Below are positions 1 through 64,000 of a stretch of DNA of 64,000 nucleotides, piece after piece. The DNA is from Halarchaeum rubridurum. Lineage in GTDB: Archaea > Halobacteriota > Halobacteria > Halobacteriales > Halobacteriaceae. The stretch lies in the NCBI RefSeq assembly GCF_014647115.1, contig NZ_BMOO01000003.1, positions 248,001 to 312,000 of the forward strand. The letters are read 5' to 3'. How positions within the stretch are numbered: position 1 is the first letter of the stretch; each line of letters starts with the position of its first letter. The notes beneath the pieces were generated by a model that saw nothing but the letters and a program-made list of their open reading frames with translations, searched no databases and was not told the origin of the DNA. The position numbers and the translations under genes are program-made.

Positions 1-3121
<3,121 letters not shown>

Positions 3122-3201
3122 GGCCGTAATTACCCGCGGTTATGGATAAGTGTTAGTGTCTGCGGTATAGGCTGGGAAGCTCCGGTTCTCAGAGAGTCGT
3201 T

Positions 3202-3247
3202 CGAAAGGCCGAAGCTCTTTCGTGATGCCGAAAATCTACGGTTTTCG
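3202..3247. repeat. Two tandem hairpins upstream of tnpB (putative left end)
   Basis: CGAAAG (3202-3207) pairs with CTTTCG (3217-3222), and CGAAAA (3229-3234) pairs with TTTTCG (3242-3247). IS200/IS605-type elements have subterminal hairpins rather than inverted repeats, so these may belong to the left end of the TnpB element that follows. The exact element boundary cannot be fixed from one copy. Confidence 0.4.
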
Positions 3248-3341
3248 AACCACGAACAGCGGGATCAATCATTCGATCAACCCAGCAAACAGGCTCTCTA
3301 CCCGCATATTTACAATCCACGCAGGAGTATCCGACTATGCG

Positions 3342-4610
3342 ATGAAGTACAGTCCACGCTACCGCTTGCTCCCGACCACGGAGCAACGCGAGGCGATGGA
3401 CTGGACACGAGACACCACGCGGCAACTCTACAACCACGCCCTCCACGAATACAATCGCATCCCGGAGGAGAAAGGCACGGTTCGCCAGCGCGTCTGGGAA
3501 ATCCGCGACACCCTTCCCTCCCTCAAAGAGTGGTGGAGTGACCTCGCCAAGGTGTATTCGACCGTCCTCCAGAAGGTGGTCGAACGCATCCGCACCAACA
3601 TCCAGAACCTCGGCAAACTCCGCGATACAGGTTACGACGTGGGGTCATTACGGTGGAAATCACCTAGCGAGTATCGGAGTTTCACCTACCGGCAATCGGG
3701 CTTCGAACTCGACGAGAAGAGTGGCCCAGCCAACCGTGGAACCCTTCGACTCAAGAAACTCCACGGCGACACCCACGACATCCCGATCCGTCTCCATCGC
3801 TCGCTCCCCGACCACGACGCGATCAAAGAAGTCACGCTGAAAAAAGAGCCGACCGGTGCGTGGTACGTCTCCTTCACTATCGAGACGGACATGCCCCCGA
3901 AACTGGCCGTCGAAGACATCGACGTGGCGGATTGCGTGGGGCTTGACCTCGGCGTCCTCAACTTCGTCCATGACTCTGATGGTCGCGCTGTCAGCCGTCT
4001 CGACCTCACGGAGGATCGTGAGCGGTTGGAGCGCGAGCAACGCTCGCTTTCACGCAAACAACGAGGATCGAAGAACTGGGAGGCACAACGCGAGCGTCTC
4101 GCAGGGGTTCACGCGCGGATGTCGAATCGGAAGATGGATTTCAAGCACAAACTCGCACACTTCTACACGACCGCCTACGACGCCGTCTTCGTCGAGGACT
4201 TGAACATCAAGGAAATGCTTGAACGGAAGGGGAACGCGCGGAACAAGGCGGAGGTGGGATGGCGCGACTTCATTACAGTATTAAAGCACCACGGTGACAA
4301 GAACGGTTGTCACGTCGTTGAGGTTGCAGTGAGGGACACGACGAAGGCGTGCGCTCGGTGTGGTGTGAAAACGGACAAACCGCTGTGGATGCGGACACAC
4401 GCGTGTCCGAGTTGTGGATTCGCGTTGGATCGGGATTGGAACGCGTCGTTGAACGTCTTCTCGCGTGGATTGCGGAAGCTAGGGGTGGTTCACTCCGAAG
4501 GTACGCCCGTGGAGACTGCGACCGCTGTGGACGCTACTTCAGTGTCTGCACGTCGCGTCGTAGAATCGGGAAGCACCTGCCTTGAGGGGGCGGCGCCAGC
4601 CGTCGAGTAG
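3342..4610 (+). CDS. tnpB: TnpB RNA-guided endonuclease of an IS1341-type (IS200/IS605) element
   Basis: 422 residues from MKYSPRYRLLP at 3342; an upstream in-frame ATG would add about 40 residues unlike the family. TnpB proteins are RNA-guided DNA nucleases carried by IS200/IS605 elements. The RuvC catalytic acids are intact: D202 in GLDLGV, E285 in VEDLNI and D363/D365 in DRDWNASLN. The zinc finger is CARC at 337-340 and CPSC at 355-358. No TnpA transposase is nearby, so this is an IS1341-type lone element. The 3' end of the gene and its flank (about 4560-4620) is where the guide RNA would end in related systems. It sits between the XRE-CBS gene and UPF0212. Confidence 0.93.
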   Translation: MKYSPRYRLLPTTEQREAMDWTRDTTRQLYNHALHEYNRIPEEKGTVRQRVWEIRDTLPSLKEWWSDLAKVYSTVLQKVVERIRTNIQNLGKLRDTGYDVGSLRWKSPSEYRSFTYRQSGFELDEKSGPANRGTLRLKKLHGDTHDIPIRLHRSLPDHDAIKEVTLKKEPTGAWYVSFTIETDMPPKLAVEDIDVADCVGLDLGVLNFVHDSDGRAVSRLDLTEDRERLEREQRSLSRKQRGSKNWEAQRERLAGVHARMSNRKMDFKHKLAHFYTTAYDAVFVEDLNIKEMLERKGNARNKAEVGWRDFITVLKHHGDKNGCHVVEVAVRDTTKACARCGVKTDKPLWMRTHACPSCGFALDRDWNASLNVFSRGLRKLGVVHSEGTPVETATAVDATSVSARRVVESGSTCLEGAAPAVE

Positions 4611-4621
4611 GCAGGGGTAGT

Positions 4622-4978
4622 TCACTCCTCGTCCTCTGGTTCCTCGACGACCTCGATGACTTCGAGGGGGACGTCGCGGAGCGCGCCACCGACCTCGCTC
4701 TTGGCGATCCGCGAGGCGTGCTCCTCGCCGTCCGCGTTGAAGACGGTCAGTTCGAGGACGAGGCCGACGAGCGCCGTCTCGGCCGCGAGGAACGCGGCGT
4801 CGAGCGGCTCCCCGCAGGCCGGACAGGACGTCACGCCCGCCTCCACCTCGACGTAGTCGAGGTCCTGGTCGTTCAGCCGTCGTCCCGCCTCGCTCACGGC
4901 GACACCGATGGCGTCGTCCGACTCTTCGACGTCACGAACCAGCCACGCGGCTTCCATCGCCACGACGTAGTTGCTCAT
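4622..4978 (-). CDS. UPF0212 (DUF555) family protein
   Basis: 118 residues from MSNYVVAMEAAW at 4978. It matches the archaeal UPF0212 family along its length: an N-terminal segment with AIGVAVSEAG, a central CPACGEP zinc-binding knuckle, and the conserved C-terminal RIAKSEVGGALRDVP followed by an acidic tail. The biochemical role of the family is not known. The start is fixed by the family's conserved N-terminus; the longer upstream frame is unlike it. It faces the lone tnpB, ending 11 bp past it. Confidence 0.88.
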   Translation of the reverse strand: MSNYVVAMEAAWLVRDVEESDDAIGVAVSEAGRRLNDQDLDYVEVEAGVTSCPACGEPLDAAFLAAETALVGLVLELTVFNADGEEHASRIAKSEVGGALRDVPLEVIEVVEEPEDEE

Positions 4979-5239
4979 ACGCGTGGGAGACTCCCCGGGT
5001 AGTCGTGTCTTGTGGTTGGCGGCCGCCACCGTCGGCGCGCGGACGTGACGTGAATAGTCCGTATAACGTACGCGAATCGACGGCGTAGGCGCGGCCTGCG
5101 TGACGGCGAACGCGACGTCCCGTCGACGCGCATCGTCCATCCACGCCATCGCGAGAAACCACCCGAGGGCGCGGGGGTGTAACCGTCGCCGCGGCGGCAA
5201 ACTACTTATACCACCACCGAATGAGAGACGGCCACGCAG

Positions 5240-5407
5240 ATGGCCACACCGTTCGCCCGCCTCGTCACCGCGGTTCAGTACCAGATCACGCTCGCGTTCG
5301 CGCTCGTGCTCCTGCCCGTCGCGACGCTCGCCAGCCGCCTCGGCGTCACCCTCCCGCTCCACCGACTCATCGAGCGCTCCGAGGCTGCGTACGAGAGCGC
5401 CCGATGA
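5240..5407 (+). CDS. Small single-span membrane protein
   Basis: 55 residues, too short for most gene callers. It begins MATPFARLVTAVQ, has one hydrophobic helix (about residues 14-33, ITLAFALVLLPVATLA) and a charged C-terminal tail. A TATA-like CTTATACC lies about 25 bp upstream, supporting expression as a leaderless transcript. It precedes the proteasome gene by 59 bp, but that gene has its own promoter. No function can be assigned. Confidence 0.6.
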   Translation: MATPFARLVTAVQYQITLAFALVLLPVATLASRLGVTLPLHRLIERSEAAYESAR

Positions 5408-5433
5408 GCCGTCCGTAACGGCCGGAAGGGTGG

Positions 5434-5442
5434 CTTTTATAC
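5434..5442 (+). promoter_or_regulatory. TATA box of psmB
   Basis: CTTTTATAC lies 25-33 bp upstream of the psmB ATG, the standard position for a leaderless haloarchaeal transcript. Confidence 0.7.
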
Positions 5443-5466
5443 GTCGCCCGCGACTACTCGCTGTCA

Positions 5467-6201
5467 ATGTATAACCCGAGTCAGTCCTCCGAGTTCTCGC
5501 GCAACGCAGAGCGACTCCCCGACGGCCCCGGCAACCCCTACGAGCCGGAAGTCGGCCAGATGCCCCAGAGCAACGCGAGCAAGCAGGACACGGACAACAT
5601 CAACAAGACCGGCACCACCATCGTCGGCATCACGACCACCGAGGGCGTCCTCATGGCCTCCGATATGCGCGCGAGCCTCGGCGGCCGCGTCGTCTCCAAC
5701 AAGAACGTCCAGAAGGTCGAGCAGATTCAGGAGAACGCCGCGCTCTCCATCTCCGGAAGCGTCGGCGGCGCGCAGTCCTTCATCCGCACGCTGAAGGCCG
5801 AGTCGAACCTCTACGAGGCCCGCCGGGGCGAGCGGATGTCCATCAACGCCCTCGCCACGATGGCCTCGAACCTCCTGCGCGGCGGGCCCTTCTTCATGGT
5901 CGTCCCGATCCTCGGCGGCGTCGACGAGGACGGCGCGCACGTCTACAGCCTCGACCCGAGCGGCTCCTCGCTCTCTGATAAGTACACCGCGCAGGGCTCC
6001 GGGATGCCCTACGCGCTCGGGACCCTCGAGAACCACTACACGGACGACCTCACGATGGACGAGGCCGAGCAGATCGGCGCGAAGGCCATCCAGGCCGCGA
6101 GCGAACGCGACACCGCCTCCGGCAACGGCATCCACCTCACGAAGATCACCGAGAACGAAGTCGAAATCGTCGGCCACCAGGACGTCGACGAACTCCTCTA
6201 G
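5467..6201 (+). CDS. psmB: 20S proteasome beta subunit
   Basis: 244 residues. This is the proteolytic subunit of the archaeal 20S core particle. It is made with a roughly 49-residue propeptide, and the sequence TG followed by TTIVGI marks the self-cleavage site that exposes the catalytic threonine (Thr50 here). D66 in MASDMRAS corresponds to the conserved Asp17 of mature beta subunits, and a lysine at 79-83 is in the region of the catalytic Lys33. The conserved GSVGGAQSF and GSGMPYALG segments follow. It is monocistronic: own TATA box upstream and a hairpin plus T-run downstream. The alpha subunit is not in this window. Confidence 0.96.
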   Translation: MYNPSQSSEFSRNAERLPDGPGNPYEPEVGQMPQSNASKQDTDNINKTGTTIVGITTTEGVLMASDMRASLGGRVVSNKNVQKVEQIQENAALSISGSVGGAQSFIRTLKAESNLYEARRGERMSINALATMASNLLRGGPFFMVVPILGGVDEDGAHVYSLDPSGSSLSDKYTAQGSGMPYALGTLENHYTDDLTMDEAEQIGAKAIQAASERDTASGNGIHLTKITENEVEIVGHQDVDELL

Positions 6202-6205
6202 GGGA

Positions 6206-6238
6206 CTTTTTCCCGGTTCGGGTCGCCTCCGGCGACCC
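6206..6238 (+). terminator. T-run and hairpin after psmB
   Basis: Five bases after the psmB stop there is a CTTTTTC run, typical of archaeal intrinsic termination, followed by a perfect 8-bp stem GGGTCGCC / GGCGACCC with a 3-base loop (6220-6238). Confidence 0.5.
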
Positions 6239-6405
6239 GTCACCGCGAAAACCGCCACTGAAAAGGCCGCGCGCCGAGGGCGTCTGCGCGCGGTCGGGAC
6301 GTCGTTTCGCACAGTGACGCGTGCGGTACCGCGCTGCACGGCGTCGTGTCGCACCATCGCACAGCGCCGCGTCCTCCCACACCGACGGCACCGCGCACCG
6401 ACGGC

Positions 6406-6465
6406 GTTCCGTCTCGTCCGGTTCCGTTCCGTCCCGCTTCGTTCTGCTCTGTCCCGTTCCGTTCT
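6406..6465 (+). repeat. Degenerate pentamer tandem repeat (GTTCC-like)
   Basis: The non-coding stretch before the HIT gene reads as twelve consecutive 5-bp units, each starting with G followed by four mostly pyrimidine bases (GTTCC, GTCTC, GTCCG, GTTCC, GTTCC, GTCCC, GCTTC, GTTCT, GCTCT, GTCCC, GTTCC, GTTCT). The rest of the 320-bp gap 6202-6522 holds only the psmB terminator and GC-rich DNA without a convincing gene. Confidence 0.65.
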
Positions 6466-6522
6466 GCGCTACTCTCTCCTCGCGGCGGCAAGCTTTCTAC
6501 CGGACGCGTCCGTCCCTCGTGT

Positions 6523-6924
6523 ATGGCCTGCCACTTTTGCGACATCGCCGCGGGCGACGCCGACGCGCCGCGCCTCCACGAGACGGACGACGTCGTCGCG
6601 TTCCTCGACGCGAACCCGGCGGTCCGGGGGCACGCGCTCGTCGTCCCGAAGACGCACGAGCGCGACGTGCTCGACGACCCGGGGGAGGCGACGGCGGTCT
6701 TCGGTGCCGTCCAGCGCGTCGGGTCGGCGCTCCGCGTCGCACTCGACGCCGACGGCGTCAGCGTCTTCTACACGACGCCGGAGCTCGTCGGCGAGGTCAC
6801 ACACCCGCACGTCCACCTCCTCCCCCGCGACCGGGGCGACGACGTCCACCTCGCGCTGGACCGGGGCAGCCTTGACGCGGCGGACGCCGAGGACGTCGTC
6901 GAACGCGTCCGCGGGGCGCTCTAA
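6523..6924 (+). CDS. HIT family protein (histidine triad nucleotide hydrolase)
   Basis: 133 residues from MACHFCDIAAG at 6523. HIT proteins hydrolyse nucleotide phosphoramidates or dinucleoside polyphosphates. The catalytic triad is intact: HPHVHLL with H94, H96 and H98. The N-terminal CxxC (C3, C6) is common in this group and may bind zinc. Earlier in-frame ATGs lie inside the pentamer repeat and give unlikely protein. Its stop codon abuts the stop of the opposite-strand gene with no spacer. Confidence 0.9.
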   Translation: MACHFCDIAAGDADAPRLHETDDVVAFLDANPAVRGHALVVPKTHERDVLDDPGEATAVFGAVQRVGSALRVALDADGVSVFYTTPELVGEVTHPHVHLLPRDRGDDVHLALDRGSLDAADAEDVVERVRGAL

Positions 6925-8481
6925 CTACCCGCGGCGGTTGCTCCGGTGGGTCTCGGCCTCGACGCCGCCGCCGCGGCCCGTCCAGTCCGCGAAGCTCCCC
7001 GTGATGAGCGTGTCGCGCTGGTAGGAGAGGTAGTCGTACTGCATATCGTAGACGGCGTTCTCGAAGGACGCGCCGTCGTCGAGGTTCTCGCGGACGCGCT
7101 CGCGCTTCCAGTCGGCGGGCGTGACGCCGTGGCGGGCGCGCTGGCGCAGCGGCCAGAGGTACTTCGCGGCCTCCTCCTCGTCGAGGCCGCGCGCGCGGAG
7201 GCCGGCTTCGGCCTGCTCGAAGAGGTCCGCGTACATCTCGGTCGCGTCCGTCGTCTCGCCCTCCGGGCCGAGATACGTGATTTCGGCGTCGCTCCCGTCG
7301 CGGACGGCGGCGTAGAAGTTCTCGCGCGCCGTCTCCCACGGGAGGTCGTAGAGCGGGTGGTCGCGCGCCACCATCGCCTCCAGGGCGCCAGCGAGGAGCG
7401 CCTGGAAGGCCATCGTGTCCCGCACCGTGGGCTGGCCGGGGAGGGGGCGGAACTCGATGCGGGCGTTCGCGGACTCCCGCGAGCTCCCGCCGAAGACCGG
7501 GCGCACCCAGCGCCAGTAGGTGCCGTGTTTCATCCGGAAGTGGGCGAACTCGTCGTCGAAGCGCCCGCCCGTCTCCACGGGCATCGGGACGATGGACGCG
7601 TCCTCGACGACGGCGTCGACGGCGTCCTGCACGCTCTCCAGGTCGCGGGGGAAGCGCACCTTCTCGCTCTTCCCGGGGACGTTCAGGACGTCCTCGAAGA
7701 CGTCGATGCGGCCCTCGTCGTGGCCGTCTTCGAGGATTTCCTCGGGGGTCGCATCGTCGTCGTAGAGGTCGGGCGGGTAGAACGGGGAGTTCACGCCGAG
7801 CGCGACGAGCGGGCCGGCGAGGCGCACGGCGTACCGGAAGTACGTCGGGAGGTCGACGGCCTGTGGCACCTGATAGTGGGGCTGGATGGAGGTGATGAGC
7901 GCCTCGGGCATCACCGTGTCCGCGTCGAGGGTGACGTGTGGCGCGTCGAGGCCCATCGACGCCGGATGGTCCGTGTTTGCCATCGCGTGGTAGCGCGTCG
8001 AGGCGCTCATGTTCGTGGCGATTTCGACGCCGTCGTCGTCGATGCTGTCCGTGAGGTATTCGCGCGCCGTCTCGCCCTCCGGCGGAATCGTCCACATCGC
8101 GTCGCTCACGAGGTGGAGGCCCTCGGCGTCCATCGGTTCCGCCGCGGCCTCCAGGCGCGCGCGTACCTCCGACTCCTGGGCGGCGAGCCCGTACTCGTTC
8201 AGCGGCTGGGGGCTCGCCGTCATCTCGGCGTTGTGGAGCCCGAGTTCCTTCTCGAAGCCGACGAACTCCAGCACGCGCCGCGGGATGCGCGCGAGCGAGC
8301 CGTCGTCGGCGACGCCGTAGAACTCGTATTCGAGGCCGACGATGGCCTGTGGGTTGTCGAACGTTCCCGCCTCGATCTCCTCTTTGATAACCGCCGCGTC
8401 CTCGCGAACCCGCTCGTCGAACGCGTCCGGGTCCACCGCAAGCACCGATTGCACGTCGCGCGCGAGTTCCGATTCGGCCAT
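6925..8481 (-). CDS. Glutamate-cysteine ligase family 2 (GCS2)-like protein
   Basis: 518 residues. The N-terminal third has the GCS2-type carboxylate-amine ligase signature region (AIVGLEYEFYGV, near residue 50), and later segments such as FAHFRMKHGTYWRWVRPVF and NARIEFRPLPGQPT fit the same fold. Related enzymes join glutamate to cysteine; gamma-glutamylcysteine is the main low-molecular-weight thiol of haloarchaea. It is longer than the classic haloarchaeal GshA as I recall it, so a paralogue with another substrate is possible. The start at 8481 lies in an otherwise short intergenic region. Confidence 0.7.
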   Translation of the reverse strand: MAESELARDVQSVLAVDPDAFDERVREDAAVIKEEIEAGTFDNPQAIVGLEYEFYGVADDGSLARIPRRVLEFVGFEKELGLHNAEMTASPQPLNEYGLAAQESEVRARLEAAAEPMDAEGLHLVSDAMWTIPPEGETAREYLTDSIDDDGVEIATNMSASTRYHAMANTDHPASMGLDAPHVTLDADTVMPEALITSIQPHYQVPQAVDLPTYFRYAVRLAGPLVALGVNSPFYPPDLYDDDATPEEILEDGHDEGRIDVFEDVLNVPGKSEKVRFPRDLESVQDAVDAVVEDASIVPMPVETGGRFDDEFAHFRMKHGTYWRWVRPVFGGSSRESANARIEFRPLPGQPTVRDTMAFQALLAGALEAMVARDHPLYDLPWETARENFYAAVRDGSDAEITYLGPEGETTDATEMYADLFEQAEAGLRARGLDEEEAAKYLWPLRQRARHGVTPADWKRERVRENLDDGASFENAVYDMQYDYLSYQRDTLITGSFADWTGRGGGVEAETHRSNRRG

Positions 8482-8540
8482 GGCCGTGCCTTCGTGCGGT
8501 CGGGACTTGAATGGCGTGGCACCGCGCCGACCGCCCGTCC

Positions 8541-8714
8541 CTACGCCGCCTCCTCGTCGTAGGCCTCGCGGAGGTCCGTCAGGTGGCTCTCCAGCACGTG
8601 GAGCGCGGCGTCCGCGTCCGTGTACCCGCGGTCGTAGTCCTCGTAGACGGCGTCCGCGCCGTCGAGGAAGTCCGATACCGCCGTTTCGAGGTCGCTCGTC
8701 TCGTCGTCGCTCAT
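8541..8714 (-). CDS. Small acidic conserved-type haloarchaeal protein
   Basis: 57 residues from MSDDETSDLETAVSDF at 8714. It is strongly acidic and predicted almost wholly helical (DADAALHVLESHLTDLREAYDEE). The start was chosen because the in-frame upstream extension is arginine-rich and unlike haloarchaeal protein. It lies upstream of the GCS2-like gene on the same strand, separated by 59 bp. Function unknown. Confidence 0.6.
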   Translation of the reverse strand: MSDDETSDLETAVSDFLDGADAVYEDYDRGYTDADAALHVLESHLTDLREAYDEEAA

Positions 8715-8872
8715 ACCCCGGTGTTCGCGCCGCGGGCCCGAAAGCGCCGCGGTTCCGCGCCGGCGTGCCGTCGCGCCAGCCGACTCCGACGCGCTGGCCA
8801 CTCCGCCGGACGGTCGGTGGGCGGTCCGTCGGTCCGCGTCCGTTAAGTGCGCAGTTCGGTTACGGTCGAGGT

Positions 8873-10537
8873 ATGCAGTTCGCCGAGTTCGCCGCCCGCG
8901 CGACGGAGATCGAGGCCGAACCCGCCGACCTCGAAACGGTCGCGCTCGTCGCCGACCTGTTCGCCGACGCGGGCGACGACCTCCCGGTCCTCGCGCGCTT
9001 CGTGCAGGGGCGGGTGTTCCCCGCGTACAGCGAGCGGAAACTCGACGTCGGCCCGCGTCTCTGCCGCGAGGCGGTCGCGCGCGCCGCGGGGCCGAACGTC
9101 GACGCCGACGACGTCGAGGACCGACTCGCGGAGACGGGCGACATCGGCGGCGTCGCGGCGAGCTACGACGTCGGCGGCCAGCGCGGCCTCGGCGCGTTCA
9201 CCGACGGCGACGACGACGCGCTCTCCGTCCGCGAGGTCTACGACGAGCTCGCCGGGCTCGCGGCCGCCGCGGGGTCGGGGAGCGAGGACGAGAAGGTCGC
9301 CACGCTGTTCGGCCTCCTCACCCGCTGTGAGACCGACGCCGAGGCGCGCTACCTCGCCCGCCTCGTCCTCGGCGAGATGCGTATCGGCGTCGGCGAGGGG
9401 GCGGTCCGCGACGCCGTCGCCGAGGCCTTCGACGTCCCCATCGAGGCGGTCGCGCGCGCCCTCCAGGTGTCGAACGACTACGGCCTCGTCGCGGCGACGG
9501 CGCGCGAGCGCGGCGTCGACGGCCTCGCCGACATCCACCTCGAAATCGGCCGGCCGGTGAAGGCGATGCTCGCGCAGGCCGGGAGCGTCGCGGACGCCCT
9601 CGACTCGTGGAGGGCGGCCGCGGTCGAGGTCAAGTTCGACGGCGCGCGCGTCCAGTTGCACCACGACCCCGCGGGCGAGACGCGCGTCTTCAGCCGGAAC
9701 ATGGAGGACGTCACGGCCGCGCTCCCGGAGGTCGTCGAGTTCGCCGACGCGCACCTCGACACCGCGGCTATCCTCGACGGCGAAGTCGTCGCCGTGGACG
9801 AGGCGGGCGCGCCGCTCCCCTTCCAGGAGGTCCTCCGGCGTTTCCGCCGGAAACACGACGTCGAGCGGATGCGCGAGGAGGTCCGCGTCGAACTCCGCGC
9901 GTTCGACTGCCTCCACGCCGCGGGCGACGACCTCCTCGACGACCCCCTGCTCGCCCGCCACGAGACGCTCGCCGACCTCCTCGACGACACCGACGCCGTC
10001 TCCGAACTCATCGTCTCCGACGACCCCGAGGAGATCGAGGCCTTCGAGGCGCGCGCGCTCGCCGCCGGCCACGAGGGCGTGATGCTCAAGGACCCCGAGT
10101 CGGCGTACACGCCCGGGAAGCGCGGCAAACAGTGGCTGAAGCGCAAGCCCGACGTCGAGACGCTCGACCTCGTCGTGACGGGTGCGGAGTGGGGCGAGGG
10201 CCGGCGCGCGGAGACGCTCGGTACCTTCCTCCTCTCGGCGCGCACGGGGGACGGCTACGCGACCATCGGCAAGGTCGCCACCGGCCTCGACGACGAGGAA
10301 CTCGCGGACCTCGACGACCGCCTCGCCCCCCACGTCCGCGACGAGGACGGTCAGACGGTCGACATCGAGCCCGCGGTCGTCCTGGAGGTCGGCTACGAGG
10401 AGATACAGCGCTCCCCGACGTACTCCTCGGGGTACGCGTTGCGCTTCCCGCGCTTCCTCGCCGTCCGCGACGACAAGGACCCCGCGGACGCGGATACGCT
10501 GGCGCGCGTCGAGCGCCTCGCCGAGAAGCAGAGCTAA
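8873..10537 (+). CDS. ligA: ATP-dependent DNA ligase
   Basis: 554 residues from MQFAEFAARATEIEAEP at 8873. It seals nicks in duplex DNA during replication and repair. The N-terminal DNA-binding domain (1-220) is followed by the adenylation domain with the catalytic lysine K254 in VEVKFDGARVQ; motif III-like LDGEVVAVD, motif IV GHEGVMLKDP and motif V KRGKQWLKRKPD are all visible, and an OB-fold C-terminus ends VEVGYEEIQRSPTYSSGYALRFPRF-like. The start is set by the typical N-terminus; the same frame is open for over 500 bp upstream but is not coding there. Length is normal for archaeal ligases. The HAD phosphatase gene follows after 24 bp. Confidence 0.95.
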   Translation: MQFAEFAARATEIEAEPADLETVALVADLFADAGDDLPVLARFVQGRVFPAYSERKLDVGPRLCREAVARAAGPNVDADDVEDRLAETGDIGGVAASYDVGGQRGLGAFTDGDDDALSVREVYDELAGLAAAAGSGSEDEKVATLFGLLTRCETDAEARYLARLVLGEMRIGVGEGAVRDAVAEAFDVPIEAVARALQVSNDYGLVAATARERGVDGLADIHLEIGRPVKAMLAQAGSVADALDSWRAAAVEVKFDGARVQLHHDPAGETRVFSRNMEDVTAALPEVVEFADAHLDTAAILDGEVVAVDEAGAPLPFQEVLRRFRRKHDVERMREEVRVELRAFDCLHAAGDDLLDDPLLARHETLADLLDDTDAVSELIVSDDPEEIEAFEARALAAGHEGVMLKDPESAYTPGKRGKQWLKRKPDVETLDLVVTGAEWGEGRRAETLGTFLLSARTGDGYATIGKVATGLDDEELADLDDRLAPHVRDEDGQTVDIEPAVVLEVGYEEIQRSPTYSSGYALRFPRFLAVRDDKDPADADTLARVERLAEKQS

Positions 10538-10561
10538 ACGCCCGCATCCCGAACCCCGCGT

Positions 10562-11341
10562 ATGGCTCCGCGCGCGGCCGCAATCGACCTCGACGGCACG
10601 CTCCTCCACGGCGACGCGCTCCTCCCCGGCGCGCGCGACGCGATGGCCGCGATCCGCGAGCGCGTCGAGGCGGTCTGCTTTCTCACGAACAACCCGACGA
10701 TTCCCCCCGAGGCCTACGCCGCGCGCCTCCGCGATTTCGGCATCGAGGCGTCGCCGGACGAGGTGCTCACGGCGTGTACGGCGACGATACACTATCTCCG
10801 CGCACACCACGCGGACGACGCCGTCTTCCCCATCGCGGGCGACGACATCGTCGCACAACTCCGCGACGCCGACTGCGACCTCGTCACCGAACCCGAGGCC
10901 GCAGAGTGCGTCGTCGTCGGCTACGACCCCGACTTCGACTACGACGACCTCCACGCGGCATTGCGCGCGCTCCGCGACGGCGTCGGCTTCGTCGGCACCG
11001 ACCCGGACCGGACGATCCCGACCGCCGACGGCCCCATCCCGGGGTCGGGCGCGCTCGTCCACGCCGTCGCGGGCGTCGTCGAACGCGACCCCGACGCCGT
11101 CCTCGGTAAGCCCTCAGACGAGACCGCCGACCTCCTGCGCGAGCGCCTCGGCGTCCCCGCGGCGGACTGCGTCGTCGTCGGCGACAACCCCGCCACGGAC
11201 GTTGCGCTCGGCGAGCGCGCCGGAATGACGACCGTGCTCGTCGAGACGGGCCTCGACGCGGGCGGAGACGGAGCGCGCGCCGACCACGTCGTCAACGGAA
11301 TCGCGGACGCAGTCGACGTCTTCGACGGGCGACGGTTTTAG
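10562..11341 (+). CDS. HAD-superfamily hydrolase, NagD/IIA type
   Basis: 259 residues. HAD phosphatase with motif I DLDGTLL (nucleophile D9, acid D11), motif II FLTNNP, motif III lysine in VLGKPSDE and motif IV GDNPATDV. The order and the C2-type cap between motifs II and III match the NagD/phosphoglycolate-phosphatase-like subgroup. The physiological substrate cannot be told from sequence. It follows the ligase by 24 bp and precedes the MBL gene by 24 bp, so the three may be co-transcribed. Confidence 0.88.
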   Translation: MAPRAAAIDLDGTLLHGDALLPGARDAMAAIRERVEAVCFLTNNPTIPPEAYAARLRDFGIEASPDEVLTACTATIHYLRAHHADDAVFPIAGDDIVAQLRDADCDLVTEPEAAECVVVGYDPDFDYDDLHAALRALRDGVGFVGTDPDRTIPTADGPIPGSGALVHAVAGVVERDPDAVLGKPSDETADLLRERLGVPAADCVVVGDNPATDVALGERAGMTTVLVETGLDAGGDGARADHVVNGIADAVDVFDGRRF

Positions 11342-11365
11342 AGGAGCGCTGCCGAACACTCGGGC

Positions 11366-12109
11366 ATGACCGTCGACTTCGGTTCGCACGCGATGGAGTG
11401 GCTCGGCTACGCGACGGCGCGCGTCGAGGGGCCGGACGGCACCGTCGTCTACACGGACCCCGGACGGTACGGGACGCTCGACGGCACGTGGAACGAGCGA
11501 TACGGTGACCGCCCCCACCCGGACGCCCGCGACTACGACGCGCGGGACGGCGACGTCGTCCTCGTCACGCACGATCACCACTACGACGACGATGGCGTCG
11601 AGCGCGTGGCCGCCCCGGACGCGACTGTCGTCGTCTACGAGGCGGTCTCGGCGGAGCGTACGAGCCGCGACGTCGTCGAACCCGAGGCGCTGGACTACGA
11701 CGTCGAACGCGTCGCGTACGGCGACCACCTCGACGTCGACGGCGTCGGCGTCGATGTCGTCCCGGCGTACAACACGGCGGGAAGCGGGCGCTCCGGACAC
11801 CCCTACGAGTTCGGCTGCGGCTATCGCTTTGCCGTCGGCGACCGGGCGTACTTCTGGCCGGGGGACTCCGACGTCGTCCCGGAGCACGATGCGCTCGACG
11901 TCGACGTCTTCCTGCCCTCGATCTCGCGGTCGTTCACGATGGATCGACACGACGCCGCGGCGCTCGCGGCGTCCCTGCAACCCGACCTCGTGCTGCCGAT
12001 CCACTACAACACGTTCGACGACCTCGCGTCGGACGACGAGGCGTTCGCGGCGGACGTCGCGTCGCGCGGCGTCCCCGTCGTGCTCGACCGACCGCGCGAT
12101 ACGGAGTGA
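11366..12109 (+). CDS. Metallo-beta-lactamase-fold hydrolase (UlaG-like)
   Basis: 247 residues. The N-terminal EWLGYATARVEGPDG and VVYTDPG are typical of the UlaG-like branch of metal-dependent MBL hydrolases. Metal ligands are visible as THDHHYDD (H69, H71, D74), the WPGDSDV segment supplies the bridging aspartate, and LPIHYNTF the last histidine. Substrate unknown. It converges with top6A, ending 3 bp before that gene's stop. Confidence 0.85.
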   Translation: MTVDFGSHAMEWLGYATARVEGPDGTVVYTDPGRYGTLDGTWNERYGDRPHPDARDYDARDGDVVLVTHDHHYDDDGVERVAAPDATVVVYEAVSAERTSRDVVEPEALDYDVERVAYGDHLDVDGVGVDVVPAYNTAGSGRSGHPYEFGCGYRFAVGDRAYFWPGDSDVVPEHDALDVDVFLPSISRSFTMDRHDAAALAASLQPDLVLPIHYNTFDDLASDDEAFAADVASRGVPVVLDRPRDTE

Positions 12110-12112
12110 CGC

Positions 12113-13207
12113 TTACAGGACGCCCATCTCGCCTAAGCGCTCGGGGAGGTACGTGTCGGTCACGAAGTCCAGCCCCCGGGAGGCGAGCGCCTGCTGTTCG
12201 GCCTTCTTCCCGATGTCGAGTTGGAGTTCGATCTGCTCCGTCCAGAACTCCGACTGGAAACGCGGGTCCTCCAGTTCGCTCTCCAGGGCGTTGACGTCGG
12301 AGTCGCTGAGCGGGTCGGTCGGGAGGTCGTACTCGACGATGTCCGCGGGGCGGATGCCGATGAACTGCGCCTCGGGCGTGGCGAGGTACTCGGAGAGGTG
12401 TGCGGACTTGATAGAGCCGTAGGAGACGGAGCCGAAGATGCGATACGACCACGGGTCACCGTCGGTGAAGACCGTGACCGGGAGGTCGAGTTCGTCGTGG
12501 AGGCGCTTGGTGAGTCGGCGCGTCGCGCGCGCCGGCTGGCCGCCGAGGTGGACGACGAGCGCGTTGTAGTCGTCGTCGAAGCCGTTCTCGACGAGTCGGT
12601 CGCGCATCCCGCCGGTCTCCACGCAGAGGACGAAGTCCACGTCGTGGTCGAGGAACTCGATGGTGTCGGGGTTGTTCGGAATCTGGTAGCCGCCCTGCCC
12701 GACGTCGTCCTGGCAGTGAATCTCGCGGTCGCCGCGGTTCGTCTGCTCGCGGATGCGCAGGGGGCCCATCACCTTCGCACCACTCTCCTCGGGACGCATG
12801 TGGAAGTCCTCGCGTTTGACCCCGGAGACGATTTCGAGGTCCTCGACGAGCTTGTCGGACTCGGATTGGCCGTTGAACTGCGCGGCCTCCTCGTCCCAGG
12901 ACTCGGAGAGGTAGTAGAGTTCACGCAGCGTCGAGGAGCGGTCCTCCTCCAGTTGCTGGGCGAGGAAGTCGATGGTGTAGATGGCCTTCAGGAGCTTGCG
13001 CGCGCCCGAGGCGGAGTTCGCGGAGCGCGTCGAGGTGCGGTCGCCGTACACCCAGACGTCGGCGTCCTCGTCGAACACGATGTTCGACTTCGAGCGCGTC
13101 GGTAGCTGCATGTTCGGAATCTCGCCCGCCGCGAACTGGTCGTAGAACTGTGCGGCCATGTCGATGAGGCGCTCGCGCGCCGCGTCGTCTGTCGTGTCGG
13201 AGCTCAT
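12113..13207 (-). CDS. top6A: DNA topoisomerase VI subunit A
   Basis: 364 residues; the Spo11-like cutting subunit of the archaeal type IIB topoisomerase, which relaxes and decatenates DNA together with Top6B. The active-site tyrosine lies in [11 protein letters not shown] (Y98 or Y99) in the winged-helix CAP domain. The Toprim domain is visible as [13 protein letters not shown] and [12 protein letters not shown]. Length is normal. Its ATG overlaps the top6B stop by 4 bases (ATGA), giving coupled translation. Confidence 0.96.
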
Positions 13208-16200
13208 TGTGAGACGGTCAGCTTTTCGTCGGCGACGCCGCTCACGGAGAGGTCGCAGTCGGCGTCCGCGTCGACGGCGTATTCGAGCGTCGCGTCGTCG
13301 CCGCTCGGGACGGTCGGGGACCACTTCACGAACCACTCGCCGTCCATCTCGACGACGGTGCCCGCGGAGACGTCGCTCGGCTCGGCGGAGACGATGTCCG
13401 TGAGGTCGAGTTCGGCGTTCGCGTCGCTGTTGTTCTCCACCGTGAGGCGGACGGTGTCGTCCTCGCGCTCGCGCTCGACGAGGACGTTGTTCATGATGCG
13501 CGCGAGGGAGTCCTCGACGCCGACGGGCTCGCGGCCCGTCATCTCGGAGACCTTCTCGGCCATCGTCGGCAGGACGTCCATGATGACGTTCTGCTTCTCG
13601 CGGCGCTTCTGGCGCGAGCGGCGCTCGTTGAGGAAGCTCTTCAGCTCGCGGGCGGCCTCGCGGACCGCGAGTTCTATCTCGTCCTCGATTTCGGGGACGG
13701 AGGCGACGGCGTCCTTCGACTCGCTCGTGAACGGGACGTTCGTCGAGGCGACGTGGACCATGATGACGCAGGGGCCGCTCGGGAGGCCGCTCCCGCCCGG
13801 TTGGTCGAGGCCGTAGTTGCGCCAGCCGATGTCCTTGAGGACCTTCGTCGTCGCGCACGCCCCGCGCTGGTAGACGAGCGGGACGCGGTTGGCGAAGCGC
13901 ATCACGTCGACCGGTCCCTCCGACGTGAGGTCGCCGCCGTAGGCGATGCCGGCCTCGACGACGAACGGGTCGCCGCCGTGGACCTCGGCGTCGCGCGTCG
14001 CGGCGGCGTAGAAGTCCGCGTCGAACTCCTTTCGGAGACCGGCCTCGACGAGGTCGGCCTCGATGGGCGCGAGACAGGACGTCGGGGGCGCCATCACGTC
14101 GACGGTGCTCATCGCCGCCAGGAGGTCGCGCGCGAGGTTCCGGTCGCCGGCGATCTCGGCAGCCGCGGGGAGGTCGTCGGTGACGGTGTGCGCCGCCGCC
14201 CAGAGTTCGTCCGTGACGTTCTCGCGCGCCGTCTCGCCGACCGTGGCGTCGTCGACGTCCTCCGTGGTGTCGGCGGCGCGCTCGACGAAGTCGCGGAGGT
14301 CGTCGCGCGTCACCCGGTCGCGCGGCGTGTCGTCGCCGAACTTCGCGGCGATGCGCTCGGCGAGCGCCGCGACCGTCGCGTCGTCCTTCTGCGTCGTCGT
14401 CGCCGCGTCGACGTGCCGATAGACGTCGTCTTCGCGGCCGCTCGTCAGGCTCTCCCAGAGCGCGTCGACGACGTGGCCCTGCACCGTCGCGCCGAACGAC
14501 GAGCCGGCCTCGACGTCCGCGGCGACGTCCGCGACGAGCGCTTCGAGGTCCGTGTAGGAGAGCGCGCCGCGCTCCGCGAGCGCGTCGGCGACGGCGGCCG
14601 CGAACGCCTCCGTGTCGGCGGCCGGCTTGTTCGAGACGGCGTCCGCGACTCGCGCCTCGAGGTCGTCCGCGGCGTCGAGCGTCCACGCGAGCTCGCGCCC
14701 GTAGTGTCTGTCGCGGAAGGCGTCGCAGATCGAGTCGGCGGTCTTCGCGCCGACGCGCGTGAACTCCTCGCGGAGGAACCCGCGCACCGTTCGGGAGTCC
14801 GTCTCGCCGAGCATCTTGATGAGCGCGCCGAGCTCGACGCCGTGGGGATGCGGGCGAATCTCCTCCGTCTCGGCGGGGAGACTCGCGTCCTCCGCGCGCT
14901 CGAACTTGAAGCGCCCCTCGGGTTCGCGGAGTTCGAGACGCGCGTGGGGATTCACGACCGCGGTGTGCTCGGCGTAGTCGTGGAGTTGGCCGCGCGCGCG
15001 CATGTTCGCCTCCATCTCCAACTCGATGCGCGTGCCGTGCGGGCGGTCCCACGACGTCGTCTCCTCCTCGCTGATGACGGGTTCGTTCGTGTCGGTGTCG
15101 ATGACGAGCTCGTAGTAGTTCGCCTCCGCGGAGCCCTGCGTGCGCGAGGTGATCTTCGCGGGCGTCCCGGAGGTAAGCTGGCTGTAGAGGACCGCTGCGG
15201 AGATGCCGATTCCCTGTTGGCCACGACTGTTCTTCACGGAGAGCGCGCCGTCGTTCGCGACGACGAAGTTCTCGTCTTCGCCCGTCGCACCGGGGACGGA
15301 GATGTCGTAGACGTACTCCGGAGCGTCGGTCTCCTCGACCGACTTCACGGGGAGGAGGCACATGTCCGTCTCCGTGATCCCCTGGAGGTTCCGGACGGTC
15401 GAGTAGAGGTCTTCGAGGGTCTCCGTCGGTTCGTGCGCCGCATCGAGGAGCCCCATCTCGACGAGGTTGTGCGTGTATCGTGGCTTCTCGACGTCGTCGC
15501 CGTCGAGCGCCGCCTCGATGAGGGATTGATACATCTCGGCGTGTTCGAGATCGGAGCCGACACCCGCAGCACGGAGGAGGCCGGGAATCGTGTCCGGGAC
15601 GGTGTGTGCGTCCACGTCGTCGACGCGGACGTCATCGAGGAGCGATGTCGGGACGCGTTTGTACCCCTGTTCGCCCGTCGGCTTCCGCTCGCCGAACGCG
15701 TCGAGAACATTCAGGTCCTCCCCGTACACCTTCGTCCGATACGTCGTCGAACCGTCGTCTGCGTATCCGCTCGTGTTCTCGACCGTCTCGGTGCTCGCGA
15801 GGACGCCCTGCATGTTCCACAGGACGGAGACGCCGCGCGCGAGCGGTTTACTGACTGTCGTGTGAGAGAGTTCGTTTCCGGGATGCGAGTCGGAGCCGTC
15901 TCCCTGATAGACTGCGGTGAGGAACTCCTGCTGGACGTCGTCGGACGCGTCGAAGAGGAACGACGGGACGCGCTTGTTCTCCGCACCCTTCCCACAGACG
16001 TTCCCGAGGAACATCGCGAGCGGCGATCCGAAGGCCTTCACGCGCGTCGAGTTGCGTTCGCGTTGGACGGTCGTCGTGCCACCGCCGACACCGGCGACGG
16101 TCGCCTCGGTGGCCTCGATCAGCTCGCTCTCGTGCGACCCGAAGGTGAACCCGACCTGTCGCGGACCGACGTGGCCCTCGGCGACGTAGTAGCCGAGGAG

Positions 16201-17289
16201 CCGGGCGAACTCGCCCGTGAGCGGGACCGTGACCGGGATGGTGGTCTCGTCGCCACCGACCTGATACGTCTTGAGTTCGCAGTCGGCGGCCTTCTCCTCC
16301 CACCCGAGTTCGAGCACGGTCGACGCCGGGAGGTACCCCTTCTCCAGATAGTTCGATTCGAGGCTGTCTTTGAGGACGTCGACGCCGTCGTACCGGTAGT
16401 AGTACCGCTTCCGGTCGCTGTCCGCGTTCGGCTTCTTTCGGATCGTCTCCCCATTTCGCAGTTCTTCGAGCGTCTCTCGATCGAACCCGTAGACGTACAG
16501 CCGTCGATCATCGAGCTGCTCGCGCGTGAGGTGTTCGAGGAGGTTGACCGACTCGACCGACGAGTCGGTCGTCGGGAGCGAGCGCGGTGTGAGAACGGCG
16601 TCACCGGGTTCGAGTTCGCCCGCTTTCACCTGCTTCGTCTCCCCGTCTTTCGTCACGGAGAAGAGGCTGTGGTTACCCGTCACTTCGACGGTGCGTCCCT
16701 TCTCGGTCGTGATCTCGTACGTCCGCTCGTCCGTCTCGTGACGGATGGCGTGCGTCACCGGCTGCCACGTCATCTCGTGCGTCTCCCTGTTGAACGAGGG
16801 AACCTCGATGTCCGCCGAGAGCGGCGCGGTCGCCGCACCGTCGACCGGGAGATAGGCGTCACAGAGGACGCCGATCGGGACGGTCTCGACGACCCCGTCA
16901 CGTCGCACGAGGAGTTCCTGGTCGGGTGTCAGCGACTGCTCGCGGGCGTGGAAGCGCGAGCCGTAGAGGAGCTTCCCGAAGACCTTCGGAATCTGCTCTT
17001 TCGTGATGCCGGGACCGTTGTCCTCCACGACGAGCGTGTAGTAGTCCCCCGACTCCTGAATCTCGACGTAGATGTCGGGGAGGATGCCGGCCTCCTCCGC
17101 GGCGTCGAGGGCGTTGTCGACGGCCTCCTTGACGGCCGTGACGAGCCCGCGGGCCCCGGAGTCGAAGCCCAGCATGTGTTTGTTCTTCTCGAAGAACTCG
17201 GCGATGGAGATTTCGCGCTGGCCCGCGGCGAGCTCCTCCGCGATGCCGTCGTCGTCCCCATCGGCGAGTGTCGACTGGAAGGACGTCAT
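13204..17289 (-). CDS. top6B: DNA topoisomerase VI subunit B, interrupted by an intein
   Basis: 1361 residues as encoded; 792 residues after removal of the 569-residue intein, the normal haloarchaeal length. Top6B is the ATPase subunit of topoisomerase VI. GHKL motifs include the N box [10 protein letters not shown] (E55, N59), the DNGPG box (90-94) and, split by the intein, the conserved [10 protein letters not shown] that contacts the nucleotide. The C-terminal transducer domain is intact. The intein lies between residues 118 and 688. A TATA box lies about 33 bp upstream of the start. The protein must splice to make a working ATP site. Confidence 0.96.
15229..16935 (-). mobile_element. LAGLIDADG-type intein in Top6B
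   Basis: The 569-codon in-frame insertion begins at a serine (residue 119, [11 protein letters not shown]) directly after FHAREQ and ends in ALSVKN before [10 protein letters not shown]. Removing it restores an uninterrupted Top6B sequence. Splicing blocks: block A at the N-terminus, block [14 protein letters not shown] with the conserved T-x-x-H, block F VYDISVPG, block G with terminal Asn. Two degenerate LAGLIDADG helices ([11 protein letters not shown] and [12 protein letters not shown]) indicate a homing endonuclease domain. The residue before the terminal Asn is Lys rather than the usual His. Ser acts at both splice junctions. Confidence 0.93.
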
Positions 17290-17317
17290 TTCGGTATCCG
17301 CGACTTTGGACGTGTGG

Positions 17318-17326
17318 CTATAAAAC
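17318..17326 (-). promoter_or_regulatory. TATA box of top6B-top6A
   Basis: Reverse-strand GTTTTATAG lies about 29-37 bp upstream of the top6B start codon. The stretch from here to the purM stop (17327-17445) shows no gene. Confidence 0.65.
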
Positions 17327-17445
17327 CCCGCGGGTACAGCACGGTGAAAGTGAACGACGGCGCGGCGAACGCCGCGGACGGGCGGCGAGCGCGCCGGTTC
17401 GGGCGCGCTTCACTCCCGGTGACGATGGCGGGAGGGGCCGCGCCC

Positions 17446-18441
17446 CTAGAGCGAGAGGCCGCGAACCTCGACGGAGTCGCCCTCGCGGACGGTGCCGATG
17501 CGTTCGCCGTCGGTCTCGACGACGAGCTTCTCGGCTTCGGCCTCGGGGAGCGCGACGACGAACCCCGTGCCCATGTTGAACGTCCGGTGCATCTCCTCGT
17601 CGCTCACGCTCCCGCGCTCCTGGACGAACGCGAAGACGTCCTGTGCGGGGAGAGGGTCGGTGACGTCGTACTCGTGCTCGCCCATCCGGGAGAGGTTCGT
17701 CCAGCCGCCGCCGGTGACGTGGGCGGCCGCGTGGACGTCGCGCTCGCGGAGGTGCGGGAGGAGGTAGGTGTAGAGGCGCGTCGGTTCGAGGAGGGCCTCG
17801 CCGACCGTCTCGTACCCCTCGTAGGGGTAGTCGTCGCCGTACTCGCCGTCGCCGTCCGTGGCGGCCTTGCGCGCGAGCGTGAGGCCGTTCGAGTGGATGC
17901 CCGTGGAGGCGAAGCCGACGAGCGCGTCGCCCGCCTCGGCCTCGCCGGGGAAGAGGTCGTCCTCGGTGGCGAGGCCGGCGACGGTCCCCGCGAGGTCGAA
18001 GCCGTTCACGACCTCGGGCATCACGGCCGTCTCGCCGCCGACGAGCGCCATCCCGGCCTCCTCGGCGCCCGCGGCGAGGCCCTCGCCGACCTGCGAGGTG
18101 AGTGCCTCGCTCGGTTCGTCGACGGCGAGGTAGTCCACGAACGCGTCGGGCGCGACGCCGGCCGCGACGAGGTCGTTGACGTTCATGGCGATACAGTCGA
18201 TGCCGACCGTCGAGTAGTCCCCGACGGCCTCGGCGACGAGCAGTTTCGTCCCGACGCCGTCCGTGGCGAGCGCGAGGTACTGGTCGCCGACCGGGACGAG
18301 ACCCGCGTAGTCCGTCGTGTTGCCGACGTCCGCGACGGCGTCGACGAGCGCGGCGGTCGCGGCCTCGCTCGCGTCGATGTCGACGCCCGCCTCGGCGTAC
18401 GTCATCCCCTCGTCGCTTTCGGTGTCCGCGTCCTCACTCAT
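17446..18441 (-). CDS. purM: Phosphoribosylformylglycinamidine cyclo-ligase (AIR synthetase)
   Basis: 331 residues. PurM closes the imidazole ring to form aminoimidazole ribonucleotide, the fifth step of purine biosynthesis. Family landmarks are YAEAGVDIDASE at the N-terminus, LALATDGVGTKL, GIDCIAMNVNDLVAAGVAP, GMALVGGETAVMPEV and STGIHSNGLTLAR. Length is typical. A TATA-like element (GCTATCC, about 18466-18475) lies roughly 29 bp upstream of the start. Confidence 0.96.
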   Translation of the reverse strand: MSEDADTESDEGMTYAEAGVDIDASEAATAALVDAVADVGNTTDYAGLVPVGDQYLALATDGVGTKLLVAEAVGDYSTVGIDCIAMNVNDLVAAGVAPDAFVDYLAVDEPSEALTSQVGEGLAAGAEEAGMALVGGETAVMPEVVNGFDLAGTVAGLATEDDLFPGEAEAGDALVGFASTGIHSNGLTLARKAATDGDGEYGDDYPYEGYETVGEALLEPTRLYTYLLPHLRERDVHAAAHVTGGGWTNLSRMGEHEYDVTDPLPAQDVFAFVQERGSVSDEEMHRTFNMGTGFVVALPEAEAEKLVVETDGERIGTVREGDSVEVRGLSL

Positions 18442-18486
18442 ACACGGTCGTGCGCAATCGGGGGCGAAAAGGATAGCGGTGTATGC

Positions 18487-19083
18487 TCAGACGTACAACG
18501 CGTACGCGGCGAGGGCGATGCTCGGGACGGCGACGGCGACGTAGACGACCAGGCTCCACGAGCGGACCGTGTTGCCGTCGAGCGGCCCGACGGGGAGCAT
18601 GTTGAACCCGGCGAGCAGGAGGTTAATGGTCACGCCGCGCCACGCGAGCGCGCTCCCGAGGAACGCGAACGGCGCGAAGAGCGCGGCGAGCGCGAGGTTC
18701 GTCACGGGGCCGGCGAGCGCGATCAGCCCCGACTGGCGCTCGGTGAGGCGGCCGCGGTGGACGACGGCGCCCGGCGCGGCGAAGAGGAAGCCCGCGAGGC
18801 CGCCGAGGACGGCGAGCGCGAGCAGGCCGTAGTCCGCGCGGAACGCCGCGACCTGCCCGTAGCGGACCGCGACGACCTTGTGCGCGAGCTCGTGCAGGAG
18901 GAAGCCGACGCCCGCGGTGAGGAGGCTGACGGCGAGCGCGGCGAGGAACGCCCCGGAGGTGAGGACGGGCCCGAGGGTGGTTATCGTGATGCGCTCGTAG
19001 AAGAACGCGAACGCGACGCCGAGGGCGAGCCACGCGACGAGGAGGTCGCGGAGCTCGCGCGCGCCGAAGGAGAGGCGGGTCAC
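18487..19083 (-). CDS. M50 (site-2 protease family) intramembrane metalloprotease
   Basis: 198 residues starting with GTG at 19083. About five hydrophobic segments; the first zinc-ligand motif HELAHK and the second, GPLDGN (the NPDG-like aspartate motif), are both present, so the protein should be an active intramembrane zinc protease. In related short archaeal members there is no PDZ domain, as here. The GTG start overlaps the stop of the upstream TraB gene by 4 bases (GTGA), so the two are translationally coupled and probably act in the same membrane process. Substrate unknown. Confidence 0.85.
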   Translation of the reverse strand: MTRLSFGARELRDLLVAWLALGVAFAFFYERITITTLGPVLTSGAFLAALAVSLLTAGVGFLLHELAHKVVAVRYGQVAAFRADYGLLALAVLGGLAGFLFAAPGAVVHRGRLTERQSGLIALAGPVTNLALAALFAPFAFLGSALAWRGVTINLLLAGFNMLPVGPLDGNTVRSWSLVVYVAVAVPSIALAAYALYV

Positions 19084-20363
19084 GCCACCAGCCCCCGGAG
19101 GAGGTCGAGGCTGTTCTGCGCGCCCTGCACGAGGACGGCGACGACCTCGCTCGCGCTCCCGAGGTCGCCGCCGACGAGCGGGAGGACGAGCGGGATGAAG
19201 AGGAAGCTGGCGATCATGCTCCCGAGGTTCGTGAGCGCGACGACGGCGATGAGCCGGAAGAGCGGGACGTCCGTCATCCGGGAGAACACCTCGCGGATGG
19301 GGAGCGTCTCGTCGCTCAGGATGTCGTTCAGCTGCCCGATGTCGCTGATGCGGACGGGCGTGTAGCGCAGTTCGACGTAGCCGGCGAACCAGCCGGGCGC
19401 GAGGAGGGGGTTGACGCTCGTCAGCCACGCGACCGCACCGCCGACGCCCGCGGACGTCCAGTGCGCGCCGCCGAGGAGCGCGAGCCCCGCGGCGACGACG
19501 CCGTTGAAGAGGAACCACGCGACGAAGAGCCGCAGGAGCGTCCCGTTGCTCACGCCCGCCATCAGGACGAGCCCGAAGAAGGCGAGGAAGCCGAGCGTGA
19601 GGACGCTCCCGAAGAGCTTGAACAGCGAGAAGCGCTTCTCGACGCGGCCCGTCAGTGACTCCATGGGCGGGAGCTCTTCGGGGTGTTCGAGGTAGCGCTC
19701 GATTCCCTCCTTGTGGCCCGCGCCGACGACCGCGACGACGCGTTTGCCCTGCGAGCGGAGGTCGTGGATGTTGTGCGCGAGGTAGGCGTCGCGCTCGTCG
19801 ATGAGCGCTCGCGCGCCCTCCGGGCTGAACTGGCGGAACTCCGCCATCATCGCGGAGATGACGTCCGTGTCGGTGAGGTCGTCCATCTCGATCTCCTCTT
19901 CCTCGCCGCCGCCGACGCCGAGCACGGCGAGGAGCAACTGGCCGACGAGACGGCACTTCTCGACGAACCCCATCCGCGCCCAGAAGCGCTGGATGGTCAC
20001 CTGGATGTCGCGGTCGACGAGCGCGACCTCGGAGCCGACCGCCTCCGCCTTCTCGACGGCCGCGAGCATGTCCGCGCCGGGGTCGATGTCGAAGCGCTCG
20101 CCCATCCGCTGTTGGACGTAGGAGAGCAGCCAGTACGCGAGGAACTGGAGGGCGACGCTCCCCTGCAGGAGGTCGGCCGGCGCGATTTCGTCCGGCGTCC
20201 CGCCCTTCATCTGCCGGTAGCGCCCCTCGTCGAGCTCGACCGCCACCGCGTCCGGCTCCTCCTCCTCGATGACGCGTTCGACCTCCGCGACGCTCTCCGC
20301 GGAGACGTGCGCGGTCCCGACGAGCCGCACCGACCCCTCGCCGTCGCGCGCGCTGTCACTCAT
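19080..20363 (-). CDS. TraB/PrgY (GumN-like) family membrane protein
   Basis: 427 residues from MSDSARDGEGSVRLVGTAHVS at 20363. The N-terminal TraB domain carries GTAHVS, AVELDEGRY, ALVDRDIQVTIQR and VAVVGAGHKEGIERYL; this domain is Tiki/GumN-like, with two GxxH motifs that in eukaryotic Tiki proteins bind metal for peptidase activity. The second half has about four hydrophobic helices. Bacterial PrgY inhibits pheromone peptides and human TRABD is the eukaryotic homologue; the archaeal role is unknown. It is coupled to the downstream M50 protease by a 4-base overlap. Confidence 0.85.
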   Translation of the reverse strand: MSDSARDGEGSVRLVGTAHVSAESVAEVERVIEEEEPDAVAVELDEGRYRQMKGGTPDEIAPADLLQGSVALQFLAYWLLSYVQQRMGERFDIDPGADMLAAVEKAEAVGSEVALVDRDIQVTIQRFWARMGFVEKCRLVGQLLLAVLGVGGGEEEEIEMDDLTDTDVISAMMAEFRQFSPEGARALIDERDAYLAHNIHDLRSQGKRVVAVVGAGHKEGIERYLEHPEELPPMESLTGRVEKRFSLFKLFGSVLTLGFLAFFGLVLMAGVSNGTLLRLFVAWFLFNGVVAAGLALLGGAHWTSAGVGGAVAWLTSVNPLLAPGWFAGYVELRYTPVRISDIGQLNDILSDETLPIREVFSRMTDVPLFRLIAVVALTNLGSMIASFLFIPLVLPLVGGDLGSASEVVAVLVQGAQNSLDLLRGLVA

Positions 20364-20482
20364 TGTCAGGAGCGTAGTCACCACCGGCCCTTACGTGTGT
20401 CGTCACCGCGCGCGGCGCGAGCACGTCGTCGCGGCGACGGGCGGAACAACGGTTATGTGCCACGATGTACTACACTGTATAC

Positions 20483-20785
20483 ATGCCGTCGATAAGCGCG
20501 CGGATCCCCGACGACGACGAGTCGGAGCTCGAGTCGGTCGTCGAGTTGCTCGGCGAGGACAAGAGTACCGTCATCCGGCGGGCGCTCGAAGAGGGACTCA
20601 CGACGCTCCGACGTCGGAACGCGATCGAGCGCTACCAGTCCGGCGACGTCTCCGTGCACGAGGCCGCCCGCCTCGCCGGCGTCAGCCTCGCCGAGTGGTC
20701 CGAGATCGCGCGCGAGCACAACCTCACGACGCAGCTCTCCCCCGAGGACGTCGAGGCGGACGCGGACGCGGCCCGCGAGCTGTGA
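20483..20785 (+). CDS. UPF0175-family antitoxin-like protein
   Basis: 100 residues from MPSISARIPDDD at 20483. An N-terminal ribbon-helix-helix-like segment (to about residue 45, DKSTVIRRALEEGL) is followed by the UPF0175 signature helix-turn-helix (AIERYQSGDVSVHEAARLAGVSLAEW). These proteins are usually the antitoxin/DNA-binding partner of PIN toxins. A TATA-like GGTTATG about 27 bp upstream supports this start over an ATG six codons earlier. The next gene, a PIN protein, overlaps its stop codon. Confidence 0.8.
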   Translation: MPSISARIPDDDESELESVVELLGEDKSTVIRRALEEGLTTLRRRNAIERYQSGDVSVHEAARLAGVSLAEWSEIAREHNLTTQLSPEDVEADADAAREL

Positions 20786-21315
20786 GCGACGTCTACCTCG
20801 ACGCGACGACGCTCATCTCCCTCGGGACGATCGGCGAATTGGAGCGGCTCACGGACCTCGATGGCCGACTCGTCGTCCCGTCGGCCGTCCGCGAGGAGGT
20901 GACGACGGAACCCGCGGAGACGAACTGCGACCGGTTCTACGACCGCCACGACGTTCCAACGGCTCCCGAGGGAGTCGGCGAGTGCGTCCCGCAGGCGCTG
21001 TCAGTGCTCGGCGACGACACCGCGCACGGAGACGTCCACATCGTCGCCGCCGTGCTCGCGTACACCGCCGACGACCGAGCGGTCGGCGTCGTCTCCGACG
21101 ACCGGCGCGTTCGGACGACGTGTCGCGGCTTGGGCGCGACGGTCACGGGGACGATCGGCGTCGTCGTCCGCGCCGTCGACGAGGGGCTCGACCCGGACGC
21201 CGCGAAGGAACTCGTCTCCCGGCTCGACGCACACGGCCTCCACTTGACGGGCGAACTCCGCGAGACGGCCGCCGACCTGATCGAGGAGGCGGCCCGCGAC
21301 GCCGACGCCCCGTGA
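20782..21315 (+). CDS. PIN-domain protein, toxin of the UPF0175 pair
   Basis: 177 residues starting with GTG at 20782, overlapping the antitoxin stop by 4 bases. It begins VYLDATTLISLGTIGEL with the first PIN aspartate, has E in VREEVTTEP, and the later acidic pair around HGDVHIVAAVLAY and GVVSDDRRVRTT. This is the haloarchaeal PIN type of about 170 residues found with UPF0175 partners, predicted to be a magnesium-dependent RNase. Overlap and gene order indicate a type II toxin-antitoxin operon. Confidence 0.8.
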   Translation: MSDVYLDATTLISLGTIGELERLTDLDGRLVVPSAVREEVTTEPAETNCDRFYDRHDVPTAPEGVGECVPQALSVLGDDTAHGDVHIVAAVLAYTADDRAVGVVSDDRRVRTTCRGLGATVTGTIGVVVRAVDEGLDPDAAKELVSRLDAHGLHLTGELRETAADLIEEAARDADAP

Positions 21316-21330
21316 CGACCCGGTGCCGCG

Positions 21331-22371
21331 CTACCCGTAGCCCTCGCCGCGGATGTCGCCACCCTCGACGCCGACGGCCGCGCACACGTCCTCAAGTGTC
21401 TGGACCATCGCGGACACCCCGCAGGCGTACACCTCTAGTTCGCCGGGGTCGATGCGGGCCTCGATGTCCGTCTCCGGGTCGGCCTCGAGGTACTCGCGGA
21501 GGTCCGCGTCGAGTTTCGGCACGGCGACGCCGTCCGCGACGTACTTGAGGAGCGTCTGCTGGACGTAGTCCGTCTCGCCCGTCCACCCCGTGAGGTAGCG
21601 CTCGCGGGTGAGACACGGCACGAAGTGGAAGTGGTCGTGCGCGGCGTCGAGCGCGCGGAACTCCTCGCGGAACGCGAGGTCGTCCTCCCACGACGCCCCG
21701 AGAAAGACCCAGATGTCGCGGGGCTCGCCCTCGTAGGTGTCCCGCCCCTCCTCGAAGACGTAGTTCACCATCGAGCGCAGCGGCGCGATTCCCGTCCCCG
21801 TGGCGAGAAACGCCATGTCTTTCGCGCAGGGGTCCTGGAGGGTGAATTCGCCGTTCGGGCCGCGGAGCTCGGGGAGGTGGTCGCCGGGTTTGAGTTCCGC
21901 GCAGAGCGTCTCGGAGAGTCGCCCGCCGGGGACGCGTCTGACGCAGAGCGACATCTCCTCCGCGTTCGGCGACGACGCGATGGAGTAGGGTCGGGGCGTC
22001 CCGCGAAAGCGGATGGTGACGAACTGGCCGGGCGCGAAGTCGAAGGGCTCCTCGGGGTCGAAGGCGACCTCGACGAGCGACGGAAAGTCGCGCTCGTCGC
22101 GCCCGCGGAGGGTGCGGAGTTTCTCCCGCGTGACGTCCGGGAGGTCGAGGTCCGCGGTGGCGTCGAGGAGCGGACGCCACGCGATTCCCTCCTCGCCGAT
22201 GTGGCGCGTGACGTCCGCGCCGTGCTCGCGCAGCAGGCGGTGGACGGCCCGCCGTATCTCGTCGTGTCGCCGCTCGTCGAGCGCCTCGACGTGCGTCACC
22301 GTCGCGGTGTCGGTCAACAGGGGGAGTTCCTCCACCTGCTCGTCGAGGCGGGGGTGCGTGCCCTCGGTCAT
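21331..22371 (-). CDS. FAD/NAD(P)-binding oxidoreductase (ferredoxin-NADP reductase fold)
   Basis: 346 residues from MTEGTHPRLDEQV at 22371. Residues about 1-115 are a haloarchaea-type helical extension; the flavin domain has RPYSIASSP (FAD-binding RxYS), then VPGGRLSETL; the nucleotide domain has FLATGTGIAPLRSMV (GxGxxP) and CGVSAMVQTLED. It should shuttle electrons between NAD(P)H and a protein or quinone partner. It is 62 bp downstream of glpC on the same strand, so it may be the last gene of the glp operon. Its partner cannot be told from sequence. Confidence 0.82.
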   Translation of the reverse strand: MTEGTHPRLDEQVEELPLLTDTATVTHVEALDERRHDEIRRAVHRLLREHGADVTRHIGEEGIAWRPLLDATADLDLPDVTREKLRTLRGRDERDFPSLVEVAFDPEEPFDFAPGQFVTIRFRGTPRPYSIASSPNAEEMSLCVRRVPGGRLSETLCAELKPGDHLPELRGPNGEFTLQDPCAKDMAFLATGTGIAPLRSMVNYVFEEGRDTYEGEPRDIWVFLGASWEDDLAFREEFRALDAAHDHFHFVPCLTRERYLTGWTGETDYVQQTLLKYVADGVAVPKLDADLREYLEADPETDIEARIDPGELEVYACGVSAMVQTLEDVCAAVGVEGGDIRGEGYG

Positions 22372-22433
22372 GTGCGTTCTCTCGGGGCCGAGCGCCGTAA
22401 GCGCGACGGGCGCGAACGAGGACCGACGCTCGA

Positions 22434-23765
22434 CTAGACCAGCGCGGACTCGACGATCTCCAGGGGGTGTTTTATCTCGTAGCCGGTGCCGTGCTCCATC
22501 TGCATCGCGCAGGTCGGACACTCCGTCATGCCGACCTCGCCCTCGACGTCTTCCATGTGCTCGAACATCTCGTCGCCGATCTTCATCGAGGTGTCGTACT
22601 TCTCGGACTTCCAGCCGTAGGTGCCCGAGATGCCCGAACAGGAGTCCCCGACGTCCTCGGCGTCGACGCCTGCGAGGTCCGCGAACAGTTCGAGCGCTTG
22701 GCCGTCGAGGCCCTGGTTGCGCGCGTGACACGGCGCGTGATAGGCGAGTTCGGCGATGTTCTCGTCCTCGACCGTCGCCGCGGAGAGTTCGCCGGAGAGG
22801 TCCTCCTGCACGCGGAGGTATTCGAGGGCCTCCCAGGTGTTCTCTGCGAGGTCCTCGATGCCGTCGATGTCGAAGAGTTCGGGGTACTCCTGGCGGAGCG
22901 CCATCGAACAGGAGGTACACGACGCGATGGCGTCGTACCCCTGCTCGACGAGGTCGCCCATCGAGGAGACGTTCACCTTCGCGTGGCGCTCTGCGTCGTC
23001 GAGCATCCCGTTGGCGAACATCGGCGTCCCGGAGCAGCGCTGTTTCGGGACGACGAGCTCGTAGCCGAAGTGCTCGAAGACCCGGACCATCGCCTTCCCG
23101 ACCGCCGGGGTGTTGTAGTTCGCGTAGCAGCCGTGGAAGTACGCGACCTTCTTTTCCTCGCCTTCCTCTCCGCGGCGTTCGCGCGCCGCGCGTGCCCGCT
23201 CGCGCGAGCCGTCCGCGCCGCCCTCGCGCTCCCACCACTCGCGGAAGGTCTCGGTGGCGAACGCGGGGAACTCCCGCTCGCTCGTGATTCCGAAGAGCCG
23301 GTCCATCGCCCACCGCGCCGGCCCGAAGTTCATCGCGGCGTTCGCCACGCGGGGCACCTTGCTGGCGAGGAACGCGGAGGTCCGGTAGTTGGCGAGAACC
23401 CGGTTGCGCCAGTAGGTGAGACTCGTCTTCGAGAGCTCCTCGTCGACGTACTCGGCGCGCGCCGTGTTGTGCATCTGGGAGAGCGGCACGTCGCTCGGAC
23501 ACGCCGAGTCACAGCGCATGCAGTTCGAGCACTTCGAGATGGAGTCGTCCACCGACGTGTCCTCCTTGCGCTTGAGCCGCCACTGCTCGGGGCCCTGGAA
23601 CTTCGGCCCGGGGAAGTCGTCGTCGACCTCCGCGACCGGGCAGTTCGTGTCGCAGGTCGAGCACTTGTAGCAGTCGTCCGCGCCCGGCCGGAGGTCGGGC
23701 GTCTCGTCGTCGGGGAAGACCTCTATCGGTTCGAACTCGTCGCTCGGGGATTCTGCGTCACTCAT
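22434..23765 (-). CDS. glpC: Glycerol-3-phosphate dehydrogenase subunit C (iron-sulfur, CCG domains)
   Basis: 443 residues. Two 4Fe-4S binding motifs, CYKCSTCDTNCP near residue 32 and CSNCMRCDSACP near 80, are followed by two cysteine-rich CCG domains (HGCYANYN, CSGTPMFANG, CTSC; HAPCHARNQ, CSGISGTYG, CPTC) seen in GlpC and heterodisulfide-reductase-like subunits. It passes electrons from GlpA to the quinone pool and probably anchors the complex at the membrane. Its ATG overlaps the glpB stop by 4 bases. Confidence 0.93.
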   Translation of the reverse strand: MSDAESPSDEFEPIEVFPDDETPDLRPGADDCYKCSTCDTNCPVAEVDDDFPGPKFQGPEQWRLKRKEDTSVDDSISKCSNCMRCDSACPSDVPLSQMHNTARAEYVDEELSKTSLTYWRNRVLANYRTSAFLASKVPRVANAAMNFGPARWAMDRLFGITSEREFPAFATETFREWWEREGGADGSRERARAARERRGEEGEEKKVAYFHGCYANYNTPAVGKAMVRVFEHFGYELVVPKQRCSGTPMFANGMLDDAERHAKVNVSSMGDLVEQGYDAIASCTSCSMALRQEYPELFDIDGIEDLAENTWEALEYLRVQEDLSGELSAATVEDENIAELAYHAPCHARNQGLDGQALELFADLAGVDAEDVGDSCSGISGTYGWKSEKYDTSMKIGDEMFEHMEDVEGEVGMTECPTCAMQMEHGTGYEIKHPLEIVESALV

Positions 23766-25009
23766 TGGGTATCAGCTCCTGCGGCGCTCCCGGCGGCGTC
23801 GCCCGTGGCGAGGCTGACGCCCATTCCGGAGCACTCCGCGGCGAAGTCCGCCCCGCCGACGACGCTGCCGGCGGCGCGGAGGTTCTCGAACTCGATGCGT
23901 CCCTCGGCGTCCCGCGGTCGCAGGTCGTCGTCCACGACGACGCCGAAGCGCGGGTAGGGCTGCTCGCCGAAGCGCTCGTCGACGAACCAGTCGTAGCGGT
24001 CCGCGGGATGGGGGACGTGGCAGTCGAAGACGGGTTCGCGGACGCCCCCGCGGTCCGAATCGATGCCCTCGCCGACGAGGCCGCCGGTGGCGAGGACGAA
24101 CGACTCGGCGTGGTGCGGGACGTGCTGGCCGTTGCGTTCGACGACCGCCGCGGTGAGGTGCTCGCCGTCCGCCTCGTAGTCCACGACGGGCCGCCGGACG
24201 ACGTTCACCCCCGCCTCGCGCAGCGCGCGCTCGTAGTCGGCCTCCAGTCGGATACCGGGGAGGCTCGGCGGGCCCATCGGCACCTCGAAGACGTCCGCGT
24301 CGAGCGCGTCAGCGAGCGTCGCGCGCACGTCGCCCGGGTGCGCCTCGCCGAGGACGGCCGGGAAGCCCACGCGAGGTTCGCCGTCGTGGACGCGCGCGAC
24401 CCGGGCGGCGAGGCGTTCGCGCTCCTCGTCGTCGTTCCCGTCGAGGGCGTGCGCGTAGCGCGTGACCTTCGCGTCCGCCCGGGGCGTGCCCGGGAAGGAG
24501 ACCGTCGCGCCTCGGACGTCGAAGGGGACGTCGGCGGCGCGCAGGTGGTCGGCGGCGAGCGGCGCGTCGAAGTCGCTCAGCGTCTCGAAGCCGACGAGCA
24601 GGGCGTCGCGCTCGTCGCTGGCGAGGCCCGCGGCGGCGCTCGCGGGGTAGCGCGCGGTCGGCTTCACCGCCCCGCCGTGCGTCGGGAGGAGGGCGTTCCT
24701 GTCCGTGTGCCCGCCGCGATAGCGCTCGCCCGTCACGGCGTCGAAGCGCGCGAGGCCGTCGCGGACCGCCTCGACGCCGACCTTCGCGTAGGGGTGGTCG
24801 GCCGGGAGGTCGTCGAGCGCCGCGAACGGGTCGGCGAGGAGGTCGCCGTCCGCGTAGCCGAGGACGTCCACGAGGCCGCTCGCGTGCCGGAGCGTGCTCT
24901 GACTCTTCGTGACGAGGCGAACGGACGCGCCCGCCTCGGCGGCCGCGAGCGCCGCGGTCATTCCCGCGACGCCGCCGCCGACGACGAGGACGTCGTCCTC
25001 AATCGCCAT
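23762..25009 (-). CDS. glpB: Glycerol-3-phosphate dehydrogenase subunit B
   Basis: 415 residues. N-terminal dinucleotide-binding site [21 protein letters not shown] for a flavin, and a C-terminal segment ([21 protein letters not shown]) typical of GlpB. The subunit works with GlpA and GlpC in oxidation of sn-glycerol 3-phosphate to dihydroxyacetone phosphate. It overlaps glpA by 11 bases upstream and glpC by 4 bases downstream, so all three are one translational unit. Confidence 0.92.
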
Positions 25010-26735
25010 GCGCGCCCTCCGTGTCGCTCGCGTCGGTCGCTTCCGTCGCGTTCTCGTCCTCCGCGCCCGCGCCGTCGTCGAAGGCGTCCCACGCGACGGT
25101 CGTGTTCGTCCGCGCGGGGTCGCCGTCCTCGTTGAGCGTTGCGCCGTGGAGCGCGTGGTTCAACATCGCCTGCGAGAGCTGTTCGCCCCAGAGCGCGTGG
25201 CGCTGGCCCTTCCAGCGCTCCGCGCGGAGTTCGTCGAGCGCCGCGCGCGCGCTCGCCTCGTCGTGCTCGGGGTGGAGTTCGGCCGCCATCCGGTGCGCAC
25301 ACCGCCCGCCCTGACAGTTCCCCATCGAGGCGCGCGTCCGCAGGCGCACGGCGTTCAGGTCCGTTCCCGCCTGGTCGATGGCGTCCTGCACTTCGGCGCG
25401 CGTGACGCCCTCGCAGCTACAGACGACGGGGTTCGGGTCGCACGACGCGAGGACGTCCTCGGTGCGCGAGCCGAGGCGCTGGGCGCTCCGGCGCGCGACG
25501 GGCGAGCGCAGCCCGAAGCGCTCCATCGCGGCCTCGATGTCGCCCGGCCGCTCGCTCCCGGGGAGGGGAACGTCCGCGGTGTCACACGCGGCCTCGACGC
25601 CGAGCTTCTCGCAGACGTGGTCGGTGATGGATTCGGCCATCATCCGGTAGGTCGTGAGCTTCCCGCCGACGATGCTCGTCATGCCCGGGACGCCGTCGCG
25701 CTCGGCGTGGTCGAGCGTGAAGTAGTCGCGCGTGATGTCCGTCGGGTCTTGAGTGCCCGTTCCGGGTGGTTCGTAGAGCGGGCGGACGCCCCAGAAGGAC
25801 CGAATCGTCCGCGCCTCCTGGAGGATGGGGACGAGTTCGCTGAGGGTGTCGATGACGAGGTCGACCTCCCACTCCTCCTCGGGGTAGTCCTCTGGGTCGC
25901 CGACCTCCTCGTCCGTGGTACCGAGGATGCAGGCGGTCTCGTGGGGGACGACGATGTCCGCGTCGCCCTTCGGCCGACAGCGGTTCACGACCGTGTCGAC
26001 CTGCCGGGTGTTCATCACGGTCATCACGCCCTTCGAGGGCCGGACGGCGACGTCGAGGTCCGCGAAGTCGCCGATGCGGCCGGCCCACGCGCCCGCGGCG
26101 TTCACGACGTGGTCGGCGTAGATGTCCTCCGTCTCGCCGGGAATCCCGTGTTCGCGCGGTCCCTTGCCGGATTCGTGGCGCACCGTCGCGCCGACGATTT
26201 CGCCCGCCTCGACGATGAGGTCCGTCACCTCGGCGTGCGTCTCGATGCGCGCGCCGTGGTCCTCGGCGTCGACGGCGTTGGCGACGCAGAGTCGGAAGGG
26301 GTCGATGGCGGCGTCGGGGACCGCGATGGCCTTCTCGACGTCGTGCGCGAGGTAGGGTTCGCGCTCGCGGGCCTCCGCGCCCGTGAGGACTTCGGCGGGG
26401 ATGTCGCAGTCGCGACACCCCTGCAGTTTCTCCTGGAAGTACGCCTCGTCGTCCTCCGGGCGCTTCACGAAGAGGCCGCCGGTCTCCTCGACGCAGTGGC
26501 CCGCGATGTCGCGGAGGACGCGGTTCTCCTCGATGCACTCGCGCGCGCTCGCCTGGTCGGAGACGGCGTAGCGCCCGCCCGAGTGGAGCAGGCCGTGCAT
26601 CCGCCCGGTCGTTCCGTTCGTGAGGTTGCCCTTCTCGACGAGGGTGACGTCGACGCCGCGGCGCGCGAGGTCGCGCACGACGCCACAGCCCGTCGAGCCC
26701 CCGCCGATGACGAGGACTTCGGTTCTCGTTCCCAT
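24999..26735 (-). CDS. glpA: Glycerol-3-phosphate dehydrogenase subunit A
   Basis: 578 residues from [18 protein letters not shown] at 26735. Catalytic flavoprotein subunit: N-terminal FAD site [17 protein letters not shown], GlpD-like core with [10 protein letters not shown], and a C-terminal BFD-type [2Fe-2S] domain with CSCEG and [10 protein letters not shown]. The protein ends in a haloarchaeal acidic tail. It is the first gene of glpA-glpB-glpC. An in-frame open stretch continues far upstream, but this start follows an AT-rich promoter region and gives the family's N-terminus. Confidence 0.94.
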
Positions 26736-26766
26736 ACGGTTCGCGTCTATGTCTCGCACGGGGCAC

Positions 26767-26780
26767 CTTATGTTTATTCC
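26767..26780 (-). promoter_or_regulatory. Probable promoter of glpABC
   Basis: The reverse strand reads GAATAAACATAAGG about 32-45 bp upstream of the glpA start, the only AT-rich stretch in the 123-bp gap shared with the divergent gene at 26859. Confidence 0.5.
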
Positions 26781-26858
26781 CCTCGCCGCGGTGTGCGTAA
26801 ACGACCCGCGTCGCCTCACGGCGCAACCTACTTCGGGCCGGGACGCCCTTCTCACGGC

Positions 26859-27317
26859 ATGAGCCTCGACGTCGAGACCCCCGAGCCGCCGGAGTTGGAG
26901 ACGGACACCGACCCGAACGCGTACGACGACGTGGACGTCTCGGGCGCGAACGACACGCACCGAGACGACCTCGACGCCTTCCTCCGCGAGGGCGCGTGGG
27001 ACGAGGCGTTCGCCGAGTGGGCCGCCCAGAGCGACCTCGATGAGTCCGAGTGGGCCATCGTCCTCGACCTCGACCTGCTCTCGCGCTTCGACTTCTTCTG
27101 GGACGACTTCGCGGACCGCGTCGGCTACCACGCACCCGGTCTCCCGGAGGACTGGAAGGAGCGCGACCTCCACCCCGACCTCGACTCGTGGAGCACCGTC
27201 TCCGCTATCAACGCCGAGCTGACCGAGCTCGGCCGAATCGTCTCCGAGCGGCTGAAGGCGGACTACGTCGACTGGGACGCCGACTACGAGGCCCCCGACG
27301 ACCTCCCGGACTTCTGA
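26859..27317 (+). CDS. Conserved-type acidic haloarchaeal protein
   Basis: 152 residues from [16 protein letters not shown] at 26859. Very acidic, with a low-complexity first 40 residues, then a compact part rich in Trp, Asp and Phe ([23 protein letters not shown]). No known domain or catalytic motif is recognisable and there are no membrane segments. It sits between the divergent glpABC operon and glpK, but nothing in it points to glycerol metabolism. Confidence 0.7.
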
Positions 27318-27395
27318 AACGCGACAGCGTCGAGGCACCATCACGGGGCCGAGCTGGCGCGCGTGCGCGGGTTCTCGGTCCCGTTCGCGGAGAAA

Positions 27396-27420
27396 CCTTT
27401 ATTATTGTTAGTATTTATTG
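27396..27420 (+). promoter_or_regulatory. AT-rich promoter region of glpK
   Basis: CCTTTATTATTG (27396-27407) and TATTTATTG (27412-27420) are the TATA candidates in the gap before glpK. They lie 50-74 bp before the start codon, so unlike most genes here glpK probably has a leader of a few tens of bases. Confidence 0.5.
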
Positions 27421-27469
27421 ACCGCTAGGGCGGCGACAGCGGTAAAGAATTCGTCGCCAGAGGGTATCC

Positions 27470-29002
<1,533 letters not shown>

Positions 29003-29005
29003 GCG

Positions 29006-30082
29006 ATGTTCCTCCCACTCCAGACGATTCCGGTCATCGACATGGGGGTCGAGCCGTTCCTCGTCCTGCTCCTCACCGCGCTCGCGGGCGGGGCGTTCGG
29101 CGCGGCGCTCGGCGCGCTCCCCTCGTTCGTCTTCACGGGCTTCGTCGTCCTGCTCGGTGAGGGCATCGACATCCTCCAGGGCCAGTTGAACGGCCTCGAC
29201 GCCATCAACGGAAGCCTCGCCGCCGGGGTCACCGGGACGGTCGGCTTCGGGATGGTCGTCGGCCCGCACGTCGCCTTCGCGGGCGGCGTCGCCGCCTCCG
29301 CGTACGTCGGCAAGAAGTACCCCGAGATGAACCCGAACGGGTGGGACTACCACCTCGGGAAGGACATCGCCTCCGCCTTCGGCACCAAGCCCGACATCCT
29401 CGCGGTCGGCGCGCTCTTCGGCGCGCTCGGCATGCTCGTCACGCAGGTCGCGGGCGGCCTCGGCGTCCCGACCGACAACATCGCGCTGTCCGTCTTCCTC
29501 ACCGCGATGGTCGCGCGCGTCGTCTTCGACTACCCGCTCGTCGGCACGGCCGCCGGCGAGGGCGTCTTCGACATGACGCCGTTCGAGCGCGGCGACCCGC
29601 GCGACCAGCCCGACGACGTCCCCGAGGGTAACGCCGGCCGCCTCGCCGTCGAGCCGTGGCTCGGCCACCAGTACAAGTGGCTGAACGTCGCGGTCATCGG
29701 CGTCGTCGGCGGGATACTCGGCGGCTACATCTGGCTGGAGACCGGGAGCGTCTTCCTCGGCTACGGCATCTCGGCGGCTAGCCTGCTGTTCCTCAACCTC
29801 GGCGTCGCCAAGATTCCCGTCACGCACCACCTCACGCTCATCGGCGTCGTCGGCGCGATGCTCGCCGCCCCGCTGTTCGGCGGCGAGCTCGTGCCGCTGC
29901 TCGCCGCCGGCGTCTTCGGCGCGCTCTCCGGCGTCGTCGGTGAGGCCGCCCAGCGGGTCTTCTACGCCCACTCCGGGACGCACGTCGACCCGCCCGCGAT
30001 GGCCATCGCGTCCATCATGTTCGTCGTCGGCGTCCTCTACCTCCTCGGTGTCCTCCCGAACGCCGGCTATCTCGGCCTCTGA
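29006..30082 (+). CDS. Multi-pass membrane protein next to glpK (putative glycerol facilitator)
   Basis: 358 residues with about eight to nine hydrophobic, glycine/alanine-rich helices (for example PFLVLLLTALAGGAFGAALG and ILAVGALFGALGMLV). It starts 3 bp after glpK, so the two are co-transcribed. In Haloferax volcanii the membrane protein encoded beside glpK was named GlpX and proposed as a glycerol facilitator; this gene has the same position and build. It is not related to bacterial GlpX fructose bisphosphatase, so no symbol is given. No aquaporin NPA motifs are visible; transport remains inference. Confidence 0.75.
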   Translation: MFLPLQTIPVIDMGVEPFLVLLLTALAGGAFGAALGALPSFVFTGFVVLLGEGIDILQGQLNGLDAINGSLAAGVTGTVGFGMVVGPHVAFAGGVAASAYVGKKYPEMNPNGWDYHLGKDIASAFGTKPDILAVGALFGALGMLVTQVAGGLGVPTDNIALSVFLTAMVARVVFDYPLVGTAAGEGVFDMTPFERGDPRDQPDDVPEGNAGRLAVEPWLGHQYKWLNVAVIGVVGGILGGYIWLETGSVFLGYGISAASLLFLNLGVAKIPVTHHLTLIGVVGAMLAAPLFGGELVPLLAAGVFGALSGVVGEAAQRVFYAHSGTHVDPPAMAIASIMFVVGVLYLLGVLPNAGYLGL

Positions 30083-30141
30083 GGCCGAATCCGTCGGCTT
30101 TTCAACACGCGAACGGTACGAGAGAGACGAACACACTCACC

Positions 30142-31314
30142 ATGGACATCGACGCGCGGATACGACGACGCCGGCACCGGGCCGACTCCCAGCGGTTGGT
30201 CCGCGAGTACGGCGCGCTCTCCCCGGTCGCACACGTCGAGGACCCCGCGGGACGCGGACCGGTCGTCGAGCGCCTCCTCGACCACCTCGATCCGGTGTTC
30301 GACGGTCGCCTCCCGCGGAACGCCTACGTCCACGGGCCGTTCGGCGCCGGGAAGACCGCCGTCGTGACGGCGCTGTTCGCGCGTCTCGACGACCTCTCCG
30401 TGCAGAGCCAGTCCGCCATCCACACGAGCACGCGCGCGACGGCGTCCACGGAACCCCGGTTCGTCTACGTCGACCTCCGCGAGACGGCGAGCGAGTTCGC
30501 CTTCTACCGTCACGTGCTCGACGCCGTCGTCGACGAGACGGTCCCGGAGCACGGCGTCGGTACCGACGAAATCCGCACGCGCCTCCACGACGCGCTCGCG
30601 CGTTCCCCCGGCGGTGCCGTCGTCGCCGTCGACCACGTCGGGTCGCCCCGCGTCGACACGACCGCCGTCCGCGAGCGCCTCGACGGGCTCCCGGACAGCG
30701 CGCGCTGGCTCGCCATCGGCCGTCTCGACCCCGCGGCGTGCCCGTTCGACACGGCCGCCGCCGACGTCGTCCACATCGACGCCTACCGGCGTCGCGTGCT
30801 CATCGACGTGCTGATGACGCGCGCCAACGCCGGCCTCGCGCAGGGCGCGCTCGACCACGCCCTCGCCAGCCAAATCGCCGACTGGGCCGAGGGCAACGCC
30901 CACGACGCGCTCGCGGCGCTCTTCGCCGCGGCCGAGCGCGCCGCCGACGCGGACGCGACCCGGCTCCGCGAAGCCGACGTCGAGGCCGCATGCACCTCCG
31001 TGCCGCGCCCCGCGGTCTCGCTCGGCGAAGTGCTCGCGCTCTCCGCGAACAAACAGCGCGTCCTCCGCGCGCTCGTCGACCTCGACGGCGACGGTCGGTG
31101 CTCCGTCACGGAGACCGCGGAAGGGATCGCCGCCGCCGGCGACATCACCCTCTCGACGGGCACCATCGAGCGCTACCTCTACGAGCTCGCCGAGGCCGGC
31201 GTCCTCGAACGCGTCCGCGTGACCGACGGCGGCGGGAAGGGCCGTTCGCCGAGTCGCGTCGAACTCCGCTTTCCCCCCACCGTCTTCCGCAGGCTGTACG
31301 ACCTCCGGCGGTGA
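30142..31314 (+). CDS. Orc1/Cdc6-like AAA+ ATPase
   Basis: 390 residues. Walker A VHGPFGAGKTAVV near residue 65, Walker B-like AVVAVDHV (DH rather than DE), sensor-like IGRLDPAACPF, then a lid and a C-terminal winged helix (ANKQRVLRALVDL to STGTIERYLYELAEAGVLERV). This is the archaeal Orc1/Cdc6 layout of replication initiator proteins, but the sequence is divergent. Haloarchaea carry many such paralogues, several not tied to origins. The 60-bp upstream gap and 110-bp downstream gap show no obvious origin repeats. Confidence 0.78.
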   Translation: MDIDARIRRRRHRADSQRLVREYGALSPVAHVEDPAGRGPVVERLLDHLDPVFDGRLPRNAYVHGPFGAGKTAVVTALFARLDDLSVQSQSAIHTSTRATASTEPRFVYVDLRETASEFAFYRHVLDAVVDETVPEHGVGTDEIRTRLHDALARSPGGAVVAVDHVGSPRVDTTAVRERLDGLPDSARWLAIGRLDPAACPFDTAAADVVHIDAYRRRVLIDVLMTRANAGLAQGALDHALASQIADWAEGNAHDALAALFAAAERAADADATRLREADVEAACTSVPRPAVSLGEVLALSANKQRVLRALVDLDGDGRCSVTETAEGIAAAGDITLSTGTIERYLYELAEAGVLERVRVTDGGGKGRSPSRVELRFPPTVFRRLYDLRR

Positions 31315-31424
31315 GTCAGCCGGCCGTCCGCGGCGACGGGAAACGCCGCGTAGACGCCTCTGAAGCGCTCTACACACCAGTATCGGGGGAAGCGTTTTTA
31401 CTCCACGCTCGTGTACGTCCCCCC

Positions 31425-31610
31425 ATGTCACACTCACCGGAGGACGTGGCGCGATACGTCTGTGGCGACTGTCAACTCGTTCACGCGGGCATCCCGCGTC
31501 GAACCGCGACCGGCAAACGCAGTTTCGACGCACCCGAGACCTGCGGCGGCTGTGGGGGCGACGAGCTCATCCCCGTCCAGAACTGGGTGCACCACCACAA
31601 CGGCGAGTAG
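31425..31610 (+). CDS. Zinc-ribbon microprotein
   Basis: 61 residues from MSHSPEDVARYVCGDCQ at 31425. Two knuckles CGDC (13-16) and CGGC (40-43) should bind one zinc ion, and the tail is histidine-rich (VHHHNGE). A T-rich TATA candidate (TTTTTACT, about 31395-31402) lies about 26 bp upstream. Haloarchaea encode many small two-CPxCG-like zinc-finger proteins; no specific role is known for this one. Confidence 0.72.
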   Translation: MSHSPEDVARYVCGDCQLVHAGIPRRTATGKRSFDAPETCGGCGGDELIPVQNWVHHHNGE

Positions 31611-31641
31611 CGTCGCGCGGTCCGGTCCCGACTCCCTTCTC

Positions 31642-32046
31642 TCAGCGCCCGAGGACGAGCGCGCCGTCCGCGGCACCAGCACCATCACTATCGTCGTCGC
31701 CGCCGACAGCTTCGTCGAGCGCCGCGGCGAGCGCGCGCCGATGGGCGGCCCGCACCGCCTCGCGGACGTCGGACTCCCAGTCGAGGCGCTCCGCGAAGTC
31801 GCGCCAGACGCGCTCGTCCACGGTGAGGTAGTAGGCCTCGGCCGTCCGCTCGACGAGCGGGTCGTCACGGAAGGCGTTGCGCCACTCGTAGACGAGGTCC
31901 GCGACGCTCTCGACGCCCGGCGAGTCGCTGGCGAGGTCCTGGAGCGCGGCGAGCGCCGCGTCGAGCCGGTCGGCGGAGACGTCGCGCGCCGCGCTCACCT
32001 CTTCAACCGCGTCCGTCGACACCGGGTGGTCGCCGTCGTCGTCCAT
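31642..32046 (-). CDS. Haloarchaeal protein of unknown function
   Basis: 134 residues, acidic and predicted helical, with VADLVYEWRNAFRDDPLVE and YYLTVDERVWRDFAERLDW as the most structured part and a low-complexity acidic C-terminus. No recognised domain and no membrane segment. It is the last gene of a same-strand series after aglB and the DUF368 gene, starting 42 bp after the latter, so it may be co-transcribed. Confidence 0.65.
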   Translation of the reverse strand: MDDDGDHPVSTDAVEEVSAARDVSADRLDAALAALQDLASDSPGVESVADLVYEWRNAFRDDPLVERTAEAYYLTVDERVWRDFAERLDWESDVREAVRAAHRRALAAALDEAVGGDDDSDGAGAADGALVLGR

Positions 32047-32088
32047 ACCCGCCTTACGGGGGCGAGTGCCTTCAGGGGCTCGCCCGCG

Positions 32089-33024
32089 TCAGTAGCCGAC
32101 GGTGCCGCTCGCGCGTTCGAGCGCGAGGATGACGAGCGCACCGCAGAGCGCGAGGACGACGAAGCGCCCGACGACGCCGACGTCGATGGCCGAGACGTCC
32201 GCGAACGCGAGGCGCAGCGGCGCGCGGAGCGCCCCGGTCATCAGCGCGACGAGGAAGGTGAGCGTCGCCGCCCGGTAGTGCTCGAAGGCCCACGCGACGA
32301 CGCGCGCGAAGGAGAGGAGGCCGACGAGCGCGCCCGCCATGAAGACGACGAGCGTCGTCGCGTGCGCGACGAGCGCGCCCGCATCGCCGGCGAGCGCGGC
32401 GGCCGTCGCGCCGTGGACCGCGCCGGTCATCCGGTCGTACTGCCGGAGCGTCAGGAGTATCAGAGAGCCCGAGATGCCGGGGAGCACCATCGCGCAGATG
32501 GCGAGCGCGCCGACGAAGAACGTCGTCACGGGGTTCGCGGGGAGCTGGCCGCCCGCGGTGCCGCTCGCGACGAACGCGAGCGCGAAGCCGGCGACGGCGA
32601 CGGTGACGTGTCGCGGCGTCCCGAGGCTGACGTCGCCCGCGAGGACGACCACGGAGGCGAGGACGAGTCCGAAGAAGAAGGCGTACGTCGCCACCGGCCG
32701 CGTGGTGAGGAAGTACTGCACGACGTTCGCCACGGTGACGACCGCCGAGAGGACGCCGACGCCGAGCACGCAGAGGAAGGGGACGTCCATCCGGACGAGT
32801 TCGTCGCGGACGGTCGCGCGCGCGTCGGCGTCGACCGGCGTGCGAGCGAGGGGGCCGAGGAGCGCGAGACACGCGCGTGGGTCGAGGCCGGCGATTGCGT
32901 CTATCAGCCGGGCGTAGATTCCGGTGATGAGCGCAATCGTCCCGCCCGAGACGCCGGGAACGGCGTCGGCGGCGCCCATCGCGGCACCGCGGAGGTAGAC
33001 GCCGAGCCACGCGCGCAGGCTCAT
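32089..33024 (-). CDS. DUF368 (PopT-type) polyprenyl-phosphate transporter
   Basis: 311 residues, about eight membrane helices. The two DUF368 hallmark repeats are clear: MGAADAVPGVSGGTIAL near residue 20 and AMVLPGISGSLILL in the second half. Bacterial DUF368 proteins (PopT) move undecaprenyl phosphate back across the cytoplasmic membrane. The gene starts only 8 bp after the aglB stop on the same strand, so the pair form an operon; in archaea the substrate would be dolichyl phosphate released after AglB transfers its glycan. Family assignment is strong; the archaeal substrate is inferred. Confidence 0.88.
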   Translation of the reverse strand: MSLRAWLGVYLRGAAMGAADAVPGVSGGTIALITGIYARLIDAIAGLDPRACLALLGPLARTPVDADARATVRDELVRMDVPFLCVLGVGVLSAVVTVANVVQYFLTTRPVATYAFFFGLVLASVVVLAGDVSLGTPRHVTVAVAGFALAFVASGTAGGQLPANPVTTFFVGALAICAMVLPGISGSLILLTLRQYDRMTGAVHGATAAALAGDAGALVAHATTLVVFMAGALVGLLSFARVVAWAFEHYRAATLTFLVALMTGALRAPLRLAFADVSAIDVGVVGRFVVLALCGALVILALERASGTVGY

Positions 33025-33032
33025 CGAGCGAT

Positions 33033-36000
33033 TCAGGCCGCCCGCGCGGTCGTCGTCGGAGTCGTCACGGACGCGGCCGTGTCGCTCGTGCTCCCGCTGC
33101 TTCCGTCGCTCGTACCACTCCCGCTCGTGCCGTCACTGCTACTGCTCGTGTCGCTCCCGCTCGACGACCCGCTCCCACCGCTGAGGAGCGACGCGAGGTC
33201 GAGTTCGCTCATCGTGACCTGCGTGGCCGTGTCGTTCACGCCGTTGACCTGGCCCTCGGTCACGTTCGCGGAGCCCGTCCAGTAGGTGCCGTTCGCGCTC
33301 GCGCTGAACGAGTAGCTCCCGGTCGAGCGGACGCTGACGTTCGTGTAGCCGTTCTCCGGGCCGTACTCGTCGTAGCCCGTCGTCGAGTACGGCAGCGTCA
33401 TCGTGAACTCACCGTTCGGCCCGGTCTGGGCGCGCTGCGTGTAGGTGAAGTTCTGACTCTTCCCCTGCTGGGTCGAGTACATCGTCACCGACGCGGTGAC
33501 GGTCGCGTTCGCGGGGCCGCTCCCCTGCACCGTCGCGCCCGGCACGCGCTCGTAGAGCTTCGCCCACGCGGGCATGTTCGAGAGCTGCTGGCTCGGTGCT
33601 TCCGTGCTCAGCCCGACGAGCCGGTAGTGTTCCAGCGCGGGGACGTACTCGCTCGGGTAGCGCCCGACGCCGCCGATCTGCGACGTCGAGTCGTTGGCGA
33701 CGTACGCCTCCGCCTCCGCTGTGGTGTTGAACTGCTGGACCGTCCCCTGGCTACTGGAGAGGTAGTAGGGCCCCTGACTGTTGTCCCAGTCGACGACGAT
33801 CGGCTCGGGCGACATCGCCGAGCCCTGGTAGCGGAACAGCCGCACCATCATCGTCTCGTAGTAGTTCTGGGTGTGGACGTACGCCTGGAGCTGATAGCCG
33901 CCGTTCTGCGTCTGGCGGAGCAGCGGGCGGTAGTAGTCGTACTGGCTGACGCCCTCGCGGTCGTCGTAGAAGACCGTCGGCGCGCTGAACTTCGAGTTCA
34001 CCGCGGCCATCTGCCAGTCGACGGCGACGTACCGCGTCTTCTCGTCCGCGTCGCCCTTCGAGTCGAGAATCTCGTTGGCGTGCGTCTCGTTCTGCGCGAG
34101 CAGGTAGTTCGCGGCGTACGTCGCGCCACCCTGGAACGGGTTGGCGTTCGGAATCCGCTCGCCGAGGACGGTGATCCAGTGACCATAGTCCCACCAGCTC
34201 ATCACGCCGTAACTGCCCTCGGGGTAGTCGTAGTCGTCCGTCTGGTGGTACGTGCCGTAGTAGTCGAGCTGGTCGGCATTACCGGCACCACCGTAGTTGC
34301 CCTCCGCGGGCGTGTTGTCCTCCATCCAGTCGAGCATCGGTGCCCACCCGGTCACGCCGCCGGGGCCGGCGGACGCGCCGGTCTGGACCGCCGTGGTCGT
34401 CTGGAAGTTGCCCCGGTCCGTGGTGAGCGTCACCGACGCCGCGAGCGGCGCGATCAGGATCAACAGTACCGCGACGACGGCGATGACGTGGATCGCCTCG
34501 ACGTCGTCGACCGAGTCGCGGACCGCGCCGATGTTCACGTAGTCGGAGCGCAGGAGCGTCGCGCCCGCGTACCCGCTGAGCACCGCGACCGGCACCGCGA
34601 GGTAGTAGTTGAAGCGCACCTGCGTGAACGCCGCTGCGATCAAGAACAGCGTCCAGACGACGACGAAGGCCTTCTCGGCGTCGTGGTCGCCGATGACGAC
34701 CGAGGCGAACAGCAGCCCGCCGACGACGACGATACCCGTCCACGTCGGGTTGAGCCCGAGGTTGCCCGCAATCGTCGGGAGCAGACCGGGCAGCAGGGAG
34801 ACGACCGCCGTGACGACGAACGCGACGACGGCGAACCACCGCTTGCGGCTGCTCGCCTCGACGAACGGCCGCCAGAGCAGCCACCCGAGGCCGGCGAGCA
34901 TCGCGAAGAACGCGAGGCCGTACTGGCTGAAGAACAGCGCGAAGCGCGACCCGCCGTAGTTCGAGAGGCTCCCGAGCCACGGCTGGGCCTCGCCGATGGT
35001 GCGCTGGGTGCCGGTCCCGCCGAATCCGATGAACCGCGTGAAGTTGCTGAAGAGCGAGCTGAAGACGTCCGGGAGGACGAGTGCGACGACACCGACACCG
35101 ACGACGGTGATCCCGAGGACCGCCAGCGGGTATCCACGACGGTCGACGTCGCGGGCCTCGAAGGTGCGAGAAAGCCACGCGAGGAAAACGCAAGCGGCCG
35201 CGACGCCGAACGCGCCGACGACCTGGAGTAGCGAGTACCTCGTGGCAGCGAACCCGACTGTGTCGAACGGCAGGAGGAGCAGGACACCCGTGACGCCCAT
35301 GCTCGTCGCGCCCGTGATCGAGAGGTGGTCGGGGCTCCCGCCGTTGAGGTGGACGCTCGCGAGCTTCAGGAGGAAGAAGACGCCGACGATGCCGACGAGG
35401 AGGACGCCCGGCGGCCACACCCACATGTAGAGGGCGGTGGCGACACCGGCCAGCGTACTCCACCCGAGGACGGGTTTGAGCGCGTCCCACTCGCGTGCGC
35501 GGACTTGTTCCCAGACCGGTCGGTCACGTTCCGCGACGTAGAAGGCCACGAGGAGGAGAGCGACCGCCGACGCCTGAAACAGCGGTTCGGCGACGTTGTG
35601 GTCCGCGGTGCCGACGAGGCTCCGCTGGAGGAAGAGGCCGGGAAGGAAGGCGAGGACGGCGACGGACAGCACGCCCGCGGCACGGCCAGCGAGCCGCTTA
35701 CCGAGGTAATACGTCGGGATGGCGACGAGCGCGCCGACGACGACCGGCGTGAAGAGGACGACCAAGCGAACGAGGTGCTCGCTCGGGCTCCCGGCACCGA
35801 GAATCAACGCGACCGTCGCCATCAACTGGTCGAACAGCGTGCCGAACTGGTCGACGCTGTTGCCGTACGGGTATTCGGTCCAGACGTCGAACGGCATCGT
35901 CGCCGGCCAATGCTGGACGACGTACATCGTGCTCCGGAGGTGGTACCACGGGTCGTTCCCGCTGAGTATCACCTGTCCGTCCCGTACGAAGTTCTGCCAG

Positions 36001-36134
36001 GACTGCCCGCGCACCCACAGCATGAACGCCATGAGGAGCGCGACCACGGGGACCGGATACCAGTCCGCCGCGATGTCGAGGACCGAACGCCCGCCGCTGG
36101 AGGGGCCGGCGGACCGGTCGGTATCGTCACTCAT
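33033..36134 (-). CDS. aglB: Dolichyl-(di)phosphooligosaccharide--protein glycotransferase AglB
   Basis: 1033 residues; STT3-family oligosaccharyltransferase that transfers a dolichol-linked glycan to Asn in Asn-X-Ser/Thr sequons on the outer face of the membrane. About 13 helices fill the first 570 residues, including the catalytic loop acidic motif SGNDPWYH at 58-65. The extracellular part holds the WWDYG motif at 647-651. The last 50 residues are an unusual Ser/Gly/Thr/Asp-rich tail. It heads an operon with the DUF368 transporter, diverging from a glycosyltransferase gene. TATA box 25-33 bp upstream. Confidence 0.96.
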   Translation of the reverse strand: MSDDTDRSAGPSSGGRSVLDIAADWYPVPVVALLMAFMLWVRGQSWQNFVRDGQVILSGNDPWYHLRSTMYVVQHWPATMPFDVWTEYPYGNSVDQFGTLFDQLMATVALILGAGSPSEHLVRLVVLFTPVVVGALVAIPTYYLGKRLAGRAAGVLSVAVLAFLPGLFLQRSLVGTADHNVAEPLFQASAVALLLVAFYVAERDRPVWEQVRAREWDALKPVLGWSTLAGVATALYMWVWPPGVLLVGIVGVFFLLKLASVHLNGGSPDHLSITGATSMGVTGVLLLLPFDTVGFAATRYSLLQVVGAFGVAAACVFLAWLSRTFEARDVDRRGYPLAVLGITVVGVGVVALVLPDVFSSLFSNFTRFIGFGGTGTQRTIGEAQPWLGSLSNYGGSRFALFFSQYGLAFFAMLAGLGWLLWRPFVEASSRKRWFAVVAFVVTAVVSLLPGLLPTIAGNLGLNPTWTGIVVVGGLLFASVVIGDHDAEKAFVVVWTLFLIAAAFTQVRFNYYLAVPVAVLSGYAGATLLRSDYVNIGAVRDSVDDVEAIHVIAVVAVLLILIAPLAASVTLTTDRGNFQTTTAVQTGASAGPGGVTGWAPMLDWMEDNTPAEGNYGGAGNADQLDYYGTYHQTDDYDYPEGSYGVMSWWDYGHWITVLGERIPNANPFQGGATYAANYLLAQNETHANEILDSKGDADEKTRYVAVDWQMAAVNSKFSAPTVFYDDREGVSQYDYYRPLLRQTQNGGYQLQAYVHTQNYYETMMVRLFRYQGSAMSPEPIVVDWDNSQGPYYLSSSQGTVQQFNTTAEAEAYVANDSTSQIGGVGRYPSEYVPALEHYRLVGLSTEAPSQQLSNMPAWAKLYERVPGATVQGSGPANATVTASVTMYSTQQGKSQNFTYTQRAQTGPNGEFTMTLPYSTTGYDEYGPENGYTNVSVRSTGSYSFSASANGTYWTGSANVTEGQVNGVNDTATQVTMSELDLASLLSGGSGSSSGSDTSSSSDGTSGSGTSDGSSGSTSDTAASVTTPTTTARAA

Positions 36135-36158
36135 TGTGTGCGTGGAGACGGAAAGTGA

Positions 36159-36166
36159 GGATAAGC
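36159..36166 (-). promoter_or_regulatory. TATA box of aglB
   Basis: Reverse-strand GCTTATCC lies 25-33 bp upstream of the aglB start codon in the 131-bp gap shared with the divergent glycosyltransferase. Confidence 0.6.
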
Positions 36167-36265
36167 CTTGTCATATACGGCAGTTTGAGGGCGTCGAGAG
36201 ATGCTTCGAGGGAGGGGGACTCCGGTAGAAACCCATTTGACGCTCCTCACGTTACGGGTAGGCGA

Positions 36266-37183
36266 ATGCGCGTCTCCGTCGTCCTCTGTACGTACACCCT
36301 CGACGAGTACGATCACTTCAAGGAGGCCGCGAACAGCGTGCTCGCACAGACACACGACGACGTCGAACTCGTCGTCGTCGTCGACGGCTACGAGGACGTC
36401 TACGACGTCGTCGTCGACGACTACGGTAATCATCCCGACGTGCAGGTCCACTGCAACGACGAGAACGAGGGGTTGCTCGTGAGCCGCAACCGGGGTGCCG
36501 AGTACGCCACTGGCGACGTCGTCGCGTTCATCGACGCCGACGCCGTCGCCGCGCCCGACTGGGTCGCCGAGCTCGTCGCGAGCTACGAGGAGTATGACGC
36601 GATTGCGGCCGGTGGAAAGATGACGCCGCGGTGGGTCGCCGGCAAACCCTCGTTCCTGCCCGCCGAGTTCTACTGGCTCGTCGGCGTTACCCACCGCGGC
36701 TTCGCCGACGGCGAGGGCGAAGTCCGCAACACCTTCGGTTCGAACATCTCCTTTCGCGCCGACGTCTTCGACGACCTCGGCGGCTTCAACCCCGAAATCG
36801 GCGGCCGGAAGGGCGAGAAGAACCTGCAGGGCGGCGAGACGGAACTCTGCGCGCGGATGCGAGAAGAATACGGCGAGGGCGTCTGGTACAACCCCGACGC
36901 CGTCGTCGAGCACAAGGTCTTCGACTACCGAACCGACCCATCGTGGCTCTGCGACCGCGCGTTCTGGCAGGGCTACTCGAAGCGCGCGATGGAGACGATT
37001 CTGCCCGATTCGGGTGGCGAGGAAATCGGGTTCCTGCGGCATCTGCTCTTCGGGGCGACACCCGCACACGCGCGTGACGTCGTTCGTCAACCGTCGTTCG
37101 CAAACCTCGCGCAACTCGTGATGCTCTACGTCTTCACGGTGTTCGTCGGTATGGGGTATCTGTACGGAGTGATCGACGGGTGA
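36266..37183 (+). CDS. Family 2 glycosyltransferase, AglG-like
   Basis: 305 residues from MRVSVVLCTYTLDEYD at 36266. GT-A fold with VVLCTYT, VVVVDGYEDVYDVV, RNRGAEYATGDVVAFIDADAVA (the DxD metal site) and a conserved GGETELCARMREE acceptor motif; a hydrophobic helix near the C-terminus suggests membrane association. In Haloferax, aglG lies next to aglB and adds a hexuronic acid to the dolichol-linked glycan; position and sequence agree, but sugar specificity cannot be read directly. The next glycosyltransferase overlaps its stop by 4 bases. Confidence 0.82.
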   Translation: MRVSVVLCTYTLDEYDHFKEAANSVLAQTHDDVELVVVVDGYEDVYDVVVDDYGNHPDVQVHCNDENEGLLVSRNRGAEYATGDVVAFIDADAVAAPDWVAELVASYEEYDAIAAGGKMTPRWVAGKPSFLPAEFYWLVGVTHRGFADGEGEVRNTFGSNISFRADVFDDLGGFNPEIGGRKGEKNLQGGETELCARMREEYGEGVWYNPDAVVEHKVFDYRTDPSWLCDRAFWQGYSKRAMETILPDSGGEEIGFLRHLLFGATPAHARDVVRQPSFANLAQLVMLYVFTVFVGMGYLYGVIDG

Positions 37184-38145
37184 GCGACCCCCAAATTTCC
37201 GTCGTCCTCCCGACGTACGACGCCGCATTCCACGTCAGAGGAGCTATCAGGAGCCTCCGCGAGCAGACGCTAACCGACTTTGAAGTCGTCGTCGTTGACG
37301 ACGGCTCAACAGACGGGACGCTCGATATTGTCCGGAGGGTGAGCGACGACCGCTTCCGAGTCGTTGAGCGCGACGACCCCACTGGAGGGCTACCGGGCGC
37401 GCTCAATCGTGGTGTTTGGGAGGCCCGAGCGCCATACGTTGCCCGTCAGGACGCTGACGACCAGTCGCATCCTCATCGGCTCGAAGAGCAAGTCGACTTC
37501 CTTGACGAGAACCCGGATGTCGCTCTCGTTGGAACGGGCGCGCGGATTCTCCGCACCGACGGGACGGTGAAAGACGTCCGTCGGACGAAGCCCCAACCGA
37601 CGTTTCCGGACCTCCTTGAGAAAAATCACTTCGTTCACGGCTCGGTTGCGTTCCGACGGGGCATCGTCCGCGAACTCGGTGGATACGACGAGCGCTTCGA
37701 GTTCTCCGAGGACTACGACCTCTGGCTCCGGCTCGCCCGCCGCCACGCGGTTCGGAACCTCAAGGCAGTCCGATACGATCTCCGCCTCCACGGCGAGAGC
37801 ATCTACGGCGCCGAGCTGGAAACGGTGAAACTCTACGCGGCGTTCGCGAGAGCGCGCGCGCTCAACAACACGTCCTTGACCGCCGAGGAGGTGCACGGCG
37901 ACCCGCGGTGCGTCTACCGCGAGTTCACCGTCCCGGAGCGTGCCCGCTTCCACCGCGAGATGGCGCAGGCCCTTCTCCGGTACGGCGAGCGGGCCGACGC
38001 TCGTTCCCACGCCCGACGTGGTCTCTGCGACAGCCCGACCGACCCCCGCCTCTGGGTGTTCCTCGCACTCTCCGTCGCGCCGTCGCGCGCGACCGACGCC
38101 GCGGTCTGGGCGGCTCGTCGGCTCTCGAACGTTCGCGCGCGATGA
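37180..38145 (+). CDS. Family 2 glycosyltransferase
   Basis: 321 residues, GTG start at 37180 overlapping the upstream stop. GT-A motifs ISVVLPTYDAAFHV, VVVVDDGSTDGTLDIV, the metal site APYVARQDADDQSHPHR, and the EDYDLWLRLARR acceptor motif are all present. It lacks membrane helices and has an Arg-rich helical C-terminus. Coupled translation with the AglG-like enzyme shows it builds the same glycan. AT content is a little higher than in the core region. Confidence 0.87.
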   Translation: MSDPQISVVLPTYDAAFHVRGAIRSLREQTLTDFEVVVVDDGSTDGTLDIVRRVSDDRFRVVERDDPTGGLPGALNRGVWEARAPYVARQDADDQSHPHRLEEQVDFLDENPDVALVGTGARILRTDGTVKDVRRTKPQPTFPDLLEKNHFVHGSVAFRRGIVRELGGYDERFEFSEDYDLWLRLARRHAVRNLKAVRYDLRLHGESIYGAELETVKLYAAFARARALNNTSLTAEEVHGDPRCVYREFTVPERARFHREMAQALLRYGERADARSHARRGLCDSPTDPRLWVFLALSVAPSRATDAAVWAARRLSNVRAR

Positions 38146-38220
38146 CTGCGTATCCGACGGTGAAACGGGACAGATAGTGAGTCATAATCGTGAAATACCT
38201 CCTCTGTCTACCGAATATCC

Positions 38221-39576
38221 ATGAGTAACGTTCTCCTCGTCACGGTCGACTCCTTGCGAGCGGACCACGTGGGGTGTTACGGCTACGACCGCGAGACGAC
38301 GCCGAACATCGACGCGCTCGCCGAGAGCGCAAGCCTCTACGAGAATGCCTTCGCACACGCCTGTTCGACGCGGCCGTCGTTCCCGGCGATCTTCACGTCC
38401 GCCTACCCGTTGATGTACGGGGGGTACGAACGACTGTCGGAGAACCGCACGCTCGTCTCGGAGGTGTTCGACGACGCTGGCTATCGGACGGGCGGTATCC
38501 ACTCGAACGCATATCTCAACCCTGAGTTCGGCTACGATCGCGGGTTCGACTACTTCTACGACTCGATGAGCGAGACCGGTCCGGTGGAGCGGCTACGCCA
38601 CTGGGTGAAAAGCCGCTTGGACGAGGACGGGTTCGTCTACAAGTCGCTCGCGTCAGCCTTCGACACCGCGGAGCGCACGGTCGGCGCGAACGTCGGGTCC
38701 GCCTACATCGACGCGGACGAATCCACCGACCGTGCCGTCGAGTTCCTGCGGGGTGGCGAGAGTCATGACGAGTTCCTGTGGGTCCACTATATGGACGTTC
38801 ACCACCCGTATCTCCCGCCAGAGGAACACCAACGCGCGTTCCGCGACGACCCGATCTCCGAGCGACGGGCGATACAGCTCCGCCGGAAGTTCATGGAGGA
38901 CCCGGAGGGCGTCACCGACGACGAGCTTGACGACATTATAGATCTCTACGACGCGTCGATCCGGTTCACCGACGAGCAGGTCGGTCGCCTGCTTGACGCC
39001 GCCGACGAACACTGGGACGACTACACGGTGGCGTTCACCGCCGACCACGGCGAGGAGTTCACCGATCACGGCGAGTTCAGTCACTTCGCAAAGTTCTATG
39101 ACGAGGTTATGCACGTCCCCCTCGTCGTCGACGACGGCGAACACAGCGGCCGTCGCGACGAAATGGTCGGACTCATCGATCTCGCCCCGACGCTCGTCGA
39201 CGCCGCCGAACTCGATCGGCCGGAGGGCTGGTACGGCTATCCGCTCTCCCGACTGCACCGGGGGGACTGGCCACGTGACTCCGTGCTCGGAGACTGGTCG
39301 CCCGACGGTCGAAGCCGTCGCGACATCCGATACGCCTACCGCGACCGGGAGTGGAAGTTCATCTCGCGTGACGCAGGCGAGGAGCTCTACCACCTCACAG
39401 AGGACCCCGGGGAGCACGAGAACCTCGTCGCCGAGGAGACGGCTGTCGCCGAGGAGCTCCGCGACGTGATCACCGCACACGAAGAGGAAATCGAACGCAC
39501 GCAGGAAGACCTCGGGGACGTCGAGATGGAGGAAGAGGTCAAAGAACGCCTACGAGACCTCGGATACGCGGAATGA
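38221..39576 (+). CDS. Sulfatase-fold (alkaline phosphatase superfamily) hydrolase or transferase
   Basis: 451 residues. Metal ligands VTVDSLRADHVGCYGY at the N-terminus and FTADHGEEFTDHG later match the sulfatase family. The nucleophile region reads ACSTRPSFPAIFTS: where formylglycine sulfatases have CxPSR, this has TRPSF, so the Cys needed for formylglycine is replaced by Thr. It may act as a phospho- or sulfo-transferase or hydrolase on the glycan. It ends VKERLRDLGYAE, a tail shared with the second sulfatase-like protein at 41285. It lies in the glycosylation island, 75 bp after the GT2 gene. Confidence 0.85.
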   Translation: MSNVLLVTVDSLRADHVGCYGYDRETTPNIDALAESASLYENAFAHACSTRPSFPAIFTSAYPLMYGGYERLSENRTLVSEVFDDAGYRTGGIHSNAYLNPEFGYDRGFDYFYDSMSETGPVERLRHWVKSRLDEDGFVYKSLASAFDTAERTVGANVGSAYIDADESTDRAVEFLRGGESHDEFLWVHYMDVHHPYLPPEEHQRAFRDDPISERRAIQLRRKFMEDPEGVTDDELDDIIDLYDASIRFTDEQVGRLLDAADEHWDDYTVAFTADHGEEFTDHGEFSHFAKFYDEVMHVPLVVDDGEHSGRRDEMVGLIDLAPTLVDAAELDRPEGWYGYPLSRLHRGDWPRDSVLGDWSPDGRSRRDIRYAYRDREWKFISRDAGEELYHLTEDPGEHENLVAEETAVAEELRDVITAHEEEIERTQEDLGDVEMEEEVKERLRDLGYAE

Positions 39577-39826
39577 CCCACCGAAACGGGAGGCGATTCG
39601 CCGCGCGTCGCTTCGCCGCCAACCGGTTCCGATGGGGGGAGCCCTATTGGTCAACGTCGGCGTGTGCAGGAGAATATACACTGTCCGTCGGTCTCACTGG
39701 GCTTACCTCGGTTCGATGGGTTGTCTCCGACACGTCCCGGGAGACGCGGTGCGGTACGGTTCGGTATGCGCCGACGACCAGCGAGGAGCGACCGCGACGG
39801 CGACTGTGGAATTACGATGATCGCGA
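39577..39826. other. Intergenic region before the flippase gene
   Basis: 250 bp without a convincing gene. An 85-codon open frame here (start 39573) overlaps the preceding stop and is Arg-rich without family features, so it is not called. A TATA-like GGAATTACG lies very close to the flippase start; no clear repeat is seen. Confidence 0.4.
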
Positions 39827-41230
39827 ATGAAGATTGGCCAGACGTCTGCCGTCTACTTCCTCTCGAACATCGGCACGTCCGTTCTGGGGTTCCTCGCGAT
39901 GCTCTACCTCACTCACAACCTCGCAGAGGACCTGCTGGCCTCCTACTTCCTCGTGGTCGCGATACTCATCTGGCTGAACGTCTTGTTCGGTCGAACGATA
40001 CAGCGCGCCGTCTCGAAACGCCTCTCCGAGACGGGAGACGACGGCTACGTCGGTGCGGGGTTACTGATGCAGGCCGTGGTTGGCGTCGTCATCGTCTTCG
40101 CCCTACTCGCGTTCCGCGGGTGGATGAACGGCTACTTCCGCGCTCCCGCAACGGTCCCCCTCGTCGGACTCGTCGCCGTCACGTTCGCATTCTCGTTCGT
40201 ACAGGAGGTCTTGAAAGGCCAGCACGACGTGCATATCGCCGCGCTTCTCCAGCCGCTTGATCGTGGGGTCCGAAGCATTCTCCAGATCACCGTCGCCGTT
40301 CTCGGGTTAGGGCTGAGCGCACTGCTGGTCGGATACGGGGTCGCGTCGTTCGTTGGTGTCGCTGTAGGTGTCACCTACCTCTCCGTCGGCGTATACCAGC
40401 CGACGCGCGAGCACGTCGCGTCGCTCTTGGAGTTCATCCGCTACTCGTGGCTCGGGATGCTCGGGAGCCGAGCCTTCGCTTCCATGGACACCGTGATCCT
40501 CGGCCTTCTGATCGCGACGAGCAGCTTCATCACGTACTACGAGATCGCGTGGAATATCGCGTCGGTGTTGGGAATATTCGGCGTTGCGCTCTCCGAGACG
40601 CTATTCCCCGAGATCAGTAAGCTTGGTGCCGAGGGAGAAAACGACCGAATACGGACGTTGTTGGAGGACGCCGTCGCCTACGCCGGTCTCTTCCTTCTCC
40701 CCGGGATTGTTGGCACGGCACTTATCGGGTCGCGCGTCCTTCGTCTTTACGGAGCGTCGTACGCGAAGGCGTCCACAGTTCTCCTTGTCCTTGTGTTCGC
40801 CCGCGTCGTCTACGCCTACGAGAGCCAGTTCCTCAGCGCACTTGACGCGCTGGACCGTCCTGATCTCGCGTTCCGCGTCAATGGCGTGTTCGTCGCCGCT
40901 AACCTCGGCGGGAATCTTGTGCTCGTCTACCGCTACGGCTGGGTCGGTGCGGCCGTCGCCACCGCCGGTTCCACGGCGCTCGCGCTCGTCATCTCTTACT
41001 ACTACCTTGACAGTGTCCTCGGGATCGGCATCCCATACGGCGAGCTCGGTCAGCAAGTGACCGCTGCCATCGCCATGGGTACCGTCGTTTACGCTATCGA
41101 GACCGTCATTGACCGCGGAAGCGTCGGTACAGTCGCCCTCGTCGTCATCGGGGCTGCCGTCTACTTCGCGGTGCTCGTCGGGATCTCCAAGCACTTCCGC
41201 ACCACTGTCGCCCGAAACCTCCCCGTTTGA
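39827..41230 (+). CDS. Polysaccharide/lipid-linked oligosaccharide flippase (Wzx/AglR-like)
   Basis: 467 residues with about 12-14 hydrophobic helices and the MOP-superfamily layout: an N-terminal IGQTSAVYFLSNIGTSVLGFLAMLYL and a second half repeating the pattern (YYEIAWNIASVLGIFGVALSETLFPEISKL). Such proteins flip lipid-linked sugars across the membrane; AglR has been proposed for this in Haloferax. Encoded between the two sulfatase-like genes in the glycosylation island. Confidence 0.85.
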   Translation: MKIGQTSAVYFLSNIGTSVLGFLAMLYLTHNLAEDLLASYFLVVAILIWLNVLFGRTIQRAVSKRLSETGDDGYVGAGLLMQAVVGVVIVFALLAFRGWMNGYFRAPATVPLVGLVAVTFAFSFVQEVLKGQHDVHIAALLQPLDRGVRSILQITVAVLGLGLSALLVGYGVASFVGVAVGVTYLSVGVYQPTREHVASLLEFIRYSWLGMLGSRAFASMDTVILGLLIATSSFITYYEIAWNIASVLGIFGVALSETLFPEISKLGAEGENDRIRTLLEDAVAYAGLFLLPGIVGTALIGSRVLRLYGASYAKASTVLLVLVFARVVYAYESQFLSALDALDRPDLAFRVNGVFVAANLGGNLVLVYRYGWVGAAVATAGSTALALVISYYYLDSVLGIGIPYGELGQQVTAAIAMGTVVYAIETVIDRGSVGTVALVVIGAAVYFAVLVGISKHFRTTVARNLPV

Positions 41231-41250
41231 GCGGGACGCAAGCGGCTATC

Positions 41251-41260
41251 AACTTTTATA
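41251..41260 (+). promoter_or_regulatory. TATA box of the second sulfatase-like gene
   Basis: AACTTTTATA lies 25-34 bp upstream of the start codon at 41285. Confidence 0.65.
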
Positions 41261-41284
41261 CTGGCCACGACCCACTCGTCCGGT

Positions 41285-42232
41285 ATGTCGATCGGATGGA
41301 TCCGCTATGCCGCTGAGGAGATATCCACTCACTACGACGACCCAACGTGGTGGCGAAAGCGTATCTCGCAGCGCGTCGTCTCGCCCGTCCACTCGATTTA
41401 CCCGGGCACGACTGGTATCGACGTGATGGACGCTGATTGGGACACGCTCGTCGTCCTCGACGCGTGCCGCGCAGACCTCTTCGAGGAGATCGCGGACCGC
41501 GACGCTGTCGACGACTATCGTAGGGTTACGTCGAGGGCAAGCATGACCGCCGAGTGGACCGAGAAGAACTTCGCTGGCGGATCGTTTGGAGACACCATCT
41601 ACGTTACTGGAAACCCGTACACGTCCCGGATAGCCGGCGACGCCTTTTACGAGGTGATGGACGTTTGGGCCGACAACTTCGATGAGGACGCGAGGACGAT
41701 CCGTCCCGAACCCATCGTCGCCGCTGCCGAGCGGGCCCACAGCGAACATCCGGACAAGCGACTGATCGTTCACTTCATGCAGCCACACTACCCATTCCTT
41801 GGCCATCCCGACCTCACCTACAACTCTTGGAACCCCGGGCAGATACGCGGCAAGAGCGGTTCGGGTGAGAACTCACACGAGGTCCACAGCGTCTGGCAGG
41901 CGCTTGAACTCGGTCTCGTGGACCGTGAGCGCGTCCGTGAAGCCTACGCCGATAACCTTCGCCGCGTTCTCGGTCCCGCGTTCGATCTCGTCGCGTCGTT
42001 GGACGGGCGGTCCGTGATCACGGCCGACCACGGCAACCTACTCGGCGAGCGCGCGTGGCCCGTCCCTATCCGCCTCTACGGTCACCCGAGAGGGGTACGT
42101 GCTCCTGAACTTGTCGAGGTCCCGTGGGCAGTCGTGGACGGGACGCGACGCGACGTGATCGACGAGGGAACCCATCAAACTGAGGTGAGTGCGGACGTGA
42201 GTGAACGGTTGAAAGATCTCGGATACGCCTGA
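41285..42232 (+). CDS. Sulfatase/phosphatase-fold protein of the haloarchaeal LDACRAD type
   Basis: 315 residues. Core motifs LVVLDACRADLFEEI (in place of the usual VDSLRAD), LIVHFMQPHYPFLGH and SVITADHGNLLGER identify the alkaline-phosphatase fold. It is shorter than true sulfatases and has no CxPSR; the nucleophile region SRASMTAEWTEKNF has Ser/Thr instead. It ends SERLKDLGYA, like the protein at 38221. Likely modifies the surface glycan or its lipid carrier; activity unknown. Own TATA box, monocistronic. Confidence 0.78.
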   Translation: MSIGWIRYAAEEISTHYDDPTWWRKRISQRVVSPVHSIYPGTTGIDVMDADWDTLVVLDACRADLFEEIADRDAVDDYRRVTSRASMTAEWTEKNFAGGSFGDTIYVTGNPYTSRIAGDAFYEVMDVWADNFDEDARTIRPEPIVAAAERAHSEHPDKRLIVHFMQPHYPFLGHPDLTYNSWNPGQIRGKSGSGENSHEVHSVWQALELGLVDRERVREAYADNLRRVLGPAFDLVASLDGRSVITADHGNLLGERAWPVPIRLYGHPRGVRAPELVEVPWAVVDGTRRDVIDEGTHQTEVSADVSERLKDLGYA

Positions 42233-42283
42233 TTGGGCGCTGGGCGAGCGTGGACTGGGAGCGACCTCGGGATCACGTGCCCC

Positions 42284-43222
42284 TCACCTGAGTCTCTCTT
42301 GGCCCCTCTCAAGTAGCTCGAAGGCGCGTCGATTGTATCCGGGGAGGAGTGAGACCAGCAAAAGTGCGAACGCGCGCCTGTCTCGGGTCCCTCGGCGTAT
42401 CGCCGAGACGACCGACTTCCGCGCCTCGGCCGGCTGGCCCTCGCGAATTAACCGCTTCGCGTGTGCATATTCAGCGTCAGCGAGAAGCCGGTCTCGGTGG
42501 TCTCGCAGGTCGGGATAGCGTTCGAACAGCAATTCGAGCGCTTGGAGGGAGTTCTCGTACATCGCGTCCAAATCAGAGGACATGGAGTCAGAACGTCGGT
42601 TATAGTACGCTAACGGTTCCGGGACCCGCGCCGGGGTATACTCCCGGAAGAGACGAACGAGGAGGTGGAAATCCTCAACAGCGTCCAGGCGCTCGTCGAA
42701 CCGCTCGCGTTCTACGCACGCTCGCCGCGCGATGACGGTGGGGACTGGGACGCCCCCCTCGTAGAGGAAGTCGAGATAGTGGTTCTCCGCGTCCTCGACC
42801 GGCAGCGTGGACATCCGACGCGTGCTATCACCATCTACGATGTACGCGTCGCAGTAGACGACGTCCGCGCCGTTCTCGATTTCCGGAAGCTGGTGTTCCA
42901 ACTTCTCCGGTTCCCACCAATCGTCGGCATCGAGAAACGCCACGATATCCCCCGATGCGATTTCGACCGCTCGGTTTCGAGCCGCCGAGAGCCCTCTCGG
43001 CTCTTGATACTCGTACCTCACCCCGTCAGTCTCGTTGGCGAGGGATTGGAGCCAGTCGACGCCCGAGGAGTCGACGACGACGATTTCGACGTTGTCGTGC
43101 GTCTGTCCGGCGACGCTCTCCAAGGCTTTCGGGAGATATTCGGAATCGCCGTAGGTTGGAACGATGACCGAAACGAGTGTGCCATCGCCCCGTAACGACG
43201 CCGGAATTTCCACACGTTTCAC
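42284..43222 (-). CDS. Family 2 glycosyltransferase
   Basis: 312 residues. GT-A features VSVIVPTYGDSEYLPKAL, IVVVDSSGVDWL, AARNRAVEIASGDIVAFLDADDWWEPEKLE (metal site DADD) and VEDFHLLVRL. The C-terminal third is helical with an Arg-rich segment. It faces the upstream sulfatase-like gene convergently. Third GT2 enzyme of the glycosylation island; its donor and acceptor are unknown. Confidence 0.87.
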   Translation of the reverse strand: MKRVEIPASLRGDGTLVSVIVPTYGDSEYLPKALESVAGQTHDNVEIVVVDSSGVDWLQSLANETDGVRYEYQEPRGLSAARNRAVEIASGDIVAFLDADDWWEPEKLEHQLPEIENGADVVYCDAYIVDGDSTRRMSTLPVEDAENHYLDFLYEGGVPVPTVIARRACVERERFDERLDAVEDFHLLVRLFREYTPARVPEPLAYYNRRSDSMSSDLDAMYENSLQALELLFERYPDLRDHRDRLLADAEYAHAKRLIREGQPAEARKSVVSAIRRGTRDRRAFALLLVSLLPGYNRRAFELLERGQERLR

Positions 43223-43517
43223 ACAGGATTGTATGGTCGATTAGCACATGAACCTTTGTACACGTCCTTAGGTCAGAGATTAGTTTAGTTAACACTAATC
43301 TGTATGAGGAATCTTTTCGGCGACCACTTCGACAGCGATAACCGCTTTGTAGTCTTTGGGACGTTCTGTTTGTTTCCGTTAAACACCACTAGGACGCCTC
43401 TCTCATCAGCATGATTGTACGAGTTAGAGGATGTGAGGCGAGAACCAGTGCCGGCCAAGACCACCAGAATGAACACAATTAGAAAATAATATATCTGTAG
43501 CCTGATACCCATTAGAT
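43223..43517. other. AT-rich divergent intergenic region
   Basis: 295 bp of clearly lower GC than the region to the left, between divergent glycan genes. No gene is supported; a 95-codon reverse frame here has no recognisable features. The drop in GC starts near 43230 and continues through the following GT-C gene, marking a likely acquired segment. Confidence 0.5.
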
Positions 43518-44783
43518 ATGGCTGATCAATACCCCCATCGATATTTTTCTGTTTTACGAGAGGAGATTTCACACCGGTGGCGTTCTTTCATCGTTGGTCA
43601 GACAACACTAATTTTGCTCTTTCTTGTGGCTCCGAACTTTTTACTTCTGGGACGTCCTCGTTTAGGACCCGACGAGACACTGTTCGCCTATTCTGGCTAC
43701 CTTTGGGCCGAAACAGCCAAAGTCCCCTATCTTCACCTCTGGGATGTTAAGCCACCAGCTATACATGAAACAGCTGCCTTATTCTCCCTGTTATCTGGGG
43801 GTAATCCGTGGGGGATTGCGTTATTGAGCGCACTCTCGATGTGCCTGCTCATCATCGGGAGCAATGTCCTGGTTGGGCAACTTATTCAAACCCATACACA
43901 AAATCCTATTGCTGCTTATATTGCGGGTACTACCCCACTAGTTTATCACACCTACTACAACCTCGCCGCTACTGGACTCCGGCCAAAACACTTCACAATC
44001 TTTTTTGGACTGCTTAGTGTGTACTTCTACCTCGTCAAGGATCGTTGGGCGTTAGGCGGATTTAGTGCTGGCATAGCTGCTGGCTACTGGCAGTTTGGAG
44101 TTATTTTCCCGGTTATAGCCGTAGTAATATCCCACACAACAGGTAAAAATGAGTTAAGGGCGGTAGTCGGTGGGGGATTCGGAGCAGCACTCCTTGTCGT
44201 TGTACCAGTCTACATTTCATCACCAGCTGCATTTTCATCTATGCTCGTTGAAGTTATTGGAACACCTATCTTGGTGACTGAGCCACTGGAGCCCGGCGTT
44301 CGACTAAGGAAGTTCCTGAGATTTCTCAGTTTTGCTCTGCCAGTTATCGGGCTTGGCTTATTTGGATCGGTGTTAGCAGTAGTGAAACGAGAAACTACGT
44401 GGATTACAGTTGGAACTGGATGGTTCTTCCTGCAAGTGTTTCGATTTGACCTGGACAGCACTCCAGATCTTCTCTTGCTGGTTATTTTTTCCGCCCTCGG
44501 AATTGGCATACTCATTGAGGCTGTTGATGAAGAGGCCATTCCCCTTTACTTAGTTCTTGGAGTGGTTATGACGGGTTTCGTTATTAGCATAATTACCGTG
44601 ACGACCCCTCTAAACTCGGTTCCTCCTCCGGAATCGCTTGAGGCATTATTTTGGGACCGACAAATTGCTGATCGGTGTCATATTCGGATGTCCGGCACTG
44701 AGGAGAGGTTTATAGATATTCTCCGGGGAAACATGACTGCCGAAGAATGTCGGTATCAAATTTGGCGGCTGATGCTGAATTAG
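43518..44783 (+). CDS. GT-C membrane glycosyltransferase (dolichyl-phosphate-mannose transferase-like)
   Basis: 421 residues, about ten hydrophobic helices. The first external loop has RLGPDETLFAYSGYLW followed by HLWDVKPPAIHETAA, the acidic plus WDxKPP pattern of GT39/ArnT-type enzymes that use dolichyl-phosphate sugars. Haloferax AglS adds the last mannose in this way; this could be the equivalent but may act on another sugar. Codon use is much more AT-rich than in the neighbours. The gene ends 3 bp before an IS6-type terminal repeat, yet looks complete. Confidence 0.75.
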   Translation: MADQYPHRYFSVLREEISHRWRSFIVGQTTLILLFLVAPNFLLLGRPRLGPDETLFAYSGYLWAETAKVPYLHLWDVKPPAIHETAALFSLLSGGNPWGIALLSALSMCLLIIGSNVLVGQLIQTHTQNPIAAYIAGTTPLVYHTYYNLAATGLRPKHFTIFFGLLSVYFYLVKDRWALGGFSAGIAAGYWQFGVIFPVIAVVISHTTGKNELRAVVGGGFGAALLVVVPVYISSPAAFSSMLVEVIGTPILVTEPLEPGVRLRKFLRFLSFALPVIGLGLFGSVLAVVKRETTWITVGTGWFFLQVFRFDLDSTPDLLLLVIFSALGIGILIEAVDEEAIPLYLVLGVVMTGFVISIITVTTPLNSVPPPESLEALFWDRQIADRCHIRMSGTEERFIDILRGNMTAEECRYQIWRLMLN

Positions 44784-44823
44784 TCTGCTCTGTTGAATAG
44801 CGGTGTCTTTGCAGACATCGTGT

Positions 44824-45336
44824 TTAGTTAAGCGAATTCCACCAGACGGCGAAGGCTTGCAACCACGTTTCGGCGGTCTCCGGATCGACGTGGCTAAAAC
44901 TATTGCTAAACGATGAAGTACGTCGTTTTATTTCTCTAAACACACGTTCGACGGCGTTCCGATTTCCATGACGAACGGTTTGAAATCGGAGTCCTGCTCG
45001 ATGCAGTGCAGCCGCTAGATGCTGAGCGTGATCGACGAGAAACACGGCGTCTTCGACGTCGTGTTTCTCCTGAAGCTCCCGAAGGAACTGCTGCGTTAAT
45101 GCCGTCGTGGTCGTCGTAAACAGCCTCAAGTGCAAGAATTTGTTCGTCTCTGGATCGACAGCGGCGTACAGCCAAAACTGCTGGCCGTTGATTCGGATCA
45201 CCGTCTCGTCGAGCGCGACGTGATCCGGACTCGCGTCGCTGGCGGGCTGTAGATCGGCCTCCTGCACCCAATCGTGGACGGCCTTCCGCGAGCGTTCGAC
45301 ACCGAACTTCTCGAGTTCTGAGATGGTATTCGAAAG
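44824..45336 (-). pseudogene. IS6-family transposase, N-terminus lost
   Basis: The reverse strand reads in frame from LSNTISELEKFGVERSR next to the inner IS, through VALDETVIRINGQQFWLYAA (first Asp), VFLVDHAQHLAAAL (second Asp) and NAVERVFREIKRR (Glu), to the stop at 44824. The DDE core is intact, but the first 40-odd codons expected for this haloarchaeal IS6 type are missing; the short piece right of the inner IS (46082-46152) only holds the element's 5' flank with an AT-rich promoter. So the inner insertion was accompanied by a deletion and the gene is dead. Confidence 0.85.
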
Positions 45337-46081
45337 GGCACTGTCTAGTTCTGGACCACCTGGATCGGTGTCTTTCCATCAAGAGCTTGATGCGGTCTGT
45401 GGTGGTTGTAGTAATGCATAAACTGTTCAAGCCACTCTCGGACGCTCGCCCGACTGCCCACCCACGAGTTATGGAAGCGGTCGACCCGCATTTTGAGGGT
45501 GTGAAACCACTTTTCAATGAGGTTTCGCTCGGTATAGTTGACCTGACCGCTCAAGCCTAATCGAGAGAGGGCAGTCCGATAGCCGAATTGATCGACCAGA
45601 AACTCAGCATCGGAGAGATCGTGTTTCTCCTTGAGTCGATGCAGAAACGCAGCCGCCGGATCAGTCCCATGCTGACCAAACACTGCGACGTCAAGAATCA
45701 ACTTTGTCTCGGTATCTATTGCAGCATATAACCAAGACCACTCACCGTCAATCTTGACAGCGGTTTCGTCAACGGCGACCCGCTTCGGCTGCGCCTCAGG
45801 CGGGTCGCATCCGCTGTCAGCCATCCGATGCACCCAATTCCAAACCGCTCCATGAGAGCGTTCAACGCCTAATTCAGCTAAGACCGTTGTTGTTTCTCTG
45901 AGTGAACAACCAGTCTGGTGGAGGCGGACGGCGAACGCCCTGACGGGCGTCGCCGTCCGCTCGTTCTCCCAAGTTTCTTCTAAATCCGGTTCATAGCTCT
46001 CGCTGAGCAGGTCTGCGAGCATCTTGGTCGATTAACTCAACGACCTGCTCACTTCTCAAACTGACTCAACTAGACAGTGCC
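45337..46081 (-). mobile_element. Inner IS6-type insertion sequence, intact
   Basis: 745 bp with perfect 14-bp inverted ends GGCACTGTCTAGTT (45337-45350) and its complement (46068-46081). Carries one full transposase gene. Flanking 8-mers TTCGAAAG and AATTTTAT differ, so no target-site duplication survives; it lies inside the older IS6-type element. Confidence 0.88.
45345..46022 (-). CDS. IS6-family transposase
   Basis: 225 residues, complete. DDE transposase with VAVDETAVKIDGEWSWLYAAID (first Asp), AEFLVDQFGYRTAL (second Asp) and RNLIEKWFHTLKMRVDRF (Glu), a preceding HTH (LRETTTVLAELGVERSHGAVWNWV) and the C-terminal HYYNHHRPHQALDGKTP typical of the family. IS6-type enzymes move elements through cointegrates. 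The gene fills its element, leaving only short ends outside. Confidence 0.92.
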   Translation of the reverse strand: MLADLLSESYEPDLEETWENERTATPVRAFAVRLHQTGCSLRETTTVLAELGVERSHGAVWNWVHRMADSGCDPPEAQPKRVAVDETAVKIDGEWSWLYAAIDTETKLILDVAVFGQHGTDPAAAFLHRLKEKHDLSDAEFLVDQFGYRTALSRLGLSGQVNYTERNLIEKWFHTLKMRVDRFHNSWVGSRASVREWLEQFMHYYNHHRPHQALDGKTPIQVVQN

Positions 46082-46170
46082 AATTTTATTTAGTATCTCA
46101 ACTGCTGACAGTGGTGGTCGCAGAATTCCTGTCGTGTCTCTTCGGCTTAGGGACCGCTATTCAACACAGC

Positions 46171-46515
46171 ACATTTTCAGCCGGTCGAACGATTTGTAGA
46201 TCGTGCTGTAGTCTGGGAGATCGTCTCGATCTAACTTGAGGACGTTACGAATCTCGGCCATGTACTTCAGCCGATTCGGCGTTTCTCGGTAGCTGTGGCC
46301 TCTTCGAGCCGAAGACAGTGCAGCACGACGTGCTTCCAGCGGGCGAACCCGCCGCTGACGGGCTCGCCCGCGTGTTTTCCCACGCTTGTTTGACTAGGCG
46401 ACGACACTGCTCAACGAAGTCGAGGAGATCGACTTCCATGGACAGAATCGATTTCCTCGGCTTCGTCCTTCTACTCCGTGATATAAGCCGATTAGATCGA
46501 TATTCAACACAGCAC
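46171..46515 (-). pseudogene. 5' fragment of an IS5-family transposase
   Basis: The reverse strand starts MEVDLLDFVEQCRRLVKQAW at 46439, then after a frameshift continues as KHAGEPVSGGFARWKHVV, and after a second shift as GHSYRETPNRLKYMAEIRNV to STIYKSFDRLKM, where the outer IS6 end cuts it. This is the N-terminal third of a common haloarchaeal IS5-type transposase; the rest is absent from both sides of the IS nest. The stretch to 46515 is its 5' flank, ending in TATTCAACACAGCAC, which is also found at 46158-46172. Confidence 0.85.
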
Positions 46516-46751
46516 GTTGATCACGTTGTCGCACGCGGATGGCGTCTGTACGGTCAGGCGAAGCTTGATAACGGCGAATTTTGGACAGCAGTGCATTTGG
46601 GGGCGAAATCATGCGTGACAGATCCACAGTACGGGACAATCACGCTGTTGACGACGCTCAGGTCTCCGTCTCAGTCAAGTCGAAGCAACGAATTATACAG
46701 GGCCTCAAGACCGATAGAGACACAGTACACCAGTTCTCTCGGTAAGAAATT
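46516..46751. other. Intergenic region after glmS
   Basis: No gene is supported between the IS5 remnant and the glmS stop. Base composition is intermediate; no strong terminator hairpin is visible near the glmS end. Confidence 0.4.
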
Positions 46752-48566
<1,815 letters not shown>

Positions 48567-48568
48567 CG

Positions 48569-49723
48569 TCAGGCCCTCCGCAGGAGCGCGTCGCTCTCTA
48601 TCCGCCCATCGACGTGGCTCCCGGTCTCGACGTCGACGCGATTCCCCAGCACCGTGCCGGGCGCGAGCGTCGTCGCACCCCCGACGTGCGCGTTGTCACC
48701 GACAACACCTCCCAAGCGCACGTTCTCGTGGACGCGGCCGTTCACCGCGACATTGGTCTCACCACCTTCGACGGTGACGTTCGGGCCGACGGTCGCGTTC
48801 TCGCCGACGACGGCGTCGCGGACGACTGCACCCGCACCAATCGTCGCATCCGGCAGCACGACGCTGTTCGCCACGACGGCGTTCGCGCCCACGGTGACGC
48901 TGTCGCCGAGCGCCGTGCCCGTGAGGATGCGCGCGCCCGGCCTGACGCGGACGTCGTCGCCCACCGCGACGTCGCCGACGACGCTCGCCTCTGCGTCGAC
49001 GTGCGCCGACTCCGCAGTCGCGGCCTCGACGAGTGAGGCGTTGACCCGCAGCAGGTCCCAGAGGTACGAGACGTCGATCCATCGACCGTCGAGCATCACC
49101 GCGTCGACCGCGCTCTCGCCGGCGAGGCGTTCGAGTGTGTCCGTCACGGCGAGTTCGCCCTCCGCCGTCGTCTCCCGGAGCGCGTCGAAGATCGAGGGAC
49201 CGAAACCGTAGATTCCCGCATTTACGACATCCGATGGTGCGGCGTGACGCGGTGGCTTCTCCACGATGTCGACGACGCTGTCCCCCTCTAAGCTGACGAC
49301 GCCGTAGTCGCTCGGCCGCGACGCGCGCGCGACCGCGAGCGTCGTCTCGCCCGTCTCGCGGAGCGCGTCCGCGACGCGCGCGATGTCGTCGCTCTCGACG
49401 ATCCGGTCGCCGTTGAGCGCGACGAACGGCCCCTCGACGAACGACTCGGCCTGCAGGACCGCGTGGCCGGTGCCGAGCTGCTTCTCCTGGGTCGCGTACT
49501 CGATGTCGACGCCCCAGTCGTCGCCGTCACCGAAGTAGCTCTGGATGCGCTCACGTCGGTAGCCGACGACGAGGACGACCTCGTCGATGCCGGCGTCGCG
49601 GACCGCGGTGACGACGTGTTCGAGCAGCGGGCGGTTCGCCACGCGGAGCATCGGCTTCGGTCGCGTCTCGGTCAGGGGCCGCAGACGCGTGCCCTCCCCG
49701 GCCGCGAGTATCACGGCTTTCAT
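48569..49723 (-). CDS. GlmU-like sugar nucleotidyltransferase with left-handed beta-helix
   Basis: 384 residues. N-terminal nucleotidyltransferase domain with VILAAGEGTRLRPLTETRPKPM and ALNGDRIVESD, then from about residue 245 hexapeptide repeats (SVVGDVAVGDDVRVRPGA, TIGAGAVVRDAVVGENATVG) forming a beta-helix. This is the archaeal bifunctional glucosamine-1-phosphate acetyltransferase/uridylyltransferase layout, and the next gene is glmS, so UDP-GlcNAc synthesis is the likely role. A glucose-1-phosphate thymidylyl/uridylyltransferase remains possible. Its ATG overlaps the upstream stop by 4 bases. Confidence 0.87.
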   Translation of the reverse strand: MKAVILAAGEGTRLRPLTETRPKPMLRVANRPLLEHVVTAVRDAGIDEVVLVVGYRRERIQSYFGDGDDWGVDIEYATQEKQLGTGHAVLQAESFVEGPFVALNGDRIVESDDIARVADALRETGETTLAVARASRPSDYGVVSLEGDSVVDIVEKPPRHAAPSDVVNAGIYGFGPSIFDALRETTAEGELAVTDTLERLAGESAVDAVMLDGRWIDVSYLWDLLRVNASLVEAATAESAHVDAEASVVGDVAVGDDVRVRPGARILTGTALGDSVTVGANAVVANSVVLPDATIGAGAVVRDAVVGENATVGPNVTVEGGETNVAVNGRVHENVRLGGVVGDNAHVGGATTLAPGTVLGNRVDVETGSHVDGRIESDALLRRA

Positions 49724-50667
49724 TCCGCTAATAGCTCCCTCACGGTGTCCTCGACGGTGTGCTCGGCCTCGAAGCCGATGGTTTCGCGGGCCGTGGACGT
49801 GTCCACGGTGAAGTCCTCGCCCGCGGCCTCCGACCCGCGCGGATTCTCGACGACTTCGACGTCGACGTCCGTCCCCCGAACGTCGGCGGCGGCCTCCTGT
49901 ACGAGCTCCGCGATTTCGAGGATGGAGTGTTCCTCGCCGCTGGCGATGGGGAGCGTCGTCGCACCGGGTTCGGCGTCGAGCAGCGTCTCCAGCGAGCGCG
50001 GGTACGCCCGCGCGACGTCTTTCACGTGGACGAAGTCGCGGGACTGCGTGCCGGGGGCATGAACTTCGAGGGTCTCCCCTCGCTTTGCGCGGTCGACGAA
50101 GATGTTGATGACGGTGTTCTTCCCGATGCTCCGCCCGTTCAGTTCGTGGTGGCCGTAGAGGTTCGACTTCATGAAGACGTGCGCGGGGAACTCCCCGTTC
50201 GCGAGGTCGTGCACGTCGTCCTCGCTCATCTTCTTCGTCAGCCCGTAGTGGTTCACGGGTGCACGGGGGTGGTCGGCAGTAATGGGGAACTCGGTGGGTT
50301 CGCCGACGATGGCCATGCTGCACGGGAAGACGAGCGGGAGGCCGCGCTCGCGGGCGAACCACGCCACCGTCTCGGTGCCACCGACGTTCACGTCGAAGGC
50401 CTCGGCCTCGTCGTCCGCGCAGGACTGGACGCCGCTGACGGCGGCGAGGTGCATCACGGCGTCGACGTCGTCGAAGGCCTCGCGGAGCGCGTCGCCGTCG
50501 CGGACGTCGAGGTCTCGGACTGTGCAGCCGTCGATATCGGTGACGTCACCGTTCCGGAAGTCGTCCACGGGGACGACGTCGTGGTCGCGGGCGAGCAGTT
50601 CTCGCGTGACGCGCGACCCGATGTAGCCGGCAGCACCGGTGACGCCGATGGTGTGTGTCTCGGTCAT
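49720..50667 (-). CDS. NAD-dependent sugar epimerase/dehydratase (extended SDR)
   Basis: 315 residues. Rossmann motif GVTGAAGYIGSRV, DVNVGGTETV, and catalytic NHYGLTKK (YxxxK). Followed by NLYGHHELNGRSIGKNTVIN and SRDFVHVKDVARAY as in UDP-sugar epimerases. Second-to-last tier of a five-gene operon; both its ends overlap neighbours by 4 bases. Substrate not determined: probably a UDP-hexose or UDP-HexNAc. Confidence 0.88.
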   Translation of the reverse strand: MTETHTIGVTGAAGYIGSRVTRELLARDHDVVPVDDFRNGDVTDIDGCTVRDLDVRDGDALREAFDDVDAVMHLAAVSGVQSCADDEAEAFDVNVGGTETVAWFARERGLPLVFPCSMAIVGEPTEFPITADHPRAPVNHYGLTKKMSEDDVHDLANGEFPAHVFMKSNLYGHHELNGRSIGKNTVINIFVDRAKRGETLEVHAPGTQSRDFVHVKDVARAYPRSLETLLDAEPGATTLPIASGEEHSILEIAELVQEAAADVRGTDVDVEVVENPRGSEAAGEDFTVDTSTARETIGFEAEHTVEDTVRELLAE

Positions 50668-51557
50668 GTCTGGAAGTGGGCGGCGAGGTCGGTTATCCCG
50701 TCGCGGAGGTCGTGGGCCGGGTCGAAGTCGCGTTCGCGCATCCGGTCGAAGCGGACGTGGTAGGATGGCCCCGGGTCCTTTCCTTCGAGGTAGTCGGTCT
50801 CGACGTCTCGCCCGACGACGTCGGCGACGGCCTCCGCTATCTCCTCGATACGGAAGTTGTCGAGGCCGACGTTATAGGTACCGGCGGGCCAGTCGAGAGC
50901 GGCCGCGAACGCCCGCGCGGCGTCCCGGACGTGGAGGAACGGCCGCCAGTTCGTCCCGTCGCCGTACACCGTGAGCGGTTCGTCCGCGAGCGCCCGGAAG
51001 ACGAACGAGTTCAAGACGAGGTTGAAGCGGACGCCAGGTGAGTAACCGAAGTTCGTCGCGAGTCGCAGGCTCACGTCGGTGAAATCGCGCTCGGAGACGA
51101 TGTCCTCGCAGGCGAGCTTCGACTCCGCGTAGGGGTTGCCGGGTGCGGGGTCGGACGTCTCGTCGAGGTCGTCGTCGTACGCGTCGCCGTAGACGTTACA
51201 CGACGAGGAGAGGACGACGGTCTCGACGCCCGCCGCCTCGGCGGCGTCCGCGACGACTTCCGTGCCCTGGACGTTGACGTCCTCGACGCGCTCGCGCATC
51301 TCGTGGGACTGCGACGCGCCCGTGATGGCGGCGAGGTGGACAACCGCGTCGACGTCGACCATCGCGTCCGCGACGTCGTCGGCGTCGCGGATGTCGCCAC
51401 GGTGGAAGTCGATGTCGGGGAGCGACGTCCCCATCAGGTTCCGCGGCGTCGAGAGGGAGAAGTCGTCGAGGACGCGGACGTCGTGCCCCGCCTCGACGAG
51501 TCGCGGGACGAGCGCGCTCCCGACGTAGCCCGCGCCGCCGGTGACGAGAACGTTAAT
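50664..51557 (-). CDS. NAD-dependent sugar epimerase (extended SDR) with apparent ATT start
   Basis: 297 residues if it begins at ATT 51557 (INVLVTGGAGYVGSALVPRL). Rossmann glycine motif GGAGYVG, SSSCNVYGDAYDD, catalytic NPYAESKL (YxxxK), GDGTNWRPFLHVRDAARAF. There is no in-frame ATG, GTG or TTG near the expected N-terminus; the only upstream ATG (51728) would add 57 Arg/Ser-rich residues read out of frame from the neighbouring gene. The ATT forms an ATTAA overlap with the upstream TAA stop, like the coupled starts elsewhere in the operon. Confidence 0.85.
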   Translation of the reverse strand: MNVLVTGGAGYVGSALVPRLVEAGHDVRVLDDFSLSTPRNLMGTSLPDIDFHRGDIRDADDVADAMVDVDAVVHLAAITGASQSHEMRERVEDVNVQGTEVVADAAEAAGVETVVLSSSCNVYGDAYDDDLDETSDPAPGNPYAESKLACEDIVSERDFTDVSLRLATNFGYSPGVRFNLVLNSFVFRALADEPLTVYGDGTNWRPFLHVRDAARAFAAALDWPAGTYNVGLDNFRIEEIAEAVADVVGRDVETDYLEGKDPGPSYHVRFDRMRERDFDPAHDLRDGITDLAAHFQT

Positions 51558-52695
51558 CGGAGAGCACCCCGGGGAGGAAGCGGTCCTCGTGGGCGGCGAT
51601 CCGGTCGTCGTGTTCGACGAGGGTGGCGAGCACCTGCCGGACGCCCGCTTCGAGGCCCATCTCGTCGTCGACGAGCCCGCGGAAGTTCTCGTTGTCCATC
51701 TCCATCTTGTGTTCCTCGTCCTCCTCACGCGGGTTCTCGTAGTGTTTCACCTCGGCGTCGAGGTCGAACTCCGCGCCGACCTCGGCGATGGTCTCGGCGA
51801 GTTCGACGATGGCGACGGGACGGTTCACCTGATTGTAGACGGTGACACCCGTCTCGTCCTCGGGGCCGTCCTCGACGAGCGAGACGAGGCTCTCGACGGT
51901 GTCCTCGAGGGTCACCATCGGCTTGCGCTGCTCGCCCTTCCCGTACACCGTGATGGGGTAGCCGGCGACGGCCTGCGCGCAAAAGCGGTTGACGACGGTG
52001 CCGAAGTAGTAGTCGAAGTCGAAACGCGTCGGCGCGTCGTGCGCGCGGGTCTCCTCCGTCTCGGTTCCGAAGACGATGGCGGTACGGACGTCGCTTATCG
52101 GCATGTCCCACTCGCTGCTCGCGAGGCGCATGTTCCCGGCGTCGAACGCCTTCGTTTGGTGGTACCACGACCCGCCCATCGCGGGGAAGGGGACCTCGTC
52201 GGACTCGCCGCCGTTCTCCATGGGGGCCTCCCCCTCGGGTATCGGGAACTCCGGCGCGCCGTAGACCCCCGTGGTCGTCGTCTCGATGAAGTGCGTGTCG
52301 TCCAGCCCCGCCTCGTGGAGGCAGTGGAGGAGGTTGAGCGTCATCGAGACGTTGTTCTGCTGGGTGAAGAGCGCACGCTCGCCGTTGATACCCGCGTAGA
52401 CCGCGGACGGCTGTGCGGCGGCGTGGAGGACGGTGTCGGGCTCGTAGATGTCGATGAGCTGCTCGACGAAGTCCCGGTCGGCGAGGTCACCCTCGACGTA
52501 AGAGAGCCCGTCGACGTCCTCGAAGCGTTCCTCGGGGGAGTCGATGGGGACGGCGGAGACGCTGCCCGATTCGGCCACCCACTCGCGGCGATAGCCGTTG
52601 TCGACGCAGACGATTCGGTCGTCGAGGCGCTCTGCGAGGCGGAGTGCGGTCGGCCAGCCGACGTAGCCGTCCGCGCCGGTCAGGAGCACGGTCAT
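51553..52695 (-). CDS. SQD1/Agl3-like SDR (UDP-sulfoquinovose synthase family)
   Basis: 380 residues, first gene of the operon. It resembles plant and bacterial SQD1 over its whole length: VLLTGADGYVGWPTALRL, VCVDNGYRRE, VLHAAAQPSAVYAGINGERALFTQQNN, TTTTGVYGAPE, GGSWYHQTKAFDAGNM (catalytic YxxxK), the DAPTRFDFDYYFGTVVNRFCAQAV block, YGKGEQRKPMVTLEDTV and NPREEDEEH. SQD1 makes UDP-sulfoquinovose from UDP-glucose and sulfite; Sulfolobus Agl3 does this for N-glycans. Whether this member uses sulfite is inference. An operator lies directly upstream. Confidence 0.84.
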   Translation of the reverse strand: MTVLLTGADGYVGWPTALRLAERLDDRIVCVDNGYRREWVAESGSVSAVPIDSPEERFEDVDGLSYVEGDLADRDFVEQLIDIYEPDTVLHAAAQPSAVYAGINGERALFTQQNNVSMTLNLLHCLHEAGLDDTHFIETTTTGVYGAPEFPIPEGEAPMENGGESDEVPFPAMGGSWYHQTKAFDAGNMRLASSEWDMPISDVRTAIVFGTETEETRAHDAPTRFDFDYYFGTVVNRFCAQAVAGYPITVYGKGEQRKPMVTLEDTVESLVSLVEDGPEDETGVTVYNQVNRPVAIVELAETIAEVGAEFDLDAEVKHYENPREEDEEHKMEMDNENFRGLVDDEMGLEAGVRQVLATLVEHDDRIAAHEDRFLPGVLSD

Positions 52696-52697
52696 GA

Positions 52698-52718
52698 GTT
52701 ACTCAGAGTGTGAGTAAC
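52698..52718 (-). promoter_or_regulatory. TrmB-type operator in the SQD1-glmS operon promoter
   Basis: Perfect palindrome GTTACTC-N7-GAGTAAC ending 3 bp before the start codon at 52695. It contains TACT-N8-GAGTA, the element known to be bound by Halobacterium TrmB. A TATA-like CTTATGC (about 52723-52731, reverse strand) lies just upstream, so the operator covers the expected transcription start, a position that suggests repression. Confidence 0.82.
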
Positions 52719-52762
52719 TACGCGCATAAGTCTTCCGTCCGTTCGCTCGGCGACGCGTCGCG

Positions 52763-53623
52763 TCAGTCGAGGACGTCGGCCGGACGGACGGCTTCGTGCT
52801 CCCAGACGAGGTCGAAGAACCGCTTGAACCCGGCGACGAACGAGCCGTTGGCCGTGACTGCCGCCTGTCGCATCGATAGCGGCACGTCCTCCTCCTCGAC
52901 GAGGAGAACTCCTCGTCCGGTCTCGTAGTCCATGCTCGGGTCGGCGAACGTGCCGCGCCACGGAAGCCGTTCGCGGCTGAATCGCACCGCGACACCGGGG
53001 TACGTGTCGCGGACGTGCGAGACGATTTCGCGCTGAATCGCTCGATTCGTCTCGTCGAGGTGGTCGGGGTGGAGGAGGAGCACGGAGACGTCGATGTCGC
53101 GGTCGAGCGCGTCCGCGAACGCCGCCTCCACGCGCTCGAAGTACTCGAAGGACTTCGTGACGACGAACACCGACTGCGCCGCGTCCCGATAGAGCGTGCG
53201 CGTCTCCCGCTCGGAGGGGTCGCCGACGTCGACGACCCAGAACAGTTCCTCGGTCGGCGTGACGTCCTCGCTCGCCCCCTCGTAGAGCGGGACGAACGTG
53301 TCGAGGAACTCCTCGCGCATCCCCTCGACGTCCTGTCGATACCGCTCGAAGGCCTGGCGTTCGTTCTCGACCGCGCGTTCGAGGATACGCTCCGGGGACT
53401 TCGGCTGGTAGTGCTTCGGGCGGCCGGGGATTATCTTCACGTAGCCCCTATCGGCGAGCGACTCTAGAACGCCGTAGATACGGGCTTTCGGGATACCTGC
53501 CGCCTCCGAGAGGTCGGGGGCGGTCGTTCGCCCCAGCGCCAGGAGCTCGGCGAGCGCGTTCGCCTCGTACTCGGTGAGGTCCAGCCGTTCGAGGACGTCG
53601 GCTGGCGCGTCGGGTCCGGCCAT
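52763..53623 (-). CDS. trmB: TrmB-family transcriptional regulator
   Basis: 286 residues from MAGPDAPADVLERLDLTEYEANAL at 53623. N-terminal winged helix (LTEYEANALAELLALGRTTAPDLSEAAGIPKARIYGVLESLADRGYV), a helical linker (ILERAVENERQAFERYRQDVEGMREEF), and a PLD-like effector region with FVVTKSFEYFERV. TrmB proteins sense sugars and control sugar and glucose metabolism. Two copies of a TrmB-type operator flank the gene: in front of the sugar-nucleotide operon and in front of the aglJ unit. It diverges from the latter; a TATA-like CTATTG lies about 28 bp upstream of its own start. The gene could be a paralogue of the global TrmB. Confidence 0.82.
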   Translation of the reverse strand: MAGPDAPADVLERLDLTEYEANALAELLALGRTTAPDLSEAAGIPKARIYGVLESLADRGYVKIIPGRPKHYQPKSPERILERAVENERQAFERYRQDVEGMREEFLDTFVPLYEGASEDVTPTEELFWVVDVGDPSERETRTLYRDAAQSVFVVTKSFEYFERVEAAFADALDRDIDVSVLLLHPDHLDETNRAIQREIVSHVRDTYPGVAVRFSRERLPWRGTFADPSMDYETGRGVLLVEEEDVPLSMRQAAVTANGSFVAGFKRFFDLVWEHEAVRPADVLD

Positions 53624-53692
53624 ACCGTACGTGCGGTCGGTCGGCGCAATAGCGTGGCGGTCCACCGCCGAAACCCTTAGGTCCATACGGCA

Positions 53693-53713
53693 GTTACTCC
53701 AAGTATGAGTAAC
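53693..53713 (+). promoter_or_regulatory. TrmB-type operator overlapping the microprotein start
   Basis: Second copy of GTTACTC-N7-GAGTAAC with TACT-N8-GAGTA inside. It overlaps the ATG of the 31-residue gene (53705) and lies just after a TATA-like CCCTTAGG (about 53674-53681). The spacing between arms is identical to the copy at 52698. Confidence 0.82.
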
Positions 53714-53800
53714 CACGAGGACGCACATCTGGACGACGTCGAGGACGGGGCGGGCTGCACGGAGATATGGGAGCGGCTCAGCGAGAGCCGAACGGAGTAA
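53705..53800 (+). CDS. 31-residue microprotein leading the aglJ unit
   Basis: MSNHEDAHLDDVEDGAGC then TEIWERLSESRTE, 31 residues. The start lies inside the operator and about 28 bp after a TATA-like element, exactly where a leaderless transcript would begin. Strongly acidic with one Cys. It ends 65 bp before the AglJ-like gene on the same strand. I do not recognise the family; it could be a functional small protein or a leader peptide. Confidence 0.5.
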   Translation: MSNHEDAHLDDVEDGAGCTEIWERLSESRTE

Positions 53801-53865
53801 TCCCACGCGACCGGAACGCGCGAACACGCAACCCTTTTTCCCTCTCCCCGTCGCCTTTCGAAGCG

Positions 53866-54774
53866 ATGCCGGACTACTCCGAGGTCTGCGTGCTCATCCC
53901 GACGCTCGACGAGGCGGAGACCATCGGCGACGTCGTCGACGACTTCCGCGCGGCGGGCTTCGAGTCGATCCTCGTCGTCGACGGCCACTCGACGGACGAC
54001 ACCCGCGAGATCGCGCGCGAGCACGGCGCGGACGTCATCACGCAGTCCGGCGCGGGGAAGGGCCAAGCCCTCCGCGAGGGCGTCGCGCACGTCGAGGAAC
54101 GATACGTGTTGATGCTTGATGGCGACGGTACGTATCGCGCCGACGACGCCGACGCGATGCTCGCCCCCCTGCTTGAGGGCGACGCCGAGCACGTCATCGG
54201 CGATCGCTTCGCCGACATGGAGACGGGGGCGATGAGCAGGCTCAACGGGATGGGGAACTCGGTCATCAATCGGGCGTTCGCGTTCATCCACGGCTACGAC
54301 TACCGGGACATCCTGAGCGGGTATCGCGCCTTCAGTGTTGAGTCCTTCGAGCGGATGCACCTCACCGCGGACGGCTTCGCCATCGAGACCGAGATGGCCG
54401 TCGAGTGCGCGAAACACGACGTCGAGACGCGCGTCGTCGACATCACCTATCTCGCGCGCCCCGACGCCTCCGACACGAACCTCCGGCCGTTCCGCGACGG
54501 CGGGCGCATCATCTTCGCGCTCTACAAGCTCGCCAAGACCAACAATCCGCTCTTCTACTTCGGGAGCGTCGGCGCGGGCTCGACGCTCGTCGGCGTCGTC
54601 ACCGCGATCTACGTCGCCGTCGAGTGGTTTACTGTTGGTGTTTCACACAACATCATGGCGCTCTTCGCGGCGTTCACCGTCCTCCTCGGGATTCAGCTGC
54701 TCATGTTCGGCGTGCTCAGCGACCTCCTCGTCACGCTCCACCACGAGCAGCTCCGCCGGCTGGAGGACGACTGA
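53866..54774 (+). CDS. aglJ: Dolichyl-phosphate glycosyltransferase, AglJ-like
   Basis: 302 residues from MPDYSEVCVLIPTLDEAETIG at 53866. GT2 enzyme of the polyprenyl-phosphate sugar synthase type: SILVVDGHSTDDT, MLDGDGTYRADDADAML (metal site), VIGDRFADMETGAMSRLN, DILSGYRAFSVESFERM, two C-terminal membrane helices. This matches Haloferax AglJ, which attaches the first sugar of the N-glycan to dolichyl phosphate. Control by the TrmB-type operator upstream would place the entry step of glycosylation under sugar sensing. The start was chosen to match AglJ; an upstream in-frame ATG (53767) lies in the microprotein gene. Confidence 0.82.
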   Translation: MPDYSEVCVLIPTLDEAETIGDVVDDFRAAGFESILVVDGHSTDDTREIAREHGADVITQSGAGKGQALREGVAHVEERYVLMLDGDGTYRADDADAMLAPLLEGDAEHVIGDRFADMETGAMSRLNGMGNSVINRAFAFIHGYDYRDILSGYRAFSVESFERMHLTADGFAIETEMAVECAKHDVETRVVDITYLARPDASDTNLRPFRDGGRIIFALYKLAKTNNPLFYFGSVGAGSTLVGVVTAIYVAVEWFTVGVSHNIMALFAAFTVLLGIQLLMFGVLSDLLVTLHHEQLRRLEDD

Positions 54775-54783
54775 AGGCGAGTC

Positions 54784-55164
54784 GCCGGTCTCGTTCCCCG
54801 TCAGTCGGTCGACTGCGGCGACACGATCTCCGAACTCGCGACGAAGCTCGACCACAGCGAGAGTTACCTCTCTCGTGCCGTCGCCGACCTCGTCGAGAAG
54901 GGGCTCGTCTACACGGAACGCGACGGGCGGCGAAAACGAGTCGTCTTGTCGGATGCTCGCGCCGTCGAGCTCTATCCTCCTGCTCAGCCACGTCGACGTC
55001 GACGAGGCGGCCCTCCGAGAGCAGGCGGCGAGTATGGCCTCGAAGCCGAAATCGACGTCTTGCTGCGCTACCTCGAGACGCAGGGCGACGTCGACGACGA
55101 CCGGCTCCCGGAGTGGGACGAGTTCCAGCAGCTGGCGGCCGACTACGAGGTGCGACTATCCTGA
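54784..55164 (+). pseudogene. Remnant of a winged-helix regulator
   Basis: The frame directly after the aglJ stop reads GDTISELATKLDHSESYLSRAVADLVEKGLVYTERDGRRKR-like, a clear winged helix, then breaks: LLLSHVDVDEAALREQAAS is in the +2 frame and YGLEAEIDVLLRYLETQ onward returns to the first frame, ending RLS at 55164. There is no start codon for the HTH part. So it is a regulator gene with a lost 5' end and two frameshifts. Confidence 0.55.
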
Positions 55165-55201
55165 GGCCAAACGTTATCGCCAACCGTAGCGTCAGCCGGC
55201 G

Positions 55202-55636
55202 TCAGTTCGGATCGTAGGGATTCGTTGCTGTATCGAGTCGATAGACATCCTCGACAGCGTCAAAATCGTCGTCAAACGCATACAGGTAGCCGAGTCCCTC
55301 GGTTTGCATATACGCGACAATGCAGGCATCGACGAAGGAGAGGAGTTCGTGTTGGCGAAAGAGGGCCTTCCCTGTCGCGAGGGCGTCGGTGGTGAGTGAG
55401 TCGATGTGGAAGCGGGCGTTTTCTTCGATTCGATCGAGGAGATCGACGGCTGCGTCGTGGCCGGCGTGGGTCGTGAGGCCGTTGAGCGTTTCAGCGAGTA
55501 CGTAGTCGAGCACGACTGCCTCCGGAAGTGTTCCATTGTCGATGCCCTGGAGCACGGGAAGCGCGGCATCGTGGGAACCATCCCGCCGGTATGCAGCGGC
55601 AAAGAGGACTGTCGTATCGATGAGTGCACGAGGCAT
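55202..55636 (-). CDS. vapC: PIN-domain ribonuclease toxin, VapC type
   Basis: 144 residues. PIN fold with the four acidic positions: ALIDTTVLFAAAYRRD (first Asp), LAETLNGL (Glu), SFVDACIVAYMQ (Asp) and YAFDDDFDAV (Asp). VapC toxins cut specific RNAs in a magnesium-dependent way. It begins directly after the stop of the AbrB-type antitoxin gene (0 bp gap), forming a type II toxin-antitoxin operon. Confidence 0.88.
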   Translation of the reverse strand: MPRALIDTTVLFAAAYRRDGSHDAALPVLQGIDNGTLPEAVVLDYVLAETLNGLTTHAGHDAAVDLLDRIEENARFHIDSLTTDALATGKALFRQHELLSFVDACIVAYMQTEGLGYLYAFDDDFDAVEDVYRLDTATNPYDPN

Positions 55637-55945
55637 TTATTCGACGTCGACGTCACCAGAACGCTTCGCGTTCTGGTTGGCAGACGAGAGCCGTCGGCTC
55701 TCGTCGACGCCCCAGGCGTCGTGCTCGCTCGTTACATCGCTCGACTCCTCACCAGCGTAGCCGTCGAAGTCGGCGAACGTGCCCGTTTGCTGTTGGATCA
55801 CTTGGACCCGAATGCTCCCATCGTCTTCGAGATGCCAACGGAGCTGATCACCATCGTCGATATCGAGTTCACGCCGAATCCGGGCGGGGATATTTGCCTG
55901 GTTTCCAGACACCTTGCTTTCGGCGTCAATTCTGTCGCTGCTCAT
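55637..55945 (-). CDS. vapB: AbrB/SpoVT-type antitoxin, VapB
   Basis: 102 residues from MSSDRIDAESKVSGNQANIP at 55945. N-terminal swapped-hairpin DNA-binding domain (VSGNQANIPARIRRELDIDDGDQLRWHLEDDGSIRVQVI) followed by a toxin-binding tail (FADFDGYAGEESSDV). It should repress its own promoter and neutralise the VapC toxin encoded next. The start agrees with the AbrB N-terminus. Confidence 0.87.
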   Translation of the reverse strand: MSSDRIDAESKVSGNQANIPARIRRELDIDDGDQLRWHLEDDGSIRVQVIQQQTGTFADFDGYAGEESSDVTSEHDAWGVDESRRLSSANQNAKRSGDVDVE

Positions 55946-56036
55946 ACCTCCCGATATGTGGCCGACCGTGAAAAGCCTAGTGTGCCGCCACACTACCCAG
56001 TACCAGAAGAGTGATTCCGACGAAGAGGATGGTGAA

Positions 56037-56414
56037 CTACCTTGGGGTTGTTGGGAGTCGACCGTCTGGTCGGGGAACGCGGCCCCGTTTGATCTCGTGA
56101 TCGACGCGACGCAGGTGTTTGCAGCCGCCTTCGGGTGAACGCTGCTGCCAGTCGGGACAGGTACACGATTCGTCGATGACGTCGACTTCGTACCGGTTCC
56201 CGGACGCGGACTGCACCTCGTAGCGGCCACCCTTCGAGAGGAGCGAGACGTCCATCGCTTCGACGACGGCACGCTTCGTCCGGGGCTCGAGATCGTCCTT
56301 CGACTGTGCGTTCTCGTCGACGACCAGTCGGTCGCGAACGTCGCCCGTTCGGCCACCGTCGGGCGCGACGGCTTCCGCAGGGCCACTGAGCCGCTCGTGG
56401 AGCACTTTATCCAC
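56037..56414 (-). CDS. SWIM zinc-finger protein, possibly truncated
   Basis: 125 residues if begun at GTG 56414 (VDKVLHERLSGPAEAVAPDGG). The SWIM motif CxCxnCxH is intact: CTCPDWQQRSPEGGCKH, preceded by the usual strand pair GGRYEVQSASGNRYEVDVI. Haloarchaeal SWIM proteins are often longer after this motif; here the protein stops soon at RPDGRLPTTPR, so the C-terminus may be lost. It abuts the end of a broken TnpB element on its 5' side, which may have removed the original start and promoter. Confidence 0.6.
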   Translation of the reverse strand: MDKVLHERLSGPAEAVAPDGGRTGDVRDRLVVDENAQSKDDLEPRTKRAVVEAMDVSLLSKGGRYEVQSASGNRYEVDVIDESCTCPDWQQRSPEGGCKHLRRVDHEIKRGRVPRPDGRLPTTPR

Positions 56415-56445
56415 CGGATGGCCTTCCGGCCACGGATGACATCCT

Positions 56446-56465
56446 CCCCGGCGTGAATGACGGGG
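56446..56465. repeat. Terminal hairpin of a TnpB element (right-end type)
   Basis: CCCCG and CGGGG with a 10-base loop lie just beyond the stop codon of the TnpB fragment, followed by GGATGTCATCC-like sequence in the direction of that gene. This is the position of the right-end hairpin in IS200/IS605-type elements. Confidence 0.5.
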
Positions 56466-56482
56466 TTTCTTCCGCGGGAGTC

Positions 56483-56959
<477 letters not shown>

Positions 56960-56977
56960 CGACGCACTCGTCTCTGC

Positions 56978-57208
56978 CTACTCCTCTCGGAGTTCGGTTG
57001 CTCGTTCAGCGAGCTGTCTGAGAATCGGCTGTCGGTTCTGGTTCGCGTTCTCGTAGGCGACGCACCTCCGAAGCGTCTCTATGTCGTGGATCGTCACGAT
57101 ATTCGCTCTAAGTAAGTGGGTGTTCGTCGCCGAGAGACGTTGTTCAGGAGTCAGTCCGCTCGATTCGGTAGGTTCGGCGTGCTCGGTCACGATCAGTCGC
57201 CTCACCAC
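56978..57208 (-). CDS. Small helical protein of unknown function
   Basis: 76 residues with a GTG start. The C-terminal half (IVTIHDIETLRRCVAYENANQNRQPILRQLAERATELREE) is a clean predicted helical hairpin and looks like genuine protein; the first 30 residues are less convincing, so the real start may be internal. It ends 18 bp before the TnpB fragment. No family is recognised with certainty. Confidence 0.45.
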   Translation of the reverse strand: MVRRLIVTEHAEPTESSGLTPEQRLSATNTHLLRANIVTIHDIETLRRCVAYENANQNRQPILRQLAERATELREE

Positions 57209-57317
57209 TCAGCGGCGACGATAAACTGCCTCAGTAATCAAGCCGGTTTTCGTACCGTGCAGTCACTGGCTACAGCTGAACTTGAGATAGATGGACGACA
57301 TTCTGTACTCGGTATGG

Positions 57318-57794
57318 TTATGATTGGTTCGTTCCGGCGTTGATGTCGGCCATTTCCCTTTCGTCGAGTGCCTGTCGCCATAAGAGGTGAACTGCCCGGG
57401 CAACGAGATCAACTGGGGAATCTCCGAGGCATGACGTCTCGACGTCGGTACCCGTACTCGACGCATCCGGCGGTGGGTGGAAGTGTCGTTCGTCGGGCGA
57501 TGCTGGGAAGTCGTGAGGGTGAATATCCCACCGGAGGTTGCGTTCGGACGTATCTGAGTAGTGGACGTTGTAGTCGTCCACGTTCGTCCAGCGAACCGTG
57601 AATATGGTTTTCTCCGCCTCGGCGACGCCGTACGGTATCGTGAGCCGGAGCTCTCGGGGATCGAGCCGGTCATCGATTGCGCCCGACGCCGCGGGCTCGA
57701 TGGCGACGAATGCGTCTCGAAACGCATCGAGCTTCGTCACGTCGATCGCGCCTCGTAGCGTGTGTGACTCCCGGCTCCCGTCGTCGTCGGTCAT
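57318..57794 (-). CDS. TumE-like (DUF6516-type) toxin candidate
   Basis: 158 residues from MTDDDGSRESHTLRG at 57794. The central part FTVRWTNVDDYNVHYSDTSERNLRWDIHPHD then ERHFHPPPDAS is the signature of TumE-type proteins, with the paired W/H and HFHPP motif; the end DLVARAVHLLWRQALDE is also typical. TumE is the toxin of a two-gene toxin-antitoxin system. Its ATG overlaps the stop of an upstream winged-helix gene by one base (TAATG), so the two form a pair. The catalytic role is not established. Confidence 0.72.
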   Translation of the reverse strand: MTDDDGSRESHTLRGAIDVTKLDAFRDAFVAIEPAASGAIDDRLDPRELRLTIPYGVAEAEKTIFTVRWTNVDDYNVHYSDTSERNLRWDIHPHDFPASPDERHFHPPPDASSTGTDVETSCLGDSPVDLVARAVHLLWRQALDEREMADINAGTNQS

Positions 57795-58324
57795 TAGAGT
57801 GCTTCTGCGGCCCCAGTGGCGTCTTCGACCCCACTGAGAGCGAGCGCGACTTCGGCGAAGGCGAGGTTCCGCCGCGTCGTGCGCCACTCCAGGAGCGTTT
57901 CAGTGTCGATATCTGCATGGGCTCGAACGGCTTCGTCGGGTGAGTTTGCGCCGAATCGGTCGGCGTACTCTCGAAGCTCCTCGCGCATTTCCAGGACGCG
58001 CGTCGAGAGCGTCTCGGTGTCCGTCTCGTCGAGAATACGCCGCGCCTGTTCGAGGGCGAGCGAGTCGCTGGCCCGCTGATAGAGGGTCCCCTTCGAGTCT
58101 GGGGAGGCGGTCTCTGCCACGTAGCCATGTTCGACCAGCGAGCGGAGGTGCTTGCGGGCTGTCTGCTCCGACGTGAGGGCGTGCTCGGCGACGGTCGCGG
58201 CGCTCATGGGGTCGTACGCCGTGCGCATCACGGACTGCACGCGGTCGAAGGGCGTGGTATCACGTTTCCAGTCCTCTTTGGCGCGCTCGTTCACGTCCTC
58301 AAACGTCGGGGCGGGGTCTGGCAT
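57794..58324 (-). CDS. Winged-helix (ArsR-like) regulator paired with the TumE-like gene
   Basis: 176 residues from MPDPAPTFEDVNERAKEDW at 58324. Residues about 25-80 form a winged helix (FDRVQSVMRTAYDPMSAATVAEHALTSEQTARKHLRSLVEHGYVAE), followed by a helical region (RRILDETDTETLSTRVLEMREELREYADRF). This haloarchaeal HTH group (I recall it as DUF7342) is often found before small toxin-like genes. Overlap with the TumE-like gene suggests antitoxin/autorepressor function. A TATA element is not obvious upstream. Confidence 0.75.
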   Translation of the reverse strand: MPDPAPTFEDVNERAKEDWKRDTTPFDRVQSVMRTAYDPMSAATVAEHALTSEQTARKHLRSLVEHGYVAETASPDSKGTLYQRASDSLALEQARRILDETDTETLSTRVLEMREELREYADRFGANSPDEAVRAHADIDTETLLEWRTTRRNLAFAEVALALSGVEDATGAAEAL

Positions 58325-58454
58325 CGAACCAACGTACGATACATGAGCATATCACTCTTCGGGATGCTATTCTGACTTTACCGGGGGAATGGATACGTCT
58401 CAGCACGCTCGAAACCAACGAACGGGTTTTGCCATCTTTAGTCAGCGAGGGAAC

Positions 58455-58472
58455 CCCGGCCTTTAGGCCGGG
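58455..58472. repeat. Hairpin resembling a TnpB-element end
   Basis: Perfect 7-bp stem CCCGGCC / GGCCGGG with loop TTTA. Such GGCC-rich hairpins mark the ends of haloarchaeal IS200/IS605-type elements; no TnpB gene remains next to it. Confidence 0.45.
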
Positions 58473-58661
58473 TGGGGAATCGCATCACTCGACTACGCTT
58501 TCCACTCAATCGGCACTGTCGGAATCCAAATCCCTCTGCGCGTGGAGTAGCATTCCTTTCCACTCGGGATAGACGAGTGGCGGAGCGCGCTTTCAGCTCC
58601 AATCCGGCATCAGAGACCGCATCAATCGCTCGACGGAAGAACGCCGGTCGAGGAGGTGCTA

Positions 58662-58675
58662 AACTAGACAGTGCC
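58662..58675. repeat. Solitary IS6-type terminal repeat
   Basis: AACTAGACAGTGCC is identical over all 14 bases to the right end of the intact IS6-type element at 46068-46081, but no transposase or second end lies nearby. It probably marks a former insertion or an IS-mediated junction. Confidence 0.65.
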
Positions 58676-58685
58676 CCTCCACGGG

Positions 58686-59198
58686 TTAGGGCTCTTCGAG
58701 CAATGAGCGAGCTCGCTGCACGTAACTGTTCGCGCCCCAGCTACGGGCGTCGCTGATCTCATCGAGGAGTAGCCGCGCATCAGCAGCAGATAGTTGTTCA
58801 GTTCGAACGAGAACCGAGAGTAGCGTTGGTGTCGTGACGAGTCGAGTATCAGCGAGTGAGGCGTGGATCAAGCCAAGTTGGTTGAACTCGTCACAGAGGA
58901 GGAGCGCAGCATTGAGATTATTCGCGAGCGTGACCGCCGCGTTCTCACCGTCATCGAGCGGAAACTCGGCATCGAGTTCGACCGACTGTGTTGTGAATGC
59001 ATCCACCCGGTCGAGGACGGCGGACGCGGCGTGTCCATGGATGTCATCGTAGGAGGCGATCTCTTGGAGTTCATCGATGACCGCTGTTGGGACGACGACC
59101 TCGTACCGTGAGAGACAGAGTGCGAGTGGCTCGGGGTCGTTGTCAGTAACGATCCCGAGACTCACGAGGGCGGAGGCGTCTGCGATAAGCCGCGACAT
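58686..59198 (-). CDS. PIN-domain toxin
   Basis: 170 residues. MSRLIADASALVSLGI gives the first PIN aspartate; IDELQEIAS the glutamate; DDGENAAVTLANNL and LLLCDEFNQLGLIHASL the later acidic residues. It belongs to the same broad type as the PIN protein at 20782. Its ATG overlaps the antitoxin stop by one base (TAATG). Confidence 0.83.
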   Translation of the reverse strand: MSRLIADASALVSLGIVTDNDPEPLALCLSRYEVVVPTAVIDELQEIASYDDIHGHAASAVLDRVDAFTTQSVELDAEFPLDDGENAAVTLANNLNAALLLCDEFNQLGLIHASLADTRLVTTPTLLSVLVRTEQLSAADARLLLDEISDARSWGANSYVQRARSLLEEP

Positions 59199-59500
59199 TA
59201 TGCGTCGGCGACCTCGTCGATGAAGTCCTCATCCAACTGCTGTTTCAACACTCGGAGGTTTGCCGCCTCCTCGGCGCCGACGAGCGCTTTGAGTTGCTCG
59301 AAGGTGATCTCATCGTCGTAATAGGCGGCAGCGATCTCCTGGGTGAGTGCGTCGTCGTGAGCGGCGTCTTGGAGGTACTCCCGAAGCGCGGTCACGAGGA
59401 CGTCTGTTCGGTCTTTCCCGAGGACTGCGGCCAGTGCGTCGGCCCGGTCGATAAGCCGATTGGAGGCCCGAAACTGCACGCGCTTCTTATCGGTGCTCAT
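59198..59500 (-). CDS. Ribbon-helix-helix/UPF0175-like antitoxin
   Basis: 100 residues from MSTDKKRVQFRASNRLIDRAD at 59500. The N-terminus is a ribbon-helix-helix (VQFRASNRLIDRADALAAVLGKDRTDVLVTALREYLQD), the C-terminus carries EIAAAYYDDEITFEQLKALVGAEEAANLRVL, like the UPF0175 helix. It precedes the PIN toxin and has an operator-like repeat array directly upstream. Confidence 0.8.
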   Translation of the reverse strand: MSTDKKRVQFRASNRLIDRADALAAVLGKDRTDVLVTALREYLQDAAHDDALTQEIAAAYYDDEITFEQLKALVGAEEAANLRVLKQQLDEDFIDEVADA

Positions 59501-59502
59501 AA

Positions 59503-59555
59503 TGTGTACATTGTGAGCCAGCTCACTTAGCCGTTTTCGTGTGTACGATGTGAGC
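59503..59555 (-). promoter_or_regulatory. Operator-like repeats before the RHH antitoxin
   Basis: TGTGTACATTGTGAGC (59503-59518) and TGTGTACGATGTGAGC (59540-59555) are direct repeats with 14 of 16 bases equal, and GTGAGC-CA-GCTCAC (59513-59526) is a perfect palindrome between them. Their place just before the start codon fits autoregulation by the antitoxin. Confidence 0.6.
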
Positions 59556-59612
59556 ATCATTCGGCCGAGCGTCACTCGGCCACGATCTCCTGCGAAAGTG
59601 CATCCTCGTCGG

Positions 59613-59843
59613 TCAGCGGTCACGCAGCCGATCGCGAGCGGCCGCGAACCGAACGGGATCCGTGTCGCCAGCCGCAGCCATCTCGTTCGCCGACTGGAGC
59701 TGCGAGTCGATGAGCCGATTCTGTTGGCGTGACCACTCACTATCGTCGTGCGTCCGAACGTACTCGGCCCATTGCTTGATCATCTCACGCCGTTGCTCCG
59801 TGTTCCGGCGATGGTCGTCCCCAAACTCCTGTGAGTTCAGCAT
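59613..59843 (-). CDS. Small helical protein of a decayed HTH/nucleotidyltransferase cassette
   Basis: 76 residues from MLNSQEFGDDHRRNTEQRREM at 59843. Highly charged and helical (WAEYVRTHDDSEWSRQQNRLIDSQLQSANEM). A Shine-Dalgarno-like GGAGG lies 7 bases before this ATG, which decides it over the ATG six codons earlier. It overlaps the 3' end of the upstream fragment by 59 bases. Function unknown. Confidence 0.6.
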   Translation of the reverse strand: MLNSQEFGDDHRRNTEQRREMIKQWAEYVRTHDDSEWSRQQNRLIDSQLQSANEMAAAGDTDPVRFAAARDRLRDR

Positions 59844-60061
59844 AGTAGTCCTCCACTCCAAGCTCGTTGACGTACGTTTCGAGCTGCTCCGTGTTAAATC
59901 GTTCCTCGAAGGTCAAGTACAGGTGGAGTGCATCTTCGAAATCCTTCCCGCTGAGGCTGTCTGCAGCTTGTGCGAGTCGGAGTTTGTACGCAATTTGGAG
60001 TTCGAGCGGGCTGATCTCGATCTGCCCCTCATCGAATGCCACGGTCTTCGAACGCCGTCAC
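59785..60061 (-). pseudogene. Nucleotidyltransferase-type toxin with an internal deletion
   Basis: After the HTH gene a GTG (60061) overlaps its stop in GTGA and opens TAFEDRGIR, then hits a stop. Shifted by one frame, FDEGQIEISPLELQIAYKLRLAQAADSLSGKDFEDALHLYLTF-like sequence follows and ends at 59785. That second part resembles the C-terminal helices of nucleotidyltransferase-fold toxins (AbiEii/DUF6036-like), while the catalytic core is missing. The reading is a full-length gene collapsed by a large deletion. An 85-residue protein from the ATG at 60042 is the alternative. Confidence 0.5.
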
Positions 60062-60417
60062 TGAACGTCCTCCATCTTGTCAGTCTGGAGGTCTTCGAGA
60101 CGTTCCTCACCGTACTGTTCGTCTGCCGTCTCGTGCTGTCGGTGGAGTCGGTAGGCTGACTGGAGTCGTTCCCTGTCGTCCGTAATTGCCCAGTACGGCC
60201 GCTTGTGCCGGACGAGCCCGCGTTCCTTCAGTCGCGAGAGGATTGCACTAACAGCATCCGTCTCCAAGCCGAGTCGCTCGGCAATCGTCGCTGCCTTCCA
60301 CGCCCGGTCGTCGTGCTCATCAAGAAATAGCACGATCCGTTCGGTGTCGTTGCGCTCCTCGAACTCCTCGGGATCGGCATTCTCGAACTCGTCGATGTCG
60401 ATGGTGCCACTCGACAT
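60058..60417 (-). CDS. MarR-like winged-helix protein, likely antitoxin
   Basis: 119 residues from MSSGTIDIDEFENADPEEFEE. Winged helix at about 27-80 (RIVLFLDEHDDRAWKAATIAERLGLETDAVSAILSRLKERGLVRHKRPYWAI) then a charged helix. Followed immediately by the nucleotidyltransferase remnant, so it was probably the regulatory half of a two- or three-gene cassette. A tandem 9-bp repeat lies just upstream. Confidence 0.72.
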   Translation of the reverse strand: MSSGTIDIDEFENADPEEFEERNDTERIVLFLDEHDDRAWKAATIAERLGLETDAVSAILSRLKERGLVRHKRPYWAITDDRERLQSAYRLHRQHETADEQYGEERLEDLQTDKMEDVQ

Positions 60418-60423
60418 GCGCTA

Positions 60424-60441
60424 CTGTTGGGACTGTTGGGA
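60424..60441 (-). repeat. Tandem 9-bp repeat before the wHTH gene
   Basis: CTGTTGGGA occurs twice without spacing, 7 bp upstream of the start codon at 60417. A likely operator for the winged-helix protein. Confidence 0.5.
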
Positions 60442-60487
60442 CATAGACATTTGGTTTGTTTGCTCTTTGGTAATGATGGTTCTGTGT

Positions 60488-60727
60488 TTAGCGATGCGGG
60501 ATGAGGTACGCTGCGGGCGTCGCGACGAGGGTCTGCTGCATCAAGGTCCGGTAGGAGCGGACATGGAGTCGAATACGCACTTCAGAAACAGGGGCATCAA
60601 GAGCGCTTGAAGAGCTCTGGAGTGATTCTGGGACATCGTCGCGCCGTCGCAGGTCGCCGTCGCGGACACTCACCGAGAGACGTAACCGGCCCCCGTCTCT
60701 CGGTTTCGTCTCGACGACCCACCGCAT
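60488..60727 (-). CDS. Possible small basic protein
   Basis: 79 residues from MRWVVETKPRDGGRLRLSVSVRDG. Two strand-like segments (RLRLSVSVR, VRIRLHVRSYR) give it a protein-like look, but codon use is weak, there is no clear promoter and no family is recognised. The remaining sequence of the gap 60418-60949 shows no other gene. Confidence 0.3.
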   Translation of the reverse strand: MRWVVETKPRDGGRLRLSVSVRDGDLRRRDDVPESLQSSSSALDAPVSEVRIRLHVRSYRTLMQQTLVATPAAYLIPHR

Positions 60728-60949
60728 GCGTCGGCGTCGATTGTCTGAAACCCGCATAGTGGGGAGTCTTCGGCGTCGAAGCGCCGATATCGGGATCGCG
60801 ACGCCGCCCAGATTCCTCGTTCATACTGAGTGAAACAGAGCCCACACAGGCCTCCTTCGGGGGTACAGGCCGAGTATGAAGATTAAGAGATCACACTCCG
60901 TGCCAGCGCGGACGGCACCTCGCTCGATGATCCGGTCGAGAAGAGCGCG

Positions 60950-62140
60950 CTAGTACGTTTGTGGTGGCTGTTCGAGGATGTCGAAGATTTCGCGAGCGCG
61001 ATACTCCTGTCGGCGGCCTCGTCCGGGAACTTCCTCGAGGACGCCCTCGTCTTCGAGGGCGGTGATCGCCCGATAGGCGGTAGATTGCTCGACGTCGAAG
61101 CGTTGCATGACGGTCTTCGTCGTGAGATAGGGCTGCTCGAAGAGTGTGCAGGCGAGTCGATGCTTCGTGTACGCGACGCCGCCATACGCTTCTTCGTACG
61201 TCCGGCGGAGGTCGTCAAGGGCGAGCGTTCGCTCGACTGATTCGTGCGCTTGCTGGGCGATACCGCGCACGAAGAAGGACAGCCAGACCTCCCAGTCACC
61301 ACGCGTTCGAACGGCGTTCATCCGCTCAACGTACGTCGCCTTATTCCGATTGAAGTATTCACTCAGGTAGAGGTTTGGACGCTTTAGATATCCCTGGTCG
61401 TAGAGTTGGAGCGTGATGAGGAGGCGACCAAGGCGGCCGTTCCCATCGCCATACGAGTGAATTGTCTCGAACTGATAGTGGAAGAGTCCGATGTCGACGA
61501 GCGGATGGTAGCATCCACCCGTCCGGTAGTAGGTGATGAGTGCGTCCATCGATCCATCGACGGCACCCGGGACCGGTGGCAGGAAGTCGCCCAAATGATT
61601 CGGGATAGTCTTGTACGAACCGATGGTGTCGGTGTCGACGCGGTCGTCGGGGACGTCTGTGAGGAGGGTCTCGTGGAGTTGATGGAGGAGGGGGACGGTG
61701 ATCTCGGCGTCGTCGTCGAGGGCGTCGATCCCGTCGAGTATGGCTGCTTCGTAGTTCAACACCTCTTGGGTGTCCTTCGTGTCTGCGGGGGTCCGGTCGT
61801 CCGTGGTGGATTCCGCAGTCGGTTCGTCAAGCGCCCGCGTTTCGAGGCTATAAAGCGCATTATAGTCGATGTCGGCACCCTCGATCTCCGCGGACTCCAT
61901 CGCCTCCTTGCGCAAGAGAGACGTGTAGAGTACTGGTGGGAAGTCGAGTTCGCGACTGATGCCGCTCAACTGCCCCAGCCAGAACGTCGCGTCAGCGAGC
62001 GTTTCGTAGAAGGACGCATCGAGATCGAGTGATCGCGATGGAGGCAGTGGCTCGGGCTTGTAGTAGGACTGTCTCCCGTAGGAAACGAGCGTTCCCGGCG
62101 CCGAGTCTTCCAGCTCGATGCCCTGCATGCACGTATCCAC
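60950..62140 (-). CDS. fic: Fic/DOC family protein with C-terminal winged helix
   Basis: 396 residues. N-terminal Fic_N region contains the inhibitory helix motif SAEIEG (83-88, pattern S-x-x-x-E-G), which blocks ATP binding in class II Fic proteins. The catalytic loop is HSYGDGNGRLGR (228-239), with the essential His and Arg. The C-terminal 70 residues form a winged helix (TKTVMQRFDVEQSTAYRAITALEDEGVLEEV). Fic enzymes AMPylate target proteins. The start at 62140 lies about 26 bp after a TATA-like CTATAGATT; an ATG four codons later is possible. Confidence 0.9.
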   Translation of the reverse strand: MDTCMQGIELEDSAPGTLVSYGRQSYYKPEPLPPSRSLDLDASFYETLADATFWLGQLSGISRELDFPPVLYTSLLRKEAMESAEIEGADIDYNALYSLETRALDEPTAESTTDDRTPADTKDTQEVLNYEAAILDGIDALDDDAEITVPLLHQLHETLLTDVPDDRVDTDTIGSYKTIPNHLGDFLPPVPGAVDGSMDALITYYRTGGCYHPLVDIGLFHYQFETIHSYGDGNGRLGRLLITLQLYDQGYLKRPNLYLSEYFNRNKATYVERMNAVRTRGDWEVWLSFFVRGIAQQAHESVERTLALDDLRRTYEEAYGGVAYTKHRLACTLFEQPYLTTKTVMQRFDVEQSTAYRAITALEDEGVLEEVPGRGRRQEYRAREIFDILEQPPQTY

Positions 62141-62275
62141 ACTACACGCCGGGCAATCATGAATCTATAGATGGTAAATGCATAGTATCTGGCAGTAGCT
62201 GGACACTGAATGCATCACGCACCACGGAATGAATATCGGGTTTCGACAGTGTCTTGTCGTCGACACATCACTAGT

Positions 62276-62304
62276 CAGCCTCTACTGACCGGACGTAGAG
62301 GCTG
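62276..62304. repeat. Perfect 10-bp inverted repeat
   Basis: CAGCCTCTAC and GTAGAGGCTG separated by 9 bases. No gene start lies close enough for a clear operator; it may be a mobile-element end or a terminator-like hairpin. Confidence 0.55.
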
Positions 62305-62338
62305 TTAACGACGCCGAACAACGTCGCGGCCGACCGTA

Positions 62339-62434
62339 ATGTCTGACGAGGAAGTGAAGGAACTGATCTTCGTGGATTTCACTGTCTGCTTGGTGTTGGT
62401 GCTTGGACACATCTTCAGCAAGCAGACGTTCTAA
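62339..62434 (+). CDS. Possible 31-residue membrane peptide
   Basis: MSDEEVKELIFVDFTVCLVL then VLGHIFSKQTF: a single hydrophobic segment with a charged N-terminus typical of haloarchaeal starts. No promoter can be fixed and no homologue is recognised, so it may be a fragment of a lost gene. Confidence 0.25.
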   Translation: MSDEEVKELIFVDFTVCLVLVLGHIFSKQTF

Positions 62435-62528
62435 CTAACTGGCTTTGTGAGGTACTGAGTTTGGACACATTCGGCTCTTCCGCTTCGCTTCCACCTTCAG
62501 AGCGACGCGATCACACCACCTTCTGCGG

Positions 62529-62540
62529 ATTCAACAGAGC
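62529..62540. repeat. IS6-like end fragment
   Basis: ATTCAACAGAGC is identical to the inner part of the left terminal repeat of the outer IS6-type element (complement strand at 44787-44798). Too short to be certain. Confidence 0.35.
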
Positions 62541-62662
62541 ACCTAGCTCAGAACTAGCTATTTCGAAATTGACTGAAATCAGATGGGGGGATGATGGCAC
62601 GCGAGTTGCGGACGCCGTCCGTCCGGGTTTGAACGCGAGACTGAGCGACGACGGCCAGATAC

Positions 62663-62670
62663 ATATATAT
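62663..62670 (+). promoter_or_regulatory. TATA box of the epimerase gene
   Basis: ATATATAT lies 20-27 bp upstream of the start codon at 62690, the strongest TATA element in the window. Confidence 0.65.
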
Positions 62671-62689
62671 CGACCAACCAGACTGTCGT

Positions 62690-63607
62690 ATGCAGGATCA
62701 GCGGATTCTCGTCACCGGTGGCGCGGGCTTCATCGGGTCGAACCTCGCGAACCACCTCGCCACGGAGAACGACGTCGTCGCGCTCGACGACGGCTACCTT
62801 GGGACGCCGGAGAACCTCGACGACGGCGTCGAGTACGTCGGCGCGAGCGTCCTCGACGACGACCTCCCGACGGACGTCGACGTCGTCTTTCACCTCGCCG
62901 CCCTCTCCTCCTACGCGATGCACGAGGAGAACCCCCAGCGGGGCGCCCGCGTCAACGTCGAGGGGTTCGTCAACGTCGTCGAGCAAGCCGTCCAGGACGG
63001 CTGTGAAACGATCGTGTATGCCTCGACGTCCTCCATCTACGGCAATCGAACCGAGCCGAGCCCCGAGGACATGGACGTCCACGTCAACACGGGCTACGAG
63101 GCCTCAAAGCTCGCCCGCGAGAAGTACGCCGAGTACTACTCGAACTTCCACGACGTCACCTGCGCCGGCATGCGCTTCTTCTCGGTCTACCAGGGCTACG
63201 GCGGGAGCGAGGAGCACAAGGGCGAGTACGCGAACGTCATCGCGCAGTTCGCCGACGACATGGCGCACGGCGAGGCACCCGTACTGTACGGCGATGGCAC
63301 CCAAACCCGCGACTTCACGCACGTCTCCGACATCGTCCGCGGTCTCGAACTCGCCGCCGCGAACCGCCTCGACGGCGTCTACAACCTCGGCACCGGCGAG
63401 AGCTACTCCTTCAACACCCTCGTCGACATGCTCAACGACGAGCTCGGGACCGACATCGAACCCGAGTACGTCGAGAACCCAATCCCGGAGGACGTCTACG
63501 TCCACGACACCATGGCCGACAGCACCAAAATGATGGAGGCGACCGGCTGGGAACCCCGAATCTCCTTCCACGAGGGCATCGAGGAGGTCTGCGCGCAGTA
63601 CCAGTAG
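62690..63607 (+). CDS. NAD-dependent epimerase/dehydratase (UDP-glucose 4-epimerase-like)
   Basis: 305 residues. Extended SDR: ILVTGGAGFIGSNLANHL, YASTSSIYGN (catalytic Ser/Thr), NTGYEASKLARE (YxxxK), RFFSVYQGYGG, YGDGTQTRDFTHVSDIVRGL and DGVYNLGTGESYSFN. The family includes UDP-glucose/UDP-GlcNAc 4-epimerases used for surface glycans. It is separated from the main sugar operon by the toxin-antitoxin region and has its own TATA box but no TrmB-type operator. Confidence 0.9.
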   Translation: MQDQRILVTGGAGFIGSNLANHLATENDVVALDDGYLGTPENLDDGVEYVGASVLDDDLPTDVDVVFHLAALSSYAMHEENPQRGARVNVEGFVNVVEQAVQDGCETIVYASTSSIYGNRTEPSPEDMDVHVNTGYEASKLAREKYAEYYSNFHDVTCAGMRFFSVYQGYGGSEEHKGEYANVIAQFADDMAHGEAPVLYGDGTQTRDFTHVSDIVRGLELAAANRLDGVYNLGTGESYSFNTLVDMLNDELGTDIEPEYVENPIPEDVYVHDTMADSTKMMEATGWEPRISFHEGIEEVCAQYQ

Positions 63608-63728
63608 GTCGGACCCTCCAGTCCATCTCTCACTCTACTTCGTGACGGCGCCGACGAGCTCGCCGGACAGCCGGCTCGCGCCGTGAGCCACTCCTCCCGC
63701 ATCGACAGTCGCACGCGGAACCGCGTCG

Positions 63729-64000
63729 TGTACTCGATGCTCGTTCTCTCTGGGTCCAGCGTAAGTACGATGGAGTCTGAAGTATTGGGACACGAGAGCC
63801 CGCTCTACGGGCGACGGACTGGTCAACTCGACGTACAACCTTCTCGTTCCAGCAGGCCCGCAACGTCATCACGTACGAACTGGCGGACGCGATTCGCTCC
63901 TACGCCGTGACTGGTGGGACGCCGATGCACCTCACGTTGTTCGACTACGCCACCTCGCTATCGGCGAACATTCGCACCCACATTCTGTCGCCGGCAGCGA
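63729..64000 (+). pseudogene. Broken archaeal ATPase (PF01637/DUF234 type), continues past the window
   Basis: The + strand reads MLVLSGSSVSTMESEVLG, HESPLYGRRTGQLDV, then after a frameshift near 63835-63845 FSFQQARNVITYELADAIRSYAVTGGTPMHLTLFDYATSLSANI-like to the window end. This is the middle of an archaeal P-loop ATPase of the kind carried by mobile or defence-linked loci. The N-terminal Walker A region is absent. Between 63608 and 63728 nothing is supported. Confidence 0.7.

Follow-up and report, generated by a model that had tools for sequence, protein, structure and literature searches.

Which protein returns the spent lipid carrier of archaeal N-glycosylation to the inner face of the membrane, and could it be the product of the DUF368 gene that directly follows aglB in Halarchaeum rubridurum? 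The return of the empty dolichyl phosphate carrier is not described in the texts on archaeal N-glycosylation consulted here, among them a 2013 review of Haloferax volcanii (PMC3871713). We analysed a stretch of 64,000 nucleotides of the H. rubridurum genome (the window, in whose numbering all coordinates are given), in which the pair and its neighbours are arranged as follows:

30142-31314, forward strand: Orc1/Cdc6-like AAA ATPase (PF13191, 56.8 bits; TIGR02928 under its cut-off)
32089-33024, reverse strand: DUF368 (VCA0040-like), 311 aa (PF04018, 219 bits)
33025-33032, reverse strand: intergenic gap between aglB and DUF368, 8 bp, read directly in the sequence
33033-36134, reverse strand: aglB, 1033 aa (TIGR04154, PF02516, PF22627, PF18079)
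36134-37183, forward strand: GT2 glycosyltransferase, open reading frame from TTG at 36134 (PF00535, 85.7 bits); searches with this gene used sequence from 36224 onward

Both aglB and DUF368 are single-copy genes in the window's genome. In a profile search the aglB reading frame scored 913.8 bits against TIGR04154, above the cut-off of 450, with further scores of 87.3 (PF02516), 84.1 (PF22627) and 52.5 bits (PF18079). Its translation contains WWDYG, where WWDxG is the motif expected of AglB, and carries a C-terminal tail rich in Ser/Thr/Gly. On these profiles the product is assigned as an archaeal oligosaccharyltransferase of the STT3 family, archaeosortase-A-associated subfamily.

For the DUF368 reading frame the PF04018 match spans residues 16-269 and exceeds the gathering score of 26. 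The NCBIfam polyprenyl-phosphate transporter equivalogs NF052564 and NF052563 (PopT) gave 194.9 and 88.8 bits, below the cut-off of 400, so that 'PopT-type', the label used in a preliminary description of this locus, holds for the Pfam family and not for a PopT equivalog. Judged from its sequence the product is probably a polyprenyl-phosphate transporter. It carries the half-motifs PGVSGGT (23-29) and LPGISG (181-186), of which P23-G27, T29, L181-G183 and S185-G186 were invariant in 24 aligned archaeal members, and its AlphaFold model is nearly all helix (mean pLDDT 91.6). We are confident in the prediction of a polytopic membrane protein with two related half-motifs that also occur in bacteria. 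A sequence relative was not found in the PDB; with the model as query the best Foldseek hit had an E value of 0.34, and the best VIA-align Z score was 9.2, a value in a range common among helical models.

The window protein thus belongs to the same family (PF04018) as the bacterial PopT-type translocases and H. volcanii HVO_RS12060. It shares both half-motifs, D20, Y37 and Y196 with 65 bacterial sequences, but only D20, Y37 and Y196 count as independent evidence because this bacterial set was collected by the two motifs. In contrast, the haloarchaeal residues R39, D80, Q195 and R251 are unlike the bacterial majority or unconserved in bacteria. A further difference is that the window gene is linked to an oligosaccharyltransferase, and the expected carrier is dolichyl phosphate.

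The DUF368 ATG follows the aglB TGA after eight bases, as the preliminary description had stated and as gene models and direct reading of the sequence confirmed. Together with the conserved adjacency described below, this spacing suggests that the two genes may lie on one transcript. DUF368 is present in 386 and aglB in 387 (384 above cut-off) of 391 haloarchaeal genomes. We surveyed the 7 kb flanking DUF368 at either end in approximately one genome per genus, searching for aglB with tblastn. Among 88 haloarchaeal loci and the window, 56 had aglB just upstream on the same strand and 33 did not. The linked pair (same strand, DUF368 downstream of aglB, within 7 kb) was found in 53 of 77 sampled genera and in seven of eight families, in a non-random sample of genera with DUF368 coordinates among the matches listed (86 genera class-wide; those outside the sample include g44, g50, g53, g59, g64, g67, g75, g80 and g81). 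Linked genera made up 6/6 in family f1, 13/20 in f2, 12/27 in f3 and 15/16 in f4, and in the smaller families 2/2 in f6, 2/2 in f7, 3/3 in f8 and 0/1 in f9. Given this spread over families, chance adjacency was rejected. The pair is conserved, as had been proposed, and the linked state lies deep in the rooted tree described below; DUF368 does not sit away from aglB in most of the haloarchaeal genera sampled, since only 24 of the 77 genera had solely unlinked copies.

At 49 of the 56 linked loci the gap could be measured by script and ranged from -4 to +275 bp, with 30 of the 49 at 10 bp or less; start codons were picked by alignment and single gap lengths are approximate. Two more loci were adjacent by direct reading (a script artefact had occurred there), and at the remaining five a gap of 1.5-2.5 kb held one or more genes. 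The inserts at two of these, named by eye as an AglM-like UDP-glucose dehydrogenase (L126) and an AglF-like nucleotidyltransferase (L131), look like glycan genes. A biased count over the best 150 matches per gene gave 57 genomes with both genes; in 52 of them DUF368 followed aglB on the same strand at a distance of no more than 2.6 kb, and in five the two genes were on different contigs. Among the best 80 matches listed, 12 of 15 named haloarchaeal loci were linked, including those of Halorubrum coriense, Halolamina salifodinae, Halorhabdus amylolytica and Natrinema ejinorense; aglB was not found within 8 kb of DUF368 in Halonotius roseus, Natronorubrum halalkaliphilum or Halobellus rufus. Our search of the open-access literature found no report of the pairing, or of DUF368 in connection with N-glycosylation, and the conserved, operon-like linkage is what is new here.

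Conserved gene order could be inherited and carry no functional meaning, with DUF368 acting on another lipid or doing another job. Regional synteny does exist: the GT2 gene, which diverges from aglB and is the pair's second most constant neighbour, was matched by tblastn at 29 of the 56 linked loci, glpA at 26, and the Orc1/Cdc6-like gene, which faces the pair, at 18, with 11 loci each for CutA and a HAD hydrolase. The genera with only unlinked copies also fit such a history. However, the pair outlasts the GT2, glpA and Orc-like neighbours, its genes lie within 10 bp or overlap in most measured loci, bacterial members of the family handle polyprenyl phosphates, and the Haloferax member works in Vibrio cholerae (PMC9876793). 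We regard inheritance without function as improbable. DUF368 is the most persistent partner of aglB in the 56-locus set; this set was picked for carrying DUF368, so the genus count given above is the fairer figure.

The history of the pair was examined in a careful tree of 64 DUF368 sequences, comprising 56 of 101 rows used earlier and rooted on 8 of the 65 bacterial sequences. Haloarchaeal DUF368 proteins formed one clade (100/100), the base of which is held by linked copies that span seven families; linkage therefore appears to be ancestral. The unlinked copies of two groups, B1 (family f3) and B2 (for the most part f2), formed one derived clade (100/98), which joins the clade of linked f4 copies (100/99). 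Most unlinked copies fall in this derived clade and a few lie in linked-type lineages (G029, G054, G132, G225 and G393). From this topology it looks as though the unlinked type had a single origin, after which it spread to other families or persisted in them. A quick midpoint-rooted tree of the 101 rows, one of them very long (L161), had put non-haloarchaeal rows among the linked ones and is superseded by the rooted tree.

Traces of replacement are found in single genomes. In G116 a decayed DUF368 remnant lies approximately 240 bases past the aglB stop; its N-terminal part is gone, and the match is confined to residues 183-258 of the linked DUF368 protein in G120, a genome of the same genus (51% identity across 78 aa, E value 1e-14). 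The same genome has a B1 copy elsewhere, and the locus shows what appears to be a linked copy displaced by a second DUF368 type. In five genomes (G005, G181, G344, G388 and G044) a linked copy coexists with an unlinked one. Neighbours at B1 loci are housekeeping genes (thermosome, MutS-like, methyltransferase), and a GT2 gene lies approximately 1 kb from DUF368 in 7 of 17 of them. When 26 aglB loci of genomes with unlinked DUF368 were read by eye, no common replacement transporter was seen after aglB. The downstream genes vary, and several resemble the Orc-like gene, which in some genomes without a linked DUF368 directly follows aglB, or a 29006-type membrane gene, as expected if DUF368 had been lost from the site. 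One fairly complete genome (G021) has aglB and lacks DUF368. Three others (G187, G206 and G306) lack both, but this co-absence was not counted as evidence because the assemblies are fragmented (160-180 contigs) and neighbours drop out together.

Outside Halobacteria the pairing was not seen. DUF368 occurs in 89 of 294 genomes of the phylum, by our own count made up of 52 haloarchaeal rows and 37 others, the latter out of about 241 non-haloarchaeal genomes. An STT3 gene is present in all 37, and no aglB match was found within 7 kb of DUF368 in the 12 non-haloarchaeal loci read. Within the genomes tested, the aglB-DUF368 linkage is a haloarchaeal trait. The preliminary description had proposed that DUF368 fills a missing step of archaeal N-glycosylation; the conserved pair fits such a role in haloarchaea, but most other genomes of the phylum are without DUF368, so that it is no general requirement of the archaeal pathway. 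In the four genomes of family f30 that were read, DUF368 follows uraA-upp (genes named by eye; in one stretch uraA is covered in part). In these four genomes an STT3 gene is encoded on the same strand as DUF368 at a distance of 12.6-14.4 kb; a glycosylation cluster was considered there and rejected, as upp adjoins DUF368 and a thermosome gene and others lie between.

What the linked protein might do is best approached from its bacterial relatives, which return undecaprenyl phosphate (C55-P) to the inner face; their loss raises surface C55-P, indicating inward action (PMC9876793, PMC12826051). The DUF368 protein of H. volcanii gives at least partial complementation of a V. cholerae mutant in DUF368, and the same report already raised the enrichment of the family in Halobacteria and a possible relevance to dolichol phosphate (PMC9876793); the idea of this lipid as a family substrate is therefore not new. 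We consider it rather probable that the window protein is a return transporter for the carrier lipid discharged by AglB, and this is the best explanation of the locus. AglB would take the glycan from dolichyl phosphate at the outer face, where the bare dolichyl phosphate would stay; the DUF368 protein, translated from a shared transcript, would then move it to the inner face for recharging. Here we infer co-transcription, substrate, direction and coupling to AglB. The family is a known one in a new pathway position, and the return of the carrier is a reasonable reading, which published work had in part anticipated and which gains strength from the linkage.

The proposed route would have no pyrophosphatase between the AglB and DUF368 steps, in contrast to the bacterial undecaprenyl-pyrophosphate route, which needs one. 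Archaeal N-glycans described to date are transferred from dolichol monophosphate, with one exception (PMC4476749), and in Halobacterium a second glycan is carried on the pyrophosphate (PMC3871713). As the haloarchaeal carrier is mostly a monophosphate, AglB would leave a monophosphate that the DUF368 protein could take back directly. Consistent with this, 29 of 59 haloarchaeal genomes, including that of the window, lack BacA/UppP, and DUF368 thus does not depend on it.

The linked copy might alternatively work outward, flipping the charged dolichyl-phosphate sugar to AglB. The available part of the H. volcanii review names no flippase for the AglB-transferred glycan, and AglR and Agl15 are candidates there for other dolichyl-phosphate sugars (PMC3871713). 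The rise in surface C55-P on loss of bacterial members points the opposite way (PMC9876793, PMC12826051), and we hold outward flipping to be very improbable. AglR and Agl15, too, are membrane steps of haloarchaeal N-glycosylation (PMC3871713); as proposed flippases for dolichyl-phosphate sugars their direction is opposite to that suggested for DUF368, and they are likened to it by description only.

A different question is whether return of the carrier serves AglB in particular. DUF368 could be a general recycler for every pathway that uses dolichyl phosphate (AglB, the AglS-type mannose step, exopolysaccharides and alternative glycans) and that lies beside aglB because AglB is the main consumer, with no dedicated coupling. 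Its near-universal presence in haloarchaea, linked or not (386 of 391), fits this, as does the replacement of linked copies by unlinked ones. In H. volcanii, moreover, AglB takes no part in the transfer of a second glycan, and a mannose has a dolichyl phosphate carrier of its own (PMC3871713). Against it stands a linkage that is old and more constant than that of any other neighbour, and we judge a general recycler unlikely. At the other extreme, AglB and the linked DUF368 protein might be coupled as a dedicated unit, possibly even as a physical complex, with spent dolichyl monophosphate passed directly from AglB to the transporter. This is a tentative possibility; if true, it would be the first return step known for archaeal N-glycosylation, and one without the bacterial pyrophosphatase. 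The conserved pair supplies a candidate for carrier return, connects it with AglB and opens the step to experiment, and return by DUF368 would give the PopT family, so far tied to the cell-wall polymers of bacteria, a part in protein glycosylation as well.

DUF368 need not be the sole recycler, since DedA/VTT proteins are present too. For UptA-type members of this family, which belongs to a different Pfam family (PF09335) from the window protein, the same job as C55-P flippases has been proposed in bacteria (PMC12826051), where the need for DUF368 varies with conditions (PMC9876793). VTT/DedA proteins were found in all 15 genomes tested, with and without DUF368, so that a single DUF368 deletion may show little. 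Eight of the 15 had no DUF368 match, seven of these being fragmented or incomplete assemblies. The window's genome has two VTT/DedA matches, both on other contigs.

Adjoining aglB in the window is a run of surface-glycan genes. Two of them encode family 2 glycosyltransferases, one a protein of the sulfatase family and one a MurJ/Wzx-like flippase. A membrane-protein gene neighbours the aglB–DUF368 pair:

36134-42232, + strand, surface-glycan gene run adjoining aglB
29006-30082, + strand, membrane-protein gene near the pair
9888-11039 of locus L064, copy of the membrane-protein gene

This type of membrane-protein gene is retained near the pair in 9 of the 56 linked haloarchaeal loci. An NCBIfam search with the window copy and a Pfam search with the L064 copy each returned no matches. 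Reading by eye, we also observed look-alikes directly 3' of aglB in loci L170, L172 and L175.

Among the 17 unlinked loci of the B1 group (family f3), a family 2 glycosyltransferase gene lies on the opposite strand, ∼1 kb past DUF368, in seven, and a methyltransferase gene is likewise found in seven:

L108 7906-9288 and L097 8899-9675, coordinates cited for these glycosyltransferase and methyltransferase neighbours

Outside Halobacteria, in the four f30 genomes read (L195-L198), uracil-permease-like and upp-like genes, named by eye, precede DUF368.

Many f2 and f3 genomes encode a second AglB-like protein of ∼800 aa, which scores below the TIGR04154 cut-off. PMC3871713 mentions a second, unidentified oligosaccharyltransferase in H. 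volcanii, for which this protein is a candidate. In two of the five genomes with both genes among the matches listed (G004, G016, G021, G041 and G058), no more than 0.6 kb separates a BacA/UppP gene from a shorter second AglB-like gene:

G021, contig C3 5555-8735, BacA/UppP and short AglB-like gene
G004, contig C3 228297-231595, BacA/UppP and short AglB-like gene

This arrangement may mark a second oligosaccharyltransferase acting on a dolichyl pyrophosphate carrier.

Genome G116 is an example of DUF368 displaced by a second copy: a decayed DUF368 remnant lies immediately 3' of aglB on the aglB strand (L167, ∼4634-4867), and its other DUF368 is of the unlinked B1 type.

Follow-up and report, generated by a model that had tools for sequence, protein, structure and literature searches.

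A sister clade of SQD1 in halophilic archaea as candidate UDP-6-sulfo-quinovosamine synthases for N-glycosylation

Results

An SQD1-like gene heads an operon with glmS beside aglJ

The window analysed here is a 64,000-nucleotide stretch of the Halarchaeum rubridurum genome (contig NZ_BMOO01000003.1), and the features discussed below are listed in Table 1. Five genes, SQ, SDR1, SDR2, a nucleotidyltransferase gene and glmS, overlap or abut one another as in a single transcript. Upstream of SQ, on its strand, is the gene for a TrmB-type regulator, from which aglJ is oriented divergently. The first-pass annotation had placed SQ at the head of an operon with two epimerases, a GlmU-like enzyme and GlmS, beside AglJ, and this layout is confirmed by the open reading frames and profile scores, AglJ lying beyond the intervening regulator gene. 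The operon glmS is the sole complete copy found in a search of the organism's own genome.

Table 1 Features of the SQ locus in the Halarchaeum window
Feature	Coordinates	Strand	Remarks
GlmS, glutamine:fructose-6-phosphate transaminase	46752..48566	-	765.8 bits, cut-off 418
Arch_glmU-related sugar-1-phosphate nucleotidyltransferase with left-handed beta helix	48569..49723	-	309.5 bits, cut-off 292.1
SDR2, GalE-type SDR	49720..50667	-	
SDR1, extended SDR of GalE/RmlB type	50664..51557	-	
SQ, SQD1-sister SDR, first operon gene	51553..52695	-	380 aa; proposed UDP-6-sulfo-quinovosamine synthase
Palindrome GTTACTC-N7-GAGTAAC, putative TrmB-type operator	52698..52718		directly before the SQ start codon
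TrmB-family regulator	52763..53623	-	PF01978, 73.4 bits; start MAGPDAP inferred from sequence
Second palindrome copy	53693..53713		between trmB and aglJ
AglJ, S-layer N-glycosyltransferase	53866..54774	+	TIGR04182, 454.4 bits, cut-off 325; start MPDYSEV inferred from sequence

The GlmU-like label needs a qualification. The operon protein is best matched over positions 1-263 (TIGR03992, above cut-off) and has the N-terminal nucleotidyltransferase domain, but it lacks the acetyltransferase motif HxxYVGD...ANLRHD, which is present in a second, full GlmU encoded elsewhere in the genome (505 bits). The motif is also absent from the other GlmS-adjacent haloarchaeal nucleotidyltransferases among those listed, and its loss from GlmS-linked copies would fit a non-acetylated product.

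The start of SDR1 appears to be an ATT overlapping the SQ stop codon (51555-51557), where orthologues have Met, while the start listed for this frame is a GTG far upstream. Two IS6-type transposase reading frames are found just downstream of glmS (44824-46022), and a Fic-type protein of the adenylyltransferase family is encoded at 60950-62140 (116 bits, under the curated cut-off). Searching the Halarchaeum genome for a PAPS reductase gave weak, unspecific matches only.

SQ is closest to SQD1 in sequence and predicted fold

SQ matches the SQD1 chains with an E-value of 3e-64 over residues 3-334 in phmmer, the next family reaching 2e-10, and the UDP-sulfoquinovose synthase profile NF041015 with 328.9 bits (E 4e-98). 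The AlphaFold2 model (pTM 0.84, mean pLDDT 80.6, with pLDDT below 50 in loops 98-104 and 144-154 of the active site) exhibits its strongest similarity to the solved structure of SQD1, 1qrr (Z 40.8, rmsd 2.4 over 344 residues), and the best epimerase match is far behind at Z 29.4. The likeness to SQD1 that the first-pass annotation saw is thus borne out. A 90% identical gene is found in Halarchaeum nitratireducens.

The SQ score falls below the NF041015 cut-off of 575. This shortfall was considered as an argument against SQD1 function and dropped, because Sinorhizobium meliloti SqdB, at 332.1 bits, is likewise under the cut-off, which is therefore not diagnostic. The nearness of SQD1 in both fold and sequence speaks for a rival assignment, an ordinary UDP-sulfoquinovose synthase acting on UDP-glucose and sulfite, with the GlmS operon reflecting only a pooled supply of nucleotide sugars. 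This is also the published reading: the halophilic proteins are described as UDP-sulfoquinovose synthase cluster IV, and a SqdB operon has been reported in Haloquadratum (PMC4388408).

The SQ active site retains the catalytic residues and differs at two motifs

The alignment shows that the catalytic residues T141, Y178 and K182 are conserved in SQ, as are the histidine that follows the tyrosine (H179) and the SQD1-like substrate segment RFDFD..FGT..NRF. Similarity to SQD1 and Agl3 across the catalytic and substrate segments, as first described, therefore holds for the Thr-Tyr-Lys triad and the adjacent His, and breaks down at two places: HFxEQRSAPY, whose Arg is replaced by Pro, and LGTMG, which has become TTTTG. 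The first of these motifs, H(F)(A/G)EQRSAPY in SQD1, SqdB and Agl3 (the Agl3 motif being taken from a published mutagenesis table), reads H(A/T/L)AAQPSAPY in the SQ clade. The position of Agl3 Arg101 is occupied by Pro96 in SQ and by Pro in 35/35 clade members of the tree described below, and by Arg in all seven R-type proteins compared, including SQD1 and SqdB. At the second motif TTTxG or ATTTG replaces LGTxG in the clade, and SQ carries TTG in place of the [ST]MG fingerprint; TMG is retained in the Methanonatronarchaeal and nanohaloarchaeal members.

In Agl3 the R101A and M145A mutants are inactive, and E147A leaves 12% activity (PMC4388408). Since R101 and M145 are both essential in Agl3 and both replaced in SQ, the chemistry of SQ could have changed or could stop before sulfite addition. 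Loss of E147 was tried as a diagnostic feature but abandoned, since Val occupies this position in S. meliloti SqdB too; this shared Val and the shared sub-cut-off NF041015 score are compatible with SQ being an ordinary synthase.

The loss of the R101, M145 and E147 equivalents could also mean that sulfite chemistry has been lost, SQ being a 5,6- or 4,6-dehydratase or a 4-epimerase of the UDP-GlcNAc type that, with SDR1 and SDR2, yields a sulfur-free deoxy amino sugar. SQD1 enzymes deprived of sulfite do act as 5,6-dehydratases (PMC8987622), and three consecutive SDR genes recall deoxysugar pathways. However, the TTTTG motif of SQ contains neither an Asp/Glu nor an Asp/Lys dehydratase pair, and SQ has kept the SQD1-like FGTxxNRF substrate segment as well as the His next to the catalytic Tyr. 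We consider a sulfur-free product improbable; the sugar of Haloarcula hispanica described below also counts against it. SQ probably works like SQD1.

SQ belongs to a sister clade of SQD1 and SqdB

A phylogeny against SQD1 and Agl3 had been suggested for SQ; the 48-protein tree built here answers it for SQD1 and SqdB. The 35 Pro-type proteins all group together (95/98). A second group (94/91) is formed by seven proteins of the Arg type, SQD1 and bacterial SqdB among them, and both groups are separate from the other SDRs. As judged from the sequences, SQ is outside the clade of proven synthases, in a monophyletic sister clade to SQD1/SqdB. This separation, the Pro found throughout the clade in place of an arginine essential in Agl3, and the missing TMG fingerprint are reasons not to file SQ as a UDP-sulfoquinovose synthase, and they make plain SQD1 function, UDP-glucose to UDP-sulfoquinovose, the less likely reading of the sequence.

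Pro-type genes were found in Halobacteria, in a Methanonatronarchaeal MAG, in a nanohaloarchaeon and in further families of the same phylum. In the order they occur in 167 of the 391 sampled genomes, and none scores above the NF041015 cut-off. Both the MAG (L046:10001-11149) and the nanohaloarchaeon (L047:10001-11143) have an SQ gene of 66-67% identity, next to which SDR-like genes are found, and this spread suggests that the SQ module moves between halophile lineages. One further homologue (L128, G624:C18:59324-60484) contains one in-frame TGA. A third SQD1-like type, with the motif AEISSAPYS, is present at locus L162 (G418:C45:84000-103500), near a TrmB gene, two GlmU-like genes and a 1101-aa reading frame containing GlmS.

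Haloferax volcanii, a control in the 391-genome survey, showed no SQD1-family match, though its S-layer has been reported to carry sulfoquinovose-hexose repeats (PMC4343526). Because sulfoquinovose residues and sulfated deoxyhexoses are identical in elemental composition, that assignment may deserve a second look.

Linkage of SQ to SDR genes and glmS is conserved

Gene linkage was counted over 80 named SQ loci, which are not independent of one another and differ in arrangement. SQ is followed directly by an SDR1 orthologue in 73 of them, the SQ-SDR1-SDR2 trio is kept in 70, and a TrmB gene is nearby in 40; conversely, SQ is present in 72 of the 74 genomes having an SDR2 orthologue. GlmS is encoded within 10 kb of SQ in 37/80 loci, corresponding to 24 of 41 genera or MAGs, and is found upstream and downstream on either strand, so that all four arrangements occur. 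By our own estimate the chance of finding GlmS within 10 kb of a random gene in a 3 Mb genome is about 0.7%. Because GlmS also feeds ordinary UDP-GlcNAc, this linkage is no proof that SQ uses an amino sugar.

In the phylum beyond the order, two loci (L152 and L160) hold a contiguous series comprising SQ, one or more SDRs, a full GlmU (585 and 564 bits, respectively), a shorter nucleotidyltransferase and GlmS; in L152 the series includes one small extra reading frame. In every Pro-type locus fetched outside the order trmB adjoins SQ, or, in L160, is one gene away.

UDP-glucose dehydrogenase and Bac_transf sugar transferases are also encoded in some SQ loci, which would fit a sulfonated sugar destined for exopolysaccharide or glycolipid instead of N-glycan. 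Two observations speak against this destination, namely an operator common to SQ and aglJ across genomes, described next, and an STT3-like gene beside SDR2 in Haloarcula, and we regard it as quite unlikely.

A TrmB-type palindrome is common to SQ and trmB/aglJ

The palindromes in Table 1 match TACT-N7-8-GAGTA, the TrmB operator motif of Halobacterium salinarum (VNG1451C), which represses when located downstream of the promoter (PMC4158304). The window contains two sites (four strand matches), against 0.12 matches expected by chance, and in 60/80 loci the motif is positioned at -19 to -23 of the SQ start, the background rate being 0.015 per 200 nt. A search of the whole Halarchaeum genome for the longer form GTTACTC-N7-GAGTAA gave just two sites, the SQ start and trmB/aglJ. 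The H. hispanica genome likewise has exactly two, again SQ and trmB/aglJ, which there are 684 kb apart.

Of 30 sampled genomes with SQ, 23 contain the form TTACTC-N7-GAGTAA, at one or two sites each, against none of 23 sampled genomes without SQ; the same pattern read backwards, used as a control, matched in one genome. By coordinate comparison, 22 of the 23 site-bearing genomes have one at the SQ start. Six palindromes located away from SQ, in the six genomes checked, fall between trmB and aglJ, and the remaining fetched copies precede aglJ or trmB, or lie between trmB and the nucleotidyltransferase-glmS pair. The distribution suggests a two-site regulon composed of the SQ operon and trmB/aglJ, and the shared palindrome is a link between the operon and N-glycan initiation that does not depend on gene order.

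The regulator encoded beside aglJ is a different TrmB paralogue from VNG1451C. HAH_1548, a TrmB protein of H. hispanica, was considered as the regulator and set aside: the SQ cluster is not named among the ChIP peaks inspected, a part of the published table, and the paralogue beside aglJ is accordingly preferred.

The SQ orthologue of Haloarcula hispanica

The S-layer N-glycan of H. hispanica contains 6-sulfo-quinovosamine (6-sulfo-QuiN), and the cell has DolP-QuiNS (PMC9943897). We could not find a published identification of the synthase for this sugar. One of our genomes was recognised as H. hispanica by exact, correctly ordered matches of the published aepG primers, and it contains exactly one SQD1-family gene (E below 1e-60), which is an SQ-clade orthologue. 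This gene, at L115 12624-13796 and probably HAH_0496, heads the run SQ-SDR1-SDR2-STT3-like, in which the STT3-like gene adjoins SDR2. Within about 14 kb are also found a UDP-glucose dehydrogenase and a Bac_transf sugar transferase (both assigned via matching H. argentinensis genes), an AglF-like protein, GlmS and a GlmU-like protein. By count and position this eleven-gene cluster is probably HAH_0486-HAH_0496, listed as a glycosylation cluster by the group behind the H. hispanica glycan work.

The assignment of 6-sulfo-QuiN to the H. hispanica SQ gene is by elimination, in an organism that has other glycosylation clusters. It nevertheless bears on two of the alternatives. H. hispanica has a single SQ-clade gene, and its known sulfonated sugar is an amino sugar, which argues against an ordinary synthase for UDP-sulfoquinovose and leaves that assignment a minority prospect, though the strongest of the competing ones. 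The same organism makes a C6-sulfonated amino sugar with no other SQD1-family gene, which also counts against a dehydratase or epimerase that has lost its sulfite chemistry.

Discussion

SQ shares with the SQD1/SqdB enzymes of Arabidopsis (1qrr/1i24) and S. meliloti the fold, length, Thr/Tyr/Lys triad, His after Tyr and the segment RFD(F/Y)D..FGT..NRF, and differs from them at EQRSAPY, LGTMG and QTR, which have become AQPSAPY, TTTTG and QRK, respectively. Whereas SQD1 and SqdB are linked to the sulfoquinovose transferase, SQ is linked to GlmS and two SDRs. Agl3 of Sulfolobus acidocaldarius is likewise an archaeal member of the SQD1 family and serves N-glycosylation, but it requires R101 and M145 (PMC4388408) and is encoded beside glucokinase and glucose-1-phosphate enzymes, where SQ has GlmS.

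In the 2015 study by Zolghadr, the 'UDP-sulfoquinovose synthases' of halophiles form a distant cluster IV that shares no more than 36 identical residues with the others (PMC4388408). Matched by description, as proteins of halophilic Euryarchaeota, cluster IV is almost certainly the same family as SQ. Its function was inferred from the family at that time; for SQ we propose another substrate, membership of a regulon and a connection with 6-sulfo-quinovosamine. The gene, operon, clade, active-site changes, conserved linkage and operator distribution were computed directly. For 6-sulfo-QuiN and DolP-QuiNS of H. hispanica the chemistry is known, and that organism has an orthologous SQ cluster together with the operator. 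Both whole genomes searched have just two sites for the long form of this operator, one at the SQ operon and one at trmB/aglJ.

We propose, at a probability of roughly 60%, that SQ converts UDP-glucosamine or UDP-GlcNAc and sulfite into UDP-6-sulfo-quinovosamine for N-glycans by SQD1-type chemistry, with the operon and aglJ under the TrmB-type regulator. The first-pass annotation offered either a sulfonated N-glycan sugar or the use of SQD1-type chemistry on another nucleotide sugar; each has partial support, and the evidence favours both together, with an amino sugar in place of glucose. That evidence consists of the separate clade, the changed active site, the GlmS linkage, the 6-sulfo-QuiN of H. 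hispanica with its single SQ gene, and the operator shared with aglJ.

For Halarchaeum, the substrate of SQ, the addition of sulfite, the product and its use in N-glycans are what we infer, in the following scheme. GlmS would provide glucosamine-6-phosphate, a mutase encoded elsewhere would convert it to the 1-phosphate, and the operon nucleotidyltransferase, having lost its acetyltransferase motif, would make the UDP sugar. SQ would oxidise this UDP-amino sugar at C4 with NAD, the C6 hydroxyl would then be lost to give a 4-keto-5,6-ene, and sulfite would add at C6 before C4 is reduced. SDR1 and SDR2 may supply a partner sugar (e.g. UDP-galactose) or modify the product, and the sulfonated amino sugar would pass to the lipid-linked N-glycan. 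The TrmB-type regulator encoded next to the operon is predicted to control the operon and aglJ through their common palindrome. Sulfo-quinovosamine itself could be made without the two extra SDRs, which counts against the proposal.

A narrower and more tentative version, which we hold to be somewhat less probable than its negation, specifies non-acetylated UDP-glucosamine as the substrate that SQ sulfonates at C6, with GlmS and the acetyltransferase-less GlmU paralogue as its suppliers, to give UDP-6-sulfo-quinovosamine for archaeal N-glycans within a dedicated two-site TrmB regulon; this would be a new activity.

With an amino-sugar operon under a switch common to N-glycosylation, the probable product of SQ is a sulfur-containing amino sugar for proteins of the cell surface. 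If this is true, SQD1 chemistry would be extended from glucose to amino sugars, and the label 'UDP-sulfoquinovose synthase' now on the whole archaeal SQ clade may be wrong. The compact regulon would tie the supply of the sulfo-sugar to the start of N-glycan assembly. The SQ orthologue is the single named candidate for the 6-sulfo-quinovosamine synthase in the genetically tractable H. hispanica.
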